Assembly: GCA_026989095.1 (NCBI GenBank)
Contig: JALSKA010000178.1
Location: 1-55,508 of the forward strand
Source of the DNA: Ardenticatenaceae bacterium
Lineage (GTDB): Bacteria; Chloroflexota; Anaerolineae; Ardenticatenales; Ardenticatenaceae
Reading direction: 5' to 3'
DNA: 55,508 nucleotides
Part shown: positions 1 through 55,508 of the stretch, one piece after another
Position numbering within the stretch: position 1 is the stretch's first letter
Layout: each line of letters opens with the position of its first letter
Program-made: the position numbers and the translations under genes
The notes under the pieces: model-generated
What the model saw: the letters and a program-made list of their open reading frames with translations, nothing else
Database searches by the model: none
Told to the model about the DNA's origin: nothing

Positions 1-1
1 C

Positions 2-979
2 GTGACCTTGGCCCGCCAGGTGGACTGGCGGGCCGAGCGGCCCGACCTCATTTTGGCCTCGGACATGCTGGACGTTACAACTCTGCTGGCCCTCACCCGC
101 CCCCTGACCGCCCACGTGCCGGTAGCCCTCTACTTCCACGAGAACCAGCTCACCTACCCGGTGCCGCCGGGCACCAAGCGGGACCTTCACTACGGCTGGA
201 TCAACTACGTCTCGGCCTTGGCCTCGAACGCGTTGCTCTTCAACTCGGCCTACCACAGGGACGAATTCTTCGGCGAACTGCCCCGCCTGCTCAAACACTT
301 CCCGGACTACAACCACTTGGAGACCGTGGATGAGCTGCGCCGGCGGGCCCACGTGCTCTATCCGGGCGTGGACGTGGCCGATCTCCTGGAAGGGGAAGAG
401 GACGCGAACGGCCTGCCCCCGCGCGGGGCCACACCTCCTCTCATCCTCTGGAACCAGCGGTGGGAGTACGACAAGGGGCCCGAGGCGTTCTTCGCGGTCC
501 TGGACCGCGTGGCCGCGGCCGGCGTTCCCTTCCGGCTGGCCCTGGCGGGCGAGAGCTACCGCCTCAAGCCGACCGAATTCCTGGAAGCCCGCGAACGCTT
601 CCGCAAGCACATCGTCCACTTCGGCTACGCCGAGCGGCCCCGCTACCGGGCACTGCTCCGCCGGGCCGACGTGGTGATCAGCACGGCCCACCACGAGTTC
701 TTCGGCATTGCCGTGGTGGAGGCCATCGCTGCCGGCGCTTTCCCCCTCCTGCCGCGCCGGCTGGTCTACCCGGAGTACATCCCGCCGGCCTACCACGGGG
801 CCGTGCTCTACGACAACGTGGACGAGCTGGCGGACAAGCTCATCGCCTTCCTGCGCGATGGCCCCCCTCTCGAGACAGCTCCCCTGCGCGAGGCCGTGCG
901 CCGCTTCGACTGGCGCGTACAAGCGCCAGAGTACGACACTCTCTTCGAGCGCCTGGTGAGGGGGGAAGGCGAGGGATGA
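2..979 (+). CDS. tRNA-queuosine alpha-mannosyltransferase-like glycosyltransferase (DUF3524/GTDC1 family), 5' truncated
   Basis: The visible 325 codons match the DUF3524/GTDC1 family of GT-B glycosyltransferases, whose vertebrate member mannosylates queuosine in tRNA. Diagnostic stretches are FHENQLTYP near residue 45, WNQRWEYDKGPE near 150 and the C-terminal nucleotide-sugar loop HHEFFGIAVVEAIAAGAFPLL near 230. The family usually has about 50 more N-terminal residues, so the gene begins upstream of the window and the GTG at position 2 is simply an internal codon. It overlaps the next gene by four bases (ATGA), which implies translational coupling. The family assignment is firm. The tRNA substrate in this organism is inferred from the vertebrate enzyme, because no queuosine gene is in view. 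Confidence 0.85.
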   Translation: MTLARQVDWRAERPDLILASDMLDVTTLLALTRPLTAHVPVALYFHENQLTYPVPPGTKRDLHYGWINYVSALASNALLFNSAYHRDEFFGELPRLLKHFPDYNHLETVDELRRRAHVLYPGVDVADLLEGEEDANGLPPRGATPPLILWNQRWEYDKGPEAFFAVLDRVAAAGVPFRLALAGESYRLKPTEFLEARERFRKHIVHFGYAERPRYRALLRRADVVISTAHHEFFGIAVVEAIAAGAFPLLPRRLVYPEYIPPAYHGAVLYDNVDELADKLIAFLRDGPPLETAPLREAVRRFDWRVQAPEYDTLFERLVRGEGEG

Positions 980-1647
980 CGCGCCCCCTGGTGGAGTTAC
1001 GCCGCGTGTCGCGCCACTTCCGCGCCGGCCAGGACGTTGTCCGCGCCCTGGACAATGTCTCCATGAACGTGGCGCCCGGCGAGTTCGTGGCCATCGTGGG
1101 GCCGAGCGGCAGCGGGAAGAGCACGCTGCTCGGCCTCATCGCCGGGCTGGACCGCCCCACGTCGGGGGAGGTGTGGGTGGCCGGCCGGCGCCTCGACCAC
1201 ATGAGCGAGGACGAACTCGCCCGCTGGCGCCGACGGGGGGTGGGCATTGTCTTCCAGTTCTTTCAGCTCCTGCCCACGCTGACCGCCCTGGAAAACGTCA
1301 TGCTCCCCTTGGCCTTGGCCGGCCACCCCGATCCCCGCGCGCGGGCCACCGACTTACTCGAGCACCTCGGGTTGGGCGGCCGCCTCCACCACCTGCCGGC
1401 CGAGCTCAGCGGCGGAGAACAGCAGCGGGTGGCCATTGCCAGGGCCGTGGCCAATCGCCCTCCCCTGCTGCTGGCCGACGAGCCAACCGGCAACTTGGAC
1501 GAGCGAACCGGCCAGACCATTCTGGCAATCCTGGCAGACCTCCACCGTCGGGGACAGACCATCGTGCTGGTGACACACGATGCCACCTTAGCCGCCCTGG
1601 CCGACCGCCGGCTGGAGCTCAGGGACGGCCACATCCACACTGTGTGA
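976..1647 (+). CDS. ABC transporter ATP-binding protein (LolD/MacB type)
   Basis: This 223-residue protein is a complete ABC ATPase. It has Walker A GPSGSGKST near residue 40, a Q-loop at VFQFFQLL, the signature LSGGEQQR, Walker B LLLADEP and the switch histidine in VTHD. The order and the LPTLTALENVMLPL stretch are typical of the LolD/MacB/FtsE subgroup, which works with FtsX-like permeases in lipoprotein export or in mechanical, non-transport roles. The ATG at 976 overlaps the stop of the upstream gene. No permease follows, because the next gene is convergent and begins its 3' end two bases away, so the membrane partner must be elsewhere. The ATPase call is certain; the substrate is unknown. 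Confidence 0.93.
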   Translation: MTRPLVELRRVSRHFRAGQDVVRALDNVSMNVAPGEFVAIVGPSGSGKSTLLGLIAGLDRPTSGEVWVAGRRLDHMSEDELARWRRRGVGIVFQFFQLLPTLTALENVMLPLALAGHPDPRARATDLLEHLGLGGRLHHLPAELSGGEQQRVAIARAVANRPPLLLADEPTGNLDERTGQTILAILADLHRRGQTIVLVTHDATLAALADRRLELRDGHIHTV

Positions 1648-1648
1648 A

Positions 1649-2002
1649 TTACTCCGGCGGGGACATCTGGCGCAAGGCGGCCAACAGGGCCTCGAACTCC
1701 TCGCGGCAATCGCCGCACCGTTCCAAGTGAGCTTGGACTAGCCACAGGGCCTCGAACTCCTCGCGGCAATCGCCGCACCGTTCCAAGTGAGCTTGGACTA
1801 GCCACAGGGCCTCGGGAATCTCCCGCCCGGCCAGCACCAGCTCGGCAAAACGGTCCAGCTCCTCGAAACACTCGTCACAGCCTATCTCCTCCTCCTCCGT
1901 GCTCAGCACCCCCTCGACCAGGCGGCGCAGCGTGGCCACGTCGAGCCGGCCGTTGAGCCGGGGGCACCATTCCCGTCGCCTGCCTTGCGAAGGCGTTGCC
2001 AA
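1649..2002 (-). CDS. Putative zinc-finger (anti-sigma-like) protein with an internal 20-residue duplication
   Basis: This small acidic protein of up to 117 residues carries the H-x3-C-x2-C motif (HLERCGDC) of zf-HC2 anti-sigma proteins. The motif occurs twice because a 20-residue segment (LWLVQAHLERCGDCREEFEA) is repeated head to tail. A preceding CDEC pair may complete a metal site. No transmembrane helix is present, so if it is an anti-sigma factor it is a soluble one. No sigma gene is adjacent. The longest frame starts with TTG at 2002, but GTG codons around residues 22 and 32 are also possible and the start is unsettled. The TTG overlaps the -35 element of the divergent sortase promoter. 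The zinc-finger reading is good; the regulatory role is inferred. Confidence 0.65.
   Translation of the reverse strand: MATPSQGRRREWCPRLNGRLDVATLRRLVEGVLSTEEEEIGCDECFEELDRFAELVLAGREIPEALWLVQAHLERCGDCREEFEALWLVQAHLERCGDCREEFEALLAALRQMSPPE
1684..1814. repeat. Perfect 60-bp tandem duplication (2.2 copies) inside the zinc-finger gene
   Basis: Bases 1684-1743 and 1744-1803 are identical, and the third, partial copy continues through 1814 before diverging. The unit is a multiple of three, so the reading frame on the minus strand is kept and a 20-residue zinc-binding segment is doubled. The lack of any mismatch indicates a very recent event or ongoing slippage. Confidence 0.95.
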
Positions 2003-2024
2003 AATGGCCGCTTTGGCCTACAAT
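1996..2024 (+). promoter_or_regulatory. Sigma-70 type promoter for the sortase gene
   Basis: TTGCCA at 1996-2001 and TACAAT at 2019-2024 are separated by exactly 17 bases. The predicted start of transcription leaves a leader of about 70 bases before the sortase ATG. The -35 box overlaps the 5' end of the divergent zinc-finger gene. Confidence 0.65.
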
Positions 2025-2098
2025 TGTTTTTACAGGTGGCGGCATACCCTCTCGCAAAGACACAGAGCGTGGAGCGTGGTTGTCCGAAAGGGTGAACC

Positions 2099-3025
2099 AT
2101 GTGGTCCAAGAAAAGCGTTGATGAACTCTCCTTGGAGGAATTGGAACGTCTTGTCCTCCTGAAACGGCGCGAGGAGCGCCAGAGACGCCTGCGCCGGCGG
2201 GTTCCCTCCGTACCCGACGTTCCTCCGCCCCCACCGCCGGACGTGCGCCGGCACGACGACCTGGCCTTCATGGGGCGGGCTCACCGCAAGCGAGCCCGCT
2301 GGATCCGGGGGCTTCGCCGGAACGCTCCGTGGCAAGATCGGGTCCTCTTCCTCGTCGAGATGTTGGCGCTGGTGGGGCTTGTGGTCACCTTGGTGCTCTT
2401 CATGGCCGAGCGGGAGGAGTTGAACGCCGAGAGCCTGCGCGCCATGGCCGCCTCGATCTCCGAAGAGGCGGATCCCGGATCGCACACCACGACACAGGAG
2501 CTGCCGAGCATCCTCCCCGGGCGCCCGCCGCCGCCGGGCGACACCCAGCCCATCTACCCGGCCCTCTACGCCGACCGCATTGTGCCCTCGACCGTGCAAA
2601 ACCCCGAGCCCCTGCTCGACGAGGCAGAGGCCCAACGCCTGCCGGCCCGCATCCGCATTCCCAAGATCAACGTGGACGCGCCCATCGTGTTGGGCGATGA
2701 CTGGGAGTCCCTCAAGAAGGGCGTGGGCTGGTACTTAGCCTCGGCCAAGCCGGGCGAGCGGGGCAACATCGTGCTCTCGGCCCACAACGACATCTACGGC
2801 GAGATATTCCGCTACCTGCACAAGCTGGAGGCCGGGGACGAAGTCTTCATCTACGACCGCGCGGGCCGCGAGTACCGCTACGTGGTGGCCGTGAAGCGCA
2901 TCGTGGAGCCCACAGCAGTGGAGGTGCTGCGGCAGACCAACGAGCCCATCGCCACCCTCATCACTTGCTATCCCTACTTGATCGACACCCAGCGCCTCGT
3001 CGTCGTAGCCGAGCTCCAACCCTGA
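2099..3025 (+). CDS. Sortase family transpeptidase with long N-terminal cytoplasmic/linker region
   Basis: This 308-residue membrane-anchored sortase has the full catalytic triad: His229 in SAHND, Cys290 in TLITCYPY and Arg299 in TQRLVV. The TL(I/T)TCY context resembles class D/E sortases. The N-terminus is unusual. About 80 charged residues with a proline run (PPPPPP near 45) precede a single membrane span at about residues 85-102, and a proline-rich stalk leads to the catalytic domain at about 180-308. The enzyme should sit outside the membrane and cleave C-terminal sorting signals, but no LPxTG-type substrate or pilin gene is nearby. AAGGGTGA lies just ahead of the ATG. The class assignment is less certain than the sortase call. 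Confidence 0.9.
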   Translation: MWSKKSVDELSLEELERLVLLKRREERQRRLRRRVPSVPDVPPPPPPDVRRHDDLAFMGRAHRKRARWIRGLRRNAPWQDRVLFLVEMLALVGLVVTLVLFMAEREELNAESLRAMAASISEEADPGSHTTTQELPSILPGRPPPPGDTQPIYPALYADRIVPSTVQNPEPLLDEAEAQRLPARIRIPKINVDAPIVLGDDWESLKKGVGWYLASAKPGERGNIVLSAHNDIYGEIFRYLHKLEAGDEVFIYDRAGREYRYVVAVKRIVEPTAVEVLRQTNEPIATLITCYPYLIDTQRLVVVAELQP

Positions 3026-3088
3026 AGTTGGCGTGCTTTCGGCCGTCGCCGTCCAAGAACGTGTGAACCGGCAGGCCAAACACGGCCC

Positions 3089-3117
3089 TTGACAACAGCC
3101 GCGGTTTTTGTTATAGT
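3089..3117 (+). promoter_or_regulatory. Consensus promoter of the trp operon
   Basis: A perfect -35 TTGACA (3089-3094) and a near-consensus -10 TATAGT (3112-3117) are spaced by 17 bases, giving the strongest promoter in the window. Transcription would begin near 3124, directly ahead of the T-box leader. The arrangement suits a gene whose control is mainly by termination in the leader. Confidence 0.85.
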
Positions 3118-3520
3118 GGACCACACAGCGCGGCATCTGGCACAAGTCCAGAGTCTAAAGGCGATGAACCGGAAGAGTAGCGCCTGAGCGCGCGCCAGAG
3201 AGGTGGACCTTGACCCGCTAGGGTCATGGGCTGCGAGTCCACTCGCAAGCGGCAGGCGTGAATGGGCCGGGGAGCTGGTGGCCCGAACGGCGTTTCCAGA
3301 GCAGGCTTAGTAGGGCCACCCGGTGTCGCCGCCGTTATCGGGCGAGGGTATCGGCCGATGGCCGGGAGGAGCCGGCGCGGCCCGTACCTGGAACGAGTGA
3401 GGCTGGCCGCTTCCGAACGCGCTCACGGGCGCGTTTTTTCATGTCAGCCTAAGCGGGGTGGCACCGCGGGAGACACACAAGCGCTCTCGTCCCCAGAGGA
3501 CGGGAGCGCTTTTTGTCTTT
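3118..3520 (+). promoter_or_regulatory. Tryptophan T-box riboswitch (UGG specifier)
   Basis: The 540-base gap before trpE is a T-box leader that senses uncharged tRNA. Stem I begins with the usual GATGAACCGGAAGAGTAG-type purine-rich strand near 3163-3180 and an AGAGA element near 3203. The specifier loop reads GUGAA-UGG (specifier 3263-3265), a Trp codon. The T-box core GGGTGGCACCGCGG lies at 3456-3469. The base after TGG in the bulge is C, which would pair with a G discriminator as found in tRNA-Trp. A terminator hairpin with a U-tract follows. Binding of uncharged tRNA-Trp should stabilise the antiterminator and allow transcription of the whole operon. Exact stem boundaries are approximate. 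Confidence 0.92.
3480..3520 (+). terminator. Regulated intrinsic terminator of the T-box
   Basis: A 13-bp stem pairs 3480-3492 with 3498-3510, with one G-U pair and a five-base loop, and runs into TTTTTG and further T residues. It lies directly after the antiterminator core, as expected for a transcriptional T-box. Confidence 0.9.
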
Positions 3521-3566
3521 CAGACACGCCCGCGGCAGGGCTCCAAGTGAAGGAGGTGAATTGCCC

Positions 3567-5111
3567 ATGAGTGCCCTTCAGGCTGTGCTCGCCAGAGACC
3601 AACTGACCACGACGCGCGAGCAGTTCTACGCTTGTGCCCAGCAGCCCGGGGTTCAAGCCGTGCCTGTATTCCGCCAACTGCCCGCCGACCTGGAGACACC
3701 GGTCACCTTGTACCTGAAATTGCGCCACTTGGGGCCCAGTTTCCTGTTGGAGAGCGTCGAACAGGCTGCTCAGGTGGGCCGGTACTCCATTCTCGGCTGT
3801 GCGCCCCGCCGGCAGATCGTAGTCCGCGGGCGCCAGGTGACGGTGATCGGCGACGACGCACCCACAACGCTTACCCTTGCCCCCCACGAGGACCCGCTGG
3901 ACGCCATCAAGGCCGAACTGGCGCGCTACAACCCCGTGGCCCTTCCGCCAGACCTCATCGGCGAGATTCCCCGCTTCTTCGGCGGGGCCGTGGGCTACTT
4001 GGCCTACGACCTGGCGCGCTTCTTCGAGCGCTTGCCCAACGTCAACCCGGACCCCTTGGGCCTCCCAGAGGTCCACATGCTCTTGGCCGACACCTTGGTC
4101 ATCTTCGACCACCTCAAACACCGGCTGCTCATGTGTGCTGTGGCCCTCCTTGGCCCCGACGGTGACGCGGACCGCGCCTTCGACGAGGCCACGGAGCGCC
4201 TGAACGAGTTGCAGGCGTTCATCGGCCGGCCGCTGGTCCCCATGCCACCGGCGCCCGGCCGGGCAATGGGGCACCCCCGGCCGGGCACGAGCCGGTCGCA
4301 GTTCGAGGACGCCGTCCGGCGGGCCAAGGCGTACATTGCCGCCGGCGACATCTTCCAAGTGGTGCTCTCCCAGCGGGCCGCGCGCCCCACCCCCGTTGAT
4401 CCCTTCTCCATCTACCGCGCCCTGCGCCGGCTCAACCCGTCCCCCTACATGTTCTTCCTCGACTTGGGGGGCGACCCGCCGGTCCGGCTGATCGGCTCCT
4501 CGCCCGAGATGCTCGTTCGCCTGCAGGGGCGCACGGCCGAAACGCGCCCCATCGCCGGCACCCGCCCGCGGGGAACAACCCCGGAGGAGGACCGCCGGCT
4601 GGAAGCCGAGCTCCTGGCCGACCCCAAGGAGCGGGCCGAACACGTCATGCTCGTGGATTTAGGCCGCAACGACTTGGGCCGGGTGTGTACCTTTGGCTCC
4701 GTCCACGTGCCCGACTTCTTCACCGTCGAGCGCTACTCCCACGTGATGCACATCGTCAGCCGGGTGGTAGGCGAGCTCCAAGAGGGCTTGAACGCCTTCG
4801 ACCTCGTGCGCGCCACGTTCCCGGCCGGCACCGTCAGCGGCGCCCCCAAGGTGCGGGCCATGGAAATCATCGAGGAGTTGGAAAACGCGCGCCGGGGCCC
4901 CTACGCGGGCGCCGTGGGCTACTTCGGGTTCAACGGCAACATGGACACCTGCATCACCATTCGCACCATTGTGATGTGTGACGACGTGGCCTACCTCCAG
5001 GCCGGCGCCGGCATCGTGGCCGACAGCGATCCCGCCCGCGAATGGGAGGAGACCTGCCACAAGGTGCGCGCCCTGGAGGTGGCCATCGAGATGGCCGAGC
5101 GAGGCCTGTAA
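3567..5111 (+). CDS. trpE: Anthranilate synthase component I
   Basis: TrpE converts chorismate to anthranilate with ammonia from TrpG. The 514-residue protein shows the family's landmarks: LLES at 60-63 (the tryptophan feedback site), GGAVGYLAYD, SSPEMLVR, RPIAGTRPRG, LGRNDLGRVC, FPAGTVSGAPK and GFNGNMDTCITIRT. The retained LLES motif argues for feedback inhibition by Trp in addition to T-box control. The ATG at 3567 was chosen over longer frames because AGGAGGTGA ends eight bases upstream and the longer frame would read through the terminator hairpin. It is the first gene of the operon, 30 bases ahead of trpS. Confidence 0.97.
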   Translation: MSALQAVLARDQLTTTREQFYACAQQPGVQAVPVFRQLPADLETPVTLYLKLRHLGPSFLLESVEQAAQVGRYSILGCAPRRQIVVRGRQVTVIGDDAPTTLTLAPHEDPLDAIKAELARYNPVALPPDLIGEIPRFFGGAVGYLAYDLARFFERLPNVNPDPLGLPEVHMLLADTLVIFDHLKHRLLMCAVALLGPDGDADRAFDEATERLNELQAFIGRPLVPMPPAPGRAMGHPRPGTSRSQFEDAVRRAKAYIAAGDIFQVVLSQRAARPTPVDPFSIYRALRRLNPSPYMFFLDLGGDPPVRLIGSSPEMLVRLQGRTAETRPIAGTRPRGTTPEEDRRLEAELLADPKERAEHVMLVDLGRNDLGRVCTFGSVHVPDFFTVERYSHVMHIVSRVVGELQEGLNAFDLVRATFPAGTVSGAPKVRAMEIIEELENARRGPYAGAVGYFGFNGNMDTCITIRTIVMCDDVAYLQAGAGIVADSDPAREWEETCHKVRALEVAIEMAERGL

Positions 5112-5141
5112 CAACTCCAATCACACCAAGGAGGTGAGCGT

Positions 5142-6206
5142 ATGACGACTTCGGTTGCCACGCAACCCACACCCCAAACAACCGCGCCCGCCGTTCCCAA
5201 GAAACGCCTGCTCACAGGCGACCGCCCCACGGGCAAGCTTCACTTGGGTCACTACGTGGGCTCGCTCCGAAACCGGGTGGCCCTCCAGGACGACTACGAC
5301 GCCTACTTCCTGATCGCCGACCTCCACACCCTCACCACCAAGCCCACGAAAGAGGACATCGCCCGCATTCCCGAGCACATCCGGGAGATGGTCCTCGACT
5401 ACCTGGCCGTGGGCATCGACCCAGAGAAGAGCACCATCTTCGTGCAGTCGGCCATTCCGGGCACCTACGAGCTCAACCTGATCTTCGAGATGTTGGTCAC
5501 CGTGCCCCGCTTGGCCCGCCTGCCCTCGATCAAAGAGATGGCCCGGGCTGCCATGATCGACGAGGAGGCCATCCCCTTCGGCCTGCTGGGCTACCCGGTG
5601 CTCCAGGCGGCCGACATCCTGCTGCCCCGCGCCGAGATCGTGCCCGTGGGCAAGGACAACGTGGCCCACGTGGAGATCACGCGGGAGATCGCCCGGCGCT
5701 TCAACCACCTCTACGGCCGCGTCTTCCCGGAGCCCCAAGCCCTCGTGGGCGAGGAGCAGACCCTAGTGGGCATCGACGGCAAGGCCAAAATGAGCAAGTC
5801 CCTCAACAACGCCATTTTCCTCAGCGACGACGAGCAGACCGTCAACCAGAAGGTGCGGCGCATGTACACCGACCCCAAGCGCATCCGGGCCGACATCCCC
5901 GGCACCGTGGAGGGCAACCCCGTCTTCATCTACCATGACCTCTTCAACCCCGACAAGGAGGAGGTGGAGGACCTGAAAGAGCGCTACCGCCAGGGGCGGG
6001 TGGGGGACGTGGAGGTGAAGAAGAAACTGGCCCGGGCCATCAACAATTTCCTCGACCCCATCCGTGAACGGCGCGCTCGCTTTGCCCAACAGCCCGGCCT
6101 CATCGAGGAGATCCTCCACGAGGGCAACCGCAAGATGCGCCACGTGGCCGCGGAGACCATGGAGCTGGTGCGCGAGGCCATGGGCCTGACCTATTTCCGA
6201 ACATAA
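5142..6206 (+). CDS. trpS: Tryptophanyl-tRNA synthetase
   Basis: This class I synthetase charges tRNA-Trp. The HIGH-type motif is HLGH at residues 34-37 and KMSKS is at 216-220. The length of 354 residues fits the bacterial family, with about 20 extra Thr/Pro/Ala-rich residues at the N-terminus. AAGGAGGTGA precedes the ATG. Its place as the second gene of the trp operon is unusual and puts it under the same Trp T-box, so low charging of tRNA-Trp would raise both the amino acid supply and the charging enzyme. Confidence 0.97.
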
Positions 6207-6258
6207 CTGCCCCACGGGCCGTGCCCGTGGAAGGCCCTACGGTGCAGGAGGGAACACG

Positions 6259-6833
<575 letters not shown>

Positions 6834-6837
<4 letters not shown>

Positions 6838-7871
6838 TTCGAGAAGCGCTGTTGACCGTCCTGGAAGGCGAATCGCTCACCCAGGAACAGGCCGAGGCGG
6901 CCATGAGCTGCATCATGAGCGGCGAGGCCACGCCGGCCCAAATTGCCGGCTTCCTCGTCGCCCTGCGCATGAAAGGGGAGACGGTGGACGAGATCGCCGG
7001 CTTCGCGCGGGCCATGCGCCGGGCCGCCGTCTCCGTCCGCCCCTCCCGCCCCGACGTGATCGACACCTGTGGCACAGGGGGCGACCGGGCCGGCACCTTC
7101 AACATCTCCACCACCACGGCCTTCGTGGTGGCCGGCGCCGGGCTGGGCGTGGCCAAGCACGGCAACCGCAGTGTCAGCAGCCGTTCGGGCAGCGCCGACG
7201 TGCTGGAGGCCCTCGGCGTCAGCTTGGAGCTCTCCCCGGAACGGGTGGCCCAAGCCATCGACGAGATCGGCATCGGCTTCCTCTTCGCGCCCAAGCTCCA
7301 CCCGGCCATGCGATACGCCATCGGCCCGCGGCGGGAGTTGGGCGTGCGCACGGTCTTCAACATTCTGGGCCCGCTCACCAACCCGGCCGGCGCCCGCGCG
7401 CAGTTGCTCGGCGTCTACGACCCGGCCCTCACGGAGGTTATGGCCAACGTGCTCCGGGCCCTTGGCAGCCGGGCAGCCTTCGTGGTCCACGGCGCCGGCC
7501 AGGTGGACGAACTGACCACATCAGGGCTCAACCGGGTGAGCTACTTCGGCGTGGCGCCGGCCAACGGGCGGGTGGTGACCGAGATGCTCGACCCCCGCGA
7601 GCTGGGCTTCATCCCGGCGCCGCCCGAGGCCCTGCAAGGGGGTGAGCCGGCCGAGAACGCCCGCATCCTGCGCGCCATTCTGGCCGGCGAGGAGCGCGGG
7701 CCACGGCGCGACGTGGTGGTACTCAACGCCGCCGCGGCCCTGGTGGCCGGCGGCGCGGCCGCCACGCTCGAGGAGGGCGTGGCCCGCGCGGCCGAGAGCA
7801 TTGACAGCGGCGCCGCCTTGCGTACACTTAAGGCGCTCGTCGAGTTCAGCCAGAAGGTGGGGCCCTCGTAG
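6834..7871 (+). CDS. trpD: Anthranilate phosphoribosyltransferase
   Basis: TrpD transfers phosphoribose from PRPP to anthranilate. The 345-residue protein has the PRPP/Mg loop [35 protein letters not shown] and [11 protein letters not shown], all diagnostic. The ATG at 6834 overlaps the trpG stop and is preceded by GAGGAGG, which settles the start against a much longer open frame. Three bases separate its stop from trpC. Confidence 0.97.
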
Positions 7872-7874
7872 CCT

Positions 7875-8669
7875 ATGGCGGCCAAGACGATCCTCGAACG
7901 CATCGTCCGCTGGAAACACGACGAAATCGAGCGCCACAAGCACAGGCGGCCGCCGGAGTTGGTGCGTGCCGAGGCGGCCATGGCCCCACGGCCGCGCGAC
8001 TTCGAGGCCGCGTTGCGGGGGCCGGGCGTCGCCCTCATCGCCGAGGTGAAGCGGGCCTCGCCCAGCAAGGGCCTGCTGCGCCACGACTTCGACGCCGTCG
8101 GGCTGGCCCGCGCCTACGAGGCCAACGGCGCCGTGGCCATTAGCGTGCTCACCGACCAGCACTTCTTCCAGGGCAACATAGGCCACCTGCAAGCCGTGCG
8201 CCGGGCCGTGCGGCTTCCCGTCTTGCGCAAGGATTTCATCCTGGACCCCTACCAGGTCTACGAAGCCCGGGCCGCTGGCGCCGACGCCGTGCTGCTCATC
8301 GTCGCTGCCTTGGGCGACACAGCCCTGGCCGAGCTCCACGAGCTCGCGCGCGAGCTGGGCATGGCCGCCCTGGTCGAAGTCCACGACGAGGCCGAGTTGG
8401 AACGGGCCCTGCGGCTCTCCCCCACGCTCGTCGGCATCAACAACCGGGACCTGCGCACTTTTCAGGTGGACTTGAACACCACCGCCCGCCTGCGTCCCCT
8501 CATTCCGGCCGGCACGCTCGTGGTGGCCGAGAGCGGCGTTCACACGGCCGCCGACGTGCGCCGCCTGGCCGAGATGGGCGTGGACGCCATGCTCGTGGGC
8601 GAGGCCCTGGTGCGGGCCAAGGACGTGGACGCCAAAGTTCAGGAGCTGGCTTCGGCCGGCAGAAGTTGA
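7875..8669 (+). CDS. trpC: Indole-3-glycerol phosphate synthase
   Basis: TrpC closes the indole ring from CdRP with loss of CO2. The 264-residue TIM barrel has IAEVKRASPSKG (the catalytic Lys pair), SVLTDQHFFQG, VLRKDFILDPYQVYEARAAGADAVLLI, GINNRDLRTF and VAESGV. It is monofunctional, since trpF is separate downstream. The ATG follows the trpD stop by three bases with little Shine-Dalgarno sequence, so it may depend on coupling. Confidence 0.96.
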   Translation: MAAKTILERIVRWKHDEIERHKHRRPPELVRAEAAMAPRPRDFEAALRGPGVALIAEVKRASPSKGLLRHDFDAVGLARAYEANGAVAISVLTDQHFFQGNIGHLQAVRRAVRLPVLRKDFILDPYQVYEARAAGADAVLLIVAALGDTALAELHELARELGMAALVEVHDEAELERALRLSPTLVGINNRDLRTFQVDLNTTARLRPLIPAGTLVVAESGVHTAADVRRLAEMGVDAMLVGEALVRAKDVDAKVQELASAGRS

Positions 8670-8687
8670 GGTTGAGGAGGAGCGCTC

Positions 8688-8822
8688 ATGGAGAACAACA
8701 GCGGAATCCTGGCCGGCATCATCGCCGGCGTGATCGCCCTCGCCGTGGGCACATCCCTGTGCATTGTCATCCTGCTGATCGCCTCCCAGGCCGAGCCCGT
8801 GCGCTCCCTGCTGGGGCTGTGA
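8688..8822 (+). CDS. Small single-span membrane protein within the trp operon
   Basis: A 44-codon gene lies between trpC (18 bases) and trpF (40 bases). It has one of the best ribosome-binding sites of the operon, GAGGAGGAG five bases ahead of the ATG. The predicted protein starts with MENNSG and continues with one hydrophobic span at about residues 7-33. Gly10 and Gly14 form a GxxxG helix-packing motif, Cys25 sits in the span, and a short polar tail (QAEPVRSLLGL) follows. I recognise no family and know of no trp-operon protein of this kind. It could be a transport accessory, a regulator of a Trp permease or a general membrane peptide. The coding call rests on the start signal, the clean hydrophobic profile and codon use like its neighbours. 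Confidence 0.72.
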   Translation: MENNSGILAGIIAGVIALAVGTSLCIVILLIASQAEPVRSLLGL

Positions 8823-8862
8823 CAGCTCGGCCGACACCTGCAGGGCAACGCGGAGCACCAAC

Positions 8863-9546
8863 ATGACGCGCGTGAAAGTCTGCGGCATCACCACCCTTGA
8901 GGACGCGCTGGCCGCCGCGGCCGCCGGCGCCGACTTCCTGGGCTTCATCTTCTACGACAAGAGTCCCCGCTTCATCGCGCCGGAGCGGGCTGCTGCCATC
9001 GTGCGCGCGCTTCGGGAGGAGCTGGGTTCCCGCTGTCCGCGCACGGTGGGCGTCTTCGTGGACGCGCCCGTCGAGGAGGTGCGCGCCACCCTCGACACCG
9101 TGGGGCTCGACCTGGCCCAACTCCACGGCAGCGAGCCCCCTGCGGAGGTGCGCCAGCTCCGCCCGCGGGCCTACAAGGCCATTCGCCCCCAAGCGCGCGG
9201 CGACGCCGAGGCGGCCCTGGCCCTCTACTACGACACCATGCCCCAGGACGAGAGCGTGCCCCAACTGCTCATGGACAGCTACCACCCCTGGCTCTTCGGG
9301 GGCACGGGCATCATGGCCGACCTGGCCGTCGCCATGCTGGTGGCCCGGCGCGTGCGCCTGATGCTGGCCGGCGGGCTCACGCCCGAAAGCGTGGGCGAGG
9401 TCATCCGCCGGGTCCATCCCTGGGGCGTGGACGTGGCCGGCGGGGTGGAGCGCGCCAAGGGCATCAAGGACCACGCGCGCCTGCGGGCCTTCGTCGAGGC
9501 CGTGCGGCGGGCCGACGCCGAACAGGAGGCCGGAGGAACGCCGTGA
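8863..9546 (+). CDS. trpF: Phosphoribosylanthranilate isomerase
   Basis: TrpF catalyses the Amadori rearrangement of PRA to CdRP. The 227-residue barrel has VKVCGIT with the catalytic Cys7, LGFIFYDKSPR, VGVFVD, LDLAQLHGSE, the aspartate in LLMDSYH, LAGGLTPE and GVDVAGGVE. The last is a variant of the usual DVSSGVE. It is slightly longer than the usual 200-210 residues. GGAG lies seven bases ahead of the ATG. The stop overlaps the GTG of the HIT gene. Confidence 0.95.
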   Translation: MTRVKVCGITTLEDALAAAAAGADFLGFIFYDKSPRFIAPERAAAIVRALREELGSRCPRTVGVFVDAPVEEVRATLDTVGLDLAQLHGSEPPAEVRQLRPRAYKAIRPQARGDAEAALALYYDTMPQDESVPQLLMDSYHPWLFGGTGIMADLAVAMLVARRVRLMLAGGLTPESVGEVIRRVHPWGVDVAGGVERAKGIKDHARLRAFVEAVRRADAEQEAGGTP

Positions 9547-9971
9547 GGGAGACGTGTACTTTCTGCCGCATCATCGACGGCGTGGAACACGGCGCCTTCG
9601 TCTACGAGGACGAGCTGGTCGTGGCCTTCTTGGACATCAACCAGGCATCGCCCGGCCACACGCTCATCGTGCCCCGGCTCCACGTGGCCGCCTGGTGGGA
9701 GTTGCCGGACGCGGAGGCAGCCGCCGTGGCCCGCGCTGCCAAGCCCATTATGCAGGCCATGCGACAGGTGCTCGAGCCGGACGGCATCAACCTGGTCCAG
9801 AACAACGGCCGGGCCGCCGGCCAAGTCATCTTTCACGTCCACATGCACGTCATCCCGCGCTGGCAGGGTGACCGCCGCTTCGGCCGGCCGCCGGCCTACG
9901 CCGACCGGCAAACCCTCGACGAGCGGGCTGCCCAGCTCCGTGCAGCCCTGGACCGGATTCGACATGCTTGA
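9543..9971 (+). CDS. HIT family nucleotide hydrolase/transferase
   Basis: This 142-residue histidine-triad protein has an N-terminal CTFC metal pair and the catalytic HVHMH motif (His98, His100, His102). Such Hint-like enzymes hydrolyse AMP-lysine and other nucleoside phosphoramidates, including aminoacyl-adenylates released by tRNA synthetases. Its presence between trpF and trpB, in an operon that also contains trpS, makes clean-up of tryptophanyl-AMP an attractive inference but no more than that. The GTG start overlaps the trpF stop by four bases. Confidence 0.93.
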
Positions 9972-9981
9972 GGTGAACGCC

Positions 9982-11199
9982 ATGACCCCAAAGGTCCTGC
10001 CCTCCAACGGGCCACGATACGGTCCCTTCGGGGGCGCCTACGTGCCCGAAACCCTGGTGCCGGCCGTGCGCGAGCTGGAAGCGGCCTACGAGGAGGCCCG
10101 CCGGGACCCCGAATTCCGGCGGGAGCTCGACCGCCTGCTGCGCACCTATGCCGGCCGCCCCACGCCCCTCACGCCGGCCCACCGCCTCACGGCAGCCTTG
10201 GGCGGGGCGCGCATCTACTTGAAGCGCGAGGACCTGGCCCACACCGGAGCCCACAAGATCAACAACGCGCTCGGCCAGGCCCTGCTGGCCAAGCGCATGG
10301 GCAAACGGCGCATCGTGGCCGAGACGGGCGCCGGCCAGCACGGCGTGGCCACGGCCACCGTCTGCGCCCTCTTGGGCCTGGAGTGCGTCATCTACATGGG
10401 CACCGTGGACATGGAGCGCCAGAAACTCAACGTCTTCCGCATGAGGTTGCTGGGCGCCGAGGTGCGCGGCGTGGAGGCCGGCAGCCGCACCCTCAAGGAC
10501 GCCATCAACGAGGCCATACGGGATTGGGTGACCAACGTGCGCACGACTCACTACTTGCTGGGCTCGGCCCTCGGCCCACACCCCTACCCGCGCATGGTGC
10601 GCGACTTCCAGCGCGTCATCGGCGACGAGGTGCGCGCCCAGATTCTGGAAGCTGAGGGACGCCTGCCCGACGTGCTGATCGCCTGTGTGGGCGGCGGGTC
10701 CAATGCCATCGGGCTCTTCTTCCCCTTCATCCAGGATGAGAACGTCGCCCTGGTGGGTGTGGAGGCCGGCGGTGAGGGCATCGAGAGCGGACGCCACGCG
10801 GCCCGTTTCGCCGACCCGCAGCGGGGGCGCCTGGGCGTGCTCCACGGCACCCAGACCTACGTGCTTCAGGATGCCGACGGCCAGATCGCCCTCACCCACA
10901 GCATCTCGGCCGGCTTGGACTACGCGGCCGTGGGGCCGGAACACGCCTGGTTGCGGGAGATCGGCCGGGCCCAATACACGTATGCCACCGACGAGGAGGC
11001 CCTCCGCGCCCTCCGGCGGCTCAGCGAGTTGGAGGGCATCATCCCGGCGCTGGAGAGCGCCCACGCCGTGGCCGAGGCCATGAAACGTGCTCCCACGATG
11101 GAGGCCCACCGGCTCATCGTGGTCAACATCAGCGGACGGGGCGACAAGGACATGCCCACCGTGGCCCGCGCGCTGGGCACACACGTGGAGGAGCTATGA
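9982..11199 (+). CDS. trpB: Tryptophan synthase beta chain
   Basis: TrpB condenses indole with serine using PLP. The 405-residue protein is of the TrpB1 type. It has [10 protein letters not shown], the PLP lysine Lys92 in [22 protein letters not shown], the phosphate loop GGGSNAIG, and [10 protein letters not shown] near the end. The start at 9982 is favoured over an in-frame ATG at 9964 because GAGGTGA lies five bases before it. The stop overlaps trpA by four bases, as expected for a stoichiometric alpha-beta complex. Confidence 0.97.
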
Positions 11200-12023
11200 A
11201 CAGCCTCGAGACAACGTTCAACCGCCTGCGAGCCCAAGGGCGCGCAGCCCTGATGCCCTTCATCACCATGGGCTTCCCCCGGCGCGAGAGCGCCTTCGAG
11301 CTGGTGCCCGCCCTCGTCGATGGGGGCGCCGACATCATCGAGCTGGGCGTGCCCTTCAGCGACCCCCTGGCCGACGGCGCTACCGTCCAGGCGGCCTCCC
11401 AGCAAGCCCTCCAGAACGGCATGACCCTGGCCCGCTGCCTCGATCAGGCGGCCGAGCTGCGCTCGTGCGGCGTCCGCGCGCCCTTCGTGCTCATGGGCTA
11501 TTACAACCCCATCTTCCAGATGGGCGAGCACACATTTGCCCAACGTGCCGCCGAAGCCGGGATCCAGGGGGTCATCGTGCCCGACTTGCCCCCCGAGGAA
11601 GGCGACACCCTCCAGGCCACCCTGCGGGCCCACGGGCTCGACCTCATCTTCCTGCTCGCCCCCACCTCGGACGAGACTCGCGTGAAGCTGGTGGCCCGTC
11701 GGGCGTCGGGTTTCATCTACCTCGTCTCCCTCACCGGCGTCACGGGCGCGCGCGATCAGCTTCCCCCCGACCTGGAGAAGTTCGTGGCCCGCGTGCGCCG
11801 GGCCACGTCCCTGCCGCTGGCGGTCGGCTTCGGCATAGCCCGGCCGGAGCACGCCGCCCACGTGGCCCGCGTCGCCGACGGCGTGATCGTGGGCAGCGCG
11901 CTCCTGAAGGTCATCGAGACGGCCAGCAACCCTGTGGCCGCCGCACGCCAGTTCGTGGCCGAGCTGCGCGCCGGCATCGAGGCCGCCCGTGCTGCCCGGC
12001 CGGATGAGTTCCCCAGGGGTTGA
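11196..12023 (+). CDS. trpA: Tryptophan synthase alpha chain
   Basis: TrpA cleaves indole-3-glycerol phosphate and channels indole to TrpB. The 275-residue barrel keeps the catalytic residues at canonical positions, Glu49 in [10 protein letters not shown] and Asp60 in PLADG. It also has [16 protein letters not shown], the phosphate-binding [10 protein letters not shown] and [11 protein letters not shown]. It is the last gene of the operon, and a perfect hairpin follows 67 bases after the stop. Confidence 0.97.
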
Positions 12024-12030
12024 CAGCCTG

Positions 12031-12039
12031 TGGTATCAT
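12031..12039 (+). promoter_or_regulatory. Possible extended -10 promoter for the secreted protein
   Basis: TGGTATCAT forms an extended -10 element just after trpA. A TTGACA at 12020-12025 is only eight bases away and cannot be its -35 box, so the promoter would rely on the TG extension. The transcript would carry the 12-bp hairpin at 12090-12116 in its leader. Confidence 0.35.
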
Positions 12040-12089
12040 AGGGGTAAAGCCTCTCGTCGCGGCTTCCTCACACCCCCTCTCCTCAATCC

Positions 12090-12116
12090 GGGCAAGACAC
12101 CGGCGGTGTCTTGCCC
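12090..12116 (+). terminator. Perfect 12-bp hairpin after the trp operon
   Basis: Bases 12090-12101 pair perfectly with 12105-12116 around a three-base loop. No T-tract follows, so it may be a weak or factor-assisted terminator, a 3' end protector of the trp message, or a leader element of the next gene. Confidence 0.55.
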
Positions 12117-12166
12117 CCGTGTGGCCGTATGTCGGGAAAACTCGTCAACCCTTGGGAGGTGCTGGC

Positions 12167-15139
12167 ATGGTCAGGCGTTCATCAGTGCTCCTCCTGCCCC
12201 TGCTCATCTCCGCATCCATCTTGCTCCTGGTGTGGGGCACGATCACCTACGCGCAGGGAACGGTGATACAAGAGGGCCCGGCACCGAGCGCAGAGCCTGC
12301 CGGGGTTCCGGCCACCAACAGCGACGCCCCTTTTCTCCTCGTGCTTCCCCTTCCCCGGCTCGACGAGGTGCGGCCTGATGCTCAACCATTTCTGTTCGAG
12401 GCCCTGCTCTTCCAGGCGGCCCAGCCTGTCCTGGAAGAGCTGGCCCGGCTCCAGGCCGAGGGGCTCGTCGCCGACTTCACCCTGTTGCCCGGCGAGCACG
12501 CCGTCCGCGTGACCCCGGCCACGCCGGCCGGCCTCCGCGCGCTGCGCCGGCTCGCCGGTCCCACGGGCCTGGTGCCGGCGACGGACGCCGGCGCGGCCTG
12601 TGCGGCCAAGGCGGCCAAAGCGGCCCTCAGCGCCGTCGAAGGTGCCCTGTGGGCCCAGCAGGCCAGGAGAACGGCTGGGCCGGCGCTGTTGCGCACCCGG
12701 AGCATCACGCTCACCTTGGAGGTCTATGTCCGGCAGGGCTCCCAGTACAGCAGCGTGAACGGGAGCACTCTGCCCAACACGCCGGTCACCATGACGCTGC
12801 GAAGCCCCGACGGCACCGTCAAGGCCACTGAAACCACAACGAGCACGGCGAGCGGTTTCTATTCCTTCAGGCCGACGTGGCAGCCGTGCGAATTCACGTG
12901 GGTGGCCGTCCCGGGCGACACTGTGGAGGTCACCGCGGCCGGCAAAACCATTAGCACCACGGTGGCGCCGATCTCCGCCTTCGCCGATCCCACCAAGAAC
13001 ACCGTGAGCGGCGTCACCGCTCCCAACCGTAACATCTCCATACTTGCCTTTCAGACGAGCGCCGTCTGCGATGTGCCGGGCAGCGGGACGACGACCACGA
13101 GCGACGGCGGCGGCGGGTTCTCGGCCACCGTTCCCGGTGGATTTGACCGCAGCGGCCTTGTGGTGATCTGGGTAGATGATCCCAACGGAGACGCGACAAC
13201 GTCGACTGTCATTGAACCGCCCTACCTGAGAGTTGGGAACGACGGCACGTTTGTCAGCGGGGCCTTGCGGCCTCGCTCTGGCTTCGTGGCCACCCTCAAG
13301 CGCGGGAGCACTGTCATTTCCCAAGTCGATGGGTCTACGGGCCAGTTGGGCTGGTTCTACACCAGTTTCACCCAGACGGCACAGACTGGCGACATTATCG
13401 AAGTTGTCGGGGGCGATGTGGTCGTCACCACCACCTTCGTCTCGCCGCGCAGCCTCATGTTCGACCCCGACAACGACCGCATCACCGGCACTATCGACAC
13501 AGAGGGTGCCGGCCGGCGCATTCGCTTCCGCCTCACCAACCGGCTTGCCCCCACGTGGAAAAGCGGCTGCGCCGACACCACCGTGAATGCCGACGGGAGC
13601 TTCGTCCTGGACTTCGCGGCAGGCGGATACGACGTGCAACGGGGAGATACGATCTTCTGGTTTGGTGCGTCCGTGTACGACGATCAAGGCAACTCGCAGC
13701 AGCTCACCCGCCAGGGCGCCGTCCCCTATCTCGAAGTGTACCCCGGCCAGCGCCTCATCAAAGGTTATTGGCTGATGCCCGCCTCCCCCATCACCCTCAC
13801 CCTGTGGAGCTCAGGGGGAATGCTCAAATCCAGGGTCACCGCACAGGCCTCTTCGTGGAGCTCCTCCTTCCAACATCAGTTCACGAGCACCATCAAGGCC
13901 GGCGACCGCGTCGCCGTGAGCGACGGCGCCGTCACCATGACCGTCTCCTCCGTGCCCACCCTGACGGCGCTGCTCGACGCGGGGGCCAACACCGTCTCGG
14001 GGGCCGCGCCCACCGGGAGTTCCCTCGTCGTCCAAGTCACCGCTGCGGACGTGGGGCTCGACGGGCCCACCTCCTCCTTCCTCGTCTACACGCCCACGGT
14101 CTCGGGCGGCCGGTACTCGGTGGACCTGAGCGATGTGGACGTGAAGTCCCAGAGCGAGGCGGACGTCTTCTTCCGGGAGCCGGGCGGCCACATCGTGAGG
14201 GCCTACAGCCACGCTTTGGACCTCAACGTCGAAATCGACGACGAGGACACGGCCACGATTTCGGGGTACGTCCCGAAGCCCGAATCCCCGGTGATCGTGG
14301 AGCTGCGGCGGGGCGGCACAGTGCAGCAGGTCATCACCCTCACCGCGAGCTGGGACGGGTTCTTCTCCTGGTCACCGACTGGGAAAGCCCTGCCCGGAGA
14401 TGTGATCGGCGTGAGGCCGGTGGGAGTGCCCTCCGACAGCGTGTCCATTCCGACTTTGACCGTCCAGGATGACCCGGCCAACAACCGGGTGACGGGCAAG
14501 GCGCCCGCCAATGGCCTGCTGGAAGTCGCCTTGGGCACGTATAGCCGGTACATGTGGTGGGAGTGGACCACCTTCCTCCAGGCCGCCGCCGATGGCACCT
14601 ACGCGGCCAATTTCGACGGCCTCATTTCCTGGCCGGAGTGCCGCGAAGCGCAGGTGGGGCAGTGTACCCGGTCGAAAGTCACCTACTACACGGACGAGGG
14701 GTACGCCATCTCGCGCTTGGGGACCCCGCCCCCCGACGTGAGCCCCGACGCCTACGAGGACGACAACACGTTCACCTCCGCCGTGCCCTACACGGGAATC
14801 CAATCCCGCACCCTGCACGCGGTGACCGACACGGACTGGATCTCCTTCACCGTGGGCGCCCAGGACGTGGGCATCACCCTCACTCTGATGACGGTCAATC
14901 TGGGCCCCAACGCCAACACTGTCCTCTACCTCTACGACACGGACGGCACTACGCTGTTGGCCAAGGATACCTCGGCAACGCCGAGCTCCCAGATCGTGTG
15001 GAGGCCCACGGCGCCGGGCACGTATTATGTCAAAGTTGCCCCGTATAGCACGCTCTACACCCAAGTGTGCGGGGCCACGTATGACTTCTTCATCGCGCGA
15101 TACCGGGTCAACCTCCCGCTGGTCGCACGCCAGCAATAG
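12167..15139 (+). CDS. Large secreted protein with repeated beta-sandwich modules and C-terminal PPC-like domain
   Basis: This 990-residue protein starts with a signal peptide (MVRR, hydrophobic core at about 7-24, likely cleavage after TYA at 29). No catalytic motif is visible. The body contains recurring modules with the pattern D-x-x-x-N-x-(V/I)-(S/T)-G-x-x-x-P, for example DPTKNTVSGVTAPN, DAGANTVSGAAPTG and DDPANNRVTGKAPAN, consistent with Ig/carboxypeptidase-regulatory-like sandwiches. About residues 860-980 resemble a bacterial pre-peptidase C-terminal (PPC) domain beginning PDAYEDDNTF. The protein ends NLPLVARQQ, a short LPLV-type tail that I associate with many secreted Chloroflexota proteins. 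It is probably a surface or matrix protein. The ATG at 12167 follows GGGAGGT. Confidence 0.75.
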   Translation: MVRRSSVLLLPLLISASILLLVWGTITYAQGTVIQEGPAPSAEPAGVPATNSDAPFLLVLPLPRLDEVRPDAQPFLFEALLFQAAQPVLEELARLQAEGLVADFTLLPGEHAVRVTPATPAGLRALRRLAGPTGLVPATDAGAACAAKAAKAALSAVEGALWAQQARRTAGPALLRTRSITLTLEVYVRQGSQYSSVNGSTLPNTPVTMTLRSPDGTVKATETTTSTASGFYSFRPTWQPCEFTWVAVPGDTVEVTAAGKTISTTVAPISAFADPTKNTVSGVTAPNRNISILAFQTSAVCDVPGSGTTTTSDGGGGFSATVPGGFDRSGLVVIWVDDPNGDATTSTVIEPPYLRVGNDGTFVSGALRPRSGFVATLKRGSTVISQVDGSTGQLGWFYTSFTQTAQTGDIIEVVGGDVVVTTTFVSPRSLMFDPDNDRITGTIDTEGAGRRIRFRLTNRLAPTWKSGCADTTVNADGSFVLDFAAGGYDVQRGDTIFWFGASVYDDQGNSQQLTRQGAVPYLEVYPGQRLIKGYWLMPASPITLTLWSSGGMLKSRVTAQASSWSSSFQHQFTSTIKAGDRVAVSDGAVTMTVSSVPTLTALLDAGANTVSGAAPTGSSLVVQVTAADVGLDGPTSSFLVYTPTVSGGRYSVDLSDVDVKSQSEADVFFREPGGHIVRAYSHALDLNVEIDDEDTATISGYVPKPESPVIVELRRGGTVQQVITLTASWDGFFSWSPTGKALPGDVIGVRPVGVPSDSVSIPTLTVQDDPANNRVTGKAPANGLLEVALGTYSRYMWWEWTTFLQAAADGTYAANFDGLISWPECREAQVGQCTRSKVTYYTDEGYAISRLGTPPPDVSPDAYEDDNTFTSAVPYTGIQSRTLHAVTDTDWISFTVGAQDVGITLTLMTVNLGPNANTVLYLYDTDGTTLLAKDTSATPSSQIVWRPTAPGTYYVKVAPYSTLYTQVCGATYDFFIARYRVNLPLVARQQ

Positions 15140-15164
15140 CATGTCCGTTTCCAGAGCGGCACCT

Positions 15165-15202
15165 CCGCCCTCCCCGGGGAGTTTCAGGGCCGGGGAGGGC
15201 GG
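15165..15202 (+). terminator. Strong 13-bp GC hairpin downstream of the secreted protein
   Basis: Bases 15165-15177 pair perfectly with 15190-15202 around a 12-base loop, 25 bases after the stop codon. A second hairpin (15245-15252 with 15256-15263) follows. Neither has a T-tract. The rest of the 284-base gap to the next gene shows nothing further that I can name. Confidence 0.55.
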
Positions 15203-15423
15203 CGATCTCCCCTGACATTCCACAAGGCCACACACCGTGTCCGCCTACGCCGTTCCGGCGTAGCACGCCAGTCACACCCCTCGGACGAGCCGGCGTTGCT
15301 GTTGGAAAACCAAGAGGGTGGGGCGAAGTTGTCTCACCAGGCGGGAGCCCGGCCGGGACGATAGTGTTGCCGGCATTGGGAGGTCCCCTCCCCCCGTCCC
15401 TTTTTACCTTCAAGGAGGTCACC

Positions 15424-16461
15424 ATGGTCATCCGGCATCCCCTGCGCCTGACGGTGCCACCCACAACGGCGGACACAGGGCCCCAAGCCGCGCGCCGGCC
15501 TCCGTCCTCGGGGCGGCTGCCCCCCGAGTGGGTTCGGGCCATCGAGGAGGGTCTAGGCGCCGGCGCGGCCGTGCCGGACGCAGTGCCACACCCTGTGCTC
15601 CACAGCGGGGTCCCGCTCTGGCGGGTCAAGGTACGCCGGCCAGCGCCGAACGGCGCGCTCACGCTCCTGCTCCACGTCACCACTGTCGGCTCCCCGGATT
15701 ACACCGTCGCCCTCCACGCGGCCCGCCACCGGGCGCCCATCGTGCCCCGCCTCTGCCACGTCCACCGCAGCGCCGACAAGCGGGTGATTCTGCTCTTCGA
15801 GGACCCCGGGGACCACGAGTTGCCCGCTGATTGGCTCCGCCACATACGCCTGCGGGACTCGGTTGCCGCGTGGCTCGGACACGTGGCCGGCCAACAGGTG
15901 CGCGACCTGCGGGCGAACTCCTGGCGCAATGGGGTGCTTGTACGACAGCGGATCGAGAGATGGCACCGCACAATTCTGGAAGCCCTCGCCCAGAACGCCC
16001 CGTGGCTCTGCGAGCCGGCCTTGGCCGCCGTGGGCTTCCTCACCCGCCAACACGCCGCGCTGGTACGGCGCTTGGCTCCCCACAGCCTGTGGTTCGTCCA
16101 CGGTGACCTGCGGCCTCAGCACCTCCGGGTCACCCCATCGGGCCACCTGGTGGCCTTCCACTGGCACCGGGCCGGCTACGGCCCCCTTGCCCTGGACGTG
16201 TGGGACCTGGTGTGGCACCTGCCCGACGATGAGGCGTGGGAGGGCGTGATGCACGTGGCCTCGTTGCTGCCCGCCAACGTGCGCCGCAGCTTCACGCGGC
16301 CGCTCATCCAGTTGACAGGCGCCATCAAGGCCCTCGAGCGCTTGGCCTACGCCGGCCACCTGTGGATCACGGGCGTGGGAGGGGCCAGAATTGAGTCCAC
16401 CCGCGAGGGCGAGCGGGCCGCACGCCGCCTGGTGACGTGGACGGAGCAACGGCCGGCGTAA
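15424..16461 (+). CDS. Aminoglycoside phosphotransferase-fold protein, probable pseudokinase
   Basis: This 345-residue protein has the C-lobe pattern of the APH/choline kinase family: VHGDLRPQHLRV at 225-236 and, a few residues on, VAFHWHRAGYGPLALDVWDL. Asp228 of the catalytic HGD motif is present. The metal-binding Asn of HGDxxxxN is His233, and the Asp of the usual IDW motif is His246. Loss of both metal ligands argues against ordinary phosphotransfer. A basic, Pro-rich N-terminus precedes the lobe. AAGGAGGT sits before the ATG. Neighbours give no pathway clue. Fold assignment is fairly sure and inactivity is inferred. Confidence 0.65.
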   Translation: MVIRHPLRLTVPPTTADTGPQAARRPPSSGRLPPEWVRAIEEGLGAGAAVPDAVPHPVLHSGVPLWRVKVRRPAPNGALTLLLHVTTVGSPDYTVALHAARHRAPIVPRLCHVHRSADKRVILLFEDPGDHELPADWLRHIRLRDSVAAWLGHVAGQQVRDLRANSWRNGVLVRQRIERWHRTILEALAQNAPWLCEPALAAVGFLTRQHAALVRRLAPHSLWFVHGDLRPQHLRVTPSGHLVAFHWHRAGYGPLALDVWDLVWHLPDDEAWEGVMHVASLLPANVRRSFTRPLIQLTGAIKALERLAYAGHLWITGVGGARIESTREGERAARRLVTWTEQRPA

Positions 16462-16489
16462 GCCGGCATCAACGCGGAGGAGGTTCGGC

Positions 16490-16532
16490 GCCGCGCCGCC
16501 GTGGCTCGGGGAGCCTGTCACAGCGGCGCGGC
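16490..16532. terminator. Bidirectional nested hairpin between convergent genes
   Basis: Bases 16490-16499 pair with 16523-16532, and an inner hairpin pairs 16503-16507 with 16511-16515. A smaller palindrome (16452-16457 with 16462-16467) overlaps the stop of the upstream gene. The position between two convergent 3' ends supports a terminator on both strands, although T-tracts are missing. Confidence 0.5.
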
Positions 16533-16554
16533 ACAGGGGCGGGCACGTCGCAGG

Positions 16555-17697
16555 TCACTGCTTCTTGAAGAGCTCGCGCACGATGATGTTGCGCTGGATT
16601 TCGCTGGTTCCCTCGTAAATCTGGAAGACCTTGCAGTCGCGCATGAGCTTCTCCACCGGGTACTCGCGCATGTACCCGTAGCCGCCGAAGACTTGGACGG
16701 CGTCTGTGGTCACCTTCATGGCCATGTCGGCGGCAAAGGCCTTGGCGAAGGAGGCGAACATCGTGTTGGGGCGCCCTTGGTCGATGAGCCACGCCGCCCG
16801 CCAGGCCAGGAGACGGGCCGCCTCGATCTGCATGGCCATGTCGGCGATCTTGTGGCCAATGGCCTGGAACTTGTAGATGGGCTGACCAAAGGCCTCGCGC
16901 TCGGCCGCGTAGGCAACGGCCTCCTCCATGGCCCGCCGGGCCAGGCCCACGGCAGCCGCGGCCACGCCCGGCCGGCTGAAGTCGAAGACGCGCATGGCGA
17001 TCAGGAAGCCGGCGCCCTCGGGGCCAATGCGGTTCTCCTCGGGCACGACAACCTCGTTGAGGCTGATTTCGGCCGTGTCACTGGCCCGCTGGCCCATCTT
17101 GTCGAACTTCTTGCTCACCGTGAAACCCTCGCGGTCCCGCTCCACCACGAAGCAGCTCATGCCCATGTAGCGCTGGGCCTTGTCCGTGTAGGCGAAGACC
17201 ACGCAGAAGTCACACACGCTGGCGTTGGAGATGAACGTCTTCGTGCCGTTCAGCACGTACTCGTTGCCCACCTTGCGGGCCGTCGTCTGAATGCCGGCCA
17301 CGTCGGAGCCGGCCCCGGGCTCGGTAACGGCGTAGCTGGCCAGGGCCCCGTCCACCATGGCCCCGAGCCACTTGCGCTTCTGCTCGTCGCTGCCCGCCAC
17401 GATGATGGGAATGGCCGCCAAGTTGTTGATCAGCAAGGAGGTGCTGATGCCCGTGCAGCCCCAGGCCAACTCCTCGCCAATGAGGATCTCGTCAAAGGCG
17501 TGGAGCCCGCCACCGCCGTACTCCGCGGGAATGTTGGTGTTGATCAGGCCCACCTCACGGGCCTTCTTGATGATCTCCCACGGGAACTCGGCCGTCTCGT
17601 CGTAGTGGGCTGCGACCGGCACAATCTCGTTGGCGGCGAAGTCATGGGCCATCTCCCGCAACATGCGCTGTTCTTCCGTAAGTTCAAAGCTTATCAT
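16555..17697 (-). CDS. Acyl-CoA dehydrogenase
   Basis: This 380-residue FAD enzyme introduces the alpha-beta double bond into acyl-CoA and passes electrons to ETF. Its features are YAVTEPGAGSD and KTFISNA in the FAD/substrate region, the C-terminal helices with GGYGYMREYP, and the catalytic base Glu362 in IYEGTSEIQRN. The sequence resembles short-chain or general acyl-CoA dehydrogenases of beta-oxidation and branched-chain amino acid breakdown; the chain length preference cannot be read. GGGAGGAATGGG precedes the ATG. It lies 69 bases downstream of a TetR gene on the same strand and is probably co-transcribed with it. Confidence 0.96.
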   Translation of the reverse strand: MISFELTEEQRMLREMAHDFAANEIVPVAAHYDETAEFPWEIIKKAREVGLINTNIPAEYGGGGLHAFDEILIGEELAWGCTGISTSLLINNLAAIPIIVAGSDEQKRKWLGAMVDGALASYAVTEPGAGSDVAGIQTTARKVGNEYVLNGTKTFISNASVCDFCVVFAYTDKAQRYMGMSCFVVERDREGFTVSKKFDKMGQRASDTAEISLNEVVVPEENRIGPEGAGFLIAMRVFDFSRPGVAAAAVGLARRAMEEAVAYAAEREAFGQPIYKFQAIGHKIADMAMQIEAARLLAWRAAWLIDQGRPNTMFASFAKAFAADMAMKVTTDAVQVFGGYGYMREYPVEKLMRDCKVFQIYEGTSEIQRNIIVRELFKKQ

Positions 17698-17766
17698 CCC
17701 ATTCCTCCCTACGTTTCTTCAAGAGCTGTCCCTGTGTACCCTGTGAACGGAGCAACGCCATTTCCC

Positions 17767-18354
17767 TCAGGTGTCGTCACGGTCGAGCAGCCCCTGCAAC
17801 ACGAGGTTGGCAAAGACCGTGCCGATCTCCTCGGCCGAGAGAGGGCCATCGGGGGAGTACCACTGGTAGACCCAGTTGACCATGCCCAAGAGGGCAAACG
17901 AGACCACCCGCACGTCCACGGGACGGAACACGCCCCGTTCCACTCCTTCTGCGAGAATGCGCCGCACCAAATGGTCGTATTCCTGGCGATAGGCCAGAAT
18001 CCGCTCCCGACGGGGCGGCGAGAGGGACTTCAGCTCGTGGAGGAAGACGGCCATGAAGTCGGGGTAGCTGGCAATGGTGATGGTGTGTTGGCGGATCAGC
18101 CGGGCCAGCTTCTCGTCGGGCGGCAGGTCGGACTCGACAATGGGGCGCACTCGCTCCATTAGCGTCTGAATGCCCAGCTCCATGAGCTCGTAGAGGAGCC
18201 CCTCTTTGCTCTCGATGTAGTGGTAGAGGCTGCCGCGCAGAATGTTGAGCTCATCGGCAATGTCCTGCATGGAGGTGGCGTGATACCCCTTGCGGCTGAA
18301 GAGGCGTGCGGCCACGATGAGCAGCTCTTCCCGGCGAGTCGTCTCGTTTCCCAT
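17767..18354 (-). CDS. TetR/AcrR family transcriptional regulator
   Basis: This 195-residue repressor has an N-terminal helix-turn-helix (FSRKGYHATSMQDIADELN followed by GSLYHYIESKEGLLYEL), typical of regulators of acyl-CoA metabolism, and a C-terminal ligand-binding half rich in hydrophobic and aromatic residues. The ATG at 18354 is preferred over TTG at 18366, which lies inside the predicted operator. A promoter and a palindromic operator lie directly upstream, so it probably represses itself and the following acyl-CoA dehydrogenase, with an acyl-CoA as the likely inducer. Confidence 0.92.
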   Translation of the reverse strand: MGNETTRREELLIVAARLFSRKGYHATSMQDIADELNILRGSLYHYIESKEGLLYELMELGIQTLMERVRPIVESDLPPDEKLARLIRQHTITIASYPDFMAVFLHELKSLSPPRRERILAYRQEYDHLVRRILAEGVERGVFRPVDVRVVSFALLGMVNWVYQWYSPDGPLSAEEIGTVFANLVLQGLLDRDDT

Positions 18355-18361
18355 GGGGCCC

Positions 18362-18383
18362 ACCAATCAAACGATTGTTTGGT
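18362..18383. promoter_or_regulatory. Palindromic operator of the TetR regulator
   Basis: This 22-bp element has the form ACCAA-n-CAA-n-CG-n-TTG-n-TTGGT, with an inner CAAAC-GATT-GTTTG core at 18368-18381. Only four A/T positions break the symmetry. It sits between the predicted transcription start (about 18388) and the TetR start codon, an ideal roadblock position. Confidence 0.75.
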
Positions 18384-18394
18384 GCGGTGCCGGG

Positions 18395-18423
18395 AGTGTA
18401 ACACACTTCCGGCCTTCCCGCAA
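18395..18423 (-). promoter_or_regulatory. Promoter of the TetR-acyl-CoA dehydrogenase operon
   Basis: On the minus strand, TTGCGG (18423-18418) and TACACT (18400-18395) are 17 bases apart. Transcription would begin a few bases before the palindromic operator. Confidence 0.6.
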
Positions 18424-18457
18424 ATTCCCCGGCCGCGATCCCATCGTGCGGGGAAGT

Positions 18458-18486
18458 TTGCCAGAAGTGGCGCTCGGTGGTACCAT
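18458..18486 (+). promoter_or_regulatory. Promoter of the rmlD gene
   Basis: TTGCCA (18458-18463) and TACCAT (18481-18486) are separated by 17 bases, and the -10 box is extended by TGG. It is divergent from the TetR promoter. Confidence 0.55.
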
Positions 18487-18565
18487 CCCGACACAGGCCA
18501 TCGGCGGGAGACACCGTGACGCTCCCACGCCCACTGCCTGACCTCGCCTGAGCATGGGGGAAACG

Positions 18566-19405
18566 ATGCGCATTCTCATCACCGGCGGAGGAGGACAGGT
18601 AGGACGTGCGCTCCAGGCCGCGCTCACCCACCACGACGTTCTGGCCCTCACCCGCGCACAGCTCGACGTGTCCGACCTCAAGGCCGTGCTGGAGGTACGC
18701 GCCTGGGCTCCCGATGTCATTATCCACACGGCGGCCATGACGAACGTGGACGGGTGCGAACAGGATCCCGAGCGCGCTTATGTGGTCAACGCGCTTGGCA
18801 CGAGGAACGTCGCCCTGCTGGCCCAGAGGTGTGGGGCCGTGCTCTGCTACGTGAGCACCGATTACGTGTTCGACGGCCGGAAAGGGGCCCCCTACTGGGA
18901 ATGGGACCCCACCAACCCGCTGAACGTCTACGGGGCCAGCAAGCTGGCCGGCGAGTGGTTCGTCCAACACCTGGTGGAGCGCTTTTACATTGCCCGCACC
19001 GCATGGGTGTACGGCCCCGGTGGGCGCAACTTTCCCCGCAAGGTGGTCGAGCTGGCCGCTCAGCGCCCCTCGCTCGGCATGGTGGTGACCGAGGCAGGCC
19101 ATCCCACCTACGCCCCTCACCTGGCCCAAGCCATTGCCCGTCTGATCGAGACGGGCGCTTACGGGCTCTACCACGTGGTCAACGAAGGGTGTGCTACCCG
19201 CTACGAGTTGGCCCGAGCCGTCCTCGAGGCCGTCGGCCGCCCCGACTACCCGCTGGAACCGCTGACGGCCTACCCCCGCCCGGCAAAAGTCCCGCCGCGC
19301 GTCGAGCTTCACACCACAGCCCTGCGGACGCTGGCCATCACCCTGCCCCACTGGAGCGAGGGGGTCACCGCGTGGGCCCGGGAGGAAGGCTTCGGCGCCG
19401 GGTGA
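18566..19405 (+). CDS. rmlD: dTDP-4-dehydrorhamnose reductase
   Basis: RmlD reduces dTDP-4-dehydro-L-rhamnose to dTDP-L-rhamnose with NAD(P)H. The 279-residue extended short-chain dehydrogenase has the nucleotide loop GGGGQVGR, Ser97-Thr98 in VSTDYVFDG and the catalytic Tyr122-x3-Lys126 pair (YGASK), followed by a typical C-terminal half. The start at 18566 (MRILITGG) matches the family; an ATG at 18554 is in frame but lies in the purine-rich GGGGGA ribosome site. The other rml genes are absent. Neighbouring glycosyltransferases suggest that the rhamnose goes into surface glycans. Confidence 0.88.
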   Translation: MRILITGGGGQVGRALQAALTHHDVLALTRAQLDVSDLKAVLEVRAWAPDVIIHTAAMTNVDGCEQDPERAYVVNALGTRNVALLAQRCGAVLCYVSTDYVFDGRKGAPYWEWDPTNPLNVYGASKLAGEWFVQHLVERFYIARTAWVYGPGGRNFPRKVVELAAQRPSLGMVVTEAGHPTYAPHLAQAIARLIETGAYGLYHVVNEGCATRYELARAVLEAVGRPDYPLEPLTAYPRPAKVPPRVELHTTALRTLAITLPHWSEGVTAWAREEGFGAG

Positions 19406-19491
19406 GCCCCCGCTCACCTCGGCCAAATGTATTGGGGCAACGTGAGCAGCAGCATTGGCTGTGGTACCATTCCATACCGGGAGATGATGGA

Positions 19492-20217
19492 ATGCGACGA
19501 CTGGTGGACCGTGTGGATGAGGCAATTTTCGCCCGCTTCCCCGAGTACGTCCGCGCCGTGGTCATAGCGTGGGACGTGGACAACACCTCCCGGGACCCGG
19601 AGATCGCCATGCGGCTCTCCGAGGCCACATTGCAGGCCCAGCACATCGTCGCCCGCCAGGGGGTCACGACGCACGCCCACGTGGCGGCCTGGAGGAAGGC
19701 GTACAAGGCGTTCGGCATGTGGGACGGCCGCAGCTACTCGGCCGTGGAGGCGTTGGCCAGGCGGGCTCGGAGCGGCAAACCCGTGCGGCGCATCAACCCG
19801 CTCGTGGACTTGATGAACACCCTCTCCCTGCTCCACTTCGTGCCCGTGGGCGGCGACGACGTGGAGCGCATTCAGGGGAACGTCGCGTTGCGGCAGGCCA
19901 CGGGCGAGGAGGTCTTCGTCCCCTTCAACAGCGAAGAACAGGTCTCCCCGCCGGCCGGGGAAGTGATCTACGTTGACGATGCCGGTCGCGTCATGTGCCG
20001 CAAGTGGAACTGGCGCCAGGGGCGCTTCACGGCCATCACCCCCCAGACCCGCACGGCCCTGTGCAACGTGGACATCTTGCCCCCGCTCTCACAGGAAGAT
20101 GGGGCGAGGCTCGTCGCCCAACTCGCGGAGTGGATCGAGGTTTTCCTAGGCGGCCGGACTGCGACGGCCCTCATCACGGCCTCAACGCCCCAGGTGGAGC
20201 TCACATGTCCCGGGTGA
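19492..20217 (+). CDS. B3/B4 tRNA-binding domain protein (free-standing editing-type domain)
   Basis: This 241-residue protein matches the B3/B4 domain found in the phenylalanyl-tRNA synthetase beta chain and in stand-alone proteins. Key stretches are INPLVDLMNTLSL near 104, PVGGDDVERIQG near 121, GEVIYVDDAGRVMCRKWNWRQ near 160 and a TRTALCNVDILPPL strand. In PheRS this domain hydrolyses Tyr-tRNA-Phe; free-standing copies are thought to be trans-editing or amino-acid-binding factors, but their roles are poorly known. The ATG at 19492 follows GGGAG. The last 13 bases overlap the next glycosyltransferase. It is unrelated in function to its sugar-metabolism neighbours. Confidence 0.8.
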   Translation: MRRLVDRVDEAIFARFPEYVRAVVIAWDVDNTSRDPEIAMRLSEATLQAQHIVARQGVTTHAHVAAWRKAYKAFGMWDGRSYSAVEALARRARSGKPVRRINPLVDLMNTLSLLHFVPVGGDDVERIQGNVALRQATGEEVFVPFNSEEQVSPPAGEVIYVDDAGRVMCRKWNWRQGRFTAITPQTRTALCNVDILPPLSQEDGARLVAQLAEWIEVFLGGRTATALITASTPQVELTCPG

Positions 20218-21158
20218 CCCTCCTGGTGAGTGTGGTGATCCCCTCGTGGAACGGGCGCCACCACTTGGAAAAGTGCCTGCCGGCCCTCCAACGCCAGACG
20301 TACAGCCCCTTTGAAGTCATCGTGGTGGACAACGGCAGCCAGGATGGGACGCCGGCGTGGTTGGCCGAGGAGTGGCCCCACGTCCGCCTGGTGGCGTTGC
20401 GCCGCAACTACGGCGTGGCCCGAGCCTTCAACGAGGGGGTCAAGGCCGCTCGGGGGGCGCTGGTGGCCCTGCTCAACAACGACACCGAGCCCGAGCCGGG
20501 TTGGCTGGCCGCCCTGGTCCACGCGCTTCGGCGCCACGCCGACGCCGGCATGGCCGCCTGCAAAATCCGCGTCTGGGATGACCGCACCCGCCTCCACGCC
20601 GCCGGCGACTTCTACACCGTGGGAGGGCGGCCGGGCAACCGCGGAGCGTGGGAGGTGGACCAGGGGCAGTACGACCGGGAGGAGGAAGTTTTCGGGCCCT
20701 GCGGGGCAGCCGCGCTCTACCGGCGGGAGCTCTTCGACGACGTGGGCCTCTTCGACGAGCGCTTCGGCTCCTACCTGGAGGACGTGGACCTGGCCTGGCG
20801 AGCACAGCGTGCCGGCTGGCGCTGCGCCTACACCCCCCACGCTGTGGTCTATCACAAGGTGAGCGCCACGGGGGGCGGGCCGCTGGCCAGCTTCTACACG
20901 GGGCGTAACTGGCTCTACGTCCTGGCCAAGGATTATCCCTGCGCCCTGTGGCGACGCCACTGGCGCGCCATCGTGCGCGAACAGTGGCGCGTGACCGCCG
21001 ACGCCCTGCGTGCCTGGCGGGGCGAGGCGGCCCGCGCGCGCCTCAGAGGGCAACTGGCCGGCCTGCTGGGAATGCCCAGGATGATGTGGGCTCGCCGCCA
21101 CGTGTCGGCCCACACCCGCGTGGACGCCGACACCCTGGAGCGCCTTCTGCGCGCATGA
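20205..21158 (+). CDS. Family 2 glycosyltransferase (rhamnosyltransferase-like)
   Basis: This 317-residue GT-A enzyme begins VSVVIPSWNGRHHLEKCL. It has VDNGSQDGT for the nucleotide, the metal-binding LLNNDTEPEPGWL in place of DXD, GPCGAAALYRRELF and the acceptor-side ERFGSYLEDVDLAWR. This set is typical of GT2 enzymes annotated as rhamnosyltransferases, which fits the rmlD gene just upstream. No membrane span is evident. The start was set at the ATG at 20205, 13 bases inside the previous gene, after GGTGGAG. The sugar and acceptor are inferred. Confidence 0.88.
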   Translation: MSRVTLLVSVVIPSWNGRHHLEKCLPALQRQTYSPFEVIVVDNGSQDGTPAWLAEEWPHVRLVALRRNYGVARAFNEGVKAARGALVALLNNDTEPEPGWLAALVHALRRHADAGMAACKIRVWDDRTRLHAAGDFYTVGGRPGNRGAWEVDQGQYDREEEVFGPCGAAALYRRELFDDVGLFDERFGSYLEDVDLAWRAQRAGWRCAYTPHAVVYHKVSATGGGPLASFYTGRNWLYVLAKDYPCALWRRHWRAIVREQWRVTADALRAWRGEAARARLRGQLAGLLGMPRMMWARRHVSAHTRVDADTLERLLRA

Positions 21159-21292
21159 TCCGCCAAGCCGAAAAGTGACTTGACTCGCCTCGGCTGTCCC
21201 CGATTCGGGGATAGATGTCCCCCGACGCCGGACGAGCACATTGGGCACCAGTTCGAGAAGTTCCCCGAAGACGCCGGCGTTGCCCCCAACGG

Positions 21293-21321
21293 TTGACCGA
21301 AGGCCCAAAAGGGGGTATCAT
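21293..21321 (+). promoter_or_regulatory. Promoter of the AUU-initiated glycosyltransferase
   Basis: TTGACC (21293-21298) and TATCAT (21316-21321) are exactly 17 bases apart. Transcription would start near 21328, downstream of the only canonical in-frame start codon (TTG at 21241), which helps to place the true start of the next gene. Confidence 0.7.
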
Positions 21322-21384
21322 AGGCCGCGCCGGATCGAAGAAAGGGCCGGCACCCGTGGAAATCCACCGGCGAGGAGGTCTCCG

Positions 21385-22203
21385 ATTTCCGAACAGCGAC
21401 CGTTTCTCTCAGTCGTCATACCCGCCTACAACGAGGAGCGACGGCTGCCCGGCAACCTGCGCCGCATTCTGGCCTACTTGGACCGCCAGCCCTACACGGC
21501 CGAGGTGATCGTCGTGGACGACGGCTCGACGGACGCCACGGTGGAGAGCGTGCGAGCAGCCGCCGCGGGCGACCCCAGAGTGCGCATCATCGAGAACCCT
21601 CACTTCGGCAAGGGGTACACGGTCCGCACAGGCATGTTGGCCGCCCAAGGGGACATTGCCCTCTTCACGGACGCGGACCTCTCCACGCCCATCGAAGAGA
21701 TCGAGCGGCTGTTGCCTTACTTTGAGCAAGGCTACGACGTGGTCATCGGCTCCCGCGAGGGGGGCGGGCGGAATCAGCGCATCGGCGAGCCCTTCTACCG
21801 TCACCTCATGGGCCGGGTCTTCAACATGATCGTGCAGCTCGTCGCCGTGCGGGGCGTGCAGGACACGCAGTGTGGCTTCAAGGCTATGCGACGCGAGGTG
21901 GCCCACGATCTCTTCGCGCGCCTGCGGCTCCACGACGGCCGCAGCAAGCCCGTTCGGGGCAGCATGGTGACGGCATTCGACGTGGAGCTGCTCTTCTTGG
22001 CCCTCAAGCGGGGGTATCGCATCAAGGAGGTGCCCGTCGAGTGGCACTACAGCAACGAGAGCAAGGTCAACCCCCTCAAGGATTCCTGGCGCAATTTGAA
22101 GGACGTGCTCCTCGTGCGGTGGAACGACGTGTTGGGCCGCTACGACGACGAGAGATATCCAGTTGCCGAAGCCGAAAATCCCATTTCGCCTCCGAACGAG
22201 TAG
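21385..22203 (+). CDS. Family 2 glycosyltransferase (dolichyl-phosphate glucosyltransferase-like), apparent AUU start
   Basis: This 272-residue enzyme has LSVVIPAYNEERRLP at its N-terminus, VVDDGSTDATVE, the metal motif FTDADLSTP, GSREGGGRNQRIGEPFYR and a C-terminal half (VQDTQCGFKAMRR, PVEWHYSNESKVNP) like the dolichyl/polyprenyl-phosphate beta-glucosyltransferase group. It should make a lipid-linked sugar at the inner membrane. The domain begins five codons after an ATT placed six bases behind a perfect GAGGAGG. No ATG, GTG or TTG lies between that site and the promoter. The frame continues upstream to a TTG at 21241 but into sequence that is not transcribed from the predicted promoter. The family call is sure; the start is inferred. 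Confidence 0.87.
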   Translation: MSEQRPFLSVVIPAYNEERRLPGNLRRILAYLDRQPYTAEVIVVDDGSTDATVESVRAAAAGDPRVRIIENPHFGKGYTVRTGMLAAQGDIALFTDADLSTPIEEIERLLPYFEQGYDVVIGSREGGGRNQRIGEPFYRHLMGRVFNMIVQLVAVRGVQDTQCGFKAMRREVAHDLFARLRLHDGRSKPVRGSMVTAFDVELLFLALKRGYRIKEVPVEWHYSNESKVNPLKDSWRNLKDVLLVRWNDVLGRYDDERYPVAEAENPISPPNE

Positions 22204-22235
22204 GGAGCAAGGCTGAAGCAAAGTGAAGCTAAAGA

Positions 22236-22273
22236 AACAAGGCGCACCTGTGCAGGTGCGCCTTGTTGTTTTT
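22236..22273. terminator. Bidirectional intrinsic terminator
   Basis: Bases 22236-22250 are perfectly complementary to 22253-22267, giving a 14-bp stem with a four-base loop. The plus strand then reads TTGTTTTTCTT and the minus strand TTGTTTCTTT. It serves both the plus-strand glycosyltransferase and the end of the nuo operon. Confidence 0.92.
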
Positions 22274-22284
22274 CTTGACCTTGT

Positions 22285-23778
22285 TCAGGCGAAGGGTAAC
22301 ATGGCCAAGAATTGCCGCCCCACGTTGGCCAAGTCGAGGAACGGCTGCGGGTAGATGCCGATGAGCAGAGTGCCCACCAGCGAGACGGTTAGGGCCAGCC
22401 CCATCGCCTGCGGATACCGGACAGGCTCTTCGCCCTCCGCCGGTGGCGGCATGAAGAACATCTGCCGCACGACGTTGAAGTAGTAGTAGACGCTGATGAC
22501 GCTGTTGACCACCCCGATGACGGCCAAGTAGTAGAGTTGCGCGTTGATGGCCGCCCCGAAGACGGCCAGCTTGCCCACGAACCCGGCCGTGGGCGGAATG
22601 CCGGCCAGGCTGAGGAAGAAGACGACAAGCGCGCCGGCCAGCCAAGGTGCTCGCCGCACCATGCCGGCGTAATCGGCAATGGAGACGGACCCTGTGGCCT
22701 GTTCGTAGGCGATCACAGCGATGAAGGCCCCCAAGTTGGTGAACAGGTAGGCCACCAGGTAGAGCAACACGCCCGCGATGCCGTTCAGCGTGCTCGTGTC
22801 CGTGGCCACATAGGCGGCCAAGCCCATGAGAATGTAGCCGGCCTGCGCGACCGAGGAGTAGGCCAACAGGCGCTTCATGTTGGTCTGGACCAAGGCCACC
22901 AAGTTGCCCAACGTCATGGTCAGGATGCTGAAGGCCACCAGCACGGCCGCCCAGTCCACTTGGAACATGGGCAGTGCCGTCAGGAAGACGCGGATCAGCA
23001 CGGCAAAGCCGGCCGCCTTGGAGCCCACCGAGAGGAACGCGGTCACGGGCGTGGGGGCGCCCTCGTAGGCGTCGGGGGCCCACTGGTGGAAGGGCACCAG
23101 CGAGGTTTTGAAGCCAAAGCCCGCCAGCATGAGCACCACGGCCGGCAACACCAGCTCGTCCAGCGTGCCCACCCGCACAGCCGGGTCGCTGAACGTGCGC
23201 GCGATGTCCTCCAGCCGCGTGCTCCCCGCCGCGCCGTAGAGGAGCGACATGCCGTAGAGCATCACAGCCGAGCTGATGGCGCCGTACAACAGGTACTTGA
23301 TGGCCGCCTCGTTGCTGCGGGCCTCGTCCCGCAGCCAGCCTACCAGGATGTAACTGGTGATGCTCAGGAGCTCGAAGGAGAGGTACAGCAGGATCAGGTC
23401 TGAGGAGGCGGCCACCAAAATGACTGCCAGCGTCACCCAGAGCAACAGGCTGTAGAACTCACCGGCGTGTCGGCTGCGGCTGCGCACGTAATCGACCGAC
23501 ACGAGCAGGATGAGCACGCTGGTGCCGGTGGCCAGGATGCGGAAGAAGCTCGTCAGGTTGTCCACCTCGAACATGAAGAGGGCCGTGCGGTCGAGGCCCA
23601 GGTACGTGAAGCTGAGCAGGAAAGCACCTCCCAGCGTGATCAGGGTCAGGCCGGGCAGGAGCGGGCCACGGTCGTCGTCGCGCACGAAGTCCACCACAAG
23701 AACTACGAGGGCCCCTACCGTCAGGATGACCTCCGGCCCCAGCAACCAGATGGTTTCAGCCCAGTTGATCTGTGCCAT
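22285..23778 (-). CDS. nuoN: NADH-quinone oxidoreductase subunit N
   Basis: NuoN (ND2) is one of three antiporter-like proton-pumping subunits of complex I. The 497-residue protein is almost wholly transmembrane. It contains the loop HQWAPDAYEGAPTPVTAFLSVGSKAAGF and the discontinuous-helix lysine region (KRLLAYSSVAQAGY). The ATG at 23778 follows GGAGCGG. It is the last gene of the operon, with a terminator just after the stop, 50 bases downstream of nuoM. Confidence 0.96.
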   Translation of the reverse strand: MAQINWAETIWLLGPEVILTVGALVVLVVDFVRDDDRGPLLPGLTLITLGGAFLLSFTYLGLDRTALFMFEVDNLTSFFRILATGTSVLILLVSVDYVRSRSRHAGEFYSLLLWVTLAVILVAASSDLILLYLSFELLSITSYILVGWLRDEARSNEAAIKYLLYGAISSAVMLYGMSLLYGAAGSTRLEDIARTFSDPAVRVGTLDELVLPAVVLMLAGFGFKTSLVPFHQWAPDAYEGAPTPVTAFLSVGSKAAGFAVLIRVFLTALPMFQVDWAAVLVAFSILTMTLGNLVALVQTNMKRLLAYSSVAQAGYILMGLAAYVATDTSTLNGIAGVLLYLVAYLFTNLGAFIAVIAYEQATGSVSIADYAGMVRRAPWLAGALVVFFLSLAGIPPTAGFVGKLAVFGAAINAQLYYLAVIGVVNSVISVYYYFNVVRQMFFMPPPAEGEEPVRYPQAMGLALTVSLVGTLLIGIYPQPFLDLANVGRQFLAMLPFA

Positions 23779-23828
23779 TGTGCTTCACCGCTCCTTCAGC
23801 GCCGTGATCTTTCACCCACGCTATCGTC

Positions 23829-25334
23829 TTAGCTCATCAGCTCCAGGAGCCGCACGACCCCTGCGTTGATGTAATTCAACACAGGGGAGGGATAGACGCC
23901 CAACAGCGTGAAGAGGACCACCAACGGCACCATTGTGGCGATCTCCCACCCGTACATGTCGGGCAAATCCTTCCAGCGCTCGTTGAGCGGTCCCAGGAAG
24001 ACCATCTGGATGAGTTTCCAGAGGAACATAGCTGCTGTGGCCACGATGCCCACCACGCCGATGGCCGCGATGTAGGGAATGATGTGGAACGCGCCCCGGA
24101 AGACCATGAACTCGCTCACGAAGCCGGCCAGCCCGGGCAGGCCCAAGCTGGCAAAGGCGGTGATGGCGAAGAAGCCGTACAGGACGGGCAGAATGGCACC
24201 CAACCCGCCGAAGGCCTTCAAGTCGCGCGTGTGGGCCCGCTCGTAGACGACGCCCACCATGAAGAAGAGCCCGCCGGTGATCAGGCCGTGGGCGATGAAC
24301 TGGAAGAGGGCGCCGTTCAGGGCGATGGCCCGGCTGGTGAAGATGGCCTCCGACTTGTCCAGGGTGGCGGCCGCGGCTGCAATGCCCAACATGGCATACC
24401 CCATGTGGTTCACCGACGAATAGGCGATCATGCGTTTGAGGTCCCACTGGGCCATGGCCACAAGAGCGCCGTAGACAATGCTGACCACGGCCAACACGGC
24501 CACGACCAGCCAGTAGGCGTTGAACACGTCGGGGAAGATGGGCATCAGGATGCGCAAGAAGCCGTACCCGCCCAGCTTCAACAGGATGCCGGCCAGAATG
24601 ACCGAGCCGGCCGTGGGCGCCTCGGTGTGAGCATCAGGCAGCCACGTGTGGAAGGGCCACACGGGCACTTTGATGGCAAAGGCCAAGAAAATGCCCCAGA
24701 AGGCCAGGCTCTTCAGGAGGAAATTGCCGCCGAAGAGCTCCTTGCCCGGGAGCTCCGTAATGTCGAAGGTGCCCGTGCTGAAGTAGAGCCCCAGAATCGC
24801 CAGGAGCATGAGCACCGAGCCGGCCAAGGTGTAGATGAAGAACTTGATGGCCGCGTATTCGCGCCGGTCGCTGCCCCACACGCCGATGAGGAAGTACATG
24901 GGCACCAGCCCAATCTCCCAGAAGACATAGAAGAGGAAAAAGTCCAGGGCCACGAAGACCCCAAACATGCCCACGGCCAAGAAGAAGAAGAGGAAGAAAT
25001 ACTCCTTCACCCGGTAATTGATCACGTAGGTGCTGTAGAAAATGCTGAGGAACGTCAGCAGGCCCGTGAGGGTAATCAGGGGTACACTGAGGCCATCGAC
25101 GCCCACGCGGTAGAACACGTTAATGGCCGGGATCCAAGGGTACTCTTCCACGAAGGCATACCCCTCCCAGGCCGGGTCGTATAGCACCCAGAGCCAGGCA
25201 GTCAGCAAGAAGATCACGAAGCTAGCCACCACCGACCAGCGCTTGATCGCCTGCTCTTTCTCGCCGGGAATGAGCAAGATGACCAGCGCAGCCACCAACG
25301 GGGCAAAGGTGATGATCGAGAGAATGGGTATCAT
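23829..25334 (-). CDS. nuoM: NADH-quinone oxidoreductase subunit M
   Basis: NuoM (ND4) is an antiporter-like membrane subunit. Diagnostic segments in the 501 residues are FWEIGLVPMYFLIGVWG with the conserved glutamate, FHTWLPDAHTEAPTAGSVILAGILLKLGGYG and KRMIAYSSVNHMGY with the conserved lysine. An ATG at 25334 and a TTG three codons earlier (25343) are both possible. The GGAGG lies close to the TTG and 11 bases from the ATG, so the start is uncertain by three residues. Confidence 0.96.
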   Translation of the reverse strand: MIPILSIITFAPLVAALVILLIPGEKEQAIKRWSVVASFVIFLLTAWLWVLYDPAWEGYAFVEEYPWIPAINVFYRVGVDGLSVPLITLTGLLTFLSIFYSTYVINYRVKEYFFLFFFLAVGMFGVFVALDFFLFYVFWEIGLVPMYFLIGVWGSDRREYAAIKFFIYTLAGSVLMLLAILGLYFSTGTFDITELPGKELFGGNFLLKSLAFWGIFLAFAIKVPVWPFHTWLPDAHTEAPTAGSVILAGILLKLGGYGFLRILMPIFPDVFNAYWLVVAVLAVVSIVYGALVAMAQWDLKRMIAYSSVNHMGYAMLGIAAAAATLDKSEAIFTSRAIALNGALFQFIAHGLITGGLFFMVGVVYERAHTRDLKAFGGLGAILPVLYGFFAITAFASLGLPGLAGFVSEFMVFRGAFHIIPYIAAIGVVGIVATAAMFLWKLIQMVFLGPLNERWKDLPDMYGWEIATMVPLVVLFTLLGVYPSPVLNYINAGVVRLLELMS

Positions 25335-25393
25335 GTTGCCCAACGCCTCCCTTGCGTGAGTCTTGTGCTCTCCCTACGTTCCCCGAGATCGAA

Positions 25394-27553
25394 CTATCTC
25401 AACATGAGGCCGACGAGCGCCAACACGCCGGCCACCAGAATGGCCAAGTAGTTGGGCAGCCGTCCCGTCTGAATGAGCCGCAGCCCCCTTGCCAGCTCGT
25501 CGAGGATGTAGCCGATGTAGTTGACAATGCCGTCCACGATGTACGTGTCGATCCAACGGCCCACGGCCGAGAGCCCTCTGGCTGCCTTGCCCACGCCGTC
25601 CACCAGCGGATCGATGATCCAGCGGTCGTCGAAGCTGTTGAGGAAGGCCGAGAGGGCCAGCACCGGGCGGACGACGAGCACGCCGTAGATCTCGTCCACG
25701 TAGTACTTGTTCTCGAGCAGGAGCCACAGCGGGCGCCCGACCAGCGGAATGCGGGCAAAGGCACGGGCCACAGGGTCGCGCTCGAAGGGCGACACGGTGG
25801 CATCTCCGGTCACGTCACGGTAGAGCCACCACCCCAACGCCAGGCCGCCCAAGGCCAAGATGCTGGAGAAGGCCGCCACGGAGAAGACAAAGGGCACCTT
25901 CTCGTAAGGTTCGTGGAGCACGTTGATGTGGGTCTCGGCCAGGAACGTGTACAGCCAGCCGTTGCCCACGAGGGGCACGTTCTTGGGGATGTTCACCCAG
26001 CCGAATCCAATGGCGAAGAGCGCCAGGATCATCAAGGGCACAGTCATCGAGCGGGGCGACTCGTGGGCGTGACGGGCGGCCTCCGTGCGCTCCCGTCCGC
26101 CGAAGACGAGGCCGAGCTGACGCCCCATGTAGAAGGCCGTGAGCGCGGCGCCCACTGTCAACAGCAGCCACACCACGAAAGGAATGGAGACCACGCCCTT
26201 GTGAGTCCACTTCTCGAACGCCTCGGCCAGAATTTCGTCCTTGGACCAGAAGCCGGCCGTCACCAGGGGCACGCCGGCCAGGGCGAATGCTCCGACCACA
26301 TAGGTCCAGAAGGTGGTGGGCATGTGCCGGCGCAAGTTGCCCATGTTCCACATGTCCTGTGGGTCCACGTGGCCGTGGCCTTCGCCGTGGCCATGCTCCT
26401 CCACGTGGTGGACGCCGTGCTCCATGCCGTGAATGACCGAGCCGGAGCCCAGGAAGAGAAGCGCCTTGAAGAAGGCGTGGGTGAGCATGTGGAAGACGCC
26501 GGCGATGAAACCACCAATGCCCAGGGCGGCGATCATGTAGCCGAGCTGGGAGATCGTGGAGTAGGCCAGCACGCGCTTGATGTCGTTCTGGGCCACGGCG
26601 ATGGAAGCCGCGAAGACGGCCGTGAAGGCGCCGATCAGGGCGACAACGCCCAGCCACCACGACCCCTCGATGGGCTCGAAGAGAGGCAACATGCGGGCCA
26701 CCAGGAACACGCCGGCCGCCACCATTGTGGCCGCGTGAATCATGGCGCTGACGGGCGTGGGGCCCTCCATGGCATCAGGCAACCAAACGTGCAGGGGGAA
26801 TTGCGCGCTCTTGCCCACTGCGCCCCCGAAGATCAGGAGAGCGATGGTGGGCAGGGCCGGCAAGGTGAAGAGGCCGGCCACGGAAATCGAGCTCTCCTTC
26901 ATGAACTCGATGTTCTCAGGCGACAGCACCTCGTACAAGTTCAGGGAACCGGTGAAGCTGTAGAGCAATACCAAGCCCACGAAGAGCAACACATCGCCCA
27001 CGCGGGTGGTTAAGAACGCCTTCTTGGCTGCGTTCGCGGCCGACGGCTTGTAGAACCAAAAGCCGATGAGGAGGTACGAACAGAGCCCCATGATCTCCCA
27101 AGCGATGAAGAAGAGGAGCATGTTGCCGCTCACCACCAGGGCCAACATGCCCGCGGCGAAGAGGGAGATGTAGGCGAAGAAGCGGGAGAAGCGGGGCTCC
27201 ACATTGGGTTGCCCCAAGTTGTGGTACCCCACGCTGTAGATGAAAATCAGGAGAGCCACGAAGGGCACCATGAAGAGCATGATCGCCCCGAGGGGGTCGA
27301 GCATCACGCTCATGACGAAGAGCCGGCGCCCCGTCGGCATCCAGGGCAACTCCACCACAAAGGGCTGTTCGCCCAAGCCGGCACCGATGCTGCTGAAGAA
27401 AATGGCCCATCCCAACAACCAGGAAAGCCCCACCGCGCCGATGGCCACTGCGGCGCTCAGCCGCTTGTTGGGATTGAGCACCAACACGATGGCCAGGAAC
27501 GCCAACAGCGGAAAGAGGGGGACGAGCGGTGTCAGGCTCAACAGGGTTTCCAT
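25394..27553 (-). CDS. nuoL: NADH-quinone oxidoreductase subunit L
   Basis: NuoL (ND5) is the most distal pump and supplies the long lateral helix. The 719-residue length and the C-terminal extension are typical of a full ND5 with that helix. Seen are WEIMGLCSYLLIGFWF, LHVWLPDAMEGPTPVSAMIHAATMVAAGVF and KRVLAYSTISQLGYM. A histidine-rich loop of about 25 residues (around HGMEHGVHHVEEHGHGEGHG) follows the central helices and is unusual; it could bind metal. The gene starts 10 bases after the nuoK stop. Confidence 0.97.
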   Translation of the reverse strand: METLLSLTPLVPLFPLLAFLAIVLVLNPNKRLSAAVAIGAVGLSWLLGWAIFFSSIGAGLGEQPFVVELPWMPTGRRLFVMSVMLDPLGAIMLFMVPFVALLIFIYSVGYHNLGQPNVEPRFSRFFAYISLFAAGMLALVVSGNMLLFFIAWEIMGLCSYLLIGFWFYKPSAANAAKKAFLTTRVGDVLLFVGLVLLYSFTGSLNLYEVLSPENIEFMKESSISVAGLFTLPALPTIALLIFGGAVGKSAQFPLHVWLPDAMEGPTPVSAMIHAATMVAAGVFLVARMLPLFEPIEGSWWLGVVALIGAFTAVFAASIAVAQNDIKRVLAYSTISQLGYMIAALGIGGFIAGVFHMLTHAFFKALLFLGSGSVIHGMEHGVHHVEEHGHGEGHGHVDPQDMWNMGNLRRHMPTTFWTYVVGAFALAGVPLVTAGFWSKDEILAEAFEKWTHKGVVSIPFVVWLLLTVGAALTAFYMGRQLGLVFGGRERTEAARHAHESPRSMTVPLMILALFAIGFGWVNIPKNVPLVGNGWLYTFLAETHINVLHEPYEKVPFVFSVAAFSSILALGGLALGWWLYRDVTGDATVSPFERDPVARAFARIPLVGRPLWLLLENKYYVDEIYGVLVVRPVLALSAFLNSFDDRWIIDPLVDGVGKAARGLSAVGRWIDTYIVDGIVNYIGYILDELARGLRLIQTGRLPNYLAILVAGVLALVGLMLR

Positions 27554-27563
27554 AAGCGTGCCC

Positions 27564-27878
27564 TCACCACTTCAGCAGGTCAATCTCTTCCACGTTGACC
27601 GTGTCACGGGTCCGGTAGATGGCCAAAATCAGGGCCAAGGCCACAGCCGCCTCTGCAGCCGCCACGGTGATCACAATGACGGCGAAGAGCTGGCCGGCCA
27701 ACCCGGTCACCTCAATGTACCGCCAGAAGGCCACCAAGTTGATGTTCACCGCGTTGAGCATCAGCTCGATGCCCATCAATATCCCGATGGCGTTGCGCCG
27801 GGCAAGTGCGCCGTAGGCGCCGATGGAGAACAACAGCGCGGCCACAATGAGATACCAGCTCAGCGGGACACTCGACAT
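27564..27878 (-). CDS. nuoK: NADH-quinone oxidoreductase subunit K
   Basis: NuoK (ND4L) is a three-helix subunit of 104 residues with the conserved intramembrane glutamate in GIELMLNAVNINLVAF. The ATG at 27878 is preferred over a GTG three codons upstream because GAGGTGA is well spaced from it. It lies between nuoJ (36 bases upstream) and nuoL. Confidence 0.96.
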   Translation of the reverse strand: MSSVPLSWYLIVAALLFSIGAYGALARRNAIGILMGIELMLNAVNINLVAFWRYIEVTGLAGQLFAVIVITVAAAEAAVALALILAIYRTRDTVNVEEIDLLKW

Positions 27879-27914
27879 AGCTCTCACCTCACGGGCGCTT
27901 CGTCACTCCCTGTG

Positions 27915-28415
27915 TTACTCCTCCCGCGCGATCACGATGGCCCCGATCAGCGCCACCAGCAACAGCACGGAGGCCACCTCGAAGGGCAAGATGTAGGTCG
28001 TCATGAAGCCCTTGCCCAGCTCCACGGCGAACCCCGTGATCGTCGGCGCACCCTCTTGGGCCAGCGGCCAATCTGTGCGCAGGACGAGGGCCACCAAGAG
28101 CGAGGCGAGCGCCGATGCCATCACAGCCACCAGAGGCCACTGGCGGTTGTAGCGGGGCGCGTTGGGGTCCCCCATGACGCGCGGCGTGAGCATAATGGCG
28201 AAGAGGATCAACACGGCAATGGCACCGATGTAGACCAATATCTGCACGATGCCGAGGAAGCCGGCACCCAACAGGATGAACAGGGCGGCCACCCCGCCGA
28301 AGACGGCAATCATCCAGAGGGCGCCGACGAAGACGCTGCGCGTTGTCACCATGCCCAGCGCCGAGCCCAGCGTGACCACAGCCGCGAGGACGAACACCAC
28401 TTGCTCGGCCGTCAT
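27915..28415 (-). CDS. nuoJ: NADH-quinone oxidoreductase subunit J
   Basis: NuoJ (ND6) has 166 residues with five predicted helices. The conserved third-helix stretch is GFLGIVQILVYIGAIAVLILFAIML, including the pi-bulge region implicated in coupling. The ATG overlaps the nuoH stop by four bases. A long open frame continues upstream but lies within nuoH and is not coding. Confidence 0.95.
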   Translation of the reverse strand: MTAEQVVFVLAAVVTLGSALGMVTTRSVFVGALWMIAVFGGVAALFILLGAGFLGIVQILVYIGAIAVLILFAIMLTPRVMGDPNAPRYNRQWPLVAVMASALASLLVALVLRTDWPLAQEGAPTITGFAVELGKGFMTTYILPFEVASVLLLVALIGAIVIAREE

Positions 28416-29641
28416 GCCGTCTGCACCTCCCGGGAGAGCCCACGGCCGGCGGGCTGCCCCACCTGAATTTGCTGCACAGCCTGAAGCGTGGGCCGGCGGT
28501 AGAGCCAAGCCACGACCAGGGCGAAGACCACGTTGACCGCGAAGTAGACGACCGTCACCGTGGCCCATCCCCCAATGCCCCGGACGACCACTTCCCCGTT
28601 GCGGACCAGGGGAACGAACGTCACCACCACGCCCGTGACGATCACGTTCAACAGGGTGACGGGCACCAGGAACTTCCAACAGAAGGCCTGCAACTGATCA
28701 ATGCGCAGGCGGGGGAACGTTCCCCGAAACCAGATGAAGACGAAGAGCACCAGGTAAGTCTTGATGAGGAACCAGAGCCAACTCGGCAGGGGGATGAGCC
28801 AAGGGCGCCACCCGCCCAGGAAGACCGTTGTCACCAGGGCGGCCATGCCGAAGGCGGCGATGAACTCGGCCATCATGAAGAGGCCGAACTTCATGCCGCC
28901 GTACTCCGTGTGGTAGCCGGCCACCAGCTCGGACTCCGCCTCGGGGATGTCGAAGGGCGTGCGGTTCAACTCCGCAGCGGCCGCTACAATGAAAATCACG
29001 AAGGCCACCGGCTGGAGGAAGGCGAAGGGGACTCCCTGCACGGCCACCAAGTCGGTGAGGCGCATGGAGCCGGCCATGAGCACCAAGGTGAGCAGAATGA
29101 GCACCAGGGGCACTTCGTAGGAGAGCATCTGCGCCACAGCCCGCATGGCCCCCAAGAGGGAGAACTTGTTGCGGCTGGCCCACCCGGCCATGAGAATGGC
29201 CACCTCCGTGGCCGAGCTCAGGGCAATTAAGTAGAGCACGCCCACGTCTAAATCGGCGGCGACCATGTCACGCCCGAAGGGAATGACGGCGAAAATCATC
29301 AAGGACGGCGCCACCACCAAAATCGGGGCCAAGTTGTAGACCACCTTGTGGGCCCCGGCCGGGGTGATCAGTTCCTTGGTGAACATCTTGATGGCGTCGG
29401 CAATGGGCTGGAGCAAACCAAAAGGGCCCACACGGTTGGGCCCAATGCGGTCCTGCATTCGGCCGACGAACTTCCGCTCCAGCCACGTCAACAGCATGAA
29501 GGTGAGCGCCGCAAACGTGGAGATGATGATGGCACTCAGGAACATGCCGATGACGGTCACAACCGGCGCAGGAAGGTATTGCGCCAAAAAGGTGCTGAAA
29601 GCTTCCCCAATGCGGATGAAAATCCGGTCGAGCGCTTCCAT
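28412..29641 (-). CDS. nuoH: NADH-quinone oxidoreductase subunit H
   Basis: NuoH (ND1) forms the quinone chamber at the junction with the peripheral arm. The 409-residue protein has RMQDRIGPNRVGPFGLLQPIAD, NRTPFDIPEAESELVAGYHTEYGG with the acidic E-channel residues, and FIWFRGTFPRLRIDQL. It is longer than the E. coli protein (325 residues), mostly through its N- and C-terminal extensions. It follows nuoA by 59 bases. Confidence 0.97.
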   Translation of the reverse strand: MEALDRIFIRIGEAFSTFLAQYLPAPVVTVIGMFLSAIIISTFAALTFMLLTWLERKFVGRMQDRIGPNRVGPFGLLQPIADAIKMFTKELITPAGAHKVVYNLAPILVVAPSLMIFAVIPFGRDMVAADLDVGVLYLIALSSATEVAILMAGWASRNKFSLLGAMRAVAQMLSYEVPLVLILLTLVLMAGSMRLTDLVAVQGVPFAFLQPVAFVIFIVAAAAELNRTPFDIPEAESELVAGYHTEYGGMKFGLFMMAEFIAAFGMAALVTTVFLGGWRPWLIPLPSWLWFLIKTYLVLFVFIWFRGTFPRLRIDQLQAFCWKFLVPVTLLNVIVTGVVVTFVPLVRNGEVVVRGIGGWATVTVVYFAVNVVFALVVAWLYRRPTLQAVQQIQVGQPAGRGLSREVQTA

Positions 29642-29700
29642 GTTCTACCCCCGTCCGCTCAACACGTGGACCCAATCGGCGCCAAAACCCACAAGGCCCC

Positions 29701-30054
29701 TTACACCCAGGAAAGGGCTCCCTTGCGCCAGGCGTACAGGAGGCCGGCCAACAAAATGCCGGCGAAGATTAACATCTCCACCAGGGCGAAAAGGCCAAGC
29801 TGGTTGTACGCCACGGCCCACGGGTAGAGGAAGACCACCTCAATGTCGAAGACCACGAAGATAAGGGCGTAGATGTAGTACTGTACCTTGAATTGCACCC
29901 ACGTCTCGCCCACTGTCTTCAAGCCACACTCGTAAATGTCCTGCTTGATGGGATTGGGCTTGCGGGGACTCAAGAGGGTGGCCGCCATGACCGTCATCAA
30001 CGGAAGGAGCAAACCGATGACCAGGAAGGCCCCAATCACCGCATACGGTTTCAT
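29701..30054 (-). CDS. nuoA: NADH-quinone oxidoreductase subunit A
   Basis: NuoA (ND3) is a three-helix subunit of 117 residues with the mobile-loop motif [12 protein letters not shown] and [22 protein letters not shown]. It is the first gene of the operon and is preceded by AAGGAGGA. In most bacteria nuoB, C and D follow nuoA directly. Here nuoH follows instead, so the operon holds only the seven membrane subunits. Confidence 0.97.
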
Positions 30055-30354
30055 CTGTGGTCCTCCTTACCCTTCGCCTCTCTTCGAGCACGAGTCCAAG
30101 CAGCGCGGTGGAAGCACGCGCCGATGAGGTCACACGGCCCCAGGCAGGAAAACAGGCCGGACACACGCCTCGCCGCCGGCCTTTTGCACGAGGAACATCC
30201 TCCCCTGAAGAGGGGAGTACACCTCCCTCGCCCCCTCCACGCATGAGTCCGGGCAACTTCAGCGGCCTGTGGGGGAGAGGGAATAGGGCCAGACCCCACT
30301 CACCTCACACCAGGTGACTGCCGTGCCGGGAGCTCACGGTCCGGCCACAGCAAT
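30055..30354 (-). other. Long structured 5' leader of the nuo operon
   Basis: About 300 bases without a recognisable gene separate the nuo promoter from nuoA. In the minus-strand transcript an 11-base arm (30280-30270) can pair with 30236-30226, a second hairpin has an 8-base GC arm near 30216-30199, and a third (GGCCGG at 30183-30178 with CCGGCC at 30160-30155) is followed by TGTTTTCC. The last resembles an intrinsic terminator, so attenuation is possible. It matches no riboswitch class that I recognise. Confidence 0.4.
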
Positions 30355-30370
30355 TGTGGATTGTATCACA
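30355..30370 (-). promoter_or_regulatory. nuo promoter (extended -10) within a CRP/FNR-like palindrome
   Basis: On the minus strand TGATACAAT forms an extended -10 box inside TGTGA-TACAAT-CCACA, one mismatch from the CRP-type TGTGA-n6-TCACA palindrome. No good -35 box is visible. A near-identical element precedes the DUF411 gene at 43276-43291. Confidence 0.5.
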
Positions 30371-30404
30371 AACGGGGGGAGTCCGCAAATTCAGAGAGAG
30401 GGCT

Positions 30405-31568
30405 TTAGTCCACGTCGAGTCCCTCCAACACATCGTCCAAGTTCAACTCTTCGAGCAAGTTCTCCTCAGGGGGTGGTGTCTTCTTCCTGCGCTTCCGCGA
30501 ACTCGGCTTGGACTTCTTCTCCTCGCCGACCGGCAAGTCAAGCTGTTCGGCGGAAGGGCGCGGTGGCCTGGGGCGCAGTCCACACACCTCGCGGATGCGC
30601 GCGTCCAGCTCCTCCAGCAATTCGGGGTTCTCGCGAAGGAACTGTTTGGCGTTCTCCCGCCCTTGGCCCAGCCGAATGTCGCCGTAGCTGTAGTAAGCGC
30701 CCCGCTTCTCCACCAGCTCGAGGGCTGTGGCCACGTCGAGCACATCTCCTTCTCGACTGATGCCCTCGTTGTAGAGAATGTCAAACTCGGCCTCCCGGAA
30801 GGGCGGGGCCACCTTGTTCTTCTTGACCTTCACCTTGGTGCGGTTCCCGATGATCTCGCCGCCCTGCTTGATGGCTTGGCTGCGGCGGATGTCGAGCCGC
30901 ACCGAGGCGTAGAACTTGAGGGCATATCCCCCCGTCGTCGTCTCCGGGTTGCCGAAGAGGACGCCGATCTTCATGCGAATCTGGTTGGTGAAGATGACCG
31001 CCGTGTTGGACTTCTTGATGGCCCCTGCCAGCTTGCGGAGCGCTTGGCTCATCAGGCGGGCTTGGAGCCCCACGTGGGCATCCCCCATGTCCCCCTCGAT
31101 CTCCGCACGGGGCACGAGCGCGGCCACGGAGTCGATCACCACCACGTCCACGGCCCCACTGCGCACCAGTGCCTCGGCAATTTCCAGGGCCTGTTCGCCC
31201 GTGTCAGGCTGAGAGATGTAGAGGTTGTCGATGTCAACGCCACATTTGGCCGCGTAGGCGGGGTCGAGGGCGTGCTCGACGTCGATGAAGGCGGCCACAC
31301 CTCCCAAACGTTGGGCTTCGGCGATGATGTGCTGACACAGGGTCGTCTTGCCGCTGGCCTCGGGGCCGTAGATTTCCGTGATGCGCCCCCGGGGCACGCC
31401 GCCGATGCCGAGGGCCAGGTCGAGGGCGATGGAACCTGTAGGGATCGCCTCGACTACCATGTTGGGGGCCTCTCCCAACTTCATAATGGCCCCGTCACCG
31501 TACCGCTTGCGCAATTGGGTCAACGTCGCTTCCAGAGCTTTGTCGCGCTGTTCCCGGTCCACGTTCAT
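30405..31568 (-). CDS. recA: Recombinase RecA
   Basis: RecA forms ATP-dependent filaments on single-stranded DNA for homologous recombination and SOS induction. The 387-residue protein has Walker [25 protein letters not shown], loop L2 around [18 protein letters not shown] and KVVKVKKNK-like basic segments. The C-terminus is extended by about 50 residues with a Lys/Arg block ([12 protein letters not shown]) followed by an acidic tail, so charge modulation of filament assembly is likely. GAGGAG precedes the ATG. The gene is transcribed alone. Confidence 0.97.
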
Positions 31569-31611
31569 GGTTCACTCCTCTCTCCACAGTTGTGGCCGCC
31601 TCTTGGGCAAC

Positions 31612-31747
31612 CATGTCACGCGGGTGGTTCACGGCCACCCGCCCAACACAGAGGCTTCACAATTGTTGAGCCTGCTCGCCCCCAAGTATAGCACACGGGC
31701 GCGACAGGTTCCAAAACAGAGCTCCGCCGAACATGTCACGCGGGTGG
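31612..31747. repeat. 16-bp direct repeat upstream of recA
   Basis: The 16-base sequence CATGTCACGCGGGTGG occurs at 31612-31627 and again at 31732-31747, exactly 120 bases apart, flanking the recA promoter region. The first copy runs into a hairpin (31621-31627 with 31635-31641). I cannot assign a function. Confidence 0.55.
31685..31714 (-). promoter_or_regulatory. recA promoter
   Basis: Minus-strand TTGGAA (31714-31709) and TATACT (31690-31685) are 18 bases apart. The leader to recA is about 110 bases. I see no clear LexA-type palindrome. Confidence 0.5.
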
Positions 31748-32398
31748 GGGCTCACCGGGGCCGGCGGGGGCATCGCCCGGCGGTCCGCCCTCGTCGGCCA
31801 GCAGGTCGGCCAGGTTGAGGCGCAAGCCCTCCAGCACCTCCACCGGGTCGTCCCACGTCGTCAGGTACCACCGCTGCCCCGGCTCGGCCACCAGCACCCG
31901 CCGGTCCCGCGTTGTGTACCAGATCACCCGCTTCACCCCGGCCCCCAACAGGTCCTCTGTCTTCTCCCTCATGTAGAGCTCCGTGTCCCCCTCGAACGCC
32001 CGCAGGTCCGCCTTCGTGTCCACCTCGATCACCACCAGCGGCGGCGTGCTCACGTACTCGTTGTCCAGCCCCTCCGCCAACACCGCCTCCCGCTCGAAGA
32101 CCGCCACGTCCAAGCTCCGCCAGCTCCCGGGCCCCAGCCGAAACCCCACTTCGTTAGTCGCCACCATGTAAGTCCTCATGTCCAAATGTTGGAAGAGGAA
32201 CCGAAGCACGGCCTGAATGACCCACCACTGGAGCTTTCCGCTGCCCATGACCTCCTCCAGGCTCTTCTCCCCCCGCATGACCTCGTCGTAGGCCCGGTAG
32301 TAGATGGGCTCGCCGTGGCGCCTCTCGTACACCAGGGCCTCGGGCACCTCCTGTGCCTCTGCCTTTGCCTTCACTCTTCCTGGTGTTGCCCTCGTCAT
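31736..32398 (-). CDS. Uma2 family (DUF820) putative PD-(D/E)XK nuclease
   Basis: This 220-residue protein matches the Uma2/DUF820 family, which is greatly expanded in cyanobacteria and Chloroflexota. Markers are SLDVAVFERE, then PPLVVIEVDTKAD with the presumed catalytic D..E-x-K pattern, and GVKRVIWYTTRDRRVLV. The family has a restriction-endonuclease fold but a generally unknown role. The start was placed at 32398, after GGAGGGTGGAG and within reach of the promoter at 32442-32470; a longer frame extends to 32506. The C-terminus is rich in Gly and Pro. Confidence 0.8.
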   Translation of the reverse strand: MTRATPGRVKAKAEAQEVPEALVYERRHGEPIYYRAYDEVMRGEKSLEEVMGSGKLQWWVIQAVLRFLFQHLDMRTYMVATNEVGFRLGPGSWRSLDVAVFEREAVLAEGLDNEYVSTPPLVVIEVDTKADLRAFEGDTELYMREKTEDLLGAGVKRVIWYTTRDRRVLVAEPGQRWYLTTWDDPVEVLEGLRLNLADLLADEGGPPGDAPAGPGEPPPA

Positions 32399-32441
32399 CT
32401 CCACCCTCCGCGCGCTTGTCTGTGTGCCTCCGGCGTCCTCA

Positions 32442-32470
32442 ATTGTAGTCTGTGGCCGGGCAGAGGGCAA
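32442..32470 (-). promoter_or_regulatory. Promoter of the Uma2-family gene
   Basis: Minus-strand TTGCCC (32470-32465) and TACAAT (32447-32442) are spaced by 17 bases. It lies between the end of rtcA and the next gene, separating the two transcripts. Confidence 0.6.
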
Positions 32471-32516
32471 CGGCAGTGGTTCCCCCGCCGACCAAGGCGA
32501 GCTCACGTGTGTCCTG

Positions 32517-33566
32517 TCAGCCCGCCCGGGGGCGAATCACCACGTGGCCTGGCGCTCCTTCGTCTCCCTCGACGTGAATTTCGGCGGACAACAGGCGGGC
32601 CACCAGGCGGGCATTGGTCAGCAGGTGAGAGGTGACACATTCGGTGCTGAACGTCGAAGGGGCATCGGCCAGGGCCAGGGGAAGGAGAAGCTGGTCGGCC
32701 AGATAGCGGTCCACCGTGGCCGAGCTGTCCACGTAGGCGTGGAGCAGCTCAACGGCCTCGTGGGCCACCACTTCGGCCCGCTTGCCCCGCTCGCCGAGGG
32801 CCGTGTAGCACCCGCTTCCGTGGGCCTTGTGGGCTTCTACAAGGGTGAGGGTGCCCGGGGACGGCGCCTCCAAACGCCGGACGGTCACTTTGGCCTGCCG
32901 GCTGTAATGGCGCAAGGCCGCCAGGGCCGTGAGCTTCTGCCGACGGGCAACGTGGTCCGGGAGGTTGGCGATGTACACCGTGCCCTCGACCCGCTCCAGC
33001 ATCCCTCCCTCGGGGGCGTTGAGGGCGTGCAGGGGGCGCGTGGCCGGCTCGAGATACACTTCCGCCTCCCCGCCGCCGTGGGGGTAGAAGCCGGCCCTCT
33101 TGAGCCGAAGGCGCATCGAAAGGCCCAGCCGCTTCATGAAGGGCGCCCACTGGCGCTCCACGTATGCCCATGTGGGGCTCCACGGCACGTGGGTGCCCCC
33201 GCGGATGGTCACCCGCGACTTCCCCCCGGCCAGGGCCAAGGGGAGTGCCACCGTCTGGAGCACCAGCGTGACGGCGCCGGCCGTGCCGATGTCCCACCGG
33301 TACCGCCCCGGGCGCACAGTGTCGGGCCAGAAGGCGATCTCCCGGCTGCCCACCCTGGCCCCCTCCACCCGGGCGTTGCTGATCTCGGCCGCCGCGCGCA
33401 CGGCGGCCAGGTGCTGCGGGCGCAGGCCCGGCCGTGGGCGCCCGGCACGGATGTTGACCACGCGGACCGGCGTGCCGGTGAGCAGCGCGCACGTGAGGCT
33501 CGTGCGCAGGACTTGTCCGCCGCCCTCGCCCAGGGCTCCGTCAACGGTGATCCAGCGCGCGCTCAA
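32517..33566 (-). CDS. rtcA: RNA 3'-terminal phosphate cyclase
   Basis: RtcA converts RNA 3'-phosphates to 2',3'-cyclic phosphates through an enzyme-AMP intermediate. The 349-residue protein has the signature DGALGEGGGQVLRTSL, IRAGRPRPGLRPQHL, FYPHGGGEAEV, HGSGCYTALGERGKRAE and YLADQLLLPLALA. The adenylated histidine is retained in the C-terminal SHLLTN motif. No RNA ligase rtcB or rtcR is adjacent. It begins 18 bases after a polyprenyl-phosphate glycosyltransferase on the same strand and is probably co-transcribed with it. Confidence 0.95.
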   Translation of the reverse strand: MSARWITVDGALGEGGGQVLRTSLTCALLTGTPVRVVNIRAGRPRPGLRPQHLAAVRAAAEISNARVEGARVGSREIAFWPDTVRPGRYRWDIGTAGAVTLVLQTVALPLALAGGKSRVTIRGGTHVPWSPTWAYVERQWAPFMKRLGLSMRLRLKRAGFYPHGGGEAEVYLEPATRPLHALNAPEGGMLERVEGTVYIANLPDHVARRQKLTALAALRHYSRQAKVTVRRLEAPSPGTLTLVEAHKAHGSGCYTALGERGKRAEVVAHEAVELLHAYVDSSATVDRYLADQLLLPLALADAPSTFSTECVTSHLLTNARLVARLLSAEIHVEGDEGAPGHVVIRPRAG

Positions 33567-33584
33567 CGGAACCCTCCTCCCGCG

Positions 33585-34298
33585 TTACTGCCTGGTCACA
33601 TCCCCGCACAGCCGCAGGCGCCAGACCGTACACATGGCCCTGTAGATCTCCTGTTTGGAGATTTTCGAGGCACCACGCCGGCGGTCGGCGAAGATGATGG
33701 GAACCTCGCCAATGCGCCACCCCTGGCGTTCACACCGGTAGACCACTTCCAACAAGAACGAATACCCGTTGGAACGAATGGTGTGGGGTTCGATGGCCTG
33801 CAGCACTTCACGCCGGTAACAGCGAAATCCGGCGGTGCAATCGTGCGTGCGGAGCCCCAGCATGGCGCGTGCAAAGGTGTTGGCCCCCCAGCTCAGCAGC
33901 ACGCGGTACCACGGCCAATGGCGGGTTCCGCCACCTTGCACGTATCGGGAGCCGATGACCACATCGTACTCGCGGCTGGCCTCCAGGAGGCGGGGAATGT
34001 AGCGCGGGTGGTGGGAGAGGTCGGCGTCCATCGTCAAGATGCGCTCCGCGCCGTCGGCTAGGGCCAGGCGGAAGCCGGCCACATAGGCCGTGCCCAAGCC
34101 CAACTTGCCCGGGCGGTGGAGCACGTGAACCCACTCGTGGCGTCGGGCGAGCGCTTCGGCCACGGCACCGGTGCCGTCGGGGCTGTTATCGTCCACAATG
34201 AGCACGTCCACGTCCAGGGAGAGTTTGTCCAGCTCGGCGATGAGGTGGGGGAGATTCTCGCGCTCGTTGTATGTGGGAACGATGACCGTGGTCCTCAT
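33585..34298 (-). CDS. Polyprenol (dolichol)-phosphate mannosyltransferase-like family 2 glycosyltransferase
   Basis: This 237-residue soluble GT-A enzyme resembles archaeal/eukaryal DPM1. It has TVIVPTYNERENLP, VDDNSPDGTG, the metal site TMDADLSHHP, GSRYVQGGGT and a C-terminal GEVPIIFADRRRGASKIS. It should load mannose or glucose onto undecaprenyl phosphate. It lacks the C-terminal membrane spans of longer homologues. The ATG at 34298 (MRTTVIVPTYNE) fits the family; an upstream in-frame start would overlap the promoter. It is the first gene of a two-gene unit with rtcA. Confidence 0.9.
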   Translation of the reverse strand: MRTTVIVPTYNERENLPHLIAELDKLSLDVDVLIVDDNSPDGTGAVAEALARRHEWVHVLHRPGKLGLGTAYVAGFRLALADGAERILTMDADLSHHPRYIPRLLEASREYDVVIGSRYVQGGGTRHWPWYRVLLSWGANTFARAMLGLRTHDCTAGFRCYRREVLQAIEPHTIRSNGYSFLLEVVYRCERQGWRIGEVPIIFADRRRGASKISKQEIYRAMCTVWRLRLCGDVTRQ

Positions 34299-34327
34299 GC
34301 ACGTGTGCTCCTGTGGTTGGCGGCCCA

Positions 34328-34355
34328 ATTGTAAGCCAAAACGGGGAATTCACAA
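34328..34355 (-). promoter_or_regulatory. Promoter of the glycosyltransferase-rtcA unit
   Basis: Minus-strand TTGTGA (34355-34350) and TACAAT (34333-34328) are spaced by 16 bases, about 30 bases before the start codon. Confidence 0.6.
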
Positions 34356-34409
34356 TTCTCCCCGGTTCTCCCGGCGAGGAGGGGAAAGCCGCCGGCGCAC
34401 ACGGGCACG

Positions 34410-34433
34410 AAAAAGGGGCGGCCTTGCCGCCCC
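34410..34433 (-). terminator. Intrinsic terminator of degV
   Basis: On the minus strand GGGGCGGC (34433-34426) pairs with GCCGCCCC (34422-34415) around a three-base loop and is followed by five T residues. It starts six bases after the degV stop codon. Confidence 0.93.
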
Positions 34434-34439
34434 CAGCGC

Positions 34440-35306
34440 TCAGGGTGAAGCCGATGCCCCGCCGCCAATGGTGGGCGCCGGCATGACGGCCATGCCGATC
34501 ACACCGGGGCCGCCGTGAGCCCCCACAACAGGCCCCACGATCGTCTCCATGAAGTACTGAATGTTGAGGCGCCTCTTCAGCAGTGCGCCCAGCGCGCGGA
34601 AGTCCTCCTCGGCGTCGCCGTGGGCCAGCCCAACCCAGACGGGTCGCTCCCCGTAGCGGTCGAGCACGGCCTCCACCATGCGGTCGAGCGCCCGCTGGCG
34701 CCGGCGCACGCGGTCGAAGGGCTCCACGACCTTCTGAATGCGCAGGATGGGCTTGATGCGCAACATGGTGCCCACAAAGGCGCTGGCGCGGCCGATGCGG
34801 CCTCCCCGTTGCAGGTACTCCAGGGTGTCGAGGGTGAAGAGCAGCAACACCTCCTGGCGCAATGCCCGCACCAGCTCGGCCGCCTCGGCGCGCGTGGCCC
34901 CTGCCCGGACGGCGCGGGCCGCGGCCACCACGAGCAGAGCTTGGCCAGCCGAGGCATACCACGAGTCCACCACGGTGATGGGTGCACCCGAAAGCATGGC
35001 CTGGGCCTGCACGGCCGAGTTGTGGGTGCCGCTCAACTCCTTCGAGATGGTAATACAGAGCACCTCGTGCCCTTCTTCCACAAGCGGCCGGAACACGTCG
35101 GCGAAATCCTGGGGCGAAGGCTGAGATGTGCGCGGGAAAATCGGATTCGTGCGCAGCAGGTTGTAGAATTGCTCGGGGGTGATGTCCACGCCCTCGAGGT
35201 AGCTCTGGTCCCCGAAAATGACCGTCAGGGGCACCACAGTGATGTCCAGCTCCCGGGCCACCGGGGCCGGCAAGTTGGCCGCGCTGTCCGTCACGATTTT
35301 GACCAT
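34440..35306 (-). CDS. DegV family fatty-acid-binding protein
   Basis: This 288-residue protein has the DegV layout: KIVTDSAANLP at the start, the FPRTSQPSPQDF loop, ITISKELSGTHNSA, the STYLE-like TLDTLEYLQRGGRIG and a C-terminal HGGPGVIGMAV. DegV/FakB proteins bind single fatty acids and, in bacteria with FakA kinase, present them for phosphorylation and phospholipid synthesis. No fakA is in view. The ATG at 35306 is chosen because AAGGAGG precedes it; a longer frame has no support. It is a single-gene unit with its own terminator. Confidence 0.93.
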   Translation of the reverse strand: MVKIVTDSAANLPAPVARELDITVVPLTVIFGDQSYLEGVDITPEQFYNLLRTNPIFPRTSQPSPQDFADVFRPLVEEGHEVLCITISKELSGTHNSAVQAQAMLSGAPITVVDSWYASAGQALLVVAAARAVRAGATRAEAAELVRALRQEVLLLFTLDTLEYLQRGGRIGRASAFVGTMLRIKPILRIQKVVEPFDRVRRRQRALDRMVEAVLDRYGERPVWVGLAHGDAEEDFRALGALLKRRLNIQYFMETIVGPVVGAHGGPGVIGMAVMPAPTIGGGASASP

Positions 35307-35497
35307 AGAGCCTCCTTTCTCTTCCACCGGGAACACTCTCTGCAAGCGTCCCGCCTCTGCCGGCAGAGACCTAACCAGTTAAAACCCGCCGGCGGCGGGA
35401 AAGCAACGGCTTGCCGGCCAATTCGGCCGCGGGACAACTGACACACGGCGCCGGGAAGAAGGGAGAACGCGGTGTGCCGGCCGGCAGCCGTCCCCGT

Positions 35498-35526
35498 TTG
35501 TCCGCCCGGCCGCCTTGCGTTAGGAT
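35498..35526 (+). promoter_or_regulatory. Promoter of the sulfate-activation cluster
   Basis: TTGTCC (35498-35503) and TAGGAT (35521-35526) are 17 bases apart, leaving a leader of about 50 bases before the sat start. The rest of the 276-base gap from degV is GC-rich and shows no further feature. Confidence 0.5.
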
Positions 35527-35582
35527 GAAGAGAACCGGGTCGCCACGTGCGGCCACAACTGTCTTCACACAGGAGGGGAAAC

Positions 35583-38306
35583 ATGGACGAGGGACACCGT
35601 TCGGCCATACGCCCCCACGGCGGCACGCTGGTGGACCGCAGGCTCCGGGGCACTGTGCGCGAAGCAGCCCTGGAGCGGGCTCACTCGCTGCCCAAAATTG
35701 AGCTCAACCGGGTGGCCATGTCCGACGTGGAGCTCCTGGCCGTGGGCGCCTACAGCCCTCTCACCGGCTTCATGGGCCGCGCCGACTATGAGGCCGTGGT
35801 CGAACAGATGCGCCTGGCCGACGGGCTCCCGTGGACGATTCCCATCACCCTCGCCGTGAGCGAGGAGCAAGCCGCCCGACTGAAGGAGGGCCAAGAAGTG
35901 GCCCTGGTGGAACCCGGAGGGCGGGTGTTGGCCATTTTGGAGTTGGAGGAGAAGTTCACGTATGATAAGGAGCGGGAGGCCACCTGCGTCTACCGGACGA
36001 CCGACCTGCGCCATCCGGGTGTCGCCCGCCTTCACCGCCAAGGCCCTGTGCTGTTGGGCGGCAACATCTGGCTGCTCAACATGCCCAGCCAATACGAGTT
36101 CCCCGAATTTCGACACACCCCGGCCGAGACGCGGCGCCTCTTTGCTGCCCGGGGGTGGCGGCGGGTGGTCGCCTTTCAGACGCGCAACCCCATCCACCGG
36201 GCCCACGAGTACATTCAGAAGACAGCCCTCGAGCTGGTGGACGGCCTTTTTCTCCACCCACTGGTGGGAGAAACCAAGCCCGACGACATCCCCCCCGAAG
36301 TGCGCATGGAGAGCTACCAGGCCATTCTGCGGGACTATTACCCCGCCGAGCGGGTGCTGTTGGGCGTCTTCCCCGCGGCCATGCGCTATGCCGGCCCGCG
36401 CGAGGCCGTCTTCCACGCCCTCTGCCGCAAGAACTACGGCTGCACCCACATGATCATCGGCCGCGACCACGCGGGGGTGGGCAACTTCTACGGCCCCTAC
36501 GACGCCCACACCATCTTCGAGGCCTTCGAGCCCGAGGAGCTGGGCATCGTCCCCCTCTTCTTCGACCGGGCTTTCTACTGCCGCGCCTGTGGTGGCATCG
36601 TCACGGTCAAGACGTGTCCCCACGATGCCTCCCATCACGTGGTGTTGAGCGGCACCGAGGTGCGCCGGCGGCTCGAGCGGGGCGAGCTCCTCCCGGCCGA
36701 GTTCACCCGCCCGGCCGTCAGCCGCGTGCTCATCGAGGGGCTGCGCCGCTACCGGGCCTCCCGCGCCCGGGACGCCTCGTCCGCTTCCCCCGACACGGGA
36801 CCACAGCCACAGGAGGTTGTTATGACAAATTCTCCCGAGGGACGGCGGTTGTTCGTCATCGGCCTCGACTGTACCGAGCCCAGCCTCGTCTTCGAGCGCT
36901 GGCGAGATCAGTTGCCCACGCTCTCTCGGCTCATGGAACAGGGCACCTACGGCCGGCTCGAAAGCTGTCACCCTCCCATCACCGTGCCGGCGTGGAGCTG
37001 TATGCTCAGCGGCCGCGATCCCGGCCAGCTCGGCATCTACGGCTTCCGCAACCGGGCCGACTACTCCTACCACGCCATGTTCATCGCCACGTCCAACGCC
37101 GTCAAGGTGGACCGAGTCTGGGATGTGCTGGGGCGCGCCGGCAAGCGCAGCATTCTGGTGGGCGTGCCCCAAACCTACCCGGTGCGCCCAGTTCACGGCC
37201 ACCTCATCTCTTCCTTCCTCACCCCCTCCACCGGCCGCCAGTACACCTACCCGGCCTCCCTCAAGGAGGAGATCGGCGAGCTTCTGGGGAGCCCTGACGC
37301 CTACGAGTTCGACGTGCGCAACTTCCGCACCGAGGACAAGCGTTGGCTCCTCGAGCAGATCTACACCATGACCGAGAAGCGACTGAAGGTCATCCGGTGG
37401 CTCATCGAGAACAAGCCATGGGACTTCTTCATGTGGGTGGAAATGGGCACGGACCGCATCCACCACGGCTTCTGGAAGTACATGGACCCCGAACACCGCA
37501 AGCACGAGCCGGGCAACGAGTTCGAGCAGGCTATCCTGGACTACTACCGCTTCCTGGACCAGGCCATCGGCGAGCTGCTGGCCCTCGTGCCGGACGACAC
37601 GGCCGTCATGGTGGTGAGCGACCACGGGGCCAAGCGCATGGACGGCGGCATCTGCATCAACGAGTGGCTGCGCCGGGAGGGGTGGCTGGTGCTCAAGGAG
37701 GAGCCGCGCGGCGTGGTGCCCATCGAGAAGTGCGAGGTGGACTGGAGCCGCACGCGGGCCTGGGGCGCCGGGGGCTACTACGCCCGTATCTTCCTCAACG
37801 TGGAGGGGCGAGAGCCCCAGGGCATCATCCCCCAGGAGCGCTACGAGGCCGTGCGGGACGAGTTGGCCGAGGCGCTGGCCGCCATTCCGGACGATCAGGG
37901 CCGCCCGTTGCCCAACCGGGTTCTCAAGCCCGAGGAGGTGTACGCCGAGGTCAACGGCATCGCCCCCGACCTGATCGTCTACTTCGGCGACCTTCACTGG
38001 CGCAGCGTGGGCAGTTTGGGCCTCAACCGCGTTCACACCTTCGAGAACGACATCGGGCCGGACGACGCCAACCACGCCCAACACGGCCTCTACATCTTCT
38101 ACGACCCCGCTCGCCCGGGCCACGGCCGGCGCGTGGACGACCGCCACATCATGGACATCGCCCCCACGATCCTCGCCACCCTCGGCGTGGACGTGCCACC
38201 GGGCATGAGGGGCACGGCCTTCACCCCCGACGCCACGGAGAGCGGGTACAGCGCCGACGAGGAGCAGGCCATCCTTGACCACTTGGAGTCTTTGGGGTAT
38301 CTATAG
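35583..38306 (+). CDS. sat: ATP sulfurylase fused to an alkaline-phosphatase-superfamily phosphodiesterase
   Basis: This 907-codon frame holds two enzymes. Residues 1 to about 395 are ATP sulfurylase, which makes APS and pyrophosphate from ATP and sulfate. Seen are QTRNPIHRAHEY, the loop GRDHAGVG, a Cys-x2-Cys-x8-Cys metal site (CRACGGIVTVKTC) as in thermophilic Sat, and SGTEVRRRL. A linker rich in Ala, Ser and Pro (396-413) leads to residues 414-907, a type I phosphodiesterase/nucleotide pyrophosphatase-like domain. It has the metal Asp in IGLDCTE, the nucleophile Thr in PPITVPAWS, TDRIHHGFW, VVSDHGAKRMDGG and NHAQHG. No stop separates the halves, yet an intact ribosome site and ATG precede the second. 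The first ATG follows AGGAGGGGA. Both domain calls are firm; the hydrolase's substrate is unknown. Confidence 0.92.
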   Translation: MDEGHRSAIRPHGGTLVDRRLRGTVREAALERAHSLPKIELNRVAMSDVELLAVGAYSPLTGFMGRADYEAVVEQMRLADGLPWTIPITLAVSEEQAARLKEGQEVALVEPGGRVLAILELEEKFTYDKEREATCVYRTTDLRHPGVARLHRQGPVLLGGNIWLLNMPSQYEFPEFRHTPAETRRLFAARGWRRVVAFQTRNPIHRAHEYIQKTALELVDGLFLHPLVGETKPDDIPPEVRMESYQAILRDYYPAERVLLGVFPAAMRYAGPREAVFHALCRKNYGCTHMIIGRDHAGVGNFYGPYDAHTIFEAFEPEELGIVPLFFDRAFYCRACGGIVTVKTCPHDASHHVVLSGTEVRRRLERGELLPAEFTRPAVSRVLIEGLRRYRASRARDASSASPDTGPQPQEVVMTNSPEGRRLFVIGLDCTEPSLVFERWRDQLPTLSRLMEQGTYGRLESCHPPITVPAWSCMLSGRDPGQLGIYGFRNRADYSYHAMFIATSNAVKVDRVWDVLGRAGKRSILVGVPQTYPVRPVHGHLISSFLTPSTGRQYTYPASLKEEIGELLGSPDAYEFDVRNFRTEDKRWLLEQIYTMTEKRLKVIRWLIENKPWDFFMWVEMGTDRIHHGFWKYMDPEHRKHEPGNEFEQAILDYYRFLDQAIGELLALVPDDTAVMVVSDHGAKRMDGGICINEWLRREGWLVLKEEPRGVVPIEKCEVDWSRTRAWGAGGYYARIFLNVEGREPQGIIPQERYEAVRDELAEALAAIPDDQGRPLPNRVLKPEEVYAEVNGIAPDLIVYFGDLHWRSVGSLGLNRVHTFENDIGPDDANHAQHGLYIFYDPARPGHGRRVDDRHIMDIAPTILATLGVDVPPGMRGTAFTPDATESGYSADEEQAILDHLESLGYL
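36811..36824 (+). promoter_or_regulatory. Internal ribosome-binding site and in-frame ATG between Sat and hydrolase domains
   Basis: AGGAGG at 36811-36816 lies five bases before an ATG at 36822-36824 that is in frame with both domains and begins MTNSPEGRRLFVIGLD, a natural start for the hydrolase. The site suggests that the 494-residue hydrolase is also made alone, or that two formerly separate genes have recently joined by loss of a stop codon. Confidence 0.75.
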
Positions 38307-38368
38307 GGGCGCCGTGGGCCGCCGTCCAGGAAATGGCCCCTCAACCCCTAACCCGAGGTGAAAGACTC

Positions 38369-38926
<558 letters not shown>

Positions 38927-38953
38927 GTGCATTGAGACCGTGAGAGCACGTTG

Positions 38954-38982
38954 AGCCTCCCGGGGGGCATCTCCGGGAGGCT
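38954..38982 (+). terminator. Hairpin between cysC and the second hydrolase
   Basis: Bases 38954-38963 pair perfectly with 38973-38982 around a nine-base loop, 28 bases after the cysC stop. No T-run follows, and the AGGAGG of the next gene comes eight bases later. It may reduce read-through or protect the upstream message. Confidence 0.5.
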
Positions 38983-39002
38983 TCACTTTCAGGAGGTGGA
39001 CG

Positions 39003-40349
39003 ATGTCCTTGCTGCGCCGCTTGCGCCGCCGCCAACGGCGGGTTGTCGTTGTCGGGCTGGACGGCACGCCCTTCTCTTTCCTCCAAGAGGCCTTTCGGGC
39101 CGGGCGCCTGCCCAACCTCAGCCGCCTGGTGGGAGAAGGCGCCTTCATGCGCATGACGTCGGTCTACCCGTGGGTCTCCTCCGTGGCTTGGACCACCTTC
39201 ATGACCGGCGTTAACCCGGCCAAACACGGCATCTTCGGCTTCATCGACCGGGACCCGCGCACCTACCGCGCCTTCATCCCGGTGGCCTCACACGTGCGGG
39301 CGCCCACCCTGTGGGAACGGCTCAGCCAGGCCGGCAAGCGCGTCTTCGTGATGAACGTGCCGGTGACGTTCCCCCCGAAGCCGGTCAACGGCGTGCTCAT
39401 TGCCGGCTTCCTCAGCCCCTCGGTCGAGAAGGCCGTCTTCCCTCCCGAGGTGGCCGGCGTGCTCCGGCGCCTCGATTACCGCGTGGACGCCGACCCGCGG
39501 CTGGCCCGCCAATCGCTCGACGAGATGATGGCCGCCATCGAAGAGGCCCTGGAGCGCCGCTTGGCCACCTTCTGGCACTTCTGGGAGGAAGAGCCGTGGG
39601 ATTTCATGATGGCCGTCATTATGGAAACCGACCGGCTCCACCACTTCTACTGGGCCCACATGGAGTCCGGCCACCCCCGCTGGGCGCCCGCCTTCTTCGG
39701 CGTCTACGAGCGCATCGATGCCTTCATCGGCCGGCTGGCGGAGCGGCTGGACGACCGCACCACCCTGATCCTGCTGAGCGACCACGGCTTCTGCGCCATC
39801 GAGCAGGAGGTCTACTACAACCACTGGCTCCACCGGGCCGGCTACCTGCGCTACCGAGAAGCGCGCCGGCCAAGCCCGCTCGAGATGTTCAGCGTGGTGG
39901 ACCCGGCCTCGCGGGCCTACTCCATGGACCCCGGCCGCATCTTCATCCGCCTGAGAGGGCGCGAGAAGGACGGCCCAGTCGCCCCGGAGGAGTACGAGCC
40001 CCTCCGCGAGGAGCTCATCGAGGCGGCCGAGAGTCTTGTGCTCCCCGAAACCGGCGAGCGCCCCGTGCTCAAGGCATACCGCCGGGAGGAACTCTACCAC
40101 GGCCCCTTCTTGGAACAGGCGGCCGACATCATCCTGGCGCCGGTGAACGGCTACGATCCCAAGGGTGCCATCTACAAGGAGGTGCTGGCCTGCAAGGACC
40201 CGGTCATGGTGGGGATGCACACGTATGACGACGCCTTCGTTTACGTGAGGGGCGCACGCGCCGGCCGCTCCGAGGCCAACATTCTGGACGTGAAGCCCAC
40301 CGTGTTGGAACTGCTGGGGCTCGAGGTGCCGGCCGACTTGGACGGCACC

Positions 40350-40364
<15 letters not shown>
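39003..40364 (+). CDS. Alkaline-phosphatase-superfamily hydrolase (type I phosphodiesterase/nucleotide pyrophosphatase family)
   Basis: This 453-residue protein is a paralogue of the hydrolase domain fused to Sat. Shared motifs are VGLDGTP (metal Asp), a Ser in place of the nucleophile Thr (SSVAWTTFMTG), METDRLHHFYW, LLSDHGFCAIEQ, a YNHWLHRAGYL segment and a C-terminal DVKPTVLELLGLE. A basic N-terminus (LLRRLRRRQRR) precedes the fold and there is no signal peptide, so it appears cytoplasmic. It is the last gene of the sulfate-activation cluster and ends in a 15-base convergent overlap with a glycosidase gene. It could act on nucleotides (APS, PAP, PPi), phosphodiesters or sulfate esters. Confidence 0.88.
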
Positions 40365-41654
<1,290 letters not shown>

Positions 41655-41708
41655 CTCCGGCCTCCGTCGCTGGTCATGCGTTTCTGGGAACCCGTGCGTG
41701 CAGGTTGT

Positions 41709-41736
41709 AGTATAGAGGGGGCCTCCGCCCCGTCAA
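41709..41736 (-). promoter_or_regulatory. Promoter of the GH1 glycosidase
   Basis: Minus-strand TTGACG (41736-41731) and TATACT (41714-41709) are spaced by 16 bases, about 50 bases from the start codon. Confidence 0.65.
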
Positions 41737-41757
41737 GCGCGTTGTCCTGGGAGCAGG

Positions 41758-41786
41758 TTGCGGATGTGGGAAGGGAAGCGTATACT
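41758..41786 (+). promoter_or_regulatory. Promoter of pdxH
   Basis: TTGCGG (41758-41763) and TATACT (41781-41786) are 17 bases apart. It is divergent from the glycosidase promoter, with 21 bases between the two -35 boxes. Confidence 0.6.
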
Positions 41787-41865
41787 CGCCCTGTCATCCC
41801 GCCCGTTACCGTCACCAACCTGTGGAGGGCCCAACGCGCCCACACACCGCTGAGGGAGGAAAACC

Positions 41866-42507
41866 ATGTCCCAGAGCGACAAGGACCGACATGCTTACCG
41901 CCAGGCGGGCCTCTTCCGCCACGACCTGGCCGCCGACCCCTTCGAGCAGTTCCGCCTCTGGTTCGCCGAGGCCGAAGCAACCGAGCCCCCTGAGCCCAAC
42001 GCCATGACTCTGGCCACGGCCTCGCGCGACGGCCGGCCGTCGGCCCGCATGGTGCTGCTCAAGGGCGTGGACGAGCGGGGCTTCGTCTTCTACACCAACT
42101 ACGAGAGCCGCAAGGGGCACGAGTTGGCCGAGAACCCCTGGGGAGCGCTCACCTTCTGGTGGCCCCACATGGCCCGCCAAGTGCGGGTCGAGGGGTATGT
42201 CGAGAAGGTCTCGCCTGCCGAATCCGACGCCTACTTCCGCACGCGGCCCAGGGGAAGCCAAATCGGCGCCTGGGCCTCGCCCCAGAGTGCCGTGCTCCCG
42301 AGCCGGGCGGAGTTGGAAACACGCTACCGGGAGTACGAGGCCCGCTTTGCCGGCCGCGACGTGCCCCGGCCACCCCATTGGGGCGGCTACCGCCTCGTCC
42401 CCCACACCTTCGAGTTCTGGCAGGGCAGGCTGAACCGCCTGCACGACCGCTTCCGCTACCGGCGGGACGAGAGCGGCGCCTGGATCATCGAGCGCCTGGC
42501 ACCGTGA
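41866..42507 (+). CDS. pdxH: Pyridoxamine 5'-phosphate oxidase
   Basis: PdxH oxidises pyridoxine or pyridoxamine phosphate to PLP with FMN and oxygen. The 213-residue protein has [40 protein letters not shown], the WASPQSAVL segment and the C-terminal [17 protein letters not shown], all diagnostic. GGGAGGAAAA precedes the ATG. It is a single-gene unit, and its oxygen dependence fits an aerobic host. Confidence 0.96.
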
Positions 42508-42534
42508 TCGATCCCGGAATCATGAGCTCAACGT

Positions 42535-42565
42535 GGCGGGTCACCCAACGGCCAGGTGGCCCGCC
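42535..42565. terminator. Hairpin between convergent pdxH and FmdE-domain gene
   Basis: Bases 42535-42545 pair with 42555-42565 with one mismatch and a nine-base loop. The convergent setting supports a shared terminator, although T-tracts are lacking. Confidence 0.45.
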
Positions 42566-42578
42566 CGCGGACCGGGGC

Positions 42579-43214
42579 TCACCGGGCGCGGAACAGGGCA
42601 GCCGGAAGTGACGGATCGGCCTTTCCGCCGTCCTCCGACTCCGAGTAGGCATAATAGGCGTCGCCGGCACAGCCGCGGCAGAGGAGGCGTCCGTCGATGA
42701 TGACTTCGCGCTCGTTGATCACCTCCTCGCCACACGCCTCGCACACGACCCGGTAGCGGTCCCGGCTGATCAACTTCTCGAGGGAGAAGCGCAGCCGGAC
42801 CGGGCGCGCCACGAAGAGCTCCTCGTCGGGCATACGCCGGTAGCCCAACAGGTACCCTTCCCAGCGGGACTCGGCGTCGGGCGCGTAGAGCTGGGCACGT
42901 TGCCGGCTTTCCGGGTGAGGCACAATGCGAAGCGCACGCCCCGTCCGCGTGTCCACGAAGGTGGCGGCCACCTTGCCGAAGTCGATCACCCGCATGGTGC
43001 GACGCCCCACCCAACACCCCGTGGCCACGGCCAGGCCATCGGTGAAGCACCCGTCGGTCTCCACGATGACGAGGAGCCGCTTGTCCTCCTGGGGCACGGG
43101 AACTTGGAGGAGAGCGCCGCCCAAAAGCCCCATGCGCACGCCCAGCACCTGGCGGGGACAGAGATGTTGGTGATGCTCTGCCGAACGGTGGAGCAGCATC
43201 TCCAATGATGTCAT
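42579..43214 (-). CDS. FmdE family (formylmethanofuran dehydrogenase subunit E-like) zinc-ribbon protein
   Basis: This 211-residue protein has the FmdE domain: HLCPRQVLGVRMG near 18, IVETDGCFTDGLAVATGCWVGRR, FGKVAATFVDTRTG and GYRRMPDEELF. A C-terminal four-cysteine zinc ribbon (CEACGEEVINER...LLCRGCAG) follows. FmdE proteins occur far beyond methanogens, often near molybdenum, tungsten or iron-sulfur enzyme genes, and probably have a metal-handling role that is not established. No such enzyme is adjacent here. GAGGA lies before the ATG. Confidence 0.85.
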   Translation of the reverse strand: MTSLEMLLHRSAEHHQHLCPRQVLGVRMGLLGGALLQVPVPQEDKRLLVIVETDGCFTDGLAVATGCWVGRRTMRVIDFGKVAATFVDTRTGRALRIVPHPESRQRAQLYAPDAESRWEGYLLGYRRMPDEELFVARPVRLRFSLEKLISRDRYRVVCEACGEEVINEREVIIDGRLLCRGCAGDAYYAYSESEDGGKADPSLPAALFRAR

Positions 43215-43256
43215 GGATGTTCCTCACCCCCTTCACTCAATTTCTTTCGGACGCTG

Positions 43257-43291
43257 TTCGTGAAACCGAGCACTTTGTGATACAATTCACA
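43257..43291 (+). promoter_or_regulatory. Promoter with a perfect CRP-type palindrome upstream of the DUF411 gene
   Basis: TGTGA-TACAAT-TCACA at 43276-43291 is a perfect CRP/FNR-family palindrome whose centre is the -10 box TACAAT (extended by TG). TTCGTG at 43257-43262 could serve as -35 with 18-bp spacing. A regulator bound here would sit on the -10 region and repress. Confidence 0.55.
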
Positions 43292-43341
43292 TGTCCACAG
43301 CATAGCACCGAACCGGTCACAGGCAAACCGGGAGGGTACCC

Positions 43342-43806
43342 ATGAGACGAACGTGGATGGTGTTCGGCATCAGCGTCGTCCTCGCCGTGATCCTGCTGGC
43401 CTGTCAGAGCTCATCGCCGACGGGAAGCGACATTCCCCCGCAGATGATCGTGTACAAGTCCCCCACGTGTGGCTGCTGTACGGCGTGGGCGGAGATCATG
43501 CAGCGCAACGGCTTCCGCGTTCAGATGCGCAACGTGAGCGACCTCATGGCCATCAAGGCGGAGTACAACGTGCCCGAAGGGCTGATGGCCTGTCACACGG
43601 CCGTGGTGGACGGGTATGTGATCGAGGGGCACGTGCCCGTGCAGGACGTGGTCAGGCTCCTGCGCGAGCGGCCCAATGCCCTCGGCATCGCCGTGCCCGG
43701 GATGCCGCGCGGGGCGCCCGGCATGGACGCGCCCGTCACCGACCCCTATACAGTGTACCTCTTCGACGAAGGGGGCCAAACGAGCGTCTTTGCCAGCTAC
43801 GAGTAG
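43342..43806 (+). CDS. DUF411 metal-binding lipoprotein
   Basis: This 154-residue protein has a lipoprotein signal peptide (hydrophobic 6-20, lipobox LLAC at about 18-21). A full DUF411 domain follows: YKSPTCGCCTAW, GFRVQMRNVSDLMAIKAEYNVPEGL, CHTAVVDGYVIEGHVP and AVPGMPRGAPGMD. The CxxCC-type cluster and the Met-rich tail suggest copper binding, and family members are often linked to copper resistance or oxidase assembly. The downstream haem A synthase gene supports a role near cytochrome oxidase, but a second promoter-like element separates them. Confidence 0.88.
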   Translation: MRRTWMVFGISVVLAVILLACQSSSPTGSDIPPQMIVYKSPTCGCCTAWAEIMQRNGFRVQMRNVSDLMAIKAEYNVPEGLMACHTAVVDGYVIEGHVPVQDVVRLLRERPNALGIAVPGMPRGAPGMDAPVTDPYTVYLFDEGGQTSVFASYE

Positions 43807-43845
43807 GGAAAAAGGCCGTCGGCGCTGGTAACGGCACATTGCCTG

Positions 43846-43854
43846 TGGTATACT
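43846..43854 (+). promoter_or_regulatory. Possible extended -10 promoter for ctaA
   Basis: TGGTATACT is a good extended -10 box 40 bases after the DUF411 stop. No convincing -35 box accompanies it. Confidence 0.4.
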
Positions 43855-43912
43855 CTCGCCTTAAGAGCGAGGGAGTGGTTTTGTTCCGCGCAACGTGACG
43901 GGGGCAAGCCTT

Positions 43913-45001
43913 ATGCAGCGCACGAATGATCCCGTAACCCGGTGGCTTTTTGTCGTCTGCGGCCTGGTGATGCTCATGGTGGTGGTGGGCGGCTACGTGC
44001 GGCTGGCCCGCGCGGGGCTTTCCATTGTGGAGTGGAACGTCATCACGGGCGTGGTTCCCCCCATCGGCGAGGCAGCGTGGCAGCGGGAGTTCGCCAAGTA
44101 CCAACAGTCGCCCGAGTACCAACAGGTCAACGTCGGCATGACGCTGGCGGAGTACAAGCGCATCTACTACATTGAGTACTTCCACCGGCTCCTCGCCCGT
44201 CTCACCGGCCTGATCGTCGTGGTGCCCTTCCTCTACTTCGTGTGGCGGGGCGCCATCTCCAGGTCACAAGTTGGGGTGTACGCGGCCATCGTGCTCCTCT
44301 TCGGGCTTCAGGGGACTGTGGGGTGGCTCATGGTCAAGAGCGGGCTGCTCGACCGGCCGGCCGTGAGCCACGTGCGGCTCACCATTCACCTGCTTCTCGC
44401 CCTCTTCATCCTAGCTTGGACGCTGTGGACAGCCCTGAACCGCTACTACTACGCCCACGAGACTGTGCCCGTGCGCGTGAGTTCTGGGCTCTCGCGGTTC
44501 ATCGTGGTGGTCTTGGGCGCCCTGGTGGTGCAGATTGCCTACGGGGGCTTCGTGGCCGGCCTGAAGGCGGGCCACGTCTCCAACACGTGGCCCCTGATGT
44601 TCGGGCGCCTCGTGCCGCCCAAACTCCTCTCGGTGGTCCAGCCCTGGTGGCTGAACCTGATCGAGACGCCCCTCACCGTCCACTTCATCCACAGGTGGTT
44701 CGCGTTCGTCGTGGCCGCTCTGATCGTCGGCTTTGCCGTGGCCGTCCGGCGGTCGGGGGTGGCCGACCGGGCGGTTCACCAGGGGGCGTGGGCGTTGGTA
44801 GGGCTCGTGGGCCTCCAGATCCTGCTGGGGATCGGGGTGGTCATCTTCGAGGTGCCGCTTTCCTTGGCCCTGCTCCACCAGGCCGGCGGCCTCCTGCTCT
44901 TCACGGTGACGGTCTTCCTCGCCCACCGGCTGCTCCACGTGGCGCCCGAGCCCATGCCCCACCGGTCACAGGCGCGGGAAGTGGCCCTCTCGCAACCCTG
45001 A
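43913..45001 (+). CDS. ctaA: Haem A synthase (COX15/CtaA type)
   Basis: CtaA oxidises haem O to haem A for aa3-type cytochrome oxidase. The 362-residue protein has about eight membrane spans in two four-helix halves. Haem-ligand histidines lie in EYFHRLLAR, HVRLTIHL, HFIHRWFAF and LLHQAGG, and the early GGYVRLARAGLSIVEWNVITG is characteristic of the COX15 subtype found in alphaproteobacteria and mitochondria. The start is ATG 43913; a GTG at 43895 is also in frame. No ctaB or oxidase subunit gene is in the window. Confidence 0.93.
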   Translation: MQRTNDPVTRWLFVVCGLVMLMVVVGGYVRLARAGLSIVEWNVITGVVPPIGEAAWQREFAKYQQSPEYQQVNVGMTLAEYKRIYYIEYFHRLLARLTGLIVVVPFLYFVWRGAISRSQVGVYAAIVLLFGLQGTVGWLMVKSGLLDRPAVSHVRLTIHLLLALFILAWTLWTALNRYYYAHETVPVRVSSGLSRFIVVVLGALVVQIAYGGFVAGLKAGHVSNTWPLMFGRLVPPKLLSVVQPWWLNLIETPLTVHFIHRWFAFVVAALIVGFAVAVRRSGVADRAVHQGAWALVGLVGLQILLGIGVVIFEVPLSLALLHQAGGLLLFTVTVFLAHRLLHVAPEPMPHRSQAREVALSQP

Positions 45002-45015
45002 AGGGGCGGCCCGAG

Positions 45016-45046
45016 TGCCGCTGTCGATGCTGCCGGGCATTGGCAG
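45016..45046. terminator. Possible hairpin between convergent ctaA and rpoD
   Basis: CTGCC in the 45029-45033 area pairs with GGCAG a few bases on, with outer partial pairing of GCCGCTG to CAGCGG. The 48-base convergent gap has no T-tract, so the terminator call is weak. Confidence 0.3.
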
Positions 45047-45049
45047 CGG

Positions 45050-46713
<1,664 letters not shown>

Positions 46714-46714
<1 letters not shown>

Positions 46715-48675
46715 CAAGCCCTCCGGCTCTCCGCGGATTCTCGTTCGATCCCTTCGCGCACTCCTGCGTAAGCGGCTGCCGGCACACCGGTGCCATCCCC
46801 CGGCCGGCGGCGCGCCCGGCGAGCTTGTTCGCGTGCCACGATCTGGCGGCTCAGGTGGGCTTGTCGGCGGAGCAAATCCGCGAGCCGTCCCCCATCTTCG
46901 TGCCGGTGTTCGTACACATCGGCAATAAGATGCTGGAGCCGCTCGTGTGCTCGTTTAAGGGCCCGAATCTTCATCTCGTCCACCTTGTCGCGCACCTCCA
47001 ACTCGAGCGCCTGCGGCGAGAGCTGGGGGTAGCGGTCGTAGTAGGCCACCACGTGAGCAGCCCGCTCGACCACGGGCTCGGGCAGGTCGGCGAGCAGTTC
47101 CTCGACGGCCTCCTGTGTTTGGGGCCTCTGTTCGACAAGGTGCTCGAAAATGGCGCGAAATTCGGTGACGGACCAGTCATCCGCCCGCAGGCCCATTTCG
47201 AGCGCGACGGGCACGTAGTGGGGCCAGCGCAGGAGCAAGTAGAGCACATACGCCTCCACGGCCGGCACCTCTCCGAGCCCGGCATCGGGCTGTGCCCGCG
47301 GCCGGTGCTCCTCCTGGCGCAGGCGGCGCCGGTAGTGGGCCAAGGCAGCCTGCAGGTCACGCTCGTCCACGCGCAACAGGCGGGCCAACCGCTGCACGTA
47401 GTGGGCGCGCAGGACCACGTGGCCGATCTCGGCCAAGATGGGCAGAAGCTGATCGGCCACAGCGGCCCGTTCGCGCGGGTCGTCCAAGTTCCGCCCCCGC
47501 AGGGCCGCCTCGAAGAAGAAGTCCACCACCGGCAGAGCGCCCTCGATGAGGGCTTGCCATTGGTGCGGCTGCTCTCTGATGAGCTCGTCGGGGTCATAGC
47601 CTTCGGGCAGCACGGCCACCCGCACGTCGCCCTCGATTTCGTACTCGGGCCGGAGCCGCCCCCGGCGCCCAATGCGGGGGATCAGCCGCTTGTCGAGGGC
47701 CCGGCGGGCCGCCTCGATGGCCCGGCGGGTGGCCTCGAGCCCGGCCGTGTCGGCGTCCAACGCCAGGGTCACGTTGGTTGTGAACCGCTTGAGGAGATCG
47801 ACCTGTTCCACGGTCAGGGCTGTGCCCAAGCTGGCCACGACGTTCTGAAATCCGGCCTGGTGGGCCGTGATCACGTCCATGTATCCCTCCACAATCACAG
47901 CCCGGTCGGCCTTGCGAATGGCCTCTCTGGCCACGTCCAGGCCGTAGAGGAGGCGCCCCTTGTCGAAGAGTTCGGTCTGGGGTGAGTTCAGGTATTTGGG
48001 ATGTTGGCCTTCGGCAAGAGCACGGGCCCCGAAGCCCACCACATGTCCCTGCACGTCGCGGATGGGAAAGATGAGCCGGCGGCGAAAGCGGTCGTAGCAG
48101 CGGCCGTGTTCGGAACGCACCACGAGGCCGGCGGCCTCCAAGTCGTCCACGGTGTACCCACGCCCGGTCATGGCGTTCAGGAGAGCCTCCCACCTGTCGG
48201 GCGCGTATCCGAGGCGGAAGAGCCGAACGGCCTCGGGCCGCACGTGACGCTGCTCCAGGTAACGCCGGCACTCCTCGGCTTCCGGGTGTGTCCACAGCCA
48301 CTCGGCGAACAGTTCGGCCGCGGCCCCGCAGACGGCGCGCAGGCGTTGGCGGCGCTGACGGCGCCGGGCGCTGGCCTCATCGAGTGGGCGGAGCTCGACG
48401 CCGGCCTCACGGGCCAACATGGCCAGAGCGTCAGCAAAGCTCACGCCCTCCGCCTTCATCACGAAGGCGAAGATGTCCCCGCCCTCGCCACAGGCGCCGA
48501 AACAGTACCAGGTGCCCGTGTGCGGGAAGACGACAAAGCTGGGCGTCCGCTCCTGGTGGAAGGGACACAGGGCCTTGTACGTGCGGCCCGAGCGCTTCAG
48601 GCTCACGTACCGGCCGACGACCTCAACGATGTCGAGGCGTTCCTTGATTTCGGCCACCACCCGGTTCGATGACAT
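46714..48675 (-). CDS. dnaG: DNA primase
   Basis: DnaG makes RNA primers at the replication fork. The 653-residue protein has an N-terminal CHC2 zinc ribbon ([11 protein letters not shown], then [11 protein letters not shown]), the RNA polymerase core with [21 protein letters not shown], the Toprim residues in [16 protein letters not shown] and LALDADTAG, and a C-terminal helicase-interaction region. The second zinc pair is C-x3-C, where the standard spacing is C-x2-C. The start at 48675 ([20 protein letters not shown]) is fixed by the family pattern and by a promoter at 48731-48760. It is translationally coupled to rpoD. Confidence 0.96.
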
Positions 48676-48730
48676 TGGCCACACCGCCTTCGTCCGCGAC
48701 CGAGCCGCTCCAGGAAAATGCGGGGAGGAA

Positions 48731-48760
48731 ATTATACCAGTGAACGGCGGAAACAGCGAA
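48731..48760 (-). promoter_or_regulatory. dnaG-rpoD promoter
   Basis: A perfect TATAAT (48736-48731 on the minus strand) with a TG extension and TTCGCT 18 bases upstream (48760-48755) gives dnaG and rpoD their own promoter, in addition to any read-through from the upstream genes. Confidence 0.75.
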
Positions 48761-48787
48761 TCATCCAGAGGAGAGAAGGCAGCCCGC

Positions 48788-49492
48788 TCAGGTGACAATG
48801 GCCAGGATGCGCTCGCAGTTGCTGCACGTGATGAGGCCGGTGCTGCGCCTCACGCTCTCGATTTTGCCTTGGGAGACTCCCACTCCGCAGGCCGTACACA
48901 CGCCGTCCTTGAGCTCGGCCACGGCCACGCCTCCCTTTACGCGCACCAGTTCCTCGTACAGCTCCAGGTCAGCACGGGGGATACTCTGTCGGATCTCGTC
49001 GCGCTGGCGGCGGAGGTAGACCAGGTACCGCTTGAGCTTGCGCTCCATGTCTTCCCACTTGCCCCGCTGCTGCTCCCACTTGGCCTCGGCCTCCTGGAGC
49101 CGTTCCCGGAGCTGCTCGATCCGGCGACGCATCTTCTCGGTGTTCTCCAGGGATCTCATCATGCGCTCGTCGAGGCGGTCTCGCCGGCGCTTGAGGGCCT
49201 CGAGTTTCTGTTGGCGCACGGCCAGCTCCTTGGGATTGCGGATGGTGCCGCTGTAGAGCTCGCGCTCGTGTTCCTCGATGCGCTGGGAAAGCCCTTGGAC
49301 TTCCAGTTCCAGTTCGCGCTGGAGTGCCTCCAGCTCTTTGAGGTCGTCCTGGACTTCGCCGTACTGCTTCCGCATGGCCTCCAACTCCTCGGTGTTGCGC
49401 AGGGCACGGCGCACTTGGCGGAGGAGCCTCATCTTGTCCTGGATTTCCAGTTCCACCTTCTGGAGCATCAGGAGCTGAGCTGCGCGGTTCAC
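48788..49492 (-). CDS. Coiled-coil C4 zinc-ribbon protein (DUF164/zf-RING_7 family)
   Basis: This 234-residue protein is almost entirely a long coiled coil (about residues 10-185, rich in Glu, Arg, Leu and Gln). It ends in a four-cysteine zinc ribbon, CTACGVGVSQGK and then ITCSNCERIL. The family (CT398-like) is widespread and commonly adjacent to nif3, dnaG or rpoD, but its role is not settled; proposed links are to sigma factors and type III or flagellar assembly. The GTG at 49492 follows GGGAGGGGAG and overlaps the nif3 stop by four bases. Confidence 0.88.
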   Translation of the reverse strand: MNRAAQLLMLQKVELEIQDKMRLLRQVRRALRNTEELEAMRKQYGEVQDDLKELEALQRELELEVQGLSQRIEEHERELYSGTIRNPKELAVRQQKLEALKRRRDRLDERMMRSLENTEKMRRRIEQLRERLQEAEAKWEQQRGKWEDMERKLKRYLVYLRRQRDEIRQSIPRADLELYEELVRVKGGVAVAELKDGVCTACGVGVSQGKIESVRRSTGLITCSNCERILAIVT

Positions 49493-50316
49493 TGCTCTCC
49501 CCTCCCTTGGTCTTTCACCGACTGCCAATCCGGTGCAAAAGGTGAGGTGACCACTTGGCTCACCGTCACCGGAATGCCCAGCGGCTGGAGCCACCGGGCC
49601 ATCCTGACGAGCACCGGTGCCTCGCTGTAATAGTGGCCGGCCTCGATGACCGTGATGCCCAGGGCACGGGCGTGTTGGGCATCGTGGTACTTGAGCTCAC
49701 CGGTGATGAAGCAGGTGCAGCCGGCCCCGGCCACAGCGTCGAGAAAAGTGGCCCCACTTCCTCCGAGAAGCGCCACCCGCTGATGGTGTGTTGGCCCGCC
49801 GGGGGTCACCCGAGGTGTGGGGGTGTTCAGGCGCCGGTGAACACGCCACACCAGCTCCTCGGTCGTCACGGAAGAGGGGGCAAGCTCGCAAATGGCGCCG
49901 AACCCCCACTGGTCCGGAGCATTCGGGACCGGCATGAGCGGGGCCACAGGCTCCAAGCCCAACGTCTCGGCCAGCGCGCCGTTGACGCCATCGCGCACGG
50001 CGTCCACGTTGGTGTGTGCTGCGTAGACGGCCACGTCGGCGCGGATCAGCTCGACGATGAGGCGTCCACGGGGTGTGGAGGGGTCCAGTCGGTGCAGGGG
50101 GCGAAAAAAAAGCGGGTGGTGTGCCACGATCAAGTCCGCACCCACCCGCTTCGCCTCGTCGAGCACGCGCAGGTCCACGTCCAACGCGACCAACACGTGG
50201 GAGACGGTGACGCCATCGTGCCCCACCTGCCAGCCCACATTGTCCCACGACTCCGCCAACGCAACGGGGGCCACCTCCTCGATGCGCTCCCGCACGGCAT
50301 GTCCGCTCACGTGCAT
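49489..50316 (-). CDS. Nif3-like dinuclear metal-binding protein (GTP cyclohydrolase 1 type 2 homologue)
   Basis: This 275-residue Nif3/YbgI family protein has the metal ligands in ADLIVAHHPLFF near 62, AHTNVDAVRDGVN near 100 and a C-terminal FITGELKYHDAQHA with a late GHYYSE motif. These proteins form hexameric toroids with two metals per subunit. Their cellular function remains uncertain in spite of the cyclohydrolase label. It is the first gene of the nif3-zinc ribbon-dnaG-rpoD series and has its own promoter. Confidence 0.93.
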   Translation of the reverse strand: MHVSGHAVRERIEEVAPVALAESWDNVGWQVGHDGVTVSHVLVALDVDLRVLDEAKRVGADLIVAHHPLFFRPLHRLDPSTPRGRLIVELIRADVAVYAAHTNVDAVRDGVNGALAETLGLEPVAPLMPVPNAPDQWGFGAICELAPSSVTTEELVWRVHRRLNTPTPRVTPGGPTHHQRVALLGGSGATFLDAVAGAGCTCFITGELKYHDAQHARALGITVIEAGHYYSEAPVLVRMARWLQPLGIPVTVSQVVTSPFAPDWQSVKDQGRGEQ

Positions 50317-50348
50317 GGCCTCACCTCTCCCCTCGTCCGCTTTTGTCT

Positions 50349-50377
50349 ATTCTACCCGACGTTGGCGGGTTGGACAA
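50349..50377 (-). promoter_or_regulatory. nif3 promoter
   Basis: Minus-strand TTGTCC (50377-50372) and TAGAAT (50354-50349) are separated by 17 bases, about 30 bases before the nif3 ATG. Confidence 0.65.
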
Positions 50378-50408
50378 AAGAGGAACCGGCACGCGCTCCT
50401 GCTCCCAC

Positions 50409-50436
50409 TTGGCAAAGGTGGCCGCCCGCGTATACT
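50409..50436 (+). promoter_or_regulatory. Fumarase promoter
   Basis: TTGGCA (50409-50414) and TATACT (50431-50436) are 16 bases apart, giving a leader of about 60 bases. It is divergent from the nif3 promoter. Confidence 0.6.
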
Positions 50437-50501
50437 CTCCACATCCCGTTCGCACACGGCCGGCAAACCCGATCCCCTGAAGCATTCGAGCGAGCAGTGC
50501 C

Positions 50502-51350
50502 ATGACCACTCCGGCGCGCACCATCTCAGTCGCCTTTGTCCGGCGTGCGTTGGCGGCGCTTCTCTCCGAGGCCGCCTGGAAGTTGCCCACCGATTATGTG
50601 GCCGCCCTCCGGCGCGCCCGCCAACAGGAGGCGGCGGCCCTCGGCCGGGAGATCATTGAGATTCTGCTGACCAACGCCGACAGGGCTCGGGCCGAGCGGC
50701 TGCCCTCGTGTCAGGACACGGGCATGGCGATCATCTTCGTCGAAGTCGGCCAGCAGGTTCACCTGGTGGGCGGCGACCTGAACGCCGCCATCGAGGAGGC
50801 CGTGCGACAGGCGTATCGCCCCCTGCGCAAGTCGGTGGTGGCCGACCCGATTCTCCGGGAGAACACCGGGGACAACACGCCGCCCATCGTCCACTACGCC
50901 ATCGTGCCGGGCCACCACGTGCGCCTGCGCGTGATGCTCAAGGGGTTCGGCGCCGAGCTGATGAGCCGGCTGGCCATGTTCCCGCCCGCCGTCGGCGTGG
51001 ATGGCGTCAAGCAATTCGTGGTGGAAACGGTGGAGCGGGCCGGCCCCAACGCCTGCCCTCCCGTCATCGTGGGCGTGGGGCTCGGGGGCTCCTTCGACAC
51101 GGTGGGGCTGCTGGCCAAAAAGGCCCTCTTGCGCCGGCTGGGCACGCCCAACCCGGCGCCTCACTTGGCCGCGCTGGAGCGGGAGCTGTTGGACGAGATC
51201 AACGCCCTGGGCATTGGGCCCCAAGGCTTCGGCGGCACGGTGACGGCGCTCGGCGTCCACGTGGAGGCCGCTCCCACTCACATTGCCGCCTTGCCGGTCG
51301 CCGTCAACCTCAACTGTTCGGCGCCACGCCGCGCAGAGGTGATCCTGTGA
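50502..51350 (+). CDS. Class I fumarate hydratase alpha subunit (FumA N-terminal type)
   Basis: Class I fumarases interconvert fumarate and malate with an oxygen-sensitive 4Fe-4S cluster. This 282-residue subunit corresponds to the N-terminal half of FumA/TtdA. The three cluster cysteines are in LPSCQDTGMAI, NACPPVIVGVGLGGSFD and NLNCSAPR; RENTGDNTPP and GIGPQGFGGTVTAL are also diagnostic. The two-subunit form is common in archaea and thermophiles. L-tartrate dehydratase is the main alternative, since the families overlap. The stop overlaps the beta-subunit GTG. Confidence 0.93.
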   Translation: MTTPARTISVAFVRRALAALLSEAAWKLPTDYVAALRRARQQEAAALGREIIEILLTNADRARAERLPSCQDTGMAIIFVEVGQQVHLVGGDLNAAIEEAVRQAYRPLRKSVVADPILRENTGDNTPPIVHYAIVPGHHVRLRVMLKGFGAELMSRLAMFPPAVGVDGVKQFVVETVERAGPNACPPVIVGVGLGGSFDTVGLLAKKALLRRLGTPNPAPHLAALERELLDEINALGIGPQGFGGTVTALGVHVEAAPTHIAALPVAVNLNCSAPRRAEVIL

Positions 51351-51904
51351 ACGCCCACACGCTCCACACGCCCCTGACCGACGACGATGTGGCCGCCCTG
51401 CGCGCCGGCGACATGGTGTTGCTCAGCGGTGTCGTCTACACGGCGCGTGACGCGGCCCACCGGCGGCTGGTCGCCGCCCTGAATCGGGGCGAGCCCTCGC
51501 CCATTCCCCTGGCCGGCCACGTGGTGTACTACGTCGGGCCGGCCCCGGCCCCGCCCGGCCGGCCCATTGGTCCCGCCGGCCCCACGACGAGCGGACGCAT
51601 GGACCCCTACACCGTTCCCCTCCTGGAACGGGGCGTTAAGGGGTTCATCGGCAAGGGACACCGCTCCCCGGAGGTAAAGGCGGCCCTCGTGCGCTACCGC
51701 GCCGTCTACTTGGCTGCCGTGGGCGGCGCCGCCCTGCTCCTGGCCGATCACATCGTGGAGGCCCGCGTCGTGGCCTACGAGGAGCTGGGCCCTGAGGCCA
51801 TTCGAGAGCTAATCGTGAGGGACTTCCCGGCCATTGTGGTCAACGACATCTACGGGGGCGACGCCTACGAGGCCGGCCAGCGGGCGTTCCGGCGACGGCG
51901 GTGA
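51347..51904 (+). CDS. Class I fumarate hydratase beta subunit (FumA C-terminal type)
   Basis: This 185-residue subunit has the beta-subunit signature: GDMVLLSGVVYTARDAAH, YVGPAPAPPGRPIGPAGPTTSGRMD, GVKGFIGKG and VVAYEELGPEAIREL. It supplies the substrate-carboxylate-binding half of the active site. The GTG at 51347 overlaps the alpha-subunit stop (GTGA) after AGAGGTGA, consistent with a 1:1 complex. Confidence 0.92.
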   Translation: MNAHTLHTPLTDDDVAALRAGDMVLLSGVVYTARDAAHRRLVAALNRGEPSPIPLAGHVVYYVGPAPAPPGRPIGPAGPTTSGRMDPYTVPLLERGVKGFIGKGHRSPEVKAALVRYRAVYLAAVGGAALLLADHIVEARVVAYEELGPEAIRELIVRDFPAIVVNDIYGGDAYEAGQRAFRRRR

Positions 51905-51987
51905 TTCCCGGCGGGCCACGGTGGTGCTGCGGAGGGGACTCTTTTGCCCCCGGTCCTCTCCGGCGTGACGGAGCCCACACCTGGCGT

Positions 51988-52016
51988 TTGACCGGAGGCG
52001 CACAGGGTGGTATGCT
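51988..52016 (+). promoter_or_regulatory. Promoter of the methyltransferase gene
   Basis: TTGACC (51988-51993) and TATGCT (52011-52016) are exactly 17 bases apart, followed by a leader of about 40 bases. Confidence 0.7.
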
Positions 52017-52061
52017 GGGCAACCTGAAACCACGGGACGTTCCGAACATGACGAGGTGACC

Positions 52062-52868
52062 ATGAACACGAAGAGCCTCCAGACGATCCGACCGGGGAGC
52101 GGAGCCGTCCGTGTTGATCGTTCTCGGCTTCCCCGGCACATCCCCGAGGACGATCACTGGTGGTTTGCCGGGCGCACACGCGCGCTCAGGGCCGTGTTGG
52201 AACCCCACCTGCCGGCCGGCGAGCTGTTTATCCTGGACGTGGGCTCGGGGGCCGGCAACATGTACCATCACCTGAGCCGCTACGGCTACGTCATCGGCGT
52301 CGAGAACCACCCCAACCCCGTGCGCGTGGGGCGTGCGCGCGGCTACGACATCCGCCAGGCCGACGCACGGGCGTTGCCCTTTGCGGACAACACCTTCGAC
52401 CTGGTGACAGCACTCGACGTCATCGAACACAATGAGGACGACGTGGCCATTCTGCGAGAGGCTCACCGCGTGCTCAAGCCCGGCGGGCTGGTGCTCATCA
52501 GCGTGCCCGCCTTCCAGTGGCTCTGGAGCTTCAACGACGAGCTGAACGCCCACGTGCGCCGCTACACCAGGGGAGACCTCGAGCGCAAGCTGCTCTGCGT
52601 GGGGTTTTCCCCGGTGCGCCAGACGTACAACAACTTCCTCATCTTTCCCGTGGCCGCGCTCACCATCCTGCTCTCGCGCCTCCGCCCGCCCAAGGCGCTC
52701 AAGTCCCACTACTTCGAGGACGATGCGTATCAGGTGGACATGGTGCCCACTCATCCCTTAGTCAACGCCGTCCTCATGGGCGTGGGCCGCCTTGAGAGCT
52801 ACCTGATCCGCTTCGCCGACCTGCCCGTGGGCACAGGTCTCATCGCGCTGGCGCGCAAGGGCGAGTAG
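52062..52868 (+). CDS. Class I SAM-dependent methyltransferase
   Basis: This 268-residue methyltransferase has the SAM motif LDVGSGAGNM near 60, VIGVENHP, QADARALPFADNTFDLVTALDVIEH and LREAHRVLKPGGLVLISVPA. A hydrophobic helix near 190-205 and the VRRYTRGDLERKL segment resemble methyltransferases found in glycan and lipid clusters, but the acceptor cannot be told. GAGG lies five bases before the ATG. It is a single-gene unit. Confidence 0.9.
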   Translation: MNTKSLQTIRPGSGAVRVDRSRLPRHIPEDDHWWFAGRTRALRAVLEPHLPAGELFILDVGSGAGNMYHHLSRYGYVIGVENHPNPVRVGRARGYDIRQADARALPFADNTFDLVTALDVIEHNEDDVAILREAHRVLKPGGLVLISVPAFQWLWSFNDELNAHVRRYTRGDLERKLLCVGFSPVRQTYNNFLIFPVAALTILLSRLRPPKALKSHYFEDDAYQVDMVPTHPLVNAVLMGVGRLESYLIRFADLPVGTGLIALARKGE

Positions 52869-52923
52869 CCGTCGGGAGAGCCCCCGGAACCGGAGCAAAC
52901 TTGGCCAAATTTCCCTACACCAT

Positions 52924-52952
52924 TTGCCCTTCCGCGCCGGCTTTGATACACT
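52924..52952 (+). promoter_or_regulatory. Promoter of the seven-helix membrane protein
   Basis: TTGCCC (52924-52929) and TACACT (52947-52952, extended by TGA) are 17 bases apart. Confidence 0.6.
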
Positions 52953-53044
52953 TTGCCCATCTTTGGTCCAATTCTGTTTTCGGCGGCTGCGGGGTGCCCA
53001 CCCCGCGTCTGGGTTGAGAGGAACGCGGCGTTTGGGAGGAGAGC

Positions 53045-53752
53045 ATGGCACTCCTGATTTCCGCGCTGGACGTGGTCCTCAGCACCATCTTCGCTGCTCT
53101 CGTCCTGCGGGAGTGGTGGCAGAAGCGAAAGCCCTATCAACTGCTCTGGGGAATAGCCCTGCTCATCTGGGCAGTGGCCGTTTCCGCGGAAATGGTGGCG
53201 GCCTTTCGGGGAGCGTGGACACCTCTCACGTACCGGGTCTACTACGCCTTCGGCGCCCTCATGGTGGCGGCCTGGCTGGGGGCCGGCTCGCTCTTCCTGG
53301 TGCTGTCGCGCCGTGCGGCCCTGGCCGCCCTCGCGTTCGTAGTCCTGCTCTCGCTGGCCGGCAGCCTCTTGGTCCTCACGTGGCCCATCGACCCGGCAGG
53401 CCTCACGCGCACGGACGTGTTGGGGTTCGTGGAGACCAAGATGTTCCCCTTCATACCCGTGCGCGTGCTGGTGGTCATCGCCAACATCTTCGGCACGGTG
53501 GCCTTCGTGGGCAGCGCCATCTACTCGGTGTGGCAATTCACGCGCCGCCAGATGGAACGTGAGCGCACGGTGGGCGTGGGCCTCATCGCCCTCGGCGGCA
53601 TTGTAGCGGCGTCGGCCCACACCATCGGCGTTCTCGGCGGGCCGGCCCTCTTCCGGGTGAGCGAGTTGACCGCCATCTCGCTGATCTTCGCCGGCTACTT
53701 AGTGGGCACCTTGCCCCTGCGCCGGGAAGTTCCCCGCCCGGCGGCCGCGTAG
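53045..53752 (+). CDS. Seven-transmembrane hypothetical protein
   Basis: This 235-residue protein has seven hydrophobic segments at about residues 2-20, 33-53, 64-88, 91-113, 138-163, 175-197 and 205-223. Basic loops (LREWWQKRK and RRQMERER) suggest an outside N-terminus. The layout recalls the seven-helix sensor modules that precede histidine kinases or cyclases, but no signalling domain follows and no conserved active-site residue stands out. I do not recognise the family. GGAGGAG precedes the ATG. It is a single-gene unit. Confidence 0.75.
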   Translation: MALLISALDVVLSTIFAALVLREWWQKRKPYQLLWGIALLIWAVAVSAEMVAAFRGAWTPLTYRVYYAFGALMVAAWLGAGSLFLVLSRRAALAALAFVVLLSLAGSLLVLTWPIDPAGLTRTDVLGFVETKMFPFIPVRVLVVIANIFGTVAFVGSAIYSVWQFTRRQMERERTVGVGLIALGGIVAASAHTIGVLGGPALFRVSELTAISLIFAGYLVGTLPLRREVPRPAAA

Positions 53753-54233
53753 TGCTACAACGTGACTCGCCGGCCAGCTATAATCCACGTTGCTGGATAA
53801 AAGGCATCACCTGCACGTCGGTGAGCAGCGCCGAGCGCTCCGACTCATTCATCTCTCCTCCACGCATCATATACTTACCCAAATAGACCTGCCCCACCTG
53901 GGTGCTTTCAAGCCCCCTTCTGTTTCCCCACGGCGAGGCCAAATGGAGGCAACAGCTCGTCTGGCACCCTCGAACACCCACACTTCACGGAGCGGTTCCT
54001 TGCGCGGCGGGACGTGCAGTGCCTAGTGGAGAAAAGCGGCACGGCGAAGGCTAGCGAGGCGAGTGGCCACCACACGCGCTGTGACACACGCATGTCACGG
54101 GCATCGCGCCAAGTATGGACTTGGCCACCCTGACGTAGCTGTTGGGCCACACGAGCTCATCACCGCCACACGCTGCATCCACTCCGACGAGGCCCGGGTG
54201 GCGGAGATACATGTTGACACTGTGATGTGAAGT
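53753..54233. other. Intergenic stretch of about 480 bases without a recognisable gene
   Basis: This stretch is less GC-rich than its surroundings and marks a change in composition. Short minus-strand open frames (for example around 53778-53981 and 54051-54245) contain protein-like fragments such as YLGKYMMRGGEMNESERSA, but they are interrupted and match nothing I know. They may be remnants of a decayed gene. A TATAAT at 53779-53784 has no -35 partner. I see no RNA gene. Confidence 0.35.
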
Positions 54234-54263
54234 TTGTCGAAACACGTTTGCCTAATGTATACT
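54234..54263 (+). promoter_or_regulatory. Promoter abutting the ribbon-helix-helix gene
   Basis: TTGTCG (54234-54239) and TATACT (54258-54263) are 18 bases apart. Transcription would start near 54270, within or just ahead of the coding sequence. Confidence 0.5.
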
Positions 54264-54275
54264 TCGATGTACCGG

Positions 54276-54494
54276 ATGCCCACAAAGGTGCGCAAGCAAG
54301 TCTACATTGAAGCCCATCAGGAACAGAGATTGAAACGCCTCTCGCGCCTGCAAGGCGTGACAGAGGCGGAAGTTATCCGGCGGGCGCTGGATCACTACAT
54401 GCACGCCGCCCGCCTGTCCGCACACGATGCGCGTGCTTGGGAAGACGAACGCACCTTTATCGAGCACCTCATTGCGCTCGGCCCTGTAGCGTAG
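54276..54494 (+). CDS. Ribbon-helix-helix (CopG-like) small DNA-binding protein
   Basis: This protein of about 72 residues begins MPTKVRKQVYIEAHQEQ, a beta strand with alternating basic residues. It continues with two helices (LKRLSRLQGVTEAEVIRRALDHYM) in the ribbon-helix-helix pattern of antitoxins and small repressors, and ends with a short acidic tail. No Shine-Dalgarno sequence is present, and the -10 box lies only 12 bases upstream, so the message may be nearly leaderless. An ATG three codons earlier (54267) is an alternative. No toxin gene is adjacent; the next gene is a probable restriction-modification protein. Confidence 0.7.
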   Translation: MPTKVRKQVYIEAHQEQRLKRLSRLQGVTEAEVIRRALDHYMHAARLSAHDARAWEDERTFIEHLIALGPVA

Positions 54495-54585
54495 ATCACC
54501 AATTTGAAAGCCATCTGATCCCTGCACACCGAACGCGATCGCAGGAATCAGATCACGATTTCCGTCAATCCAGGAGACCTCCCCC

Positions 54586-55508
54586 ATGCCGGCGACAGAA
54601 GCTACTTACCGATTCATCGAACATGAGGACCCACGGTTTACCGAGCGCGTGCGCGCCGCGGCCCAAGAGGCGCACAATGAGGCGGAATTTCGTGCTGCGG
54701 TAGCCCATTACATTGATGAAGTTGCCGGTAGACTGGATGTGGGGCTTCTGGTTCGCCGGGAATACACCCTGGCTACGGGCCGCGCCGACGCGGTGTACAA
54801 CCGCCTGATCATCGAGTACGAGCCGCCCGGTTCCCTGCGCCCTAACTTAGGCCACGGCCACACCCGCCATGCCGTCCAGCAGGTGAAGGACTACATTACC
54901 GGCGTGGCCCGCCGGGAAAAGCACGACCGGGATCGCCTGCTGGGCGTGGTCTTCGACGGCTACTACTACATCTTCGTCCGCTACCACGAGGGGCACTTTA
55001 TTGTTGAACCACCCCTGGAGGTAAACGCGGCCTCCAGCGAACGCTTCCTGCGTGCGCTCTTTGCCCTCTCCTCGGGCCGCGCGCTCATTCCCGAAAACCT
55101 GGTCGAGGACTTCGGCAGCCAGAACATCTACAGCCAGCGCGTGACTCGCGCCCTGTACAACGCGCTGGAGGGCCACACCGACGACCTGACCGCGCGACTC
55201 TTCGAGCAGTGGCGCCTCTTCTTCGGTGAGGTGGCCGGCTACGAGGCGGCCGGGGGCAAGATCCGCGCCGAGAAGGAGTTGCACAAGTTCATTCGTGGCA
55301 TGGGGCTGCGCCCGGAGACGGTCGATCCCCCGCGCTTCTTCTTCGCCATCCACACCTATTTCTCCTTCCTGGTCAAGAATATCGCCCGCCTGGTGCTGGA
55401 GGCCCACGCGGGAGGACGGTTGGGAACGACACCGTTGACCACAGCGGCCAACCTGGAGGGGGAGGCCCTGCGCCAGGAACTGATGCGGCTGGAAAGTGGG
55501 GGCATCTT
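54586..55508 (+). CDS. Probable restriction-modification protein with N-terminal PD-(D/E)XK-like nuclease domain, 3' truncated by the window
   Basis: An open frame of 307 codons runs from an ATG preceded by AGGAG to the window end without a stop. Residues 57-90 read REYTLATGRADAVYNRL then IIEYEPPGSLR, which resembles the D...(E)-x-(E) core of nuclease domains at the N-terminus of large type IIG-like N6-adenine methylases. FDGYYYIFVRY and a helical region up to residue 307 follow. The methylase motif (NPPY) would lie beyond the window and is not seen, so the assignment is inferred. Codon use (GCT, ACT, GTT, TTA) differs from that of the core genes, consistent with transfer. A partner gene may follow downstream. 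Confidence 0.6.
   Translation, partial: MPATEATYRFIEHEDPRFTERVRAAAQEAHNEAEFRAAVAHYIDEVAGRLDVGLLVRREYTLATGRADAVYNRLIIEYEPPGSLRPNLGHGHTRHAVQQVKDYITGVARREKHDRDRLLGVVFDGYYYIFVRYHEGHFIVEPPLEVNAASSERFLRALFALSSGRALIPENLVEDFGSQNIYSQRVTRALYNALEGHTDDLTARLFEQWRLFFGEVAGYEAAGGKIRAEKELHKFIRGMGLRPETVDPPRFFFAIHTYFSFLVKNIARLVLEAHAGGRLGTTPLTTAANLEGEALRQELMRLESGGI

Follow-up and report, generated by a model that had tools for sequence, protein, structure and literature searches.

A gene for a predicted small single-span membrane protein is conserved beside trpF in the trp operon of Ardenticatenaceae

Results

The window analysed here (the whole stretch of 55,508 nucleotides from an Ardenticatenaceae bacterium) contains a tryptophan operon in which an open reading frame of 44 codons lies between trpC and trpF. 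The features around it are as follows.

7875-8669, + strand: trpC, indole-3-glycerol phosphate synthase (PF00218, E=4e-93), the upstream neighbour of the small ORF in the window's genus
8674-8682, + strand: Shine-Dalgarno sequence GAGGAGGAG, read directly, 5 nt ahead of the ATG at 8688
8688-8822, + strand: small ORF of 44 codons, with an ATG start and a TGA stop
8863-9546, + strand: trpF, phosphoribosylanthranilate isomerase (PF00697, E=1.7e-39), the immediate downstream neighbour in all five genomes that carry the small ORF
9543-9971, + strand: HIT-domain gene (PF01230, E=1.1e-27), between trpF and trpB

The initial annotation had placed a small membrane protein gene between trpC and trpF and had credited it with a ribosome-binding site at good spacing; the Pfam matches on either side and the sequence ahead of the ATG bear out both statements, and a G/A-rich Shine-Dalgarno sequence precedes the ATG in every one of the five orthologs. 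Translation of 8688-8822 on the + strand gives MENNSGILAGIIAGVIALAVGTSLCIVILLIASQAEPVRSLLGL, followed by the stop. The peak Kyte-Doolittle hydropathy of the 44-residue protein (19-residue window) is 2.74, and AlphaFold2, run with a four-sequence input, returns one helix over residues 2-41 with a mean pLDDT of 84.7, outside of which charged residues are few. With fewer than about 50 residues and one predicted hydrophobic helix of membrane-spanning length, the protein has the size and the architecture by which small single-span membrane proteins are recognised. What had been described as a clean 27-residue span is indeed a strongly hydrophobic helix, but the wording was slightly generous, since residues 7-33 include G, T and S. 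The GxxxG motif, on the other hand, proves to be stronger than was claimed: it is a glycine zipper, GxxxGxxxG, formed by G6, G10 and G14, and these residues, together with A13, A17 and C25, do not vary among the five orthologs, a comparison of five sequences from one family of which three are close. Transmembrane helices often carry GxxxG patterns, which are not proof of pairing. The C-terminal tail differs between the two genera, reading AEPVRSLLGL in one and YGSQVLGQ in the other.

A scan of the 55.5-kb window for ORFs of 35-70 aa with a Shine-Dalgarno sequence, an ATG start and a hydropathy peak (KD19) of at least 2.5 returned this ORF only, and the same scan of 60 first-order Markov random windows returned none. 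The gene had also been called too short for the usual gene callers. Short genes are penalised by such programs, but the lower limit of Prodigal is 90 nt and a gene of 135 nt is callable.

Five Ardenticatenaceae genomes, belonging to two genera, have the small ORF intact and immediately upstream of trpF, and none of the copies shows the frameshifts or stops that had been named as refuting the gene. Three copies belong to the window's genus (the window itself and two others at 93% identity) and two, 65-68% identical over residues 1-34, to a second genus. Another genome of the same family (G003) has no detectable copy, and trpF was likewise not found there; in the one genome of the same order that was examined (G006), trpF is present and the small gene was not found. 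Among 396 sampled genomes of the same class and 400 of the phylum there was no credible homolog outside the family. The two best matches outside the family were rejected as distant homologs, since the match in G175 (L059) is antisense to a 468-aa ORF that encloses it on the opposite strand, and the one in G599 (L080) covers the transmembrane portion of an ORF of 105 aa whose tail is unrelated. Viral contigs gave no relative, and the small protein found no match in Pfam, NCBIfam, PHROGs or the PDB; its best Pfam score, to DUF2964 (E=0.056), is 14.1 bits against a cut-off of 24.2, and NCBIfam gave no hit. The small protein is thus very probably, judging from these sequence comparisons, a lineage-restricted family of 40-44 aa found so far in Ardenticatenaceae.

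The gene order in the family is trpE-(trpS)-trpG-trpD-trpC-(trpS)-small gene-trpF-HIT-trpB-trpA, where the brackets mark the two positions of trpS: trpE and trpG flank it in the window and in G002, whereas in the second genus it separates trpC from the small gene. Since the position of trpS varies, it is trpF rather than trpC that is the constant neighbour of the small gene. Both the HIT gene and the small gene stand beside trpF in the family's loci, and neither was detected in the outgroup loci of G006, G008 and G054. In the window's genus a gap of 16-42 nt separates the small gene from trpF; in the second genus the small-gene stop either overlaps the trpF start (ATGA, in G005) or ends 3 nt before it (in G004), which suggests translational coupling of the two genes there. 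No promoter-like or terminator-like site was found between 8500 and 9000, and an Rfam search of the window matched no family. The small gene is probably co-expressed with trpF.

Two further observations concern the operon. The first concerns trpS, seen at 5142-6206 of the window and at L052:156-1061: the genes of the window and of G002 are only about 37% identical to those of G001 and of the second genus, and this divergence, taken with the differing position in the operon, suggests a gene replacement. After trpA, the window carries a 1039-aa ORF (12020-15139) that looks like a secreted, repeat-rich protein.

Selection on the small ORF was assessed from pairwise dN/dS (Nei-Gojobori), the comparison among relatives that had been proposed as a check on the gene. 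The values are 0.09 (G000/G002), 0.11 (G000/G001) and 0.15 (G002/G001) in the window's genus and 0.045 (G004/G005) in the second, and these within-genus values lie at or below those of trpF and trpC, which are 0.12-0.24 in the same genomes of the window's genus. Three of the pairs were put to Fisher tests of synonymous versus nonsynonymous changes, which gave p = 9e-5, 2e-7 and 2e-10. Substitutions at codon positions 1, 2 and 3 number 1, 0 and 13 between G000 and G002 and 5, 2 and 19 between G004 and G005. The spacers on either side have diverged more than the ORF, with identities of 0.56 and 0.11 for the 5' spacer and 0.67 and 0.40 for the 3' spacer, against 0.89 and 0.79 for the ORF. The 5' spacer of G001, 167 nt long, is unrelated. 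The opposite-strand mirror frame, which shares its third positions with the gene, is open across the small ORF in all five genomes. Its dN/dS values (0.17, 0.44, 0.46 and 0.17) exceed the sense values (0.09, 0.11, 0.15 and 0.045) in every pair, and the + strand reading is therefore the constrained one. We reject an antisense gene on this ground, and also because the Shine-Dalgarno sequence, the conserved start and the helix all belong to the + strand.

Elsewhere in the class, a membrane protein of another kind occupies the same slot: four other Anaerolineae genomes carry, between trpC and trpF, a gene for a 241-aa DUF554 (PF04474) protein, identified by Pfam in L030 and L032 and by resemblance in L038 and L049.

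L030:754-1479, DUF554 gene
L032:735-1460, DUF554 gene
L038:761-1486, DUF554 gene, counted along the trp operon strand
L049:723-1448, DUF554 gene, counted along the trp operon strand

The likeness to the small protein lies in a membrane protein occupying the same operon slot. The DUF554 proteins, at 241 aa, nevertheless have no detectable similarity to it (hhalign probability 0.2%), and this result gives no support to a derivation of the small protein from DUF554 or to its membership in that family. DUF554 also occurs in the five genomes that have the small gene, but at other places. In G003 (L074), a gene for an MscL-like channel, identified by eye, directly follows trpC.

Discussion

The initial annotation proposed a genuine gene for a single-span membrane protein within a trp operon, and the conserved position together with purifying selection strongly supports that proposal. 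We regard it as highly probable, on the comparative evidence, that this is a real and translated small membrane protein gene, and its product is very probably a single-span protein of the inner membrane, as predicted.

What might such a protein do? The account that we favour, tentatively and at a little under an even chance, is that its helix works on a partner, with a function tied to the expression of the operon. The small gene would be co-transcribed with trpF and the protein made in step with TrpF; the flat face of glycines and alanines formed by G6, G10, A13, G14 and A17 may then pack the helix against a second copy of the same protein, or else against some larger protein integral to the membrane. 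A role of glycine zippers in helix packing is treated in literature cited in PMC4523740. By analogy with the action of AcrZ on AcrB (PMC10710835), the stability or activity of the partner would be adjusted whenever the operon is expressed.

The main rival, unlikely on balance, is that the gene is a passenger, encoding a membrane protein for an unrelated process, whose place in the operon is a legacy of inherited gene order and which has no part in tryptophan physiology. It owes this standing to the unrelated membrane genes that occupy the slot elsewhere, namely DUF554 (L030, L032, L038 and L049) and, beside trpC, the MscL-like gene (G003); the operon also holds a HIT-domain gene and a trpS of varying position. 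However, adjacency to trpF has been kept across two genera despite the move of trpS. The same fixed adjacency in all five genomes, even with trpS between trpC and the small gene, would fit a peptide that recruits TrpF or a complex of Trp enzymes to the membrane, an idea raised at the outset that we rate as the least probable of those weighed here: the protein has little sequence beyond its helix, and its C-terminal tail differs from one genus to the other, which leaves little conserved surface for a soluble enzyme.

A device of another kind is a minicistron, in which ribosomes load on the strong Shine-Dalgarno sequence and reinitiate on trpF, so setting the dose of TrpF, while the peptide is incidental. 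Two features speak for such coupling: each of the five genomes has a ribosome-binding site ahead of the ORF, and in the second genus the stop and the trpF start overlap or are 3 nt apart. But a pure coupling device has no need of the strong purifying selection seen on the amino-acid sequence, and the gap of 16-42 nt in the window's genus also argues against it; we hold this reading very improbable. About equally doubtful is the tuning of a transporter for tryptophan or aromatic amino acids, the other role first suggested. Co-location with trp genes favours it, and transporters modulated by small single-span proteins have been described (PMC10710835). It is weakened, however, by a search for the two dedicated Trp permease families, TrpP (PF17099) and Trp_Tyr_perm (PF03222), both of which were absent from all seven genomes searched, the family's among them, while control genomes gave matches. 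Improbable, too, though slightly less so, is a dedicated membrane protein made in amounts that follow those of TrpF, by which tryptophan synthesis is linked to a membrane process; if this were true, the unrelated DUF554 genes in the same slot would indicate that such a connection of TrpF with the membrane recurs within Anaerolineae.

More generally, the locus presents a well-supported and unclassified small-protein family in an operon that would not be expected to include a membrane protein, and the lineage has a cultured member in Ardenticatena maritima (PMC4591325). As a side lead, other members of the class have an unrelated membrane protein in the corresponding slot.

Among known systems, trpL leader peptides are, like the small ORF, short and associated with a trp operon. 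The small ORF, however, has no Trp among its 44 residues and lies inside the operon rather than before trpE; for these reasons, and given that neither a terminator-like site between 8500 and 9000 nor an Rfam match in the window was found, we reject a leader peptide of Trp attenuation. In the literature that we searched, no small membrane protein is described from a trp operon. The genes for KdpF and CydX stand next to those of the complex to which each protein belongs, whereas the small gene has no adjacent membrane partner gene. Furthermore, in contrast to AcrZ, MgtS, KdpF and CydX, the small protein reached no Pfam or NCBIfam model and matched no solved chain. Yet in its length, its single hydrophobic helix and the little that it has outside the membrane, it resembles AcrZ (49 aa), MgtS (31 aa), KdpF and CydX, which are small single-span modulators of larger membrane proteins (PMC10710835, PMC10903887), and we propose that it represents a previously unclassified family within a known kind of protein, that of the small single-span membrane proteins.
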